Source of the DNA: Patescibacteria group bacterium
GTDB lineage: Bacteria; Patescibacteriota; Patescibacteriia; Patescibacteriales; UBA12465
Direction of reading: 5' to 3'
Length of the DNA stretch: 47,161 nucleotides
NCBI GenBank assembly: GCA_028681575.1
Contig: JAQUHX010000005.1
Location: 1 to 47,161 of the forward strand
Positions 1 to 47,161 of the stretch are shown here, piece after piece. The notes under the pieces were generated by a model, which was given only the letters and a program-made list of their open reading frames with translations, searched no databases and was not told the DNA's origin. How positions within the stretch are numbered: position 1 is the first letter of the stretch; each line of letters starts with the position of its first letter. A program made the position numbers and the translations under genes.

Positions 1-358
1 TTATTATTTTGGATTTTGTAGTTAGGCCTAAATTATTAAAGGGGCGTAATAAAAGTGAAAAAGCATTATAGCTATTGGAAAAAAACTTAAATAAGGCTTT
101 AATTATTTACGTTTTACAAGGTTGTCAGTGAGTTCTACCATAACGAGTCTTGCGGAATCAACGAAAAGAAGTCAAGATTCTGGCACAATTTTTTCCTTAT
201 TTTGATTACGCTGGCAGTGATTCTTTCTATTGCAATTTCTTTGGAACATTCTTGGGCAATTATCAACCTCGTGTTTCTGGTATTTTTATTTTTTCTTTGT
301 TTAGTATTATTTTCCAAAAATGTGACCAGGAAAAGGGTTTAGGTTGAATTTATTTAGT

Positions 359-388
359 AAGGGCCTTTGCAAGAGGCCCTTTTTTTTA
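359..388 (+). terminator. Rho-independent terminator
   Basis: GGGCCT-N7-AGGCCC hairpin followed by T8. Confidence 0.7.
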
Positions 389-483
389 AAGGCTTTGTCT
401 CGTTAGCGAGAGGCGGAAAAAAAGATAGTCGACCCTTTTCATTTTTTAAATTAAGTTAACTTAATAGTCTTTAGTTAATCTAA

Positions 484-515
484 AAAACGAGCTTAAAAAC
501 TCGTTTTTTTGTTTA
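484..515. terminator. Bidirectional intrinsic terminator (also serves the minus-strand kinase gene)
   Basis: AAAAACGAG...CTCGTTTTT stem with T-runs on both sides. Confidence 0.7.
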
Positions 516-524
516 GAAAATATC

Positions 525-1424
525 CTAGCCTAAAACTTCGCTCTCTTCTGGGATTTTTATATCTTTAATTTCAAGAGGCAGTTCGATTGTGAAAGCGGTA
601 AATTTTTTAATTTGACTGCTTACTCTTATCTTTCCGGCAAAATCTTTTTCTACTAAATCCGAGACAATCGCCAGCCCTAAGCCTAAATTACCGTTTTTCT
701 TTTTTGTGCTGAAGAAGGGGTTAAATAATTTTTCTTTTAAGTCTTCTGGCAGGCCTAGCCCGTTATCAGTAATAGACATTATTAGACGCTCATTAACCAA
801 ACGGGCTTTAATTTCCACCCAAGAGTTCTTTTTTTGTGAATCCACGGCTTCAATCGCGTTGCCAACAAGATTGCAGATAATTCGATTGAATTTTAGAGCA
901 TTATTATTTAAAAATATTTCTTCTTCAAAATTACTGCGCAAATTGACTTTGTAAGATTGCGCCTTCCAGCTTAAAAGACTCAAAACATTATCTATTTCTT
1001 CTTTGATTGAAAAAGGTTCTTTAATTTCGGCCTGAGATTTTAATTGTTTACTAGCCGCTTTTAAGAGATGGGCCATTCTTTTGCAAAGGAGATTGGCCTC
1101 ATTTATTTTTTGCCCCCATTCATCTGCTTTAATTTCATTTAAATCGCGAAAGCAAGTTTGTTCTAAACTCAGCATAAGTGCGGTCAAGGGGTTGGCGAAG
1201 TCGTGGATAATGCCGCTAGCAAGGCGGCCAACCTCCGCCAAGCAGTGATATTTTTCTAATTCTTTAACTTGCTTTTCTTTAAAATTAATTAAATCTTGGT
1301 GAGCTTGTTTTTTTAGAAGACTAGTTTTTTTAAAAAGTTTTTTCTTAAAATAATGATTCTGCCAAAAGAACATAGCGATAAGGATGAGGGCGTTTAAAAA
1401 AAAGGAAAGAACAAAAATTTTCAT
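525..1424 (-). CDS. Membrane-anchored sensor histidine kinase
   Basis: One N-terminal TM; H-box GIIHDFANPLTAL; N box NLVGNAIEA; G boxes DNGLGLP and NLGLGLAIV. Confidence 0.9.
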   Translation of the reverse strand: MKIFVLSFFLNALILIAMFFWQNHYFKKKLFKKTSLLKKQAHQDLINFKEKQVKELEKYHCLAEVGRLASGIIHDFANPLTALMLSLEQTCFRDLNEIKADEWGQKINEANLLCKRMAHLLKAASKQLKSQAEIKEPFSIKEEIDNVLSLLSWKAQSYKVNLRSNFEEEIFLNNNALKFNRIICNLVGNAIEAVDSQKKNSWVEIKARLVNERLIMSITDNGLGLPEDLKEKLFNPFFSTKKKNGNLGLGLAIVSDLVEKDFAGKIRVSSQIKKFTAFTIELPLEIKDIKIPEESEVLG

Positions 1425-1435
1425 ATTTTTAAAAA

Positions 1436-2080
1436 TTATTTTAAGAAATAACCTCCTCCAGATACCGTCGCTATTTTTATTAAGGAACCACTCTTTTTTA
1501 ATTTGGTACGCAAGTTATAAAGATGGCTATTAACAGTCAGGGAAAAATTGTTAAAATCACTATCCCAAAGCTCTAAGCTTAATTCGTCGCGACTAACTAG
1601 ACGCTGCTGGTTTTTGCTTAAATATTCTAAAATATCAAATTCTCGGGGCGTTAAAAATAATTCCTTTTTATTTACCTTAACTTGGCGCTTGAAGAAATTG
1701 ATACTTAGATTTTTTATTTTTAAAGGAGAGGTAATAAAAATTTTTGGTCGGCGAAGGAGTGCTTTTAGTCGAGCTTCAAGCTCAGCAGTTTCCCATTCTC
1801 CACCTAAGTAATCATCCGCCCCCTGATTAAGGAAAATTTTTCCTTGAGACGAACTTATTTTTTGACCAACCACAACTATTGGCAGAAAAACCCCTTTTTT
1901 TCTTAGCTGGTGGCAGAGATTTTTACTTATTGTGGTATTTTCTTCCGAAAAAATAAGCACAAGTTCAGTTTTTGATGAAAGAGAAAGCTCGTTTTTTCTT
2001 GCGTTTTTAAGCTCAAAAGTAAAACCAACGCTTTCTGCAAATTTAGGTATTTTATCAAAACTGAAAATCGTTAAATGCAT
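1436..2080 (-). CDS. OmpR/PhoB-family regulator with degenerate receiver domain
   Basis: C-terminal winged helix (LTPREFDILEYLSKN, VNSHLYNLRTKLKK, TVSGGGYFLK); receiver lacks acidic pair, phospho-Asp and conserved Lys. Confidence 0.85.
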   Translation of the reverse strand: MHLTIFSFDKIPKFAESVGFTFELKNARKNELSLSSKTELVLIFSEENTTISKNLCHQLRKKGVFLPIVVVGQKISSSQGKIFLNQGADDYLGGEWETAELEARLKALLRRPKIFITSPLKIKNLSINFFKRQVKVNKKELFLTPREFDILEYLSKNQQRLVSRDELSLELWDSDFNNFSLTVNSHLYNLRTKLKKSGSLIKIATVSGGGYFLK

Positions 2081-2082
2081 AG

Positions 2083-3231
2083 ATGTTATTATTTAAAGAT
2101 TTTGTTATAATAAACGTATTACCATTAATTGTTTTAGTTTTTATGCCTTTTTATTTTTTGATTTTATTTGTAATCCTTGTTCTGCTAGGTATTTATCTGG
2201 TCGTGCTTTTGTTGGCTGATTTATTAAAATTGGCTCGACAAGGCAAGATTATTGTTGGCGTTTTTCTTTCTTTTTTAATTATTGGTTTTTTTATTTTTTT
2301 GCCTTTATCTCGTTTAAATGGAAGTTATTTAGTTCAATGGTTTTCTCTTTTTTTCTCTCTTTGGTCCGGACTACTCTTTTATTTATTAGGGGCAGCGGTT
2401 ATTTTATTTATTCTGAAAAAAATTACTTCAAGATTCAGCCCGCGTTTATTGGCAGGCTTTGGTTTTTTAGCGGCCCTGATTCTTTTTTTGATTGGCTTGT
2501 TCCAAGCACTTTCTCCAAAAGTGGTTAATTTTTCTTTAGAATTAAATAATTTACCTAAATATTGGCAAGGAAAGAGGGTTGTGCAGTTGTCTGATATTCA
2601 TTTAGACGGCGGTGTTTATGGGTTGAGGTTTTTAAATAATTTAGTTGAACGTGTTAATAATTTAGAACCAGATTTATTGGTTTTGACTGGCGATATTTTT
2701 GATGGCAAGCCTAATGATGTTGCTTTTATGGTTAAACAGTTGGGCAAACTTAAGGCAACTGATGGCGTTTTCTATGTTTTCGGTAATCATGAATATTATT
2801 TAGATGAACTGGCTTTGGAAAAAATGCTTCGTGAAGAGGGGATTGTTATTTTAAATGATCGGGCGGTTATGTTAGATGGCTTAGAACTGATTGGTTGGAA
2901 CTATCAAGAAGAGGATGGCGATGTTTATCTTCGTCCAGAAATAGTTAATTTGAGTCCTGACGAGGGGCAGCCGCGTTTGCTATTAAAACATGTGCCTGAG
3001 GACATTGAAGCGGCTGAGGCGCTGGGGGTTGACTTACAACTGTCTGGACACACTCACAGGGGGCAACTTTTCCCTCTGAGCTTAATGACTCGTTTAATTT
3101 TTGGTCCTTATCATTATGGTTGGCATAGTTTTGGTAATTTAAAGCTTTATACTACCTCCGGCGTTGGGACTTGGGGGCCGCCACTTAGAACTTTTAATCA
3201 ATCAGAAATTCCAGTTTTTGATCTTAAATAG
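2083..3231 (+). CDS. Membrane-anchored metallophosphoesterase (start may be 2143)
   Basis: Several TM helices then VVQLSDIHLDG, LTGDIFDG, GNHEYY, LSGHTHRGQ. Confidence 0.9.
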   Translation: MLLFKDFVIINVLPLIVLVFMPFYFLILFVILVLLGIYLVVLLLADLLKLARQGKIIVGVFLSFLIIGFFIFLPLSRLNGSYLVQWFSLFFSLWSGLLFYLLGAAVILFILKKITSRFSPRLLAGFGFLAALILFLIGLFQALSPKVVNFSLELNNLPKYWQGKRVVQLSDIHLDGGVYGLRFLNNLVERVNNLEPDLLVLTGDIFDGKPNDVAFMVKQLGKLKATDGVFYVFGNHEYYLDELALEKMLREEGIVILNDRAVMLDGLELIGWNYQEEDGDVYLRPEIVNLSPDEGQPRLLLKHVPEDIEAAEALGVDLQLSGHTHRGQLFPLSLMTRLIFGPYHYGWHSFGNLKLYTTSGVGTWGPPLRTFNQSEIPVFDLK

Positions 3232-3232
3232 T

Positions 3233-4171
3233 ATGTTGGCTAGAATTGGTAAAAATAAAATGAAGCGCTGGTTTTACTATTCTTTAGGAGCCGCTTTTTT
3301 GTTTTTGATAATTCTTTTTTTCTATTTATTTTTTTTAAAAACAGCCGATACTCAACCCGAGGAAGTGTTTCCGTCTTATGATTCTTCGGGGCGTTTATTG
3401 GTGATGACTGCTTCATTTCCGGTTTTTGAATTTGCACGAATTGTTGGTGGTGATCAGGCGGCGGTTAGTTTAATTCTGCCACCAAGTACTGAGCTTCATC
3501 ATTTTGTTCCAAGCGAAGAAACATTTAAAGAGATAACTAAATCAGCTATTTTTTTCTATACTTCAGATATTTTAGAGCCTTGGGCAGAAGAGTTAGAAAT
3601 TACTAATAAAGTGGCAGTTGCCAATGATTTGGCTAATGAAGAAGGGGACCCGCATGTTTGGCTGGATTTTTCCTTAGCTTCTCAAATGGTTGAAAATATT
3701 AGTCTTGTTTATCAGGAAATTGACCCCATTAATAAGAAGTCTTATCAAGAACGAGCGGCTGCTTATCAAGAAGAGTTGCGTTTATTGGACCAAGAGTTTC
3801 AAATAGGTTTGGCTAATTGTCAGTGGCGAGAACTTATTATTGCCGGGCACAATACCTTTGCTTACCTGGCGCAACGTTATAATCTAAATTATCACTCCTT
3901 GCAGGGCTTTATTCCTGATGATAGCGTTGATGTTGAAAAAATTATTTTTTTAAGTGAAACTTTAAAAAAAAGTGGTCAGCCTTATGTTTTTTTTGAAGAA
4001 CTAATTATGCCTTATTTGGGTTCTTTGCTTCGTCAGGGGGCAGGGGTTGAGTTGTTAGCTCTTAATGCTGCTCATAACGTTGGTCGTTTTGACACTATTT
4101 CTGGAATTACTTTTTTGAGTTTGATGCGCAATAATTTGAAAACATTACAACTAGGTTTAGTTTGTCAGTAA
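3233..4171 (+). CDS. Zinc/manganese ABC transporter substrate-binding protein (ZnuA-like)
   Basis: N-terminal TM anchor; ELHHFVPSEETFKEI, DPHVWLDFSLASQMV, GHNTFAYLAQRYNL; ORF track start at 3164 overlaps the upstream CDS, so start trimmed to ATG 3233 or 3260. Confidence 0.85.
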   Translation: MLARIGKNKMKRWFYYSLGAAFLFLIILFFYLFFLKTADTQPEEVFPSYDSSGRLLVMTASFPVFEFARIVGGDQAAVSLILPPSTELHHFVPSEETFKEITKSAIFFYTSDILEPWAEELEITNKVAVANDLANEEGDPHVWLDFSLASQMVENISLVYQEIDPINKKSYQERAAAYQEELRLLDQEFQIGLANCQWRELIIAGHNTFAYLAQRYNLNYHSLQGFIPDDSVDVEKIIFLSETLKKSGQPYVFFEELIMPYLGSLLRQGAGVELLALNAAHNVGRFDTISGITFLSLMRNNLKTLQLGLVCQ

Positions 4172-4866
4172 GATGGAAAGCGATTAATTATTTCTGAGTC
4201 TTTTACTCGCCAACGATAACCGCAACTAGGAACTGTTTCAATTGGAGACGGTTTTTTAAATTTTAATTTTTTACGTAACTTTAGAATATAGACTTCAACT
4301 ATATTTCGACGGCAAAAATCTTCTTCTTCCCAGGCGCGTTCGCAAATTTCTCGACAAGAAAGAATCTGGCCGGGGTTGGCCATTAATAGTTTAAGTAAAA
4401 GAAATTCTTTATTTGTTAAAGGAATTATTTTATTCTGGTAGAGAAGTTCTCTTTTAGCTGAATTTAATTCTAAATCTGAATCATAGCAAAGATTAGCTTC
4501 TATCTCTGGTTGCCGTCTAACCAGGGCTTCTATTCGTGCTTGTAATTCATCTAGAAAAAAGGGTTTGCTTAGGTAGTCATCAGCCCCCTCATTGAGAAGG
4601 GCCACTTTTTTTTCCACTTCTTGACAAACAGAAATTGCTAAAATCGGTTTGTTGTAACCCCAGGTTCGCAAATGATTAATGATTTCTTGGCCATTTAGTT
4701 TTGGGAGCAGATAGTCAGTAATAATTAAATTATAATTTTCTTTTTGCGCGAGCTCTAACCCTATTTTTCCGTCTTTAGCCCAATTAATTAAATGCCCCCT
4801 TTTTTTAAAAAATAAAATTAAATTTTTTGCAATAAAAAAATCGTCTTCAATTAAGAGTAGTTTCAT
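4165..4866 (-). CDS. OmpR/PhoB-family response regulator with intact receiver
   Basis: LLIEDD, LIITDYLLPKLNG, GADDYLSKPF; C-terminal winged helix. Confidence 0.9.
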   Translation of the reverse strand: MKLLLIEDDFFIAKNLILFFKKRGHLINWAKDGKIGLELAQKENYNLIITDYLLPKLNGQEIINHLRTWGYNKPILAISVCQEVEKKVALLNEGADDYLSKPFFLDELQARIEALVRRQPEIEANLCYDSDLELNSAKRELLYQNKIIPLTNKEFLLLKLLMANPGQILSCREICERAWEEEDFCRRNIVEVYILKLRKKLKFKKPSPIETVPSCGYRWRVKDSEIINRFPSY

Positions 4867-4996
4867 AGGCTGGCTAATAATTTAAACGTTGCTTTTATTA
4901 TAAAACAAGTAAGCTTAAAAAAAATTAAAGATTAGTCTTTTTTAAGTTTCTGATTAATTGCTTTTTTAAAAAGCTCTCGCTATTATTATAAGACTT

Positions 4997-7102
4997 ATGA
5001 GGTTTTTAAGACACCGTCAAGGTGATAAAAAAAATAGGGCAGCAGCCGGGAGTGATCCCTTTGTTGTTAAAGAGGGCGAATATTCTTATGGCCACCTAGA
5101 GGACGCGTATTACTATTCCGATTGGACGGAGCGGTCCTTTTTAGCTGATAATAGTAATAAAGAATTTGTTGGAAAAACCTTTAATTTAGCAAAACTGCCG
5201 ATTATTGTTGCCTTTTTTTTGATATTTATTTCTATTTTGATTGGACGTTCTTTTTGGCTCCAAGTTATTAAAGGTGACTATTATTATTCTTTAGCCGAAG
5301 GCAATCGTTTGCGAACTGAAGTTATTGAAGCGCGACGGGGTATTATTTATGATCGAGAGATGACGCAGCTGGTTAATAATGCGGCTAACTTTGTTTTATA
5401 CTTGCGGCCAATTGAACTCCCTCGCGACGAAGAGGTTCGCGATGAGTTAATCCGGAGGCTTGCCTATTGGTTAGATGGGGATTTAGAGCTGCTTAGTCGT
5501 GGTGAAGAAAATATTTCTGTTGAGAGCTTGGACGGGTTAACCTTAGTTGCTGATTCGCCCTCTTATTTGTTAATCAAGAATCTTTTAGATGGAGTAATTA
5601 TTGGCTCTTTAGATTCTTACCAGCCTTTATTTGTTAAAGATAATTTAGATTATGATCGGGCCCTTCTCCTAGCTCTTAAATTACAAGAAGTTCCTGGTGT
5701 TTTTCTATCTAATAAGATTCGGCGTGAGTATGTTTTCCCGCCTCAATCATTAAATAGCGATGAACCAACGCTTAGTCTGTCCCATCTTTTGGGTTATACG
5801 GGAAAAATTAATCAAGCTGAACTTGCAAAGTGGGGGAAGGAGTATTCTTTAATTGATTATTTAGGCAAAACTGGCCTTGAAGCTTCGTGGGAGAAAGAAT
5901 TAAGAGGCGTTTCTGGACAAAAGAATATTGAAGTTGATGCTTTAGGTCGGCAGAAAAAAATTATTAGCGAACTTTCAGCTAAAGATGGGTCGAGTCTGCT
6001 TTTATCTTTAGATGCAGCTCTTCAGGGTTATGCTGAGGAGACTTTAAGTAAACATTTAGAGGCAATGAATTTAAGTCGGGGCGCTGTTGTTGCCTTAGAT
6101 CCGCGAAATGGTGAGATTTTAGCTTTAGTTTCTCTACCTGCTTATGATAATCGCTTGTTTGCTACCGGGATTAGTCAAGCTGATTATGAGAGGTATTTAA
6201 ATGATTCTAATCGACCTCTTCTCAATCGGGCTATCGGTGGTGGTTTTCCTAGCGGTTCTACTTTTAAGGTTGTTGTTGCGGCCGCCGCTTTACAAGAAAA
6301 GATTATTAGCCAAACAACTAGCTTTTTATCAACTGGTGGCTTACAAGTTGGACAATGGTTTTTCCCTGATTGGCGTAGTGGTGGTCATGGGGTGACTAAT
6401 GTTAAAAAGGCAATCGCTGACTCAGTTAACACCTTCTTTTATTATATTGGTGGGGGCTACGATAATTTTGTGGGTTTAGGAATTGACCGTTTATCAAAAT
6501 ATGCTCAACTTTTTGGGTTAGGAGAGCTTAGTGGCGTTGATTTACCAGGTGAGGTGCCTGGGTTTTTTCCTAGCGCTGATTGGAAATTAAAGTCTAAAGG
6601 AGAGCGTTGGTATATTGGTGATACTTACCATGCCTCTATTGGTCAAGGCGATGTTGTGGTTACTCCTCTACAGGTAGCTAATTATACAGCAATAATTGCC
6701 AATGGTGGTCGTTTTTATAAACCCCATTTAGTTAGCGCCTTATTAGATTCTAATAATAAAATAATTGAAAAAATTGAACCTGAGATTATTCGGCAAGATT
6801 TTATTGATCAAAAAAATATAGAAATTGTCCGTGATGGAATGCGCCAAGCTGTCACTAGTGGTTCAGCTCAGAGTTTGCAGGTTGTTCCGGTTTCAGTGGC
6901 TGCTAAGACGGGCACAGCTCAATGGTCAACTCAGAAGGAGCCTCATGCTTGGTTTACCAGTTTTGGTCCTTTTGAAGAACCAACGATAGTTTTGACTGTT
7001 TTAGTTGAAGAAGGGAAAGAGGGGAGCGTTGTCGGTGCAGCTGTTGCTCGAGAAATTTTAACTTGGTATTTTGCTGAGCACTTAAACTATTCTGGTGATT
7101 AA
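4997..7102 (+). CDS. mrdA: Penicillin-binding protein 2 (transpeptidase)
   Basis: N-terminal TM, PBP dimerisation domain, SGSTFK, SVN, KTGTAQ. Confidence 0.9.
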   Translation: MRFLRHRQGDKKNRAAAGSDPFVVKEGEYSYGHLEDAYYYSDWTERSFLADNSNKEFVGKTFNLAKLPIIVAFFLIFISILIGRSFWLQVIKGDYYYSLAEGNRLRTEVIEARRGIIYDREMTQLVNNAANFVLYLRPIELPRDEEVRDELIRRLAYWLDGDLELLSRGEENISVESLDGLTLVADSPSYLLIKNLLDGVIIGSLDSYQPLFVKDNLDYDRALLLALKLQEVPGVFLSNKIRREYVFPPQSLNSDEPTLSLSHLLGYTGKINQAELAKWGKEYSLIDYLGKTGLEASWEKELRGVSGQKNIEVDALGRQKKIISELSAKDGSSLLLSLDAALQGYAEETLSKHLEAMNLSRGAVVALDPRNGEILALVSLPAYDNRLFATGISQADYERYLNDSNRPLLNRAIGGGFPSGSTFKVVVAAAALQEKIISQTTSFLSTGGLQVGQWFFPDWRSGGHGVTNVKKAIADSVNTFFYYIGGGYDNFVGLGIDRLSKYAQLFGLGELSGVDLPGEVPGFFPSADWKLKSKGERWYIGDTYHASIGQGDVVVTPLQVANYTAIIANGGRFYKPHLVSALLDSNNKIIEKIEPEIIRQDFIDQKNIEIVRDGMRQAVTSGSAQSLQVVPVSVAAKTGTAQWSTQKEPHAWFTSFGPFEEPTIVLTVLVEEGKEGSVVGAAVAREILTWYFAEHLNYSGD

Positions 7103-7150
7103 GGTTAATTTATTATAAATTAGAGTAAAATTTAGGGTTTCCAGCTTATC

Positions 7151-7177
7151 TTAGCAGTCTATTGACAGGACTGCTAA
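7151..7177. promoter_or_regulatory. CIRCE-like HrcA operator (variant)
   Basis: TTAGCAGTC-N9-GACTGCTAA versus canonical TTAGCACTC-N9-GAGTGCTAA, directly upstream of hrcA. Confidence 0.85.
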
Positions 7178-7190
7178 GTTTTTATATAAT
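7162..7190 (+). promoter_or_regulatory. Sigma70-type promoter of heat-shock cluster
   Basis: TTGACA-17 nt-TATAAT; -35 lies in the CIRCE spacer. Confidence 0.85.
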
Positions 7191-7209
7191 AAGAATTGTA
7201 AAAAATTTT

Positions 7210-7899
7210 ATGCTAGATTCTCGCAAGCTCACGCTTTTAAAAGCTCTCATCAAAGAATATCTAAAAACTGCTCAACCGGTCTCTTCGGGGATGTTGGCGA
7301 AGACTTCGCGAATAGGCGTTTCTTCAGCTACGATTAGAAATGAGATGGCCGAATTAGAAGAGGCGGGCTATATCGTGCAGCCCCATACTTCCTCTGGCCG
7401 AATCCCAACTGAGTCTGCTTACGAATTATGGCTTGCTGATTTGAGAGATAATCCCCCGCGTCTAAAGTCTAGTGAAGAGGCGCAGTTAGATCAGCTTTTT
7501 TCTAAAGATGAGGAGACTTATCGAGCTCTTGCTAAGCAAATGGCCGAGTTGTCTAATAACGCTGTTTTTTGGGCCTTTAGCAAGAATAATGTTTACCACA
7601 CCGGTCTGGCTAATCTTTTTTCTCATCCAGAATTTAAACAACTAGAAGCAGTTTATGATATTTCGGTAATAATTGATCAGTTAGAAGAAATTATTGCTCA
7701 AATTTTTGAGCGTTTAGATTATAGGGAGCATGTTTTAATCGGTTCAAAAAATCCGTTTGGCTCTTTTTTAAGCACAGTTCTGGTGAAATACAGAGATCAA
7801 AACACGATTGGCGTTTTTGGTTTAATTGGCCCTTTGCGGATGGATTATGATCGTAATTTAGCCCTAGTTTCTTACTTAAAGAATAAATTTAATTGTTAA
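7210..7899 (+). CDS. hrcA: Heat-inducible transcription repressor HrcA (short form)
   Basis: MLDSRKLTLLKALIKEYLKTAQPVSS, IGVSSATIRNEMAELEEAGYIVQPHTSSGRIPTE; downstream of CIRCE. Confidence 0.9.
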   Translation: MLDSRKLTLLKALIKEYLKTAQPVSSGMLAKTSRIGVSSATIRNEMAELEEAGYIVQPHTSSGRIPTESAYELWLADLRDNPPRLKSSEEAQLDQLFSKDEETYRALAKQMAELSNNAVFWAFSKNNVYHTGLANLFSHPEFKQLEAVYDISVIIDQLEEIIAQIFERLDYREHVLIGSKNPFGSFLSTVLVKYRDQNTIGVFGLIGPLRMDYDRNLALVSYLKNKFNC

Positions 7900-7915
7900 G
7901 TTCTTTTATTTTTTT

Positions 7916-8755
7916 ATGTCTACAACAGTTAACTCACAAAACATCGAAAAAGATGCCCCTAAGCTGGGGGTCAGCGCCTTAATTATTAATGAGGAAGAAA
8001 AGGTTTTATTAGTTAAAGATAAAAGAAGCCAACAATGGCGTGCTCCTTCTTTTTCGTTACGAAACTCCCTTGATCCGGAAGTGTATTTACGCGCTAAAGT
8101 AAAAAGTGTTTTAAATTTAAATATTGAATCCCCGCAACTTATCGCTGGAGATTTAATAGAGGATGTTTATTTGCTTCGTTTTTTGATAAGTGATTTTTCC
8201 GGAGAAATAAAACTAGTTTCTGAAAAGTATAGTGAAGTGAAGTGGTTTTCTAAGGATGAAATGACGGCGAAAAAAAATATTTGCCCCTTAGTGATTGCTG
8301 CCTTCTTGAAGGCACATAATTATTTAGAACAGGGTCATTATAAAGATAAGTATCAGCGTTCTTTGGCGGATTACCAAAATTTAATTAAACAATCAGCCCA
8401 AGAAAAAACCGAATTTATTAAATATGCTAACGGACGCCTACTTGAAGAACTATTGCCAGTTTATGATCATTTAAAATTGTCCCTCCTTAATCTTCCAGAA
8501 ACTGAAATTAAAAACGCTTGGGTAATTGGAGTGCAACATGTTCTCAAGCAATTCAAGGATTTGTTGAGTACCGAAGGGGTTGACGAAATTGTTACGGTTA
8601 ACCAGCCTTTTGACTTAAACACAATGGAGGCAATTGAAGGAGAGGGTGACTTAGTTATAAAGGAGGTGATGCCAGGATATAAACTAAATGGTCGTTTAAT
8701 GCGTGCCGCCAAAGTGATTGTCGGCCAAAAACAGTCAAAAAAATCAGAGATTTAA
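7916..8755 (+). CDS. grpE: NUDIX-like domain fused to GrpE nucleotide exchange factor
   Basis: N-terminus ALIINEEEKVLLVKDKRSQQWRAPSF...EVKWFSKDEM is NUDIX-like with degenerate box; C-terminus GrpE-like (LLPVYDHLKLSL, GVQHVLKQFKDLLSTEGV, VMPGYKLNGRLMRAAKVIVGQ). Confidence 0.85.
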   Translation: MSTTVNSQNIEKDAPKLGVSALIINEEEKVLLVKDKRSQQWRAPSFSLRNSLDPEVYLRAKVKSVLNLNIESPQLIAGDLIEDVYLLRFLISDFSGEIKLVSEKYSEVKWFSKDEMTAKKNICPLVIAAFLKAHNYLEQGHYKDKYQRSLADYQNLIKQSAQEKTEFIKYANGRLLEELLPVYDHLKLSLLNLPETEIKNAWVIGVQHVLKQFKDLLSTEGVDEIVTVNQPFDLNTMEAIEGEGDLVIKEVMPGYKLNGRLMRAAKVIVGQKQSKKSEI

Positions 8756-8772
8756 AAATAAAATAATTAAAT

Positions 8773-8810
8773 GGGCCAGGGCTAAAGATGTAAATCTCTA
8801 GTGCCGCCCC
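8773..8810 (+). other. Hairpin in hsp20 5' region
   Basis: CTAAAGAT-GTAA-ATCTCTAG stem (one mismatch) flanked by GGGC...GCCC, 10 nt upstream of hsp20 ATG. Confidence 0.45.
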
Positions 8811-8819
8811 CTTAAGAAT

Positions 8820-9251
8820 ATGTCATTAATAAAATGGACCCCCTTATTTGCCGACCCCTTTGATGATTTAGATAAGGCGTTCGGTGATTTCTTGCCAGCA
8901 ATTCGCAGTCAACAAGAAGGATTTACACCGGCTGTTGATATTTACGAAGACGAAAAAAATATTATTGTCGAGGCGCAGTTAGCCGGGATTGATCCGGAAC
9001 AGGTAAATGTTTCTATTGAAAACGACACCCTTTGTATTAAAGGACAGAGTGAGAAGCATAGTGAAGTAGATGATAAAAATTATTATCGAAAGGAAATTCG
9101 CCGTGGCTCTTTTTATCGAGCCATCTCTTTACCGGCAAAGGTTAACGGTACTAATGCTAAGGCTTTAGCTGAGAGTGGTGTTTTAAAAATTACCATCCCT
9201 AAAGCTGAGAGCGCTGAAGCTAAAAATATTAAAATTGAAACTAAAAAATAA
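8820..9251 (+). CDS. Hsp20/alpha-crystallin small heat-shock protein
   Basis: Alpha-crystallin domain: FTPAVDIYEDEKNIIVEAQLAGID...GVLKITIPKAE. Confidence 0.95.
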   Translation: MSLIKWTPLFADPFDDLDKAFGDFLPAIRSQQEGFTPAVDIYEDEKNIIVEAQLAGIDPEQVNVSIENDTLCIKGQSEKHSEVDDKNYYRKEIRRGSFYRAISLPAKVNGTNAKALAESGVLKITIPKAESAEAKNIKIETKK

Positions 9252-9292
9252 TTTATAATTCGGTTCTTTTTAGGACTGATGACTAGAAAAAT

Positions 9293-11191
9293 ATGAGTAA
9301 AATACTAGGAATTGATTTGGGTACTACCAATAGTGCAATGGCAATTATGGAAGGCGGCAGTCCTAAAATCTTAGAAAACATTGAAGGTTTGCGGACAACC
9401 CCTTCGGTTGTGGCTACTTCTAAGTCGGGAGAACGTTTAGTTGGTGCTGCCGCTAAGCGGCAGGCGGTGATTAACCCCGAAAACACAATTTATGCGGTTA
9501 AAAGATTAATTGGTCGGAATTTTCAGGACGCTAATGTTAAAGATGATTTAAAAACCACTTCTTATAAGATTGTTCAGTCGGGTGCGGGCGTTAAGGTTAA
9601 AATTAATGATGAAGAATATACTCCTCAAGAAGTTTCCGCAATGATTTTAAGTAAGTTAAAGGCGGATGCCGAAGCTAAGCTTGGTGAGAAAATTACCGAA
9701 GCAATTATCACTGTCCCCGCTTATTTTGACGACGCTCAGCGTCAGGCTACTAAAGATGCTGGTACGATTGCTGGCTTAGAGGTAAAAAGAATTATTAATG
9801 AGCCAACCGCGGCAGCCCTGGCTTATGGTTTTGATAAAAAACAGGGCCAACAGGTAGTTGTTTATGATTTAGGCGGGGGGACTTTTGATGTTTCCGTGCT
9901 TGATATTTCTGCCGATACGGTGGAAGTAAAAGCGACTAATGGGGATACCCATTTAGGTGGCGAAGATTTCGATAAGCGAATTATTGATTGGATTATTGAA
10001 GAGTTTAAAAAAGATGAAGGGATTGACCTTTCTAAAGATACTCTCGCTTTACAGCGAATTAAAGAGTCGGCCGAAAAAGCTAAAATTGAACTCTCAACCG
10101 CTCAAGAAACTGAAATTAATCAACCTTTTATCGCCACTGATGAAAATGGTCCTAAGCATTTAGTTAAGAAAATTACGCGCGCTAAGCTTGAATCTTTAGT
10201 TATTGATTTAGTTGAAAAAACTTTAGAGCCTTGTCGGAAATCTTTAGCTGATGCTGGTTTTAAGGTTGAGGAAATTGAAGAGGTAATTTTGGTTGGTGGA
10301 ATGACGCGCATGCCTTTAGTTGTTCAAAAGGTTAAAGAATTTTTTGGTAAAGAGCCGAACTTAAGCGTTAACCCTGATGAAGTAGTTGCTTTAGGAGCAG
10401 CTGTTCAGGCTGGTGTTTTACAGGGAGACGTTAAAGATGTTTTGCTTTTAGATGTTACTCCACTTACTTTAGGGATTGAGACGATGGGTGGTGTTGCGAC
10501 TCCTTTAATTGATCGGAATACAACTATTCCTACTTCTAAATCACAAATTTTCTCAACAGCCGCTGATGGCCAAACTAGTGTCGAGATTCATATTGTTCAA
10601 GGCGAACGACCAATGGCGGTTGATAATAAAACCTTGGGACGTTTTATTCTTGATGGCATTCCTACTGCGCCCCGAGGCGTCCCCCAGATTGAAGTTAAAT
10701 TTGATATTGATGCTAATGGCATTTTAAATGTTAGTGCAACTGACAAAGCTACTAGTAAGCAGCAAAAAATTACTATTACTGCTTCCTCTGGTTTATCCAA
10801 AGAAGAGGTTGAAAAAATGAAAAAAGAAGCTGAGGTTTATGCCGAAGATGATAAAAAGAAAAAAGAGAGCGTTGAGCTAACCAATCAGGCGGAAGCGGTA
10901 ATTTTTTCTACCGAAAAGATGTTAAAAGAATCGGCTGAGAAAATGAAATCTGAAGACAAGGTGGAGTTAGAAAAAGAATTAGCTGAACTTAAAAAAGCAA
11001 AAGAGGCTAATGATTTAGAGGGAATTAAAAAACAGTTAGAGGCAGTTAATCAGGTTGCTCAAAAAATTGGAGCTGCGATGTATGAGCAGGCTGCCGCTGA
11101 AGCTAAGCCTGAAGATAAAAAAGCTGATGATGAAAAGAAAGCCGATAGCGATGAAGCTGTTGTTGAGGGTGAAGTTGAAGAAAAAAAATAA
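9293..11191 (+). CDS. dnaK: Molecular chaperone DnaK
   Basis: [35 protein letters not shown], full-length Hsp70. Confidence 0.98.
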
Positions 11192-11208
11192 TTATTCTTG
11201 AGCGCTAG

Positions 11209-11238
11209 AGCGCCGCAGCCGCCACGTGCTGGGGCGCT
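11209..11238 (+). other. GC-rich hairpin in dnaK-dnaJ intergenic region
   Basis: AGCGCCGCAGC-N8-GCTGGGGCGCT (11 bp, one mismatch). Confidence 0.6.
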
Positions 11239-11257
11239 TTGTTCGCTAAAGAAATTT

Positions 11258-12316
11258 ATGGCAAAAGACTATTATAAAATTTTAGGTGTTGATAAAAATG
11301 CTAGTGCTGCGGAAATTAAAAATTCTTTTCGCAAAAAAGCTCATGAATATCACCCAGATAAAGGGGGCGATGAGGAAAAGTTTAAAGAGCTTAATGAGGC
11401 TTATCAAATTTTAGGCAGCGATGAAAAGAGGAAAAAATATGACCAGTTTGGTGAAGCTGCTTTTAGTAATGGCGCTGGTGGCGCTGGTTTTGATTGGTCA
11501 AATTTCCAAGGTGGTATTAACATGGATGATTTATTTGGAGGCTTTTCTGATATTTTTGGTTTTGGCGGTTCTCGTGGTCGAGAAGGAAAGCGGGCGCATC
11601 GAGGCAGAGATTTAGAGTTGAATCTCGATTTAAATTTTAAGGAATCAGTTTTTGGCTTGGAAAAAGAAATTTCTTTTAATAAGCAAACAGTTTGCGCTCA
11701 TTGTCATGGTGACGGAGCTGAACCGGGTTCAAAAGTTGAGACTTGTAGTACTTGCCAAGGGGCTGGTTATGTAATTGGTATTTCTCGGACAATTTTAGGC
11801 AATATTCAGACAAAAAATACATGTCCGCAGTGTCAAGGTGAGGGTAAAATTTATAGTAAAAAATGTTCTAAATGCAGTGGTGATGGCCTGATAAAAAAAT
11901 CTACAAAAATTAAAGTTCGCATCCCCGCTGGAATTGCTAATGGGGAAACAATCCGTCTTTCGGGTTACGGAGATGACGGTTTATTGGGTGGTCCCGCTGG
12001 TGATTTATATTTACAGATTAGAGTAGCTCCTGACAAGACTTTTAAAAGAGATGGTTATGATATTAAAACCGAGTTAAAAATTAATATTAAACAAGCAATT
12101 TTAGGAGATAAGGTGGATGTGGAAACTGTCTACGGTCCAGTAACTTTAAAAATTCCAGCCGGCACTCAGTCGGGAACCGTTTTTAAGCTGCGCAACAAAG
12201 GATTTCCGCGTCTAAATGGTTTTGGCCAGGGAGAGCAGTTTGTGACTGTTAAGGTGGAGATTCCTAAAAATATCAGTCGTCACGATGAAAAAGTAATTAA
12301 ACAGTTGGAAATTTAA
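11258..12316 (+). CDS. dnaJ: Chaperone protein DnaJ
   Basis: J domain with HPD (YHPDKGG), four CxxCxGxG zinc-binding repeats; start trimmed from TTG 11198 to ATG. Confidence 0.95.
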   Translation: MAKDYYKILGVDKNASAAEIKNSFRKKAHEYHPDKGGDEEKFKELNEAYQILGSDEKRKKYDQFGEAAFSNGAGGAGFDWSNFQGGINMDDLFGGFSDIFGFGGSRGREGKRAHRGRDLELNLDLNFKESVFGLEKEISFNKQTVCAHCHGDGAEPGSKVETCSTCQGAGYVIGISRTILGNIQTKNTCPQCQGEGKIYSKKCSKCSGDGLIKKSTKIKVRIPAGIANGETIRLSGYGDDGLLGGPAGDLYLQIRVAPDKTFKRDGYDIKTELKINIKQAILGDKVDVETVYGPVTLKIPAGTQSGTVFKLRNKGFPRLNGFGQGEQFVTVKVEIPKNISRHDEKVIKQLEI

Positions 12317-12416
12317 AAGAGGCTTAGTGGTAAATATTTTTCAGATAAAATGTCAATTGAAAAATTCTTCAAAAGTGCTATAATTTAAATGTCTTTTTAT
12401 AATAACATTTAAAAAT

Positions 12417-12878
12417 ATGTCAAAGTGCAATTGCCCTTGGTATAAAAAATTATTTGGTGCTTGCCGTTGTGATGAAAAAAAGACTCCAGCGGAGCATTTA
12501 GATGCGGCTGCCTCGGCTACTAAGGAGACCGTTTCTGAGATTAAGGAAGAAATCAGTGAATCGTTCTCTGAGGTGAAAGAAGAGCTTACCGAAGGCCTGG
12601 AGAAAGCCAAAGAACACTTAAAAGAGGCTTGGAATGAACTAAAAGAAGAATCTAATGAAACCCGAGTTGATAGTAGTGAAAAAATTAGTGAAACCTTGGC
12701 GGAAACTAAAGATAAGTTAAATAATTTAAAAGAAGAGGTTTTAGAGGCTGGCGTTGATATAAAAAACAGTATTCAAGAGGCAGCTACTGATTTAAAAGAT
12801 AGGGTAAGTGAGGCTGGAGAAGTAATTGCTGGCAAAAAAGAAGAGGACTCTAATCAGTCCACCCCTGAAGAAAGATAA
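12417..12878 (+). CDS. Small LEA/apolipoprotein-like amphipathic helical protein with N-terminal CxC-x(n)-CxC motif
   Basis: MSKCNCPWYKKLFGACRC followed by Lys/Glu-rich heptad-like helix repeats. Confidence 0.75.
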   Translation: MSKCNCPWYKKLFGACRCDEKKTPAEHLDAAASATKETVSEIKEEISESFSEVKEELTEGLEKAKEHLKEAWNELKEESNETRVDSSEKISETLAETKDKLNNLKEEVLEAGVDIKNSIQEAATDLKDRVSEAGEVIAGKKEEDSNQSTPEER

Positions 12879-12921
12879 AGGGTTTGGGGGTTTCTTTTTA
12901 AAAAGTAGTTACCCTAATTTT

Positions 12922-12946
12922 AAAGACACGCCTGGCGTGTCTTTTT
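12922..12946 (+). terminator. Intrinsic terminator between the 12417 CDS and tatD
   Basis: AAAGACACGCC-T-GGCGTGTCTTTTT, 8 nt before tatD ATG. Confidence 0.75.
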
Positions 12947-12953
12947 GGAAAAA

Positions 12954-13805
12954 ATGTTGATTGACACTCATGCTCATGTTAATTTTTCGGATTTTAAGGA
13001 GGATGCTGATGAAGTTATCCGCCGGGCTTTAGATAATGATACTTGGATGATTTTGGTTGGCTCCGATTACAAAACCTCTACTCGAGCTCTAAATTACGCC
13101 AATAAATATCAGAAGGGTGTTTATACTGCCGTTGGTTTACACCCAGTCCATTTGTCAAGTGGGCGTTTGAGTAATAATAGCAATGAGGGGGCTTATGACT
13201 TTTCTGTTCGCAGTGAAGAATTTTATTATGATAATTATGAAAAATTAGCTAAGTTTGAAAAAGTAGTGGCTATTGGAGAGATAGGTTTAGATTATTATCA
13301 TTTGCCTCCCAACGAAGATCAAAAAACAGTTAAAGAAAGGCAACAAGCTGTTCTGTTGCAGCAGTTATTATTGGCTCGGCAGTTAGATTTGCCTGTAATT
13401 ATTCATTGCCGACAAGCTCACGACGATCTTTTGGCTCTCCTCCAGGAGTTTCGTAAAGTTTATGCCAGTTTAATTCCTAATAATAAACCTTGGGGGGTTC
13501 TTCATTGTTTTTCTGGAGACGAAGATTTGGCTTGGAAATATTTTAATCTGGGGCTGATAATTTCTTTTACTGGTTTAATTACTTTTAGTCAGACTTGGGA
13601 CTCACTGATTCGTAAAGTTCCGATTGATAGAATTATGATTGAGACAGATTCTCCCTATATGACTCCCGAGCCTTACCGAGGGCAGCGCAATGAACCAGTT
13701 TTAGTCAAATATGTTGCGCAAAGAATTGCGGAAATCAAAAATATGAAAGTGGAGCGGGTGGCAGAAATTACCACCGAAACCGCTCGGAAGTTTTTTCGGA
13801 TTTAA
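12954..13805 (+). CDS. tatD: TatD family metal-dependent hydrolase
   Basis: MLIDTHAHVNF, GEIGLDYYH, PVIIHCRQA, LHCFSG, IETDSPYMTPEPYRGQRNEP. Confidence 0.93.
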   Translation: MLIDTHAHVNFSDFKEDADEVIRRALDNDTWMILVGSDYKTSTRALNYANKYQKGVYTAVGLHPVHLSSGRLSNNSNEGAYDFSVRSEEFYYDNYEKLAKFEKVVAIGEIGLDYYHLPPNEDQKTVKERQQAVLLQQLLLARQLDLPVIIHCRQAHDDLLALLQEFRKVYASLIPNNKPWGVLHCFSGDEDLAWKYFNLGLIISFTGLITFSQTWDSLIRKVPIDRIMIETDSPYMTPEPYRGQRNEPVLVKYVAQRIAEIKNMKVERVAEITTETARKFFRI

Positions 13806-13834
13806 AAAACTGGCTTCTTAGGCCAGTTTTTTTT
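13804..13834. terminator. Intrinsic terminator between convergent tatD and uppP
   Basis: AAAACTGGC...GCCAGTTTTTTTT. Confidence 0.75.
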
Positions 13835-13846
13835 AAACAAGGAGAT

Positions 13847-14629
13847 TTAAATTAGGAATAGAATAATCAGAGCCCCGAGGACTATCCTATACCAGCCAAA
13901 GCCCTGGAAATCATTTTTCTGAACATAACGGATTAGAAACTTTACTCCAATTATGGCTGTTATAAAAGCGGTAATAAAGCCAACTAGCCAAACAGTGAAC
14001 TGCCCGTCAGTAAATAAGGTTGGATTTTTGTAGATATCTAAAGCGGTCGCGCCAATCATTGTTGGGATAGCGAGTAGGAAAGAAAACTCCACAATATTGT
14101 AACGGCTGATGCCAAGAGCTAGCCCGCCAATAATGGTTGCCCCCGAACGAGAGACACCAGGAATTATCGCTAGAGATTGAATAGTTCCTAAAATTACAGC
14201 CTGTTTATAGCTAATATCATTTACTTCCTTAGATTGACTAAGAGGTGCCTTTTTTTTGTTTTTATACCAGCGTTCAAATAAAATAATTATGATGCCGCCA
14301 ATAAATAAAGAACTGGCAATGAGCCATAAGTTTTCCATTAATTCGTTTTTGATAATACTATGTAAGGCAAGGCCAATAATCGCTGTAGGAATAGCGGCGG
14401 CAACAATTTTACCAATGAGGCTCCAAGCAGACCAGATTTTTTTCCAATAGAGAATTACAACTGCCAGAATGGCACCTAATTGAATGGAGATGGTAAAAGT
14501 TTTAAGAAAGTCCGGGTCTGGGATTTTTAGTAGTGCGCCGGTAATAATCAGATGGGCTGTCGATGAGATGGGCAAAAACTCTGTTAAGCCCTCAATGATG
14601 CCCATGATTAGACTTTGCCAAATAGTCAT
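13847..14629 (-). CDS. uppP: Undecaprenyl-diphosphatase
   Basis: GIIEGLTEFLPISSTAHLII and IPGVSRSGATI motifs. Confidence 0.95.
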   Translation of the reverse strand: MTIWQSLIMGIIEGLTEFLPISSTAHLIITGALLKIPDPDFLKTFTISIQLGAILAVVILYWKKIWSAWSLIGKIVAAAIPTAIIGLALHSIIKNELMENLWLIASSLFIGGIIIILFERWYKNKKKAPLSQSKEVNDISYKQAVILGTIQSLAIIPGVSRSGATIIGGLALGISRYNIVEFSFLLAIPTMIGATALDIYKNPTLFTDGQFTVWLVGFITAFITAIIGVKFLIRYVQKNDFQGFGWYRIVLGALIILFLI

Positions 14630-14742
14630 AGTTAATTCTTATAGTTTATTACAATTTTTATTATAGGCGACTTTCTTAAAAAAATAAATGATTTTTAATG
14701 TTACTTAGTTTTTGTTATAATAAAAACAGTTTAATAAAAATT

Positions 14743-15225
14743 AATATGGCTACGTCTAAGAAAGTTATGACCAAAAAACCTTCCATCCGTTCTCGGAAAA
14801 AAACAGTTGTGGCTGTTTCTGGCTATTTCAATCCTCTGCATGTTGGCCATCTGGAAATGATTGAGAAGGCAAAGCAGCTGGGGGATAAATTAGTGGTGAT
14901 TGTAAATAATGATTACCAGGTAAAATTGAAGGGCAGTGTCCCCTTTATGAGTTTAGTAGACCGCGTAAAAATAATTGGCGCTTTAAGAGCCGTGGATGAA
15001 GTCTTTATTTCTATTGATCGGGATAAAACGGTTTGTCGCTCTTTAGCCAAACTTAAGCCAGATATTTTTGCTAATGGTGGTGATCGAAAAAGTTTGGGCG
15101 ATGTTCCAGAATACCCAATCTGTCAGAGCCTGGGGATTACGATGGTTGATGGTTTAGGTAAAAAAATTCGAGCGAGTTCCAAACTTATTCAGCAAGCAGC
15201 AGCAGCGAAGGTGGTCAAACTTTAA
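14743..15225 (+). CDS. Cytidylyltransferase-like nucleotidyltransferase
   Basis: SGYFNPLHVGHLEMI (HxGH) and RASSKLI motifs; start trimmed to ATG 14743. Confidence 0.85.
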   Translation, partial: NMATSKKVMTKKPSIRSRKKTVVAVSGYFNPLHVGHLEMIEKAKQLGDKLVVIVNNDYQVKLKGSVPFMSLVDRVKIIGALRAVDEVFISIDRDKTVCRSLAKLKPDIFANGGDRKSLGDVPEYPICQSLGITMVDGLGKKIRASSKLIQQAAAAKVVKL

Positions 15226-15245
15226 AGAGTTAGCCTCTTAAAAAT

Positions 15246-16106
15246 ATGAATTTAATTAGTAAAATAATCCTAATTTTGCTCATCTTATTAGCTTTTGGCA
15301 GTCTTTTGGCTTATAAGGTGGCGCCGACGCGATCGCAAGTTTTTTTAGATAAAATTATAGGTCGCGAACCGGAGCCTGAACCAATTGTTTACCAGGAGGA
15401 GCTTACTATTCGTATCCCCGAGGGCTCTAGTAATAAAGAGGTGGCAAAAGTTTTGGCTGCCTCAGGCTTATTTAGCGAAGAGGACTTTTTAAAAGCCCAA
15501 AAAAATTATCCGAGTGAAGGTTTTGACTTTTTAGTTGATCGTCCAGCGGGAACAGATCTTGAGGGTTATCTTTACCCTGATACTTATCGTTTTTTTGCTT
15601 CTAGTACTCCGGAAGAGGTTATCACGGTAATGTTAAAGAATTTTGATAAAAAGTTAACTCCAGATTTGCGCGCCGAAATTATTGCTCAGGGTAAAACAAT
15701 TAGTGAAATAGTAATTATGGCCTCTTTAATTGAGAAAGAAGCGCCTATTTTTTACGCTCAAAAAGATAATACTGACGCTAAGATTGTTTCAGGAATTTTT
15801 TGGCGTCGTTTGGAAAATAACCAAGCTTTGCAGTCTTGCGCTTCTCTAGCTTATATTTTAGGGGTTAATAAGCCTCAATACAGCCTTGCTGACACTCAGA
15901 CTCCCTCACCATTTAATACTTATCTTAATCGCGGTTTAACCCCCAGTCCAATTGCCAATCCTGGCTATTTAGCTCTTGAAGCGGCTATTTATCCGACAAC
16001 AACAAATTATAATTATTTTTTGACTCCAGTTGATAGCAAGAAAATGATTTATTCGGCAACTTATGAGGAACATTTAATTAATAAAAACAAATACTTACCT
16101 AATTAA
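15246..16106 (+). CDS. mltG: Endolytic murein transglycosylase MltG/YceG-like
   Basis: LEGYLYPDTYRF, ASLIEKEAP, FNTYLNRGLTPSPIANPG. Confidence 0.92.
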   Translation: MNLISKIILILLILLAFGSLLAYKVAPTRSQVFLDKIIGREPEPEPIVYQEELTIRIPEGSSNKEVAKVLAASGLFSEEDFLKAQKNYPSEGFDFLVDRPAGTDLEGYLYPDTYRFFASSTPEEVITVMLKNFDKKLTPDLRAEIIAQGKTISEIVIMASLIEKEAPIFYAQKDNTDAKIVSGIFWRRLENNQALQSCASLAYILGVNKPQYSLADTQTPSPFNTYLNRGLTPSPIANPGYLALEAAIYPTTTNYNYFLTPVDSKKMIYSATYEEHLINKNKYLPN

Positions 16107-16109
16107 TTT

Positions 16110-18506
16110 ATGTTTTCTGATTTAGATTCCACCGCCAGTTCAAGGCCTAAGCCTGATGTTAAAACGCCAGTTGATGATTTAACTCCTCGAGTTTTAACTG
16201 AAGAGGTCCCTTTGCCTTTCTGGGAGAAAAATAAACGCAAAATTTTTATTGGTTTAGGCATTTTGCTTATTTTCGCCTTAGTTGTTTGGATTTCGGTAAA
16301 GATTTTAACGCCCCCTGAATCACCTGCCCAGCCAATAGTTATTGATCCGGGAATTGAAACCCCCTTAGAAGATGCAAGTAGCACGGAGATGCATTTGCCC
16401 ACCGATCAGGCGACAACAACTATTGATAATTGGGATCAATCTTTACTTTCTGGTGAGTTAGAAAAATATAATTTTCGAGATTTTTATCAGGCCCCAGAAG
16501 GAGTTCCGGAATTTTCTTTTGTTGATTATTCTTTGCCGCTTAATATAAAGATTGATGTTTTAAATTACTATGATCTTTCTCGTCGTCTCGAATTAGATCA
16601 ATATTTAGAAAATTTAAACAAAAATGGTTTTTCAGTTTTACAAAACCCCGAACCCAAAGAAATCTCTGATTTTTATGGAGCTTATTCTTGGTTGTCGACT
16701 AAAGGCATCCCTCTTCTAATCACTAGTGATTTCTTGCTTCACTATCACCAAAATACAATTAAACAAGTATTTAAAGACATCGAAGAGACAATTTTTTATA
16801 ATAACATTCACGAAATATCTCGCTCTCTTTACGAGCAAGCGCGTTATCGTTATGAAAATCGTTTGTCAGAAATTGGCAACATTAATGATCCAATTTTAGA
16901 GTCACAGCGTTTAGCAATGGCTTATTTTGCTGTTGCTCTGGAGCTTTTAGAGCCCAGAGCTGATCAAATTGACCCCGATAGTAAAAGTATGACTAAGTTT
17001 GGAGCCAGTGAAGCAAGTACTTTTTACTTTACAATTCTGCCATATTTACAAAAAGATGCTGCTCGGGAAGTGGAATTAATTCGTAATGGTCGAGAAAAAA
17101 CTAAATCGCCCGTTCTCTTGTATGAGCGCGATTATCGAGAATTTGAAATTCCGGCGGAGTATAGGCGAACCGAGAAATTAAAAAATTTCTATTTAGCAAG
17201 TCGTTGGCTTAATTCTGTTTTTCCTTTGTCTGTTAAAGATGAAAAATGTCCTAATTGTTTACTTGATAAAGATGACGCTCGAATTAGTTTAACAGCGGCC
17301 ACTTTTATTACTAAAGATTTTTCTAATGATCAAGAGTTAAAAAATCGCTGGGCTTTAGTTTATAAACTTTTGTCTTATTACCGGGGCTTGCGTGATGATT
17401 TAACCTATCGTCAATACGATGAAGCAATGCAGCATTTATTTGGTTCTGATTATGATCCAGCGGTCCTGTTTGCTTGGGAAAATGTTGATAGTGAAGCTAA
17501 TTTAGAAAAATTACGTCAGGAGCTCTTAGGTTTAAAGTTTAATCCATCTTTAGGCGCCCTAGATAAGGAAGAAAATAAGCCTCAATTAGGTTTTAAATTA
17601 TTAGCGGATTATTATTGGCCTAATGATTATATTTTTAAGCGCTTGAGTGGTTCAGAATCGGGCATTTTTACTGGAGAGGAAGGTTTTAGGAGTAACAATA
17701 ACAGAAGTAATGTTACTTTGTGTCGTGAGGGCGGCGGACGTTGCAACGGCAGCGGTTTGGATGTAATTGCACTTGTTACTGACAAGGTTGCTCTTTCTAC
17801 CCATTGGCAAATTAACTCACAATACGAAAAATACCCCGCCCAGTTAGCTAAACTCCAAAACGATTTGCAATCTTGGCCAGTTTGGCACGACACTAATTAC
17901 TGGTCTACCCTTGGGGCCATTGAAACAGTTTTTTCTACCAATAATAATCAAATGCAAATTTATGCCAGTACTCCTGCCTGGGCACAAAGACTAGTTGATA
18001 CGGCGTCTGGTTCCTGGGTTGATTTGCAGATTCCATTAGCCAGCCTTACACCAGCTGGTTTATCGGAAAACCGCAACGGCTTAAATACGGATGTTGTTTT
18101 AAATGATAATTTTTATATAGAGCCTAATTATTCTTTAATTAAAAAGATTATTGCCGATAACGAAATGATTAATGGATTATTTTTAGGAATGGGAATTAAT
18201 AAAAAGGTTCCTTCAGTAGGAGTTACCTTAAAAGACGAAAACATTAAGTTAAATCAAGTTGCTGAAATTATTAAAAAAGAATTGAATAATGAGGCTTTAA
18301 GCAGTAAAGATCAAGATTTTATCAGTTCTTTTGCTAAGCAATATAAATTAACTGAAGCGAATGATAATTCATTTGAGCTTAAGGTTGCTGATCATTCCTT
18401 AATTCAAAGCACTGGCATCAACCTAATGGCCTTAGTTTATGAGCTTAACTCTGGTAAGTATTTAGCGGTTGGTCCGGTTTTCCGTTATCAAGAAAGTCGC
18501 CGCTAA
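16110..18506 (+). CDS. DUF3160 family membrane-anchored protein
   Basis: N-terminal TM; PLLITSDFLLHYHQNTIKQVFKDIE, YRQYDEAM and C-terminal ALVYELNSGKYLAVGPVFRYQE. Confidence 0.75.
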   Translation: MFSDLDSTASSRPKPDVKTPVDDLTPRVLTEEVPLPFWEKNKRKIFIGLGILLIFALVVWISVKILTPPESPAQPIVIDPGIETPLEDASSTEMHLPTDQATTTIDNWDQSLLSGELEKYNFRDFYQAPEGVPEFSFVDYSLPLNIKIDVLNYYDLSRRLELDQYLENLNKNGFSVLQNPEPKEISDFYGAYSWLSTKGIPLLITSDFLLHYHQNTIKQVFKDIEETIFYNNIHEISRSLYEQARYRYENRLSEIGNINDPILESQRLAMAYFAVALELLEPRADQIDPDSKSMTKFGASEASTFYFTILPYLQKDAAREVELIRNGREKTKSPVLLYERDYREFEIPAEYRRTEKLKNFYLASRWLNSVFPLSVKDEKCPNCLLDKDDARISLTAATFITKDFSNDQELKNRWALVYKLLSYYRGLRDDLTYRQYDEAMQHLFGSDYDPAVLFAWENVDSEANLEKLRQELLGLKFNPSLGALDKEENKPQLGFKLLADYYWPNDYIFKRLSGSESGIFTGEEGFRSNNNRSNVTLCREGGGRCNGSGLDVIALVTDKVALSTHWQINSQYEKYPAQLAKLQNDLQSWPVWHDTNYWSTLGAIETVFSTNNNQMQIYASTPAWAQRLVDTASGSWVDLQIPLASLTPAGLSENRNGLNTDVVLNDNFYIEPNYSLIKKIIADNEMINGLFLGMGINKKVPSVGVTLKDENIKLNQVAEIIKKELNNEALSSKDQDFISSFAKQYKLTEANDNSFELKVADHSLIQSTGINLMALVYELNSGKYLAVGPVFRYQESRR

Positions 18507-18521
18507 GATTTATTGTTTAAT

Positions 18522-18554
18522 AAAAAAATAACGCTCCCTCAAGCGTTATTTTTT
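18522..18554. terminator. Bidirectional terminator between convergent genes
   Basis: AAAAAATAACGCT...AGCGTTATTTTTT. Confidence 0.8.
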
Positions 18555-18567
18555 AGTAATGATTTTT

Positions 18568-20508
18568 TTAATTAAGCCTAAAGATATAAACTTCTTGATC
18601 GTCAGTTACCCAGGAATCAAGTGCTTTAAGGCGGGTTTCGCCAATTAATCGATCGCTTCGGTGCCAATAGCGGTTAATTACTAAATAAATTCTTTGCACC
18701 TTTGTTAATTTTTTTATATCCTCAATTACTTTTTCTTGGGGGCCCTCGTTAACCCAGCTTAAATAGTATTGATAAAGTGGGCCACCAGTCGGAATGGAGT
18801 AAAAAAAGACTGGACCGACTTCGGTTTCAAAATAATGGCCAAAACCAGAATCTTTTAGAGCGGCAACGCTTGTTTGCTGGTTAGCTAAAACCACATAATC
18901 ATTAGTACCAGCATCTTTATCAATTAGCCGGACTGCTTCTAAATCAGATTCGGAAACGCTGTAACCTCGAGAATTTACAAATAAGTCTTCTCGAGGATAG
19001 GAAAGATAAAGACTGCTGCTAATAATCAGGGTTCCAGCCAGAATAAAGGCAATTTTTCCTGGTAGTTTTTGTTCTCGTGCTTTTGAGGCTAGCTCGGCCA
19101 GAGCTGAAATAACCCAGGGGATTAGATAAAGGGCAATTATTAAAATTAAACGTTTTAGATAATCAGCTCTTTCGTAGTCAATTAAAAAATCAAAAGAGAG
19201 TGAAGCAGTTAGCATCCAAGCCCCAATTAAAGAGGCAATTGTTCTCCAGGTGGCTAATTTTTCATTTTCAAAATTTCGCCATTTAAAAGCTCCATAAACT
19301 GCTAAAGAAATGAAGGCTGGCCAAGTAAGAAAAGAAAAAAGATAGGGAAAATTTAAATAAAAAGCGCCAAGATTAGCTCCATGATTAGGCCAAAAAATTA
19401 AAGTGTTAAAGCCATTTAGAGAAAGGCGTAAATTTAAAAGCGATTGCCCACTGATTAGGGCAAAGGCAAGGGGGAGGGAAATTAAGCTGCCTAAAAAAAT
19501 AAAATTACGACCCCTTTTGTAAGTTTTTTTATTTTTTAAGGGGTAGCGATAATCAAGTTCTCTAAAAGCCCAAAAACTTAAAGCCGGTAAACCAGCAATT
19601 GGATGGATAGTAAAAGTGGCTAAACTTAAAAGAAGCGCTAAAAGGCGTTCTCCGGATAAAGAATAAAGCAAGCCTAGAAGTAAAAATAGATAAGCAAAGT
19701 TTTGAGGAGTGCTGACAATTAAAAAACTGAAAGGGAAGATAAGGATTAATATTCCGGCTATTAAAACTGAAGTTTTTCGGCCTCGATTAGCGCCCAGATT
19801 TTTAATCGCCCCTGGTAGTAATAGGGCGGCACTAATTGGTACTAAAAATTTATTTAGAATATAAATGCTGACGCTGCTCAATCGGGAGATAATAGTTACT
19901 AAGGAGTATTCTCCTAAATAAATAGGGGTTTTGGGCATAATAAACCCCTGGTTAATAATCTTTTCCATGCTTGCTTGATGGATAAAAGGATCAAAGCCGT
20001 AGCCCAGCTTATAAACTACCGCCGCAACGCTGAAGCTAAGAGCATAATGTGCTCCTAAAAGCCAGCCGTTGCGATTGTTTCGTTTAGCTCGAAACAATAA
20101 GGCTAGGAGGGAAAAAGTAGCAATTGCATAAGCGACAAAGAACCAGGGGGAACTTGTTTGCCAAGGGGAAATTAAAGCAGCTCCGCTGCGAGCGGCAATT
20201 AAAAATTTCCAAGCTGCCGTGCTGGCAATTAAAAAAGAGACTAATAAAATATAGTCAGTTTTTGTTTCTATCTCTCGGCTATTAGTTATAGATTCCCCCT
20301 TTTTTAAATAAGGGTGAATAAAATAAAAAGCTCCAGCACTAAAGAGCAAAGTTAGTAATACTCCTGACCAGTTAAGTTGGTAAAAAAAATAAATTAAACT
20401 GCCAAAAATCATCACTAAGCTCAGCCCGGCTAGAAAATATCTTTCAATGGTAATTGTTTTTTTGTTATCCATAAAGGAAAAATAGAAGTCTACAGCTAAA
20501 TATAGCAA
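18568..20508 (-). CDS. Polytopic membrane protein (possible GT-C-like)
   Basis: Many predicted TM helices over 646 aa; no motif recognised with certainty. Confidence 0.7.
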   Translation of the reverse strand: MLYLAVDFYFSFMDNKKTITIERYFLAGLSLVMIFGSLIYFFYQLNWSGVLLTLLFSAGAFYFIHPYLKKGESITNSREIETKTDYILLVSFLIASTAAWKFLIAARSGAALISPWQTSSPWFFVAYAIATFSLLALLFRAKRNNRNGWLLGAHYALSFSVAAVVYKLGYGFDPFIHQASMEKIINQGFIMPKTPIYLGEYSLVTIISRLSSVSIYILNKFLVPISAALLLPGAIKNLGANRGRKTSVLIAGILILIFPFSFLIVSTPQNFAYLFLLLGLLYSLSGERLLALLLSLATFTIHPIAGLPALSFWAFRELDYRYPLKNKKTYKRGRNFIFLGSLISLPLAFALISGQSLLNLRLSLNGFNTLIFWPNHGANLGAFYLNFPYLFSFLTWPAFISLAVYGAFKWRNFENEKLATWRTIASLIGAWMLTASLSFDFLIDYERADYLKRLILIIALYLIPWVISALAELASKAREQKLPGKIAFILAGTLIISSSLYLSYPREDLFVNSRGYSVSESDLEAVRLIDKDAGTNDYVVLANQQTSVAALKDSGFGHYFETEVGPVFFYSIPTGGPLYQYYLSWVNEGPQEKVIEDIKKLTKVQRIYLVINRYWHRSDRLIGETRLKALDSWVTDDQEVYIFRLN

Positions 20509-20549
20509 ATTCTTGCTAAAAAGGGTATTTTTCTATAAGATTTGAGGGT

Positions 20550-22310
20550 ATGAATCGTCGACTAAAATTATCAAATCCTTATTTTATTACTACTTTGCTT
20601 GTGGCGATTGCTTTTTTTGTAAGCACAGCTTATTTTAATTTTAGCACTCAGCACCAGGATTTAGTCAAGTGGAATTCTCCTGACGAAACAGCTAATTATT
20701 TCTTTTCTCATCGTTTAGCAAGCGAAGGAGTGCTTGCTCAGTTTGAAGAGGCAAACGTGCTCGCTTCTGATTTGGTGATGCCTCGAAGTATGCGTAGTGA
20801 TGGTGGCTGGTTAAAGCCAGTTAGCTTTTTAGGCTTAATTTTATTGTATGGTTATTTGGGGGCTTGGATTAGCCCAGTGATTATCCCTTATTTAACGCCT
20901 TTTTTTGGTGCTCTGGGGATTATCTTTTTTTTCCTTTTTTTACGACGCCTTTTTTCTGAGCGCATCGCCGCCGTTTCCGCGGCTTTATTAGCGGTTTTCC
21001 CAGTCTACTTTTATTATTCGCTGCGTAGCATGTTTCATAATGTTCTGTTTTTGGTAATGTTAATTATTGGTGCTTATTTTTTGGCAGCAGCTCTTAATCG
21101 TCGTTTTAAGCCAATTAAACAAAATTTTTTTAAAGATTGTCCGCGCGCCCTTACAATTAAAGGCTCTTTGCTGGTGATTTTTTCGGGTTTCTTTTTTGGT
21201 TGGGCGATTGCTGTTAGAACCTCAGAAATAATTTGGCTTTTGCCACTTTTGGGTTTAGTTGCTCTTTTCTACTGGCGCCGTCTCGGTTTCAGCCGGATTC
21301 TGCTTTTTTTAGTTGGGCTCTTTTTTGCGCTTTTGCCCACCCTTTATTATAATCAGTTGCTCTATAATTCTCCGTTTTACGGCGGCTATAACGAGATGAA
21401 TCGTTCTTTAGAAACCATTTCTGCTGCTGGGAGTGATTTTGTTTTTCAGTCAACCGAATCATTTAAAAGCGCTTTTTATTCTTTAGCGACAACGGTTAAG
21501 GAGACGGTTTTTTATTTTGGCTTCAAGCCGCGGCAGTCTTTAGATATGTTCAACTATTATGTAGTTGAAATGTTTCCCTGGTTAACAGTGTTTACTCCTC
21601 TTGGATTTTTAATTTTGCTCCTCTTAAATTTAAGAAAGCCGGCTAAAAAATATTTGGTTTATCTTTTGAGCTGGATTCTCTTATCGCTCGTTTTGGTTTT
21701 GTATTATGGTTCTTGGCGCTTTACTGACAATCCCAACGCCGCCAGTCATACCATTGGTAATTCCTATACTCGTTATTGGTTACCGATTTATTTAATGGCT
21801 TTGCCTTTGGTTGCCTTAACCTGGGAATTAATTGCTCGAGGAGTATTCTATTTTTGGCGCCGTCACCGAGCTTATCGTTATTTGGTTTCTGGTTTTGTAG
21901 CCTTAATCTATTTAATAGTTGCTTTTCAATCTTTTAATTTCTTAATTTTTTCTGGCGAAGAAAGCCTTAGCAATTTGTCATACAATATGAGCGCTGATCG
22001 TCAGATTGGACGCACAGTTTTAGCCTTGACTCCGCCGGAAGCAATTATTTTAACCCAGTATCATGATAAGGTTTTATTTCCGGAAAGACGGGTGATTATG
22101 GGCTTGATGCATGAACCGCCTTATTATCCTTTTTTAAAAAAATTACTTAATCATTATCCTGTTTATTATTTAAACTTCACCTATCCAGAAATTGATTTAA
22201 ATTATTTAAATACCAGTCGTTTGCCAGATTTTGGTCTGCAATTAGAAGCGCAGAAATTTATTGGTCGCGATTTTACTCTTTATCAAGTAAAAACTTTAAG
22301 CAATGAATAA
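20550..22310 (+). CDS. GT-C-like membrane glycosyltransferase (PMT/ArnT-like)
   Basis: N-terminal W-N-S-P-D-E region then many TM helices. Confidence 0.7.
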   Translation: MNRRLKLSNPYFITTLLVAIAFFVSTAYFNFSTQHQDLVKWNSPDETANYFFSHRLASEGVLAQFEEANVLASDLVMPRSMRSDGGWLKPVSFLGLILLYGYLGAWISPVIIPYLTPFFGALGIIFFFLFLRRLFSERIAAVSAALLAVFPVYFYYSLRSMFHNVLFLVMLIIGAYFLAAALNRRFKPIKQNFFKDCPRALTIKGSLLVIFSGFFFGWAIAVRTSEIIWLLPLLGLVALFYWRRLGFSRILLFLVGLFFALLPTLYYNQLLYNSPFYGGYNEMNRSLETISAAGSDFVFQSTESFKSAFYSLATTVKETVFYFGFKPRQSLDMFNYYVVEMFPWLTVFTPLGFLILLLLNLRKPAKKYLVYLLSWILLSLVLVLYYGSWRFTDNPNAASHTIGNSYTRYWLPIYLMALPLVALTWELIARGVFYFWRRHRAYRYLVSGFVALIYLIVAFQSFNFLIFSGEESLSNLSYNMSADRQIGRTVLALTPPEAIILTQYHDKVLFPERRVIMGLMHEPPYYPFLKKLLNHYPVYYLNFTYPEIDLNYLNTSRLPDFGLQLEAQKFIGRDFTLYQVKTLSNE

Positions 22311-23637
22311 AAATACTTACCATTTAGTTACCCTTGGCTGCCAAATGAATAAAGCTGATAGCGAGCGTTTAGCTTCTTATTTGGATCAGGCCGGTTATAT
22401 TGAAACTAAGCAGCCAGAAACCGCCCACTTAGTTATTTTTGTTACCTGTGGTATTCGTCAATCTGCCGAAGACCGAGTTTATGGTCGCGTTAATCAGCTG
22501 CGAAAGAAAAATCCTCAAGCCTTAATTGTTATTACGGGCTGTCTAGCTTATCGTCCTGATGTTAAGCGCCGCCTAAAGGGACAAGTGGACTTGTTTATGA
22601 ATATCAACTATTTGCCGAGACTAGTGGAATTATTAGCAGCAAAGAATAATCCAGATAAGGTGGATGTTGGCAAATTTTATGAAGCGGAGCGCCAGGAGAA
22701 CGGGGAAGAGTATTTAAAGATTCCTGCTCGTTATGAAAGTACTTATCGGGCCTACGTTCCTATCGGCAACGGCTGTAATAATTTTTGTTCTTATTGCGTT
22801 GTTCCTTACGCTCGGGGTCGTGAAGTTTATCGTCCGGCAAGTGAAATTCTGGACGAGGTAAAGAAACTTTTGAAAATGGGCTATAAGGAAATAAACTTAA
22901 TTGCACAAAATGTAAATAGTTACCATAGTCTTGACTATGATTTCCCTCGCCTTTTAAAGGAGGTGGCTGACTTTCCCGGAACTTTTTGGGTTCGCTTCTC
23001 CTCCAGCCACCCCAAAGATTTAAGCCTCGATTTAATTAAAGTAATTGCTACTTCTGAAAAGGTTGTTAACCACTTGCACTTAGCAGTTCAATCGGGTGAT
23101 GATGAAATTTTAAAGGCTATGAACCGTAAATATACGGTTGCGCATTTTAAAGATTTAATTTCTCGTTTGCGAGCGGCTCGCCCAGAGATAGCAATTACTA
23201 CTGATGTTATTGTTGGTTTTCCGGGCGAAAGCGAGGCGCAGTTTAATAATACTCTTAAATTATTTACTGAATTGAATTTTGATTTAGCCTATATCTCTCG
23301 TTATAGTCCGCGGCCAGGAACGGCTTCTTGGAAAATGGTCGATAGTGTTTCTTCTCTTGAGAAGAAACGGCGAGAAAATATTTTAAATGCTCATTTGATA
23401 GCTACCAGTTTAGCTGCCAACCAAGAGAAAGTCGGTAAAGAATTAATTGTTTTAGTTGATGGTCAAAATAAAAGCGGTCTTTATTACGGGAAAAGTGCTG
23501 ATTATCGAACTGTCTTTTTTGAAGCTCTTTCTAAAAAAACTAATTTAATCGGTTCTTTTGTTTCTGTATTAATAAAAGAGGCTCGACCTTTTGGGCTAAA
23601 TGGGGTTTTAAGTGAAGACTCTAAAGTTTCTGTCTAA
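22303..23637 (+). CDS. miaB: tRNA-2-methylthio-N6-dimethylallyladenosine synthase MiaB
   Basis: LVTLGCQMNKADSER, radical SAM GNGCNNFCSYCVVPYARG; start overlaps upstream stop. Confidence 0.93.
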   Translation: MNKNTYHLVTLGCQMNKADSERLASYLDQAGYIETKQPETAHLVIFVTCGIRQSAEDRVYGRVNQLRKKNPQALIVITGCLAYRPDVKRRLKGQVDLFMNINYLPRLVELLAAKNNPDKVDVGKFYEAERQENGEEYLKIPARYESTYRAYVPIGNGCNNFCSYCVVPYARGREVYRPASEILDEVKKLLKMGYKEINLIAQNVNSYHSLDYDFPRLLKEVADFPGTFWVRFSSSHPKDLSLDLIKVIATSEKVVNHLHLAVQSGDDEILKAMNRKYTVAHFKDLISRLRAARPEIAITTDVIVGFPGESEAQFNNTLKLFTELNFDLAYISRYSPRPGTASWKMVDSVSSLEKKRRENILNAHLIATSLAANQEKVGKELIVLVDGQNKSGLYYGKSADYRTVFFEALSKKTNLIGSFVSVLIKEARPFGLNGVLSEDSKVSV

Positions 23638-23648
23638 AAAATTAGTAC

Positions 23649-23838
23649 AAAAAAAGGAGGAGAATTCAAATTACTTGAATATCTCCCCCTAAAGCAGGCG
23701 CCTGATTTTATGGCAAAATGTATTTGTTGGCGCTGCTTTTCACCGCTAGCGGCGAATGGATTGTCTTTTTTTGACGTTTTATCTCCCCTTGACGTAGGAG
23801 GATACGCCCAGATAACCATAAAACAATCAAAGACAACC
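23649..23838 (-). ncRNA. Candidate structured small RNA between miaB and miaA
   Basis: Minus strand: 10-bp stem GGTTGTCTTT/AAAGACAATC, nested GTTTT..ATCT/AGATAAAAC, hairpin GCGTA-TCCTCC-TACGT, hairpin TTCGCCG-CTAG-CGGTGAA, stem AAAGCAGCGCC/GGCGCCTGCTTT, terminal hairpin then T7. Confidence 0.7.
23650..23689 (-). terminator. Intrinsic terminator of the minus-strand RNA
   Basis: Minus: GGGGGAGATATTCAA-GTAAT-TTGAATTCTCCTCC-TTTTTTT. Confidence 0.8.
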
Positions 23839-23877
23839 CTATTTTACTGTCATCTATTTTAGCATTCTTATAAAAAT

Positions 23878-24810
23878 ATGTCAACACAGCTTAAAAAACC
23901 AAAAGTTTTAGTAATCGTTGGTCCAACTGCTTCTGGGAAAACCGCCTTAGGAGTGAAGCTGGCGGCTCATTTTGCTGGCGAAATTGTTTCGGCTGATAGT
24001 CGTCAGGTTTTTCGAGGTTTAGACATCGGCACCGGTAAAGATTTGGCTGAATATGTTCTTGCTGGACGAACCATCCCTTTTCATTTAATTGATGTCTGTG
24101 AGCCAATGGAAGAGTATAATCTGGCTCGGTACCAAAAGGAAGCTTTAGAAGCAATAGAAAAAATTATTAGTAAAGGGAACTTACCCCTGCTGGTTGGCGG
24201 CTCTGGTCTTTATTTGCAAGCGGTTGTTGATGGTTATGTTTTGTCCTCAGTTACTCCTGATCAGGATGAGCGCGTTCAGTTAGAAAAGTTAAGTGTTTCC
24301 GAGCTTTATGAAAAACTGCATTTATTAAAACCTGATTTTGCCGAGCGTTTGAATAATAGCGATCGTCAGAATGCTCGGCGGCTAGTTCGTTATTTGGAGA
24401 TTTCTAAAAATCAACAGAGCCTTATTCCAAAGACGGAAAAACCAGCTTATGATTTTTTAATTCTTAGTTTAAATCCCGATGATCAAACAATGCGTTCTCG
24501 AATTGAGAAACGCTTAGTTAATCGTTTAGAAAAAGAGGGCTTAGTGGCTGAAGTGGAACGACTTCTTGATGCTGGTGTTACTTTGGCACGTTTAAACTCC
24601 CTCGGCTTAGAGTATCGTTATTTGGCTTGGTATTTACAGGATAAAATTGATTACGAGACAATGGTTAATCAGTTAAGTACGGCAATTTATCGTTTTGCTA
24701 AGCGTCAAAAAACTTGGTTTAAGCGTTGGGTCAAGCAGGGACGGGAAATTATTGAAGTGAGCGATGAAGAAGAAGCAATGGCGATTGTTAAGCGGTGGCT
24801 TAAAAATTAA
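23878..24810 (+). CDS. miaA: tRNA dimethylallyltransferase MiaA
   Basis: VIVGPTASGKTALGVKLA, EIVSADSRQVFRGLDIGTGK, GGSGLYLQAVVDG. Confidence 0.96.
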   Translation: MSTQLKKPKVLVIVGPTASGKTALGVKLAAHFAGEIVSADSRQVFRGLDIGTGKDLAEYVLAGRTIPFHLIDVCEPMEEYNLARYQKEALEAIEKIISKGNLPLLVGGSGLYLQAVVDGYVLSSVTPDQDERVQLEKLSVSELYEKLHLLKPDFAERLNNSDRQNARRLVRYLEISKNQQSLIPKTEKPAYDFLILSLNPDDQTMRSRIEKRLVNRLEKEGLVAEVERLLDAGVTLARLNSLGLEYRYLAWYLQDKIDYETMVNQLSTAIYRFAKRQKTWFKRWVKQGREIIEVSDEEEAMAIVKRWLKN

Positions 24811-24818
24811 AATTAGTT

Positions 24819-24846
24819 TTGACAAAATTTGTTAAAATGATATAAC
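24819..24846 (+). promoter_or_regulatory. Sigma70-type promoter
   Basis: TTGACA-16 nt-TATAAC. Confidence 0.65.
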
Positions 24847-24875
24847 AGTAAGCTAAAGAACTTTAACAATGGATA

Positions 24876-24931
24876 GTGGTTACAGCTAGAAGATAGTTAT
24901 TTTTTAATAATGGTTTTCTAGCTGTGACTAC
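24876..24931 (+). other. Long hairpin in the 5' leader of the 24982 CDS
   Basis: GTGGTTACAGCTAGAA / TTCTAGCTGTGACTAC, 16 bp including G-U pairs. Confidence 0.7.
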
Positions 24932-24981
24932 AAAAGGACAGTGCCAACTCAGGAAGAGTAATTTTTAAAAAAAATCATAGG

Positions 24982-25503
24982 ATGGAAAATGCAAAATTTC
25001 TTGAGAAAAACCATGCTCTTAGTTTGCGCTTAGTTTCCGATGGCACCACTGGTGAACAGTGGATCAAGAGACTAGAAGACCAAGGCCATATTTTGAGCTT
25101 GGAAATAAAGAGCCTATTAAGGTCGTCTCAATTCGTCGCTACTAAGGATAGGGTTTTAGAGGTGGTAATTTTGAAAAAAACTTTAGAAAAAGCCTTAATT
25201 TTACAAAGGGAGGAGGTTTTAGCTGAGGCAAGGACATTGCATTTAGTTCCAGTTAACCTGGAAACTGCTTGCTTATTAAGAGAAGAATTAAGTCTTAACT
25301 GGCTTAGTCGTCTTAATTTGCAAAGAGTTCTTGTTTTTTCTAAAGATAGCGATTTGGCTATTTTTGGTTCCAGTCATTTCCGGGGTTCGCTTGATACTCC
25401 TAGATTTTTAAGGGCCGGTTGTTTTGGTTATGTGTTCAGGCGGCCGGATTCAAATGAGCTTAGTTGTAATGGTTGGGATTTTAAAATTCCAGCAAGTAAT
25501 TAA
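24982..25503 (+). CDS. Hypothetical protein, 173 aa
   Basis: Intact ORF with promoter, leader and terminator; no family recognised. Confidence 0.7.
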   Translation: MENAKFLEKNHALSLRLVSDGTTGEQWIKRLEDQGHILSLEIKSLLRSSQFVATKDRVLEVVILKKTLEKALILQREEVLAEARTLHLVPVNLETACLLREELSLNWLSRLNLQRVLVFSKDSDLAIFGSSHFRGSLDTPRFLRAGCFGYVFRRPDSNELSCNGWDFKIPASN

Positions 25504-25508
25504 ATTGA

Positions 25509-25537
25509 AAAAGCCATTCGTAAGAATGGCTTTTTTT
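25509..25537 (+). terminator. Intrinsic terminator
   Basis: AAAGCCATTC-GTAA-GAATGGCTTTTTTT. Confidence 0.85.
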
Positions 25538-25558
25538 CTGGTTATTAAATCTTTAAAA

Positions 25559-27055
25559 TTATTTTTCTAAGAGAGCTTTGATTTTTTCTGGATTAGCACG
25601 TCCGCGTGTTTCGGCCATCACCTTGCCGATAAAAAATTGGAGCAGGGCAACTTTACCATTTTTGTAGTCAGCAGCTTGTTCTGGGTAATCATTTAATACC
25701 TTCACAATTGTTTCTTTGATTAAAGATTCATCATCGGTTTGTTCTAAAGCAAAATCATTCATGATTTGAATGGGGTCACCACCCGTGTGATACATTTTTT
25801 CTAAAATTTTCTGAGCGGCTGAAGAGTTTATTTTTTCTTGAGAAATTAAACAGGCTAACTGGCCAAAATTTTCTGGGGTAACTTTTAATTCATTAACATT
25901 TTGGTTGTCTGCTCGTAAAAATTTAAGTAGTTCGCTGCTGATTAGGTTAACAATCAGACTAGCGATTTTTTTATCTGTGCGGGGACGATTGCTCTGGTTG
26001 GCGATTAGCCAAGCGTCAGCTTCCGAGATTGCTTGTTCAGTAAAATCAGATAAATCTTCATTGGCGATAATTATTTCTGCTTGCTCGCGACGCCAACCGT
26101 ATTGTTTAATAAAGCGTTGAATTCTCTCTTCTGGTAGTTCGCCTATTTCTTGAGCAATTTTTTTAACCCATTCGGGGCTGATTTCTAAAGGAGGGATGTC
26201 TGGCTCAGGAAAATAACGGTAATCAGCTGCTGTTTCTTTGAGGCGTTGTGGCTTAGTTTTATTTTTTTTGTCATCCCAACCACGAGTTTCCGCCTTGATT
26301 GATTCACCTTTGTCTAGTAATTTCCCTTGGCGTTCAATTTCATAATTAATCGCCCTTTCAACTGCTTTAAAGGAGTTGATATTTTTTATTTCTACTTTTG
26401 GGTTTAATTTGTCTTTTTTGAGCGCTGAGATGGCGCCATCTTTATATTCCCAAGTTCCTGGCAGCTGTAGACTAATGTTAGCTTCGCAGCGCATCTCTCC
26501 TTTTTCCATATCGGCGCGGGAAATTTTAAGATAGCGGAGAAGCTGTTGGAAGCGCTGACAGAAATCTTTAGCTTGGGCAGCGTTCTTTATAACAGGCTCG
26601 CTGACTAATTCTAAAAGTGGCGTTCCAGCCCTATTGAAATCTAAAAGAGAATAGTCTTTTCCGTTGGGATGCTTAGATTTGCCCGTGTCTTCTTCAAGAT
26701 GAATCCTGGTGATTGCCACGGGGCCATCTTCAGTTTCCAATTTTCCGTGACGACATAAAGGCTGATCATATTGAGAAATCTGGTATCCTTTAGGTAAGTC
26801 AGGATAAAAATAATTTTTTCGATCAAATTTAGAGTAAGCGCTAATCTGACAATCTGTTGCTAGACCAGCTAAAATTACCAATTCTATTGCGCGCTTGTTG
26901 GGCTGAGGGAGGGTGCCAGGGTGGGCTAAGCAGATTGGGCAAACATTTGTATTAGGCTTTTTGCCGGTGGCGTCATTGTCACAGGCGCAAAACATTTTGC
27001 TTTTGGTTAGTAATTCAGCGTGAATTTCTAAGCCAATAATAACATCATAATTCAT
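25559..27055 (-). CDS. gatB: Asp-tRNA(Asn)/Glu-tRNA(Gln) amidotransferase subunit B
   Basis: YDVIIGLEIHAELLTKSKMFC, NVCPICLAHPGTLPQPN, C-terminal GatB/YqeY domain. Confidence 0.97.
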   Translation of the reverse strand: MNYDVIIGLEIHAELLTKSKMFCACDNDATGKKPNTNVCPICLAHPGTLPQPNKRAIELVILAGLATDCQISAYSKFDRKNYFYPDLPKGYQISQYDQPLCRHGKLETEDGPVAITRIHLEEDTGKSKHPNGKDYSLLDFNRAGTPLLELVSEPVIKNAAQAKDFCQRFQQLLRYLKISRADMEKGEMRCEANISLQLPGTWEYKDGAISALKKDKLNPKVEIKNINSFKAVERAINYEIERQGKLLDKGESIKAETRGWDDKKNKTKPQRLKETAADYRYFPEPDIPPLEISPEWVKKIAQEIGELPEERIQRFIKQYGWRREQAEIIIANEDLSDFTEQAISEADAWLIANQSNRPRTDKKIASLIVNLISSELLKFLRADNQNVNELKVTPENFGQLACLISQEKINSSAAQKILEKMYHTGGDPIQIMNDFALEQTDDESLIKETIVKVLNDYPEQAADYKNGKVALLQFFIGKVMAETRGRANPEKIKALLEK

Positions 27056-27162
27056 ATATTAGCAGTGTAGCGAAAAAAAACTCTCAAGGGAAGTTTAAAG
27101 TCTTATTTTTTGACTTTCTGACTTTTTTATATTATAGTTTACTTCAATAAATTGGTTTTTAT

Positions 27163-28065
27163 ATGAATTTTGAAAAAAAGTTCCCAAATTTTAAAAGTAA
27201 TCATTCAGAGTTGCGCGACCCGGCCGTTGGTAACGAAAAAAATAATTTAGATTTACCTAGCCCAGAAGAGATTGCTGCTGCCCCCTCTTTTAAGAGTCGT
27301 GATGCTTTTGAGAGTTGGATTGGGCAGAAAAAAAAGACTCCTCAGGGCTATCGAGAATTAGATAATTTTTATAGTTTAGTTGAGCGGGCTGCCGGAGGGG
27401 AGTCGGCGGGGGTTTTTGCTTATCTAAAAGAGCTTGAAGAAAAAAATAAAAATCTTTCTGAAGGGGAAAAAATAGAACCAGTTTGCGACCCCTTTGAGCG
27501 CTTAAATAATTTAGATCCCGCTAAATATGGGGAAGGCCAAGTTATTAGCTCTTTAGACATTGAAGATTTTAGTGATATTTTAAAATCTTTAAACCCGGAA
27601 ACAAGACAGTTTGTTTTTGCTAATCGAGACCATCTAACCTTGTCTAAAGTAAAAGAGATTATCAGGTATCGTTTAATTGATTCGACTATTGTTTATCATG
27701 TTAGCCCAAATAATATTGATTTAAGCGATTCTTTAAAAGGGGATGTTTATTTTAGCACTGACATCAAGCAACTTTTTAAGGCTCCAGGTGCGCAGTATCT
27801 TTATGCTTTTCGTCTCCCAAAACAGCAAATAGAGACGACTAAATATGGGGCCAAGGATTGCTTTGGCTACCTTAAAAATTCGGGGAGTGGGGTTGGAATT
27901 ATTGATAAAATTAAAATTTATGATGATAAGCAGCCCAAGAAAGCCGGTAATCAGAAAGAGATTCTTGATTCTTTGGGGGCAGCTTTCGCTGACTATCTTC
28001 CCGCCTCTCAGAGGGGCAATAGGTTTTCAGATACTTACAGAGATAATTATGAATTAAAGTATTAA
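27163..28065 (+). CDS. Hypothetical protein with possible ADP-ribosyltransferase-like C-terminal fold
   Basis: Intact 300-aa ORF; TIVYHVSPNNIDL...GDVYFSTDIKQLFKAPGAQYLYAFRLP spacing recalls H-x-[ST] and YF[AS] strands of ART/PARP folds. Confidence 0.65.
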   Translation: MNFEKKFPNFKSNHSELRDPAVGNEKNNLDLPSPEEIAAAPSFKSRDAFESWIGQKKKTPQGYRELDNFYSLVERAAGGESAGVFAYLKELEEKNKNLSEGEKIEPVCDPFERLNNLDPAKYGEGQVISSLDIEDFSDILKSLNPETRQFVFANRDHLTLSKVKEIIRYRLIDSTIVYHVSPNNIDLSDSLKGDVYFSTDIKQLFKAPGAQYLYAFRLPKQQIETTKYGAKDCFGYLKNSGSGVGIIDKIKIYDDKQPKKAGNQKEILDSLGAAFADYLPASQRGNRFSDTYRDNYELKY

Positions 28066-28084
28066 AAAGCTTTTTTAAAAAAAG

Positions 28085-28112
28085 GAGAGCCTTGGATTTT
28101 CCAAGGCTCTTT
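28085..28112 (+). terminator. Intrinsic terminator
   Basis: AGAGCCTTGG-ATTTT-CCAAGGCTCT then T-rich. Confidence 0.75.
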
Positions 28113-28132
28113 CTTTTAATTAATTTTTTTTG

Positions 28133-28450
28133 TCATTTTTTTAGCAATAATGCTAAATTTTGAAAACCATTTTCTTTTTCCAGTTCTAGTGTCTGGCGGT
28201 AGTCTTCAAAACGTCTAATGCCGCCAGGGCTAAGAAAGTCCTTTTCAATCAAAGCTTTTAGCTGAGCTTCGTCATCATCCTTGTCAAGAGGCAACAAAAA
28301 TTTTTCCCAAATTGTTGTTAGGGTAACTTTGTGAAAAAAGCCTGCTATGCCAAAGATGTTTTTTTGTTGGGGATTTATTTCTGATTGGATTTTTAGAAAT
28401 TCCAACAGAATCCCGCTAACCATCTTTTGGTTTTGACTTATTTCCTTCAT
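28133..28450 (-). CDS. Hypothetical protein, 105 aa
   Basis: Intact ORF between terminator and dTMP operon; no family recognised. Confidence 0.55.
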   Translation of the reverse strand: MKEISQNQKMVSGILLEFLKIQSEINPQQKNIFGIAGFFHKVTLTTIWEKFLLPLDKDDDEAQLKALIEKDFLSPGGIRRFEDYRQTLELEKENGFQNLALLLKK

Positions 28451-28535
28451 TTTTCATCATTTTTTAATTATTTAGTTGTTAAACGCCTAGTTGCAGGAAA
28501 GTAACTATAATATAAAATTAAAATAATGTCAATAG

Positions 28536-29798
28536 TTAGAAGCGGCCACTACTACCAAAGCCATTTTGGCCCCGATCAGTGTCTTCTAAAATAGGCCCCT
28601 CTTCAATTTTGTACTCAGAAAGGGGCTGGATTATTAGTTGAGCAATTTTTTGACCGGGCAAAATATGGTAGATATCTTGTCCAAGATTTTTAATTAAAAC
28701 TAAGATTTCACCACGATAACCAGCATCAATTACACCCCCTAAAGTGCTTAGCCCTTCTTTTGCTAGCCCGCTTTTGTCCCAGATTAAGCCAACTTGGTTC
28801 TGTGGAATTGCTAAGCGAATCCCGGTGCTAATTGTCATCTGCTGATAAGGGGCAATTGAAGCGGCTTCGGCAGAGTATAAGTCTAGTCCGGCATCTTGTA
28901 AGTGGGCCTTGGTTGGCAGCTTGGCTTCTGGGCTTAGGCGCTCTACTTTTAAAACTGAGTTAATGGTTTTTATTTCTTCTGGTTCGCTAGGACGGGGGAT
29001 TAATATTTGAGCTTCATCTTTTCTAAAGAAAAATTCTTTGTGGTTTTGAATTTGCTTGTTTTTACTAATGACTTCTGACAAAGCCTTAAAACTACTCTCC
29101 TTTTTGATTGAATCGCCGTTTAATAAACGCCGAACCTGAACCCAAATTAATTCACTAATTTCCCCGCGTTCTAAAATATTATTTTCCAAGGAGCATTCAA
29201 TTAAAGTAAAGCCGGGGATGGTGTTGGCAATTTCTAAATATACCTCTTCGGCTGAGCGAAGATGGTTTAGGTTGTTTTCGTGAATATCTTTAGTTTTACC
29301 TACCCAATCTTCACGAGCCCTTTTTTTAGCTAAATCAAAAGCAACTGTCGCTGGGACGTGTAGAATTAGAGATAAGTCGGGGTGGGGGATGTTAAATAAT
29401 TTATATTCCAAATCGTTAAGCCAAGAAAAGAAAACTTTACGTTCTAAGGAGTTATGTATCTTTGCTCCTTGATGGCCCATACTAGCCGAAACGTAGCGAT
29501 TAGATAAAACAATCTTTCCTTCTTCTAACCATTTTCTAATTTTAAAATTAGCATCAAAGCGGTCAGCAGCGTAGAAAATTGATGCCTGATATGGAGTAAC
29601 ATCTTCGGGGCCGCCATATTTTCCTGATAAATATTCTTCAACTAGTCCAGCCGATTTAGTATTGTATTGGGGAAAGTCAGCGATTTCCACCAAAAAACCC
29701 TCTTGTTTTAGCCGTTCGGCAAGTAAATTCAATTGAGTTGTTTTTCCGGAGCCGTCGGTTCCGTCAATGACAATTAATTTTCCCGAGTAGCTAGTCAT
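28536..29798 (-). CDS. Thymidylate kinase::dUTPase fusion protein
   Basis: N-term IVIDGTDGSGKTTQLNLLAERL plus TMK body; C-term dUTPase motifs AGLDLYS, DKSGLA, GGVIDAGYRGEI, PGQKIAQLII, DRGQNGFGSSGRF. Confidence 0.93.
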   Translation of the reverse strand: MTSYSGKLIVIDGTDGSGKTTQLNLLAERLKQEGFLVEIADFPQYNTKSAGLVEEYLSGKYGGPEDVTPYQASIFYAADRFDANFKIRKWLEEGKIVLSNRYVSASMGHQGAKIHNSLERKVFFSWLNDLEYKLFNIPHPDLSLILHVPATVAFDLAKKRAREDWVGKTKDIHENNLNHLRSAEEVYLEIANTIPGFTLIECSLENNILERGEISELIWVQVRRLLNGDSIKKESSFKALSEVISKNKQIQNHKEFFFRKDEAQILIPRPSEPEEIKTINSVLKVERLSPEAKLPTKAHLQDAGLDLYSAEAASIAPYQQMTISTGIRLAIPQNQVGLIWDKSGLAKEGLSTLGGVIDAGYRGEILVLIKNLGQDIYHILPGQKIAQLIIQPLSEYKIEEGPILEDTDRGQNGFGSSGRF

Positions 29799-29808
29799 AG
29801 GTTTAAAA

Positions 29809-30381
29809 TTAGTTTTCTTCTTTCTGCTTATTTTGGATGAGAGTCAAGGTTTTGTCAATTTGTTCTTTTAATTCTTCTAAGGTGCCGTTATTTTCTAAAG
29901 TGTAATTAGCTTGAGCCATTACGGCGGGAATAGTTACTTCCGTTTCTTTGGCCTCATCAGCTAAAAACTCCTCCCAACTTTTTTTTGCATCACCAGGATT
30001 TTCTGCTCGTGATAAGACTCTTTGATAGCGAAGTTCTAGCTTAGCCTCAATCGCAATTAGATAAAAATTATCTAGGTGTTTTAAATATTCAATATCAGCT
30101 AAGCGGCGGATGCCATCAACAATAATTAAGTCATTGTTAGCCTCAGAAACTTGTTTAGTTAGGGCTCGGGCTAACAAATCTTCGCCGTAAGCTTGCCTTA
30201 AAAAGGTTGATAGTCTAATAATATTATCTCGCTCGGCCGGAACATCAAGATCTTTTAAAATTTTTCTTAAAACGTCAGAAAATTTAAAACTGACGCCACC
30301 ACAACATTTTTCTAAATGTTTTTTGACTACTTCTTTGCCGCTGGCAATCTGACCACTGAGGCCGATGATTATTTTAGCCAT
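29809..30381 (-). CDS. P-loop nucleotide kinase (dNMP-kinase/dephospho-CoA-kinase-like)
   Basis: IIGLSGQIASGKEVV Walker A; IIVDGIRRLADIEYL; start trimmed to internal Met (MAKIIIG). Confidence 0.75.
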   Translation of the reverse strand: MAKIIIGLSGQIASGKEVVKKHLEKCCGGVSFKFSDVLRKILKDLDVPAERDNIIRLSTFLRQAYGEDLLARALTKQVSEANNDLIIVDGIRRLADIEYLKHLDNFYLIAIEAKLELRYQRVLSRAENPGDAKKSWEEFLADEAKETEVTIPAVMAQANYTLENNGTLEELKEQIDKTLTLIQNKQKEEN

Positions 30382-30391
30382 AAAATTTAAA

Positions 30392-30895
30392 TTAAGTGTA
30401 GAGCACACGATAACGGACGGAAAAAGCGTGCTCGTTAATTTTTTTTAGTTCTAATAAATTTAAATTAAGCGGGAAATCAACATCAAATAAGGGGAGGCCG
30501 GAGCCAAATAGGCGAGGTTCAATCGTTAAAACTATCTCAGTGATTAGTTTTCTTTTTAAAAATTGGGAGTTTAGGTAACAGCCGCCCCCTAAAAGGGCTG
30601 ATTTATAGCCTTGGTCTTCTAAATTTTTTAAAACAGCTTCTGGTTCTCCATTTACAAACAGCACCCCCTCTTGTTCTGGGTGGCTCATTTCACTAAAGAC
30701 AACATTTAAACGGCGCGGCAGAGGCTTAGGCAGAGTGTTAAAAGTATTTTCGCCCATTAAAATGACGCCGTGTTTTTCTGATTCGGCCACAAATAATTTT
30801 TTATCTTCGGGACTGGTCCAATTGGCTAATTGGTTTTTGTCTTTCGCGATTCTCCCATCAGCAGAGATGGCCATCATGAGAGTAACTGGTATCAT
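30392..30895 (-). CDS. RibD C-terminal/dihydrofolate reductase-like protein
   Basis: VTLMMAISADGRIAKD, VILMGENTFNTLP, LLGGGCYLNSQFL, EIVLTIEPRLFGSGLPLF; start trimmed to MIPVTL. Confidence 0.85.
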   Translation of the reverse strand: MIPVTLMMAISADGRIAKDKNQLANWTSPEDKKLFVAESEKHGVILMGENTFNTLPKPLPRRLNVVFSEMSHPEQEGVLFVNGEPEAVLKNLEDQGYKSALLGGGCYLNSQFLKRKLITEIVLTIEPRLFGSGLPLFDVDFPLNLNLLELKKINEHAFSVRYRVLYT

Positions 30896-30911
30896 AGGGT
30901 TATTATAAGAT

Positions 30912-30942
30912 AAGCCCAACTTCACATAGTGAAGTTGGGCTT
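30912..30942. other. Perfect 14-bp hairpin between thyA and dfr-like gene
   Basis: AAGCCCAACTTCAC-ATA-GTGAAGTTGGGCTT. Confidence 0.8.
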
Positions 30943-30949
30943 TAATTTT

Positions 30950-31744
30950 TTAAACTGAAATAGGTGCTTTGATACTTGGGTGAGGATCATAACCCTCTAA
31001 AACAAAATCTTCATACTTGAAGCTAAAGATATCTTTAACTTCTGGGTTAATTTTCATTTTTGGTAAAGCTCTCGGTTCGCGTGATAACTGCTCCTTTACT
31101 TGTTCAAAGTGATTGTTGTAAATATGCAAATCACCGAAGGTGTGAACAAAATCACCGGGCTCTAGATCACAAACTTGAGCCACCATCATCGTCAGCAAGG
31201 CGTAAGAAGCAATATTAAACGGCACCCCTAAGAAAGTGTCGCAACTTCTTTGATAGAGTTGGCAGGATAATTTCCCCTTCTCTACATAAAATTGAAACAA
31301 GCAATGGCAAGGAGGTAATTGCATGTTTGGAATATCGGCGACGTTCCAAGCAGAAACAATGATTCGGCGTGAGTTGGGGTTATTTTTTATAGTCTTAATA
31401 ACCTCACTAATTTGATCAATGTGTTGGCCATCGGGGCTTGGCCAGGAACGCCATTGAACACCGTATACTGGACCAAGTTCGCCGTTTTCATCAGCCCATT
31501 CATCCCAAATTTTTACCCCATTTTCTTTCAAGTATTTAATATTGGAACTCCCCTGAAGAAACCACAAAAGCTCGTGAATAATTGATTTAAGGTGAAGTTT
31601 TTTGGTGGTAAGTGCGGGAAACCCTTTACTTAAATCAAAACGAGCTTGATATCCAAAAACACCACGAGTGCCGGTTCCGGTTCGGTCATCTCGATCATTG
31701 CCGTTTTCCATAATGTGAGACAACATGTCTAAATACTGTTTCAT
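30950..31744 (-). CDS. thyA: Thymidylate synthase ThyA
   Basis: [58 protein letters not shown]. Confidence 0.98.
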
Positions 31745-31820
31745 AACTTTAAATATTAGAGGATCTATATTTTTAAAAAACTGCTATTAATTTACAATAA
31801 AACTCCTTAATAGTCAATTT

Positions 31821-32300
31821 TTAATATTTTACTATCTCTTCGTCTAATAAAACGAACTCCACACCCGCCTCTTTAAAGATTTCTTTGCTGCGGGCTGAGG
31901 CATGGTAGTCTTGATTACAAACCACTCTTTTAATACCGGAGTTAATAATCATCTTAGCACAGGTATAGCAGGGAGACATTTTAACATAAATTGTAGCGCC
32001 ATCTATTGCTGCTCCAAAGCGGGCTGCTTGGCAAATGGCGTTTTGTTCGGCGTGGGTGGTTCTAATGCAATGATTGCTTTTTGAACCATCTTCATGAGTA
32101 ACAGTATTCATTTCGTGGCCGATTTCGTCACAATGACGGCAGCCGACCGGTGAACCGGCGTAACCAGTGGAAACAATTCGGCGTTCTTTGACAATTATAG
32201 CGCCACAGTGACCGCGATCGCAGGTGCCGCGCTCACCAACGATTATTGCTAAGTGACTAAAATACTCATCCCAAGAAGGCCTAAGCTTTTTTTCATTCAT
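31821..32300 (-). CDS. dCMP deaminase
   Basis: Zinc deaminase motifs HAEQNAI and SPCYTCAKMI, N-terminal CDRGHCGAIIV. Confidence 0.94.
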   Translation of the reverse strand: MNEKKLRPSWDEYFSHLAIIVGERGTCDRGHCGAIIVKERRIVSTGYAGSPVGCRHCDEIGHEMNTVTHEDGSKSNHCIRTTHAEQNAICQAARFGAAIDGATIYVKMSPCYTCAKMIINSGIKRVVCNQDYHASARSKEIFKEAGVEFVLLDEEIVKY

Positions 32301-32460
32301 AAAATTAAAGATTTAATTACTTTTAGTATAGGTTATTTTGGATTATTTTCAAACTAAGCTTGATTGATTTTATCCCTAAAAAACGCTAGACTAAAATTAG
32401 CCTAAAAATGATTAAAATTTTTTAAATTCGGTTTTTTCTTATAATTTTTAAACCATAACA

Positions 32461-32727
32461 ATGATTGAATCTCTGCGGCAAAAATTAATAAAAGATGGTG
32501 AATTAACTTTGGATTTACGCTTAAGTCCGCGCCGACCAGAAAATAAGTGGCTCGGGTCTTTAGTAGACGGCTCTTTTAAATTGGCCCTTCGGGCCGTTCC
32601 TGAGGATGGTGCCGCTAATCAGCTTTTAATAAAATTTTTAGCAAGTGAATTTTCTATTCTGCCCGAACAAATTAAGATTGTTTCCGGAGCCACTAGCAGG
32701 CGGAAGCTGGTTCGTTTAAGTAAATAA
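32461..32727 (+). CDS. DUF167/YggU family protein
   Basis: VPEDGAANQLLIKFLASEFSI...IVSGATSRRKLVRL. Confidence 0.85.
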   Translation: MIESLRQKLIKDGELTLDLRLSPRRPENKWLGSLVDGSFKLALRAVPEDGAANQLLIKFLASEFSILPEQIKIVSGATSRRKLVRLSK

Positions 32728-32728
32728 T

Positions 32729-33589
32729 ATGGATTTATCAATTATTATTGTTTCTTGGAATGTTAAGGATAAGTTGCGAGCAAACTTGCGCGCTCTTTTA
32801 GAGTCGCAAACTAAATATCACTTGGAAATTTTAGTGGTTGATAATAATTCTGAAGATGGTAGTGCGGAAATGGTTGCTGCCGAGTTTCCAGAAGTTCAAT
32901 TGATTGCCAATAGTGATAATTTAGGCTTTGCTAAAGCTAATAATCAAGCTCTTAAATTAGCATCAGGTCGCTATTTTTTACTGCTCAATCCAGACATGTT
33001 AGTCGAGGCTGACACTTTAGAAAAAATGCTTACTTGGGCGGAGATTCATCCTGAGGCGACAGTTAGTGGCTATAAATTAACTAGCCCCGAGGGGGTGGTT
33101 ATTCCCCAGGTTAGACGCTTTCCTCGTTTTAGTGATCAGCTTTTTATTATTTTAAAAATTCCTCACCTTTTTCCAGTCCTTTTAAATAGTTATTTAGAAA
33201 AAAATTTTGATTATAATCAAGCCGCTGCTGTTGATTCTGTTCGGGGCGCTTGTTTTTTAATTAATCGTTTTGCTTGGAAGAAAATCTCTTTACAAGATTA
33301 CCCCCTTTTAGATGAGCGTTATTTCATTTGGTTTGAAGAGGTCGATTTTTGCCGTCAAGTAAAAACAAAGGGCGGGGAAGTTTGGTATTCGCCGGCGGCA
33401 AAGTTAATAGATTATGTTGGTGCTAGTTTTAATCAGGTTGGTCGTTACAAGAAGCAAGGATATTTTGCTGACTCAATGATTAAATACTTTCTTAAATGGC
33501 AGCCGCGTTGGCAGGCTCAAGTTTTGCGCTGGGCCTGGTTTTTGCTGGGGGTAAAGTTGCCGGCCTTAAATAAGTTAAATAAAAATTAG
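32729..33589 (+). CDS. GT2 glycosyltransferase
   Basis: DLSIIIVSWNVKDKL...VVDNNSEDGS...GFAKANNQAL...DERYFIWFEEVDFC. Confidence 0.92.
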   Translation: MDLSIIIVSWNVKDKLRANLRALLESQTKYHLEILVVDNNSEDGSAEMVAAEFPEVQLIANSDNLGFAKANNQALKLASGRYFLLLNPDMLVEADTLEKMLTWAEIHPEATVSGYKLTSPEGVVIPQVRRFPRFSDQLFIILKIPHLFPVLLNSYLEKNFDYNQAAAVDSVRGACFLINRFAWKKISLQDYPLLDERYFIWFEEVDFCRQVKTKGGEVWYSPAAKLIDYVGASFNQVGRYKKQGYFADSMIKYFLKWQPRWQAQVLRWAWFLLGVKLPALNKLNKN

Positions 33590-33592
33590 TTT

Positions 33593-34666
33593 ATGGTTGG
33601 AATCATTTTAGTTAATTATAAAGACTACGCTAATAAATATTTAGCGACTTGCCGTGATTCTTTGCGTCGCCAAACTGATCAAAATTTTAAAGTTTATTTG
33701 GTTGATAATGCGGCTTCTTTGGAGTCTCAGGCTTATTTAAAATCTGCTTACCCAGAAGCAATTATTTTATCGCGTTCTGACGGAAACTATAGTGCCGCTA
33801 ATAATTTAGGGATGCGCCAAGCAATCTCCGATGGTTGTGATTATTTAGTTGCCGCCAACATGGATACTGAGTTTGATTCTGCTTGGCTCGCCTCTTTGCT
33901 TGCTGCCTTAGAAAAAAATCCTGCTGCGGGGATTGCTCAGTCTTTAATTCTTTTGCACCCTAAAATTAGAGCTGGTCGTCCTGATTTAATTAATAGCACG
34001 GGTAATCGGCTTCACTTCTTATTCTTTGGCTTTACTGCCGATTACAATCGTTCCTTAGAGGAGGTTTCTTTAGTCGGCTATCCAGAAATTAGTGGCTATG
34101 CTTCTGGCTGTTCTCTTATTATTCGCCGAGAAGTTTTTGAGGCGATTAGTGGCTATACAGAAGAATTCTACATGTATCACGACGATTTGGAATTAAGCTT
34201 GAAGGTTCGCCTTTTGGGCTTTAAAATAATCCTGGCGCCAGAATCTATTGTTTATCATCGTTATGAATTTGACCGCAGCGTCTTAATGCTTTATTTTATG
34301 GAGCGTAACCGTCGTCTTTGTTTTTGGTCTTTCTATCCTAGTAAATATCTAATTTTTTTAGCTCTGCCGTTTTTTGTTATGTCTTTAGGGATGGGGTTAA
34401 TGTCGATTTTCTCTGGTTGGTTTAAAATATGGTTAAAAGCAGCTGCTTCGGTTTTTACTCCCAAGTTTTGGCGGCTTAGAAAAAGGCTTCGGCGAGAATA
34501 TCAAAATTTGGGTGGCGCTCGGCGAGAGTTGATTAGTCAAGATTTTGTTGGCCGAATTGAATTTCAAGAAATTGCTAACCCGATTTTAGAATATTTAGTT
34601 AATCCGGTTTTTAATTTTTATTGGCAGTTGTTAAAAAAAATATTTAAATCTTCTCCCAAGTCTTAA
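33593..34666 (+). CDS. GT2 glycosyltransferase
   Basis: VGIILVNYKDY, VYLVDNAA, YHDDLELSLKVR. Confidence 0.9.
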   Translation: MVGIILVNYKDYANKYLATCRDSLRRQTDQNFKVYLVDNAASLESQAYLKSAYPEAIILSRSDGNYSAANNLGMRQAISDGCDYLVAANMDTEFDSAWLASLLAALEKNPAAGIAQSLILLHPKIRAGRPDLINSTGNRLHFLFFGFTADYNRSLEEVSLVGYPEISGYASGCSLIIRREVFEAISGYTEEFYMYHDDLELSLKVRLLGFKIILAPESIVYHRYEFDRSVLMLYFMERNRRLCFWSFYPSKYLIFLALPFFVMSLGMGLMSIFSGWFKIWLKAAASVFTPKFWRLRKRLRREYQNLGGARRELISQDFVGRIEFQEIANPILEYLVNPVFNFYWQLLKKIFKSSPKS

Positions 34667-34671
34667 TCATT

Positions 34672-35457
34672 ATGGATTTATCCATCATTATCGTCAATTA
34701 TCGTAGTAAAGAAAAGCTAATTAATTGTCTTAATTCAATTAGTCTTTCTGATTTATCGGGTTTAACATACGAGGTGATAGTTGTAGAAAATAATTCAGGG
34801 GATGATTTGTCAAATTTAAATTATCCATCTTTAAAAATAATTGCCAGTGAGATTAATCTTGGCATGGGCAAGGGCAATAATTTAGGAATTACCCACTCAA
34901 TAGGCGAATACATTTTAATTGCTAATCCTGATATTGTTTTTTCCCCATTAGCGATAAAAAAACTTTATCAGTATTTACAGCTTCATCATGAGGTTGGCTT
35001 AGTGGCGCCACAATTACTTAATCCCGATGGTTCTTTGCAATATTCTTGTGTCCGTTTTCCTAAATTTTATACACCCCTTTTACGGCGCACAGCCGTTGGC
35101 CAGCTTTTCCCTGGTCGTATCGACCATTATTTGATGAAAAATGCTGATCATAGTCAGATTCAGGAAGTCGATTGGATTTTAGGGGCTTGTTTTATGGTTC
35201 GTCGTCATGAAATAAAAAATCAGCGATTATTTGATGAGCGGTATTTTATGTATTTTGAAGATGTCGATCTTTGTCGGGAGATAAGAAACCGCGGACAACA
35301 AGTTATTTATTTCCCCGAAGCGCAAATTACTCATGATCACTTGCGGCAGAGTGCACGCGAGCCTTGGTACAAATCTTTAATTAAAGATAAAATTGCGCGT
35401 GAACATTTAAAATCAGCCTTTCGTTATTTTAGAAAGTGGAAAAAGATTAAAGCTTAA
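34672..35457 (+). CDS. GT2 glycosyltransferase
   Basis: DLSIIIVNYRSKEKL, VVENNSGDD, DERYFMYFEDVDLCREIR. Confidence 0.92.
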   Translation: MDLSIIIVNYRSKEKLINCLNSISLSDLSGLTYEVIVVENNSGDDLSNLNYPSLKIIASEINLGMGKGNNLGITHSIGEYILIANPDIVFSPLAIKKLYQYLQLHHEVGLVAPQLLNPDGSLQYSCVRFPKFYTPLLRRTAVGQLFPGRIDHYLMKNADHSQIQEVDWILGACFMVRRHEIKNQRLFDERYFMYFEDVDLCREIRNRGQQVIYFPEAQITHDHLRQSAREPWYKSLIKDKIAREHLKSAFRYFRKWKKIKA

Positions 35458-35461
35458 TTTT

Positions 35462-36349
35462 ATGTCTCAAAACTCTAAAAAAGTTCTTATTAACAAGGCA
35501 ATTATGCCGGTTGCCGGTTTTGGCACTCGTTTTCTCCCGGCCACTAAGGCGCAACCCAAAGAAATGCTGCCAGTGGTTGATAAACCAGTGATTCAGTATT
35601 TAGTGGAACAAGCAGCTGAAGCGGGAATTGAAGAAATAATTTTTGTTACTGGTCGTGGCAAACGAGCAATTGAAGATCATTTTGACTATTCTTTCGAACT
35701 CTCTAAAACCTTAGTCGAAAAAAATAAATTAGAGTTGGTTGATAAGGTGACTGCAATCGAGCACTTGGCAAAATTTTCCTATGTTCGTCAAAGCATTCCT
35801 TTGGGAGATGGGCAGGCTATTAATTGTGCTTCTCATCTTGTTCACGAAGAGCCTGTTTTGGTGATGTTTGGCGACACTTTATATGATGCTGCAGAATCGC
35901 CAGTTACTCAACTTCTTCGCGCTTATGGGCTCTGTAAAGGGCCAGTTGTTGGTTTAGCTGAGGTCCACCCAGAAGAAGTTTCAAAATTTGGTGTTATGGG
36001 CGGAGAACTTGTCGACAATGGTTTGTATAAAATTAATCGTTTTGTTGAAAAGCCGCCTTTAAATGAAGCCCCTTCTAATTTGGTTGCTGTTGGGCTTTAT
36101 ATAATTACCCCAGAAGTTTTAGAAATTCTTGCTACGATGAAGAAGGGTTCCTCTGGAGAGATTAGGCTGGCTGATGCCTTTGATGTTTTGTTATCACAGG
36201 GGCGACCGCTTTACGGTTTAAAATTAGAAGGAGAATGGCTTGATACTGGCGATAAATTTGGTTTAATCAAAGCTAACATTAAGTTGGGATTGAAAAATGC
36301 TGAAGTTGGACCGAAGTTAAAAGAATTAATTAAAGGTTTAGCCAAATAA
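35462..36349 (+). CDS. galU: UTP--glucose-1-phosphate uridylyltransferase
   Basis: AIMPVAGFGTRFLPATKAQPKEMLPVVDKPVIQYLVEQA. Confidence 0.96.
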   Translation: MSQNSKKVLINKAIMPVAGFGTRFLPATKAQPKEMLPVVDKPVIQYLVEQAAEAGIEEIIFVTGRGKRAIEDHFDYSFELSKTLVEKNKLELVDKVTAIEHLAKFSYVRQSIPLGDGQAINCASHLVHEEPVLVMFGDTLYDAAESPVTQLLRAYGLCKGPVVGLAEVHPEEVSKFGVMGGELVDNGLYKINRFVEKPPLNEAPSNLVAVGLYIITPEVLEILATMKKGSSGEIRLADAFDVLLSQGRPLYGLKLEGEWLDTGDKFGLIKANIKLGLKNAEVGPKLKELIKGLAK

Positions 36350-36351
36350 AA

Positions 36352-36385
36352 AAAAGCCGCCCCCAGTAAAGGGGGCGGCTTTGTC
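36352..36385. terminator. Intrinsic terminator
   Basis: AAAGCCGCCCCC...GGGGGCGGCTTT. Confidence 0.8.
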
Positions 36386-36398
36386 TTTAGGCGTCAGT

Positions 36399-37709
36399 TT
36401 AGAGTTCTATTTTATATAAACCTTTGTTGACCCCAATTTCAGCAAAAAAATAAATTGAGTTGCTATTTTTTTCAAAGTTTAGGTGCTTAATGGCAGTTCC
36501 GCTGAATAAAATGGCAGTTTCGTGCTTGGGGTCATTTAAGTTTAAGATACCAAGTTCTTGAGTTGTGGCATAAATTAAGTGGCCACTAGGACCGGCAGCG
36601 AGACCGCTTAATTCGGCACCTAGACGAGTTAAGAGAGAGTCTTTCTTTGAATTTAAATTATATAGATGTATCTCTGAGCCGCGAGCATAAGCTAATTCAT
36701 TGCTATTTAAAAAAACTGTTTGGTCGCTGTCCCTTAGTAAATGCTTGATTTCTTGGTCTCTAATATCAATCAGATAGGTAATTTTATGGTCGTTGTCTCT
36801 TAAAATTAAAGATTGGTTTTCTTTTTTTAGGCTCCAGTGGTCAGCTTTTAAGAGCTTAGTTTCTTTTAGGGAATTATTGTTTTTATAATCAATAAATTTT
36901 AATTTTGATTGTTCATTTTGGTTAATTAGGGTAATTAAAATATCATCATTAACCTCATAAGCGAGGACCTCGCCGCCAACTTCTAAAGTTTTAATTTTTT
37001 TAGTATTAGTCTCTAGGACATTTAAAGCTCCGTTTTGTAGGTAAATCAAGGTGTTTCCGGATAGTTGTCCGCTATCAGTTTTTCCGAGTAGAGCGGTGTA
37101 ATCAGTTACTACTCCTTGCTCTAGGTTAATTATTCTTGCCCCTTCGCTTGCTTGGTTGTCGTTAGACCAATTAACTTTGGCTTCTCGGTTAATCTTTGCA
37201 ACATTTTTTTCTGCATTTAAGTTAAAAATGATTTCTTCTTGAGGGAGGGCAAGATATCGCCCGTTGGGGTGGTAAGTGAAATCGTCGCTAGTTGTTGGCA
37301 AGACAAGCATTGGTAAGCAGTTTTTAAATAAAACAAGCTCACTGAGAACGGTTGTCATCGCCGGTTCAATTCTAATTTTTTTCTGGTAAGGTAAATAACC
37401 CTTAAGATCTAAAGTTATTAAATATTCTCCTGGGCGCAAATTATTTAATTTAAAAGGAGTTTTTTTCTCATCGGCTGTTTTTTTCTCAAGAGGCAAGTAA
37501 TGTCCGTGGATTTGCTCTAGACTAACAGTCGCCCCCTTTGGTTCACTTTCTATAAGAATACTGCCTGTTTTAATTAACAAATTGCGCCAACCGCCAACCG
37601 CTTGCCAATTAAACCTGTAGCCACTGGCAAAAATTGAAAGACCGGTTGTCAAAATTAAAAACAAAATAATGGCACTAACAAACATGAAGTGACGAGCCTT
37701 AGTATTCAT
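36399..37709 (-). CDS. PEGA-domain membrane-anchored protein
   Basis: N-terminal TM; SILIESEPKGATVSLEQ...TPFKLNNLRPGEYLITLDLKGYLPYQKKI; repetitive beta-rich C-terminus. Confidence 0.8.
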   Translation of the reverse strand: MNTKARHFMFVSAIILFLILTTGLSIFASGYRFNWQAVGGWRNLLIKTGSILIESEPKGATVSLEQIHGHYLPLEKKTADEKKTPFKLNNLRPGEYLITLDLKGYLPYQKKIRIEPAMTTVLSELVLFKNCLPMLVLPTTSDDFTYHPNGRYLALPQEEIIFNLNAEKNVAKINREAKVNWSNDNQASEGARIINLEQGVVTDYTALLGKTDSGQLSGNTLIYLQNGALNVLETNTKKIKTLEVGGEVLAYEVNDDILITLINQNEQSKLKFIDYKNNNSLKETKLLKADHWSLKKENQSLILRDNDHKITYLIDIRDQEIKHLLRDSDQTVFLNSNELAYARGSEIHLYNLNSKKDSLLTRLGAELSGLAAGPSGHLIYATTQELGILNLNDPKHETAILFSGTAIKHLNFEKNSNSIYFFAEIGVNKGLYKIEL

Positions 37710-37710
37710 A

Positions 37711-38973
37711 TTATTCAACTCGCTTAATGTCGGCGCCAATTTTTGCTAAGCGTTCTTCTAGCCTTTCGTAGCCGCGATCAATTTGGTAAATATTATCAAT
37801 TTGCGTCTCTCCTTCCGCAATTAATCCGGCAATTACTAAAGCAATGCCGGCTCGTAAATCGGGAGAGATTAAGTGCTTGCCGCGTAACTTGGTCGGACCA
37901 TTGATAACTACTCGGTGCGGGTCACACATCGTAATGTCAGCTCCCATTTGGGAGAGCATATCAGTCCAAATTAAGCGTCGGTCATAAATTGTTTCATGAA
38001 TTAAACAGGTTCCCTGGGCTTGAGTCATTAAAACCACATAAGGTGATTGTAAATCAGTTGCGAAGCCTGGGTATTCATGAGTTTTTATGCTTCGTCCTTT
38101 AATTTTTCCATTAGGTTTAACTCTAATCCAGTCTGGACCAATTTCAAAATTAACGCCCACCTCTTCTAAGATAACTAAAAGGGTCATTATATGTTCTGGC
38201 TGGCACTGAGTGATTGTTATTTCTGATTGAGCGGCAGCTGCTAGAATAGCGAAAGACCCAGTTTCAATTCGGTCTGGAATAACGGTAAAGGTTCCAGCCT
38301 TTAAATCTTTGGTGCCTTCAATGATAATTGTTGGTGAGCCGGCGCCACTGATTTTTGCCCCCTGTTTATTTAGATATTCAGCTAAAGCTTCAATTTCAGG
38401 TTCCATGGCGCAATTTTTTAAGATAGTTTTTCCGGGTATAATGGCGGCGGTCATTAACATGCTTTCAGTGGCCGTTACGCTGACTAAGGGGAAAAAATAA
38501 TTGGCAGGTTTTAGTTCTTTGGCTTTGATATGATAGAATTCACCGGAACTTTCATCAATTTCCGCACCGAAAGCTTTGTAGCCAGCGAGAAATAAATCAA
38601 TGGGCCGTTCGCCGGCTCCAATTACGCAGCCACCGGGGTGGGGGAACTTAGCCTCGCCAAAACGAGCTAAAAGAGGACCAACAAACATAATTGAGCCTCG
38701 GAATTTATCAGCCATTTTTTCATCTAACTGGGAGGTCTTGATATTTTTTGTGCTAATAATCGCTTGGTGCTCATTTCTTTTTATATCAGCGCCCAAAGTT
38801 TCTAGTAATTCTAAAGAGCGGTCCACATCTTCAATTAAGGGTAAATTTTGGATTGTTAAAGTTTCCGGCGATAAAATTGCCGCGGGAATGATTTTTAGAG
38901 CTGAATTTTTAGCTCCAGAAACGGCAATTTCACCACTTAAGCGTTTACCACCATTAATAATAAACTTAGGCAT
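37711..38973 (-). CDS. murA: UDP-N-acetylglucosamine 1-carboxyvinyltransferase MurA
   Basis: ISGAKNSALKI-type N-term, HPGGCVIGAGERPIDLF active-site loop (Cys present). Confidence 0.97.
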   Translation of the reverse strand: MPKFIINGGKRLSGEIAVSGAKNSALKIIPAAILSPETLTIQNLPLIEDVDRSLELLETLGADIKRNEHQAIISTKNIKTSQLDEKMADKFRGSIMFVGPLLARFGEAKFPHPGGCVIGAGERPIDLFLAGYKAFGAEIDESSGEFYHIKAKELKPANYFFPLVSVTATESMLMTAAIIPGKTILKNCAMEPEIEALAEYLNKQGAKISGAGSPTIIIEGTKDLKAGTFTVIPDRIETGSFAILAAAAQSEITITQCQPEHIMTLLVILEEVGVNFEIGPDWIRVKPNGKIKGRSIKTHEYPGFATDLQSPYVVLMTQAQGTCLIHETIYDRRLIWTDMLSQMGADITMCDPHRVVINGPTKLRGKHLISPDLRAGIALVIAGLIAEGETQIDNIYQIDRGYERLEERLAKIGADIKRVE

Positions 38974-39066
38974 ATTTTTTGAAGTTAATTTACTTTAACT
39001 ATAATTCATTTAAGTTATAAATTCAAACCTTTTTTAGGAGAAATTTAGTCATTTTTTAGTTTTTAG

Positions 39067-39094
39067 TTGACAAAATCTAGGCGTTTGCTACTAT
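39067..39094 (+). promoter_or_regulatory. rplU promoter
   Basis: TTGACA-16 nt-TACTAT. Confidence 0.6.
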
Positions 39095-39106
39095 TTACTG
39101 GTATTT

Positions 39107-39146
39107 AGCCAATGGCGACTCAGCCCAGGAACCTTTGGCTCTTTTT
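39107..39146 (+). promoter_or_regulatory. Attenuator-like leader hairpin upstream of rplU
   Basis: AGCCAATGG...CCTTTGGCT followed by CTTTTTATT, 13-18 nt before start codon. Confidence 0.55.
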
Positions 39147-39158
39147 ATTCTAATTATT

Positions 39159-39470
39159 ATGAAAATTGCAATTATTAAAACTGGCGGCAAGCAATACTGC
39201 GTCAAGGAAGGTCAAACGATTAAAATTGAAAAACTGGAAGCAGCGCCTGGAACTCTAGTTAATTTTGAAACTCTCTTGGTTGCTGATGAGAGTGGTGAGC
39301 CGTTAGAATTGGGGACTCCTTCTTTAGGAGAAAAGGTGAGCGCTGAAGTTTTAGAAACTTATAAAGATGATAAGGTGACAGTTGTGAAGTATAAGAATAA
39401 GACTCGTTATAAAAAAACTACTGGTCATCGTCAACTGCAGACAAGCGTCAAAATTAAAACTATTTCTTAA
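39159..39470 (+). CDS. rplU: 50S ribosomal protein L21
   Basis: MKIAIIKTGGKQYCVKEGQTIKIEKLEA...YKKTTGHRQLQTSVKI. Confidence 0.97.
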   Translation: MKIAIIKTGGKQYCVKEGQTIKIEKLEAAPGTLVNFETLLVADESGEPLELGTPSLGEKVSAEVLETYKDDKVTVVKYKNKTRYKKTTGHRQLQTSVKIKTIS

Positions 39471-39496
39471 AAAAAGGCTCTTCGGAGCCTTTTTTA
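39471..39496 (+). terminator. Intrinsic terminator with TTCG tetraloop
   Basis: AAAAAGGCTC-TTCG-GAGCCTTTTTT. Confidence 0.85.
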
Positions 39497-40093
39497 TTTT
39501 ATTTCATTTCTATAATTTAAAGCATTTTTTAGCGTCATTTCATCAGCATATTCTAGGTCTGATCCGGCCGGTAAGCCTCTGGCGAGACGGGTAATTTTTG
39601 CTGGGTAATTTTCTAGTATTTTTTTTAGATAAAGAGCGGTTGTTTCTCCTTCTAAAGTAAAATTTAGTCCCAGAATAATTTCTTTAACTGGTTTCTCTTT
39701 TAAAGACTTAATTAAGGCGCGGATATTTAAATCAGAGGGCTGCACCTTTGAGATTGTGTCAATTAGTCCGCCAAGAACAAAATAGCGGCCATGATATTGT
39801 CCGGTCGCTTCAATTACTTCACGGTCTTGGGTGTTTTCTACGATACATAGGAGAGTTTGTTCGCGTTGAGTGTCAGCGCAAAGAGGACAAGGGTCTTTCT
39901 CATCTAAAGCTAAACATTGGTGGCAAATAGTAACACCACTACGCAAGTGGCTAAGAGCTTGGACGAGTTCCTCGGTTTTTTCTGGCCTTTCATTTAGTAA
40001 ATAAAAAGCATAGCGTTCAGCGGTTTTAGGGCCGACACTAGGAAGCATAGAAAAAGCGTCAATTGCTTTTTTAATAGACCGAGGAAAGCGCAT
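39494..40093 (-). CDS. recR: Recombination protein RecR
   Basis: AIDAFSMLPSVGPKTAERYAFYLL, CHQC...CPLCAD zinc finger, Toprim region. Confidence 0.96.
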   Translation of the reverse strand: MRFPRSIKKAIDAFSMLPSVGPKTAERYAFYLLNERPEKTEELVQALSHLRSGVTICHQCLALDEKDPCPLCADTQREQTLLCIVENTQDREVIEATGQYHGRYFVLGGLIDTISKVQPSDLNIRALIKSLKEKPVKEIILGLNFTLEGETTALYLKKILENYPAKITRLARGLPAGSDLEYADEMTLKNALNYRNEIK

Positions 40094-40097
40094 AATT

Positions 40098-40373
40098 TTA
40101 GTTCATTCCTGGAATTCCGCCCATTTCTTGCATTTTTTTAGCCATTAAACGTTGGACTTTTTTAATGGCATCATTAACAACACCTTTAGTTAGACGAGCA
40201 ATTTCAGTTGCAGATTCCTCGTTAGTGATTGTTAGTTCGGTGATTTCCATATTTCCGTTCATCACCACTTTAATTCCGTTTCTTTCTTCAGTAACGCTTT
40301 CTTTTTCTAAAACACTCTGCATTGTTTTAGCCTGTTGGCGTAAATCTTTAAATTGTTTTAATTTGTTGAACAT
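40098..40373 (-). CDS. ybaB: YbaB/EbfC family nucleoid-associated protein
   Basis: Short protein next to recR; VVMNGNMEITELTI. Confidence 0.9.
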   Translation of the reverse strand: MFNKLKQFKDLRQQAKTMQSVLEKESVTEERNGIKVVMNGNMEITELTITNEESATEIARLTKGVVNDAIKKVQRLMAKKMQEMGGIPGMN

Positions 40374-40402
40374 ATTTTTTTAGTTATTTAAGATTAAGAT
40401 AA

Positions 40403-41788
40403 TTATTCTGCTGCTCGCGATAAGCCATGAAAACTAGCTGTCGCCTCTTCAAAGTATAAATCAACTTTACCGACTGGGCCATTGCGATGTTTAGCCACAT
40501 GAATTTCCGCCTTGTATCTTTCGTCAGCCGGTAAATCGGCAGGGTTATAATTACGATCAGCTGCTTTTCGATAAATAAACATGACGATATCAGCATCTTG
40601 CTCAATTGAGCCGGAATCACGCAAGTGTGATAATTTAGGAATCGCGGGCGACATTGCTTCAACGGCTCTTGAGAGCTGAGCTAAAGCTAAAACTGGAATA
40701 TTTAATTCACGGGCAATTGATTTTAAGCCACGACTAATTTCAGCAATTTCTTGAACACGGTTATCGCCGTATTTTCCATTGCCTTCCATTAATTGTAAAT
40801 AGTCAATAATAATCAAACCTAGGCCTTTTTCCATTTGTAGGCGGCGACACTTAGCTCTAATTTCCATGATAGAGAGCGAGCCCGAATCGTCAATATAGAT
40901 TTGTGCTTCGGCTAATTTTCCCATCGCATCAGCAATTTTTTCAAAATCATTATTTTCGCCACTGTCACTTAAATTTCCAGTTCGCATTTTCCATAAATTT
41001 ACACCCGCTTGAGAGCAGAGCATACGGTCTACCAATTGGTCTTTGCTCATTTCTAAAGAAAAAATACCGACACCAACTTTATTTTTAATTGCCGCTTGTC
41101 GAGCAATGTCTAGGGCTAGAGAAGTTTTACCAACCGAAGGGCGAGCGGCTAAAATGATTAAATCTGATTTTTGTAAGCCAGCTAAGAGATTGTCTAAGTC
41201 AGAAAAGCCAGTCGCTAGCCCGCGTAAGCCAGTGCCAGCGCGTTTATGTAAATCATCAATTCTTTCAAAAGCTTCGCTTAATAAGCTGTCAATTGGTAAG
41301 AAAGCATTTTTTAAATATTTGCGACTAACAGCAAAGATTTTCTTTTCAGTCTCATCTAAAACATCATCAATGTCGCTTTCCTCGTTGTAGCTTAGGGTCA
41401 TGATTTCGGAAGCGGCTTGTTGTAAGCGTCTAAGAGTAGCTTTGCGTTGGATAATATCAGCGTAATTAGTAACATTGGCAGAGGTGGCGACTGCATTAGA
41501 AAGGCGTGCCAAAAAGGAGCGTCCACCGACAATCGCCAATTCTTTTTTTTCCTCTAGACGGTTGGAAACGGTGATAATATCAATTGACTCTTGATTCCCG
41601 TAAAGCTCTTTAATTACTTCAAAGATTGTTTGATGAGCTTCTTTATAAAAATCTTGAGGAAGAATATTGTCGGCCACTTTAATAATTGCATCCCTATCTA
41701 TTAGCAAGCAACCTAATAAAGATTCTTCCGCTTCTAAGCTGTGCGGAGGAATTCTTTCTAAGATTTGGTTTTCTTTATTTAAGCTCAT
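40403..41788 (-). CDS. dnaB: Replicative DNA helicase DnaB
   Basis: PPHSLEAEESLLGCLL, AARPSVGKTSLALDIARQAA, LIIIDYLQLM; start trimmed to MSLNKENQ. Confidence 0.97.
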   Translation of the reverse strand: MSLNKENQILERIPPHSLEAEESLLGCLLIDRDAIIKVADNILPQDFYKEAHQTIFEVIKELYGNQESIDIITVSNRLEEKKELAIVGGRSFLARLSNAVATSANVTNYADIIQRKATLRRLQQAASEIMTLSYNEESDIDDVLDETEKKIFAVSRKYLKNAFLPIDSLLSEAFERIDDLHKRAGTGLRGLATGFSDLDNLLAGLQKSDLIILAARPSVGKTSLALDIARQAAIKNKVGVGIFSLEMSKDQLVDRMLCSQAGVNLWKMRTGNLSDSGENNDFEKIADAMGKLAEAQIYIDDSGSLSIMEIRAKCRRLQMEKGLGLIIIDYLQLMEGNGKYGDNRVQEIAEISRGLKSIARELNIPVLALAQLSRAVEAMSPAIPKLSHLRDSGSIEQDADIVMFIYRKAADRNYNPADLPADERYKAEIHVAKHRNGPVGKVDLYFEEATASFHGLSRAAE

Positions 41789-41873
41789 AAGACCTTTAAT
41801 TAGTTTCTTTATTTTAAGGTAAAAAACTAAGCCATTCAAGCCAGGCTATTCACAATTTATCCCCTTTTTATTG

Positions 41874-41900
41874 AAAAAACCGCTAAAAAGCGGTTTTTAA
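41874..41900 (-). terminator. Intrinsic terminator downstream of tRNA-Thr
   Basis: AAAACCGC-TAAAA-GCGGTTTT. Confidence 0.75.
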
Positions 41901-41904
41901 AGGG

Positions 41905-41977
41905 AGCCGACTGTCGGGCTCGAACCGACGACCTGCTGTTTACAAGACAGCTGCTCTACCAGCTGAGCTAAGTCGGC
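41905..41977 (-). tRNA. tRNA-Thr (anticodon TGT)
   Basis: Cloverleaf by eye: acceptor GCCGACT/AGTCGGC, anticodon loop CTTGTAA, T-loop GGTTCGAGCCC. Confidence 0.95.
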
Positions 41978-41999
41978 CAATAAACTGAAAAAACAAAAG

Positions 42000-42072
42000 T
42001 GCGCCCAGCAGGATTCGAACCTGCGACCTTCTCCTTAAAAGGGAGCTGCTCTACCAGCTGAGCTATAGGCGC
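42000..42072 (-). tRNA. tRNA-Lys (anticodon TTT)
   Basis: Acceptor GCGCCTA/TGGGCGC, anticodon loop CTTTTAA, T-loop GGTTCGAATCC. Confidence 0.95.
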
Positions 42073-42149
42073 GTACTAAACTAAAATTGATACTATCAAT
42101 ATTTTTTATCTTTGACAAGAGTGGGGCTTAATCTTTATACTAAAAAAAT

Positions 42150-43388
42150 ATGAAAACCCTTAATTTTTATAGCATTGCGCTTGGTTGTAAAGTTAATCAG
42201 TATGACTTAGCGCTTCTTAAAAAAGAATTTTTAAGTCGCGGCTGGAGATATGACAAAAATAAGCCAGACTTGGTAATTATTAATACTTGTGCCGTCACCA
42301 AAAAGGCGATTACTAAAGATCGGCAAGTTTATCATAAATTAAAAAATCTTTATCCTCAGGCTCGTTTTTTAATTATGGGCTGTTGGCCTCAGGTTAGTAC
42401 TGACTTAGAAAAAGAAGCAGCTGATTTAATTTTATGGGGCGTCGGTGATAATGATGGACTCCTAAAAAAATTAGCCCTTACTTTCCCCAGTCTGAGTGAT
42501 TTGCCGGTTTCTGAAAGTGGTCTTTTAGTGCCATCGGACCGTTCTCGCTATTTTCTAAAAGTTGGTGATGGCTGTAATCAGTTTTGTACTTATTGTATAA
42601 TCCCTTATGCCCGAGGTCGGATTACTAGTCGAAAATCTGAAGATTTGGTTGCCGAGGTGACAGCCGCAGTTGCGGCTGGTTATGGAGAGATTGTTTTATC
42701 GGGGATTCATTTAGGACGTTATGGGGAAGACTTAAAAGAAGGAGAGTCTTTAGTCGCACTTCTTAAAAAGCTTTTAGTAATTAAAGGTTTGGGGCGTTTG
42801 CGTTTGAGCTCAATTGAAATAAATGAGGTTGATGATAATTTAATAATGCTGATGAAATCAGAGCCTCAAATTTGTCGCCATTTACACATCTCCTTACAAT
42901 CTGGCTCTGATAAAATTTTAAAAGCAATGAATCGTCCTTACGATACGGCTTATTTTAGCGGGCGCGTAGAAAAGTTACGCTCTGCTTTACCAGAGATTGC
43001 TATTTCTACTGATATTATTGTTGGGTTCCCAGGTGAAACGGAAATTGATTTTTCTAAGACTCTAGCTTTTGCTGCCCGTATGCGTTTTAGCAAAATTCAT
43101 GTTTTCCCATTCTCTGCTCACGAGCAGACAAAAGCGTTTAATCTTCCTAATAAAGTTTCAACGATTGAAAAGAAAAACCGGGCTGCTCAGTTGCGCCAAT
43201 TGTCTGATGAGTTAACTTCAATTTATTATAAAGAGATGATAAAAAAACTTCAGGGGCAAGGAGTGCTTGTTGTCGCAGAGCCTAACCCAAATGGTTTAGA
43301 AGGGAAGACAGAATTTTATTTTAATGTTCCACTCCCCCCAGATTTCCCCTTAAACAATAAACTCCAAAAAGTCGTTATTTCTGAATAA
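42150..43388 (+). CDS. mtaB: MtaB-like threonylcarbamoyladenosine tRNA methylthiotransferase
   Basis: ALGCKVNQYDLALLKKEF, GDGCNQFCTYCIIPYARGRITSR; N-term GCKVNQ-type as in MtaB. Confidence 0.88.
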   Translation: MKTLNFYSIALGCKVNQYDLALLKKEFLSRGWRYDKNKPDLVIINTCAVTKKAITKDRQVYHKLKNLYPQARFLIMGCWPQVSTDLEKEAADLILWGVGDNDGLLKKLALTFPSLSDLPVSESGLLVPSDRSRYFLKVGDGCNQFCTYCIIPYARGRITSRKSEDLVAEVTAAVAAGYGEIVLSGIHLGRYGEDLKEGESLVALLKKLLVIKGLGRLRLSSIEINEVDDNLIMLMKSEPQICRHLHISLQSGSDKILKAMNRPYDTAYFSGRVEKLRSALPEIAISTDIIVGFPGETEIDFSKTLAFAARMRFSKIHVFPFSAHEQTKAFNLPNKVSTIEKKNRAAQLRQLSDELTSIYYKEMIKKLQGQGVLVVAEPNPNGLEGKTEFYFNVPLPPDFPLNNKLQKVVISE

Positions 43389-43404
43389 GGAATAAAACAA
43401 ACGA

Positions 43405-43431
43405 AAAGACGTATCTTGCGGTACGTCTTTT
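43405..43431 (+). terminator. Intrinsic terminator of mtaB
   Basis: AAAAGACGTA...TACGTCTTTT. Confidence 0.75.
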
Positions 43432-43726
43432 ACTTTTATGGTCCTTAAAATGAGATTTACCAAAATTTTAACGAGCGATTTTTGTTGAATATGCTATTGC
43501 TCATTAACTAAACATCATGAAACTTTTTAATATTCTTTGTTAATCTTTATATAAATTAGTTTAATAAGTAGACATAACCTATATAATTAAAGGTATAAGC
43601 CGAACAAGCATGCACAATTGAGCATTGGGGGTATTAGGAGTGATTTCTGTGCAAAAATAAACTTATTATTAGTATAATAAAAAGGTCAACCGATGTTTAG
43701 GCTGACCTTGTTAGTGCTTATTTGCG

Positions 43727-44260
43727 TTAATACTTTATGACCTGTAAATCATCAGGATTTGGACGGGCTATCCACCAATCTCGGCTACTGACTACTTTTA
43801 TTTCACGGCGATACTCATTTATTGCCACGCTCTTTATATGATGAGCGGCAATTTTAAATATAACTGTTTCTATTTTTTCGCCACAGATAGCGCCTTGGCA
43901 CAACGCTTCTGTTGATTCATAGCCTCCGATAAAAATAATGTTTATCCCATTAACCCCGCCAGCAATTACCTGACTTTTTTGTCTTAGACGTGATCTGAAT
44001 TCTGATTTCCATTGATGAGTAATAATTTCCTTTTCGGAATAGAGTACGGATGTATGCCCGATAGTGTCTCTGGCATCAGGATTTTGATAAACCAGGGAAC
44101 CGATTGAATCAACTACATCTACAATTTTAATATCAGGGTTAGATATTTTCCTGGCGTCATAGATTACCATTTCACGAAATTCATCTATTGGTTCTGTGTT
44201 AGGGAACCCAGCACAAGATAAAACCAAGATGAAACTGATTAAAAACAAATTCTTTTTCAT
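43727..44260 (-). CDS. Predicted lipoprotein, unknown function
   Basis: Signal peptide MKKNLFLISFILVLSC with lipobox-like LVLSC. Confidence 0.7.
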   Translation of the reverse strand: MKKNLFLISFILVLSCAGFPNTEPIDEFREMVIYDARKISNPDIKIVDVVDSIGSLVYQNPDARDTIGHTSVLYSEKEIITHQWKSEFRSRLRQKSQVIAGGVNGINIIFIGGYESTEALCQGAICGEKIETVIFKIAAHHIKSVAINEYRREIKVVSSRDWWIARPNPDDLQVIKY

Positions 44261-44400
44261 TAACTTTAATTTTTAAATGACGATTTTTTCTTTTTTAACA
44301 GTCTTTCTGTTAATAAAAATTATGCCATTAATTACAATTATAGTCAATAGTTAGCAGCCATTACTTGAAATATTAGGAGATTTTTTCCCATTCTATAAAC

Positions 44401-44429
44401 AAAAAGAGAACTAGCTAGTGCTAATTCTC
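44401..44429 (-). terminator. Terminator downstream (minus) of U1
   Basis: GAGAACTAGC-TAGT-GCTAATTCTC (one mismatch), T5 on the minus strand. Confidence 0.65.
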
Positions 44430-44443
44430 CGATAGTAGCCCCT

Positions 44444-44599
44444 AGGGGAATTATCGCGCTCGCTTTTCTTCCGAAAAGCTCACTTATCCAGGGTTGGCGT
44501 CCGAATATCCCCCGGGTATTCGTCCGACATTCGTCTGCATCCTCGCCGCTCGAAATAGCGGCTCGGATTCGACTCATTTCCAACTAGTTCGATTCCCCT
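44444..44599 (-). ncRNA. Structured repeat element U1
   Basis: P1 AGGGGAAT/ATTCCCCT; P2 GGTTGG/CCAACT; hairpins GCTTTTC-TTCC-GAAAAGC, GAATA..TATTC, ATCC-TC-GCCGCT...AGCGGC-TC-GGAT; strand inferred from flanking terminators. Confidence 0.7.
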
Positions 44600-44609
44600 C
44601 GGCTAACGC

Positions 44610-44659
44610 CGACTAAACAAAAGCACCGCAACTTTGTTGTGGTGCTTTTGTTTAGTAGT
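44610..44659. terminator. Long terminator-like hairpin T1
   Basis: ACTAAACAAAAGCACCGCAAC...GTTGTGGTGCTTTTGTTTAGT. Confidence 0.75.
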
Positions 44660-44884
44660 CTTAAAATCCGATATTTCAGAAAATTTAAGCGAAATTATTA
44701 GAGAAATTGATAGATGGGCGGAAGTTTTGGGATAAAATACTGTTAGAATAAGATACCGCTTTATTCTAGTATAGACTATTTTATTAGAGTATAAATGTAT
44801 ATTGAATAACATCTTAATATGGTATATGTCTAATTTATATAAATCATATTAAGGATAAGTTATAACGTGGAAAGACTAAGGTTG

Positions 44885-44913
44885 TTGACAATCGTCTAAT
44901 AATCGTCTATAAT
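44885..44913 (+). promoter_or_regulatory. Consensus sigma70 promoter of fic gene with overlapping repeats
   Basis: TTGACA-17 nt-TATAAT; direct repeat AATCGTCTA x2 and GTCTA-TAAT-TAGAC palindrome. Confidence 0.85.
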
Positions 44914-44923
44914 TAGACTATAT

Positions 44924-45952
44924 ATGTTTGTACCAAAATACACAATTACAAATAAACTATTAGCTAATATTAAAAGAATTAGTGAAATTATCGTCGATCT
45001 TAACAATCGAAATTTTTCACGTGTAGTTTTGCTCGACATGGAGCGTCGCGCTCGAGAAATATCGGCTTATTCTTCAACTAGCATTGAAGGTAACCCACTG
45101 CCCTTAACGGATGTAAAAAGAATTTTAAAAAATAGTCCAGAAAATGCCAGGGATAGCGAAAAAGAAGTTTTAAACTATAATAAAGCCCTGATTGAATTAG
45201 ATAATTTAATTAAAGCCGAAAAGGAAATTTTTAATAAAGGCTTATTACTAAAAATACAACAAACAATTACGAATGGGTTGATTGAGAAATATCGATGCGG
45301 CAAGATTCGCAAAGAATCAGTTTTCGTTAATAATCCCAAAACGCGACGAACTATTTATTTGCCACCAGATTATCAGGAAGTAAATAAGCTTCTGGAGGAA
45401 TTATTTTTTTATCTTGATAAGAATAAAAATATAGTAGACCCTTTGATTTTAGCTGGAATATTTCATAAACAGTTTGTTGTTATTCATCCCTTTGTTGACG
45501 GCAATGGACGAACTACTAGATTGGCCACTAAGGTGTTACTTGCCAAAATGGGACTTAATACTTTTTATCTTTTTAGCTTTGAAAACTATTATAATCAAAA
45601 TGTTAGCCGCTATTTTCAGGAAGTGGGTGTACTGGGTAATTATTATGATATTAAAGATAAAATTGATTTCACTTCTTGGTTGGAATATTTTACCGATGGC
45701 ATCATTGATGAGCTCTTGCGAGTTATTAAGGAGCTTGAAAAAGAAAAAATTTCTCCCGATAATGAATTAAAAGAATATCACTTAAAAATAATCGCTTATA
45801 TAAAAAAGAAAGGTTATATTACCGATAGAGATTATTCTGCGTTAACCAAGCGAGCTAAGCCAACTAGGAATTTGGACTTTAGAAAATTAATAACCAATGG
45901 GATTATTGAAAAAGTTGGCAAAGGGAAGGCAACTTATTATAAACTGAAGTAA
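44924..45952 (+). CDS. Fic family protein (class II-type) with C-terminal winged-helix domain
   Basis: HPFVDGNGRTTR Fic motif; N-terminal inhibitory motif STSIEGN; C-terminal wHTH-like region. Confidence 0.93.
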   Translation: MFVPKYTITNKLLANIKRISEIIVDLNNRNFSRVVLLDMERRAREISAYSSTSIEGNPLPLTDVKRILKNSPENARDSEKEVLNYNKALIELDNLIKAEKEIFNKGLLLKIQQTITNGLIEKYRCGKIRKESVFVNNPKTRRTIYLPPDYQEVNKLLEELFFYLDKNKNIVDPLILAGIFHKQFVVIHPFVDGNGRTTRLATKVLLAKMGLNTFYLFSFENYYNQNVSRYFQEVGVLGNYYDIKDKIDFTSWLEYFTDGIIDELLRVIKELEKEKISPDNELKEYHLKIIAYIKKKGYITDRDYSALTKRAKPTRNLDFRKLITNGIIEKVGKGKATYYKLK

Positions 45953-46004
45953 TGGTTTTCTATATAAAGACACAAAGGGTCCCTAAGGCAAGTTATAAAA
46001 AAAT

Positions 46005-46586
46005 ATGAAAGAAATTGAAATATTATACACCCTACAAACAGATATTGAAGTAGCAAAAAAACTTTTAACAGAGAAAGTAGGCTTTGTAGAAGAGATAATA
46101 GTGCATGACTGGTATTATGCTCGTCATGATATTAAAGACTTGCTTCCTGACGAAGAAGGGCGTCTTCATTCGGCGCTCAGACTTCGCAAAAAAGGAAACG
46201 AGCACTATATTACTTATAAAAATGACCACTTTGATAACAATGAAACATGGCTTTTTAGTGATGAACATGAGACATTAGTTGGCGACATTTTGGTGATGAG
46301 GGATATTTTTAGTAAGTTACTATTCACTGAGCTTGTTCAGGTTCTAAATAAAAAATTCTATTACCAAAATGACAATTACGAAATTGTCCTTGAGGATGTT
46401 TTTAGTTTGGGTCATTTTATTGAGATTGAGTTTAAGGGTGACACTAAAAATTTATCATACGACGATATACAAAAGAAAAAAGAGGAAATGCGCTTATTTC
46501 TTAAATTAATTGGCATTGAAACTGGAGAGGAGATGAATGCAGGAAAGCCAGAGCTTTTGCTACAAAAAAATAAAGAGCGAAAATAG
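46005..46586 (+). CDS. CYTH domain (class IV adenylate cyclase/triphosphatase-like) protein
   Basis: KEIEILYTLQ...LRLRKKGNEHYITYK...EIVLEDVFSLGHFIEIEFKGD charged tunnel pattern. Confidence 0.8.
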   Translation: MKEIEILYTLQTDIEVAKKLLTEKVGFVEEIIVHDWYYARHDIKDLLPDEEGRLHSALRLRKKGNEHYITYKNDHFDNNETWLFSDEHETLVGDILVMRDIFSKLLFTELVQVLNKKFYYQNDNYEIVLEDVFSLGHFIEIEFKGDTKNLSYDDIQKKKEEMRLFLKLIGIETGEEMNAGKPELLLQKNKERK

Positions 46587-46607
46587 TATTTTTATTAAGC
46601 AACCCCT

Positions 46608-46760
46608 AGGGTAATTCCGCCTCAACTTGCCTTGTGGCAAGTCTCGTTGTCTAGACGGACTCACTAAAAACTCGCTCTTCGCTCGTTTTTATCGTCGCTC
46701 GATTAATCGGGGGCGCTCCGCTTTTCATCGCATCTCACGCGCCGTCTGTTCAATTCCCCT
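46608..46760 (-). ncRNA. Structured repeat element U2
   Basis: P1 AGGGTAAT/ATTCCCCT; P2 AGACGG/CCGTCT; hairpin ACTTGCC-TTGT-GGCAAGT; same layout as U1/U3. Confidence 0.6.
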
Positions 46761-46769
46761 AGTGCCGAT

Positions 46770-46820
46770 ATTAAACTAAAAAAGACCCGATATTTATCGG
46801 ATCTTTTTTAGTTAGTAGTC
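46770..46820. terminator. Long terminator-like hairpin T2
   Basis: AACTAAAAAAGACCCGATATTTATCGGATCTTTTTTAGTT. Confidence 0.75.
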
Positions 46821-46823
46821 CCT

Positions 46824-46978
46824 AGGGGAATTATCGCCCTCGCCCGCCGCCGGCAAGCGGCGGGCTCACTTGTCCTGGGTTGGCGTTCGACTTGCCCCCG
46901 GCAAGTCGTCCGACGCTCGTTCGCTCGTTCCGGCTTCCGCCGTCGCTCGCGTCTCGCTTCCAACCTGTTCGATTCCCT
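46824..46978 (-). ncRNA. Structured repeat element U3
   Basis: P1 AGGGGAAT/ATTCCCT; P2 GGTTGG/CCAACC; hairpins GCCCGCCGC-N6-GCGGCGGGC and GACTTGCC-CCC-GGCAAGTC; colinear with U1. Confidence 0.7.
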
Positions 46979-46990
46979 AACTCGACCATG

Positions 46991-47036
46991 ACGGAAACAA
47001 AAAAAGCCTGCTAACGCAGACTTTTTTTATTTCCGT
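46991..47036. terminator. Terminator hairpin T3 downstream (minus) of tRNA-Glu
   Basis: CGGAAACAAAAAAAGCCTGCTAACGCAGACTTTTTTTATTTCCG. Confidence 0.8.
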
Positions 47037-47107
47037 AGTCCCTAGGGGAATCGAACCCCTGTTACCAGGATGAGAACCTGGCGTCCTAACCGTTAGACGA
47101 AGGGACC
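47036..47107 (-). tRNA. tRNA-Glu (anticodon CTC)
   Basis: Acceptor GGTCCCT/AGGGACT, anticodon loop TTCTCAT, T-arm GGGGTTCGATTCCCC. Confidence 0.93.
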
Positions 47108-47161
47108 ATTTTTTAGCTGCCAAGTTGGGCGTGAGCAATTTGCGGATGTCCGTCTAAAAAT

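Follow-up and report, generated by a model that had tools for sequence, protein, structure and literature searches.

We identified an undescribed family of structured units that lie at the 3' ends of tRNA genes, have been moved between tRNAs, and carry arms matching their targets. Three representatives (U1, U2 and U3) occur behind a tRNA-Glu gene in the window, the 47,161-nt stretch of DNA analyzed here. The window corresponds to contig 4 in a Patescibacteria draft assembly of 638 kb with 98% completeness. At the level of sequence, comparison between genomes shows the fold and the strand that forms it, the anchoring at tRNAs, arms that follow the tRNA unlike the bodies, and extra units beside a tRNA. 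Both the folding and the mobility of the units are well supported on these grounds. In the mode of action that we consider likeliest, with a probability of about one half, the units would be folded single-strand insertion sites that are mobile at tRNA 3' ends, the main rival being an RNA guide.

Read along the minus strand, on which the anchoring tRNA-Glu (CTC) gene is encoded (47035–47107), the array runs from the tRNA through a terminator-like hairpin (46992–47035) and U3 (46826–46980), a second such hairpin (46774–46814) and U2 (46609–46761, a diverged subtype), two cargo genes, a third hairpin (44612–44656), a mini-hairpin (CGGC-GTTA-GCCG, 44600–44611, minus) and U1 (44446–44600) to the flank. 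The terminator-like hairpins and the mini-hairpin were recognized by reading the sequence. The cargo genes encode a CYTH domain protein (46005–46586) and a Fic/DOC family protein (44924–45952), both on the plus strand and oriented opposite to the tRNA-Glu sense strand; the distal end of the cargo (44655–44682, minus) retains a tRNA 3' end remnant, GACTAC, with a TTTC-like motif at 27 nt. The general plan of a unit is a terminator hairpin followed by U and then by a copy of the 3' end of that tRNA. The copy of the tRNA-Glu 3' end that closes U3 (CCCCTAGGGACTAC) is at 46815–46828, and those closing U2 (46599–46612) and U1 (44435–44448) are degenerate; all three are on the minus strand. An earlier sequence-only reading of this DNA had proposed three same-strand structured elements anchored at tRNA-Glu. 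That array is confirmed behind the tRNA and on its sense strand, with covariance model matches of 164 bits for U3, 118 bits for U1 and 76 bits for U2, all on the minus strand. The terminator hairpin before each U, the tRNA 3' end copy after it, and the Fic/CYTH cargo were absent from that reading. Beyond U1 lies an ORF of 177 amino acids (43727–44260) that has no Pfam match and is missing from the locus in a sister genome; it is possibly older cargo.

The covariance model was derived from 27 elements, consisting of U1–U3 and 24 relatives, which were aligned for the covariation test with MAFFT, the structure not being used. In this alignment 88.9% of the stem cells are paired, compared with 69.2% after shuffling, and compensatory changes are found in 32 of the 35 pairs of the model. 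The covariation score is 0.535, against 0.204 for shuffled alignments and 0.06–0.13 for slid ones, and none of 500 shuffles scored as well. Sliding one side by a single column lowers pairing to 32–35%. P1 was kept outside these pair counts and its arms were assessed through the tRNA-tracking test described below. The covariation persists in an alignment of 67 distinct elements that was fitted to the model (0.614 versus 0.193). Additionally, P2, P3 and the inner hairpin were recovered in elements from other families and classes that were aligned separately, with compensatory changes at 16 of 20 pairs. This evidence is decisive that the fold with its covarying stems is real, and the earlier suggestion of a selected RNA or single-stranded DNA structure, made from three copies, holds in the larger sets, in which the controls collapse.

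The architecture comprises a 5' arm, a P2 stem (GGTTGG/CCAACC and covarying forms) around inner hairpins, a separate hairpin within GTGAG/CGAGC, and a 3' tail. Judged by covariation, the units are imperfect inverted sites with a folding single strand, as in integrons. On the tRNA-sense strand, G.T outnumbers A.C in the stems by 94 to 34, although 32 of these G.T cases come from one U-G-rich pair. GNRA hairpins are present on this strand in 38 of the 67 elements, compared with none on the antisense strand. Because of this G.T excess and the sense-only GNRA hairpins, the tRNA-sense strand appears by comparison to be the strand that folds, a result that is compatible with RNA and single-stranded DNA alike. 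A further subtype with the same arms and another interior (GATTCGAAAGCCGGAGGCGATGCGCACT) is poorly caught by the model (L088, at 2224 and 15793; L093, 198–420).

At curated thresholds Rfam identifies only the tRNA. No match to a U unit reaches the gathering threshold (Rfam 15) and nothing convincing was found for U1–U3 under relaxed limits; a known RNA family is thereby ruled out, and the sequence-only reading was right that no described family fits. No description of the units was found in the literature searched, which covered few subscription papers and no preprints. The covariance model search of related genomes that had been suggested as a check yielded matches in 43 of 98, with up to 11 per genome. 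In a wider sample of 389 Patescibacteria genomes the model matched 19, some of them outside the class, and relatives occur in genomes labelled Falkowbacteria, among others. A conserved 21-mer of U has no match in IMG/VR, and U3 has none among phage or plasmid records. One element is on a 3.1-kb contig of a Bacteroidales metagenome-assembled genome (L113), probably a misbinned Patescibacteria contig.

Among 115 mapped elements with enough sequence context, 72 start at most 120 nt beyond the 3' end of a same-strand tRNA or tmRNA gene, and none lies behind such a gene on the opposite strand. The remaining elements follow another element or cargo, or are located at the edge of a sequence. The anchoring genes include those for tRNA-Glu, Gly, Ser, Gln, Val, Lys, His, Asp, Arg, Asn, Ala, Met, Pro and Tyr as well as tmRNA. 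In one genome (G075) an element is found 65 nt behind the tmRNA gene (L053, 5401–5553), and its arm matches the tmRNA T-arm over 14 nt. As in tRNA-targeting elements, direct repeats of the tRNA 3' end are present at both ends of the units.

In its 5' arm, each U carries the reverse complement of the T-arm found in the neighboring tRNA. The match is perfect over 11 nt in 33 of 53 cases, and single matches extend over 14–19 nt. None of 5000 random re-pairings of arms and T-arms fits as well, and this holds for the five outer arm positions that are unpaired by the unit's own 3' strand. The arms also track rare T-arm variants: GTCC, GTTCAAC (His, with one mismatch elsewhere), CCA and CCG, and, as judged by eye, GTGC in G341. 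The bodies behave differently. When tRNA type is mapped on a tree of U bodies it changes 31 times, compared with 31.9 for shuffled labels, in a quick tree of short sequences with few strong branches; lineages specialized for one tRNA are ruled out by this tree. Where similar bodies are paired with different T-arms, the arm fits its own tRNA better in 68 comparisons, worse in 3 and equally well in 8, the pairs sharing elements and being non-independent. Since arms fit their own tRNA while the body tree ignores tRNA type, a unit that moves to another tRNA must also have its arm altered. The new arm may come from copying during insertion, from subsequent correction, or from selection; template-switch correction between inverted repeats could produce the match of arm to T-arm.

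Comparison of orthologous loci points to mobility. In a closed sister genome (G001) with the same tRNA-Glu and downstream radical-SAM gene, only the U1 unit is present and its terminator stands directly at the tRNA. The U1 ortholog there is 88.6% identical, terminator included. The window has approximately 2.4 kb more than this locus, consisting of U3, U2 and cargo between tRNA-Glu and the U1 terminator. It is possible that the difference stems from a deletion in the sister genome, which would need to be precise. Recent duplication in assembly, which could have explained the three copies trivially, is ruled out by their strong divergence and by the U1 ortholog in the closed genome. At a tRNA-Gln locus, G038 has 5.8 kb of cargo enclosed by a pair of identical 229-bp units, and G031 carries one unit that differs from these, the flank beyond being alike. 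A single cargo end present in two species, G036 and G023, has three different neighbors (L091, at 4506; L092, at 209; L093, at 198), the switch falling exactly after the tRNA 3' end, right behind CTCTCCGC. In the window's own genome, contig 22 begins exactly at the tRNA-Glu 3' end, and its first 127 bp are identical to 47035–47161 of contig 4. The overlap is exactly this 127 bp, like a branch in an assembly graph, and some cells probably have a different neighbor at this tRNA 3' end.

Cargo content is different at every locus. The Fic and CYTH cargo of the window has no integrase gene; other loci have a pair of HigB-like and HTH/peptidase genes, an EutH protein, and further ORFs named by eye only. 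Many distal ends of cargo (approximately 12 of 19, by eye) have the motif GTTCNRAYNNCGTCC at a distance of 27 nt to the tRNA terminus, which is likely a second kind of attachment half-site, and the U units themselves have no such motif. Ends of this kind were noted at L037 (2058), L052 (3428), L066 (4517), L084 (5034), L086 (2223), L088 (15793) and L051 (5207). A pattern search for the motif returned only four places, three of which show one cargo end with different neighbors. An island next to tRNA-Ser that contains a large serine recombinase also terminates in an end of the GTTCNRAYNNCGTCC type, and given this shared type of end the cargo may be moved by serine recombinases. Large serine recombinases that face the tRNA were found directly at tRNA-Ser 3' ends in L161 (3356–4861), L173 (7015–8595), L177 (9427–11127) and L180 (8235–9557). 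Those tested have Resolvase, Recombinase and zinc-ribbon domains, and the group resembles integrases that target tRNAs in Patescibacteria. In G025, the island that separates tRNA-Gly from a U unit encodes a 389-aa integrase and is an ordinary one.

Among the families tested, no recombinase family is common to all carriers. Each of the carriers G000, G001, G002 and G031 has one tyrosine recombinase, of Xer size and unlinked to the arrays, and the closed genome G283, which has five elements, has none. An integron integrase gene (intI) with attI was not found in any of these five genomes. Neither an IS110 (DEDD) transposase nor a Y1 transposase is present in G000, G001, G002 or G031, and the one reverse transcriptase among these four genomes is in G000. 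Serine recombinases are absent from G000, G038 and G436. The units are gene-free and have no integrase gene inside them. In or near the window array there is no integrase either, and the whole genome has one unlinked tyrosine recombinase of Xer size, which rules out an integron or phage integrase in cis in this genome. IS110, Y1 transposase and reverse transcriptase are likewise ruled out as a common partner by their absence from carriers. A serine recombinase as universal partner is unsupported, as it is missing in three genomes, though linked to cargoes. The enzyme may act in trans or belong to a family outside those tested, or some genomes may have relics only.

Based on these comparisons, we propose that U1–U3 are the structured part of non-autonomous mobile units of approximately 200–230 bp. 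The tRNA-sense strand would fold into the P2 domain with its inner hairpins, the separate 3' hairpin, and the closing helix P1, whose 5' strand is an inverted copy of the target T-arm. This strand can form 11 bp with the upstream T-arm or 6–7 bp with the 3' tail of its own unit. P1 would mimic or pair with the tRNA T-arm. Strand exchange at the tRNA 3' end, as with the folded attC sites of integrons, would then insert the unit next to a tRNA or tmRNA gene, restoring the tRNA 3' end and supplying a terminator. Repeated insertion adjoining the tRNA would build up arrays, with gene cargoes lodged within them. That single-stranded DNA rather than RNA is active, the way in which arms are rewritten, and an enzyme in trans are what we infer. 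Against insertion as single-stranded DNA, no enzyme was found, neither excision nor circles nor single-stranded DNA were seen, the inner sequence is more conserved than that of attC sites, and the sense-strand GNRA loops fit RNA too. More tentatively, the units may represent a new class of nucleic-acid-guided mobile unit, in which a folded strand addresses a tRNA gene through an arm of 11–19 nt that is rewritten from the new target on moving, with arrays collecting accessory genes and no known matching transposase in the genomes.

The alternative with the strongest claim, although we think it rather unlikely, is that U is a guide RNA, a tRNA-sense transcript that folds, binds a protein, and uses its 5' arm to target the unit to tRNA genes for insertion, comparable to bridge and omega RNAs. 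The conserved inner sequence, the restriction of GNRA hairpins to the sense strand (38 of 67 elements), the tolerance of G.U pairs, and the complementarity of the arm to the tRNA-sense strand would all suit such an RNA. However, inspection reveals no apparent promoter for units packed in tandem behind terminators, and the carriers G001, G002 and G031 lack IS110, Y1 transposase and reverse transcriptase. It is less probable still that U is a passive passenger, amplified by slippage or homologous recombination at tRNA 3' repeats, carried by islands of tRNA-targeting serine or tyrosine recombinases, and kept in register with the T-arm by template switching. Identical tandem units (L050, L065), the approximately 75-nt spacing of the inverted repeats, which suits template switching, and islands that end at U and have large serine recombinases next to tRNA genes would fit such a history. 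It leaves unexplained, however, both the selection for an elaborate covarying fold and the spread of bodies over all tRNA types; moreover, the U units lack the motif of cargo ends, and G000, G038 and G436 lack serine recombinases.

Two further explanations have little to recommend them. A role of U as a cis-acting RNA in the expression or 3' processing of the preceding tRNA would account for the constant distance behind tRNAs and tmRNA and for the complementarity between arm and T-arm within one transcript, but we regard it as very improbable, given that the same tRNAs have no U in many relatives, that U also occurs kilobases away behind cargo, and that the number and type of U differ between orthologous loci. 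We give almost no credence to the notion that the repeats are the ordinary attachment sites of a tRNA-Glu integrase island whose fold is incidental. Direct copies of the tRNA 3' end do bracket the units, and the tRNA-Gly island of G025 shows that ordinary integrase islands occur, yet covariation far above controls contradicts an incidental fold and the window array has no integrase in or near it, the sole Xer-size recombinase being unlinked.

Several known systems resemble the U units. One consists of integron cassettes with attC sites, which also form gene-cassette arrays with structured single-strand sites, entry at one anchored end, and toxin-antitoxin-type cargo. However, the anchor of the U arrays is a tRNA 3' end rather than attI, the integron integrase is absent, the arms copy the target T-arm, many units are gene-free, and the inner sequence is conserved. 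In place of the GTTRRRY/RYYYAAC boxes of attC, the ends of U are T-arm copies (GGGATTCGAAC ... AATCCC), as inspection of 90 elements revealed. Integrative elements that use tyrosine or large serine integrases to target tRNAs likewise insert at the 3' end and restore the tRNA with a direct copy. Unlike these, the U units are approximately 200 bp, lack an integrase, have a covarying fold and an extra inverted arm, and form serial arrays at many isoacceptors. Hairpin ends and short guides that pair with a single-stranded DNA target are found in IS200/IS605 elements and their REP-like derivatives, whereas the U arm is at least 11 nt and changes with the tRNA, and Y1 transposase is lacking in the four carriers searched for it. 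The IS110 bridge RNA is also a structured nucleic acid of approximately 150 nt with a target-matching segment; in U this segment is a strand of the closing helix P1 and not part of a loop, and most carriers, the same four genomes among them, have no IS110 transposase. MITE-like non-autonomous elements are small, multi-copy, gene-free and presumably moved in trans, but the U units are strictly at tRNA 3' ends and their arms are derived from the target.

Patescibacteria have very small genomes with few recognized mobile elements, and the U units bear on how these bacteria gain genes. They lie between variable cargoes (Fic, CYTH, toxin-antitoxin, transporters, radical SAM proteins) and mark tRNA genes as platforms for insertion. 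Addressing a mobile element through arms that track the target when the body does not would be unfamiliar. The covariance model allows arrays to be annotated phylum-wide, and with sites, junctions and sequences known the proposal is directly testable. The window's genome has a second tRNA-Glu (TTC) gene on contig 15 (L009, 8400–8502), where the contig ends 4 bases past the tRNA. These bases, CGGA, are the opening of the U3 unit, and this locus may also carry a copy.
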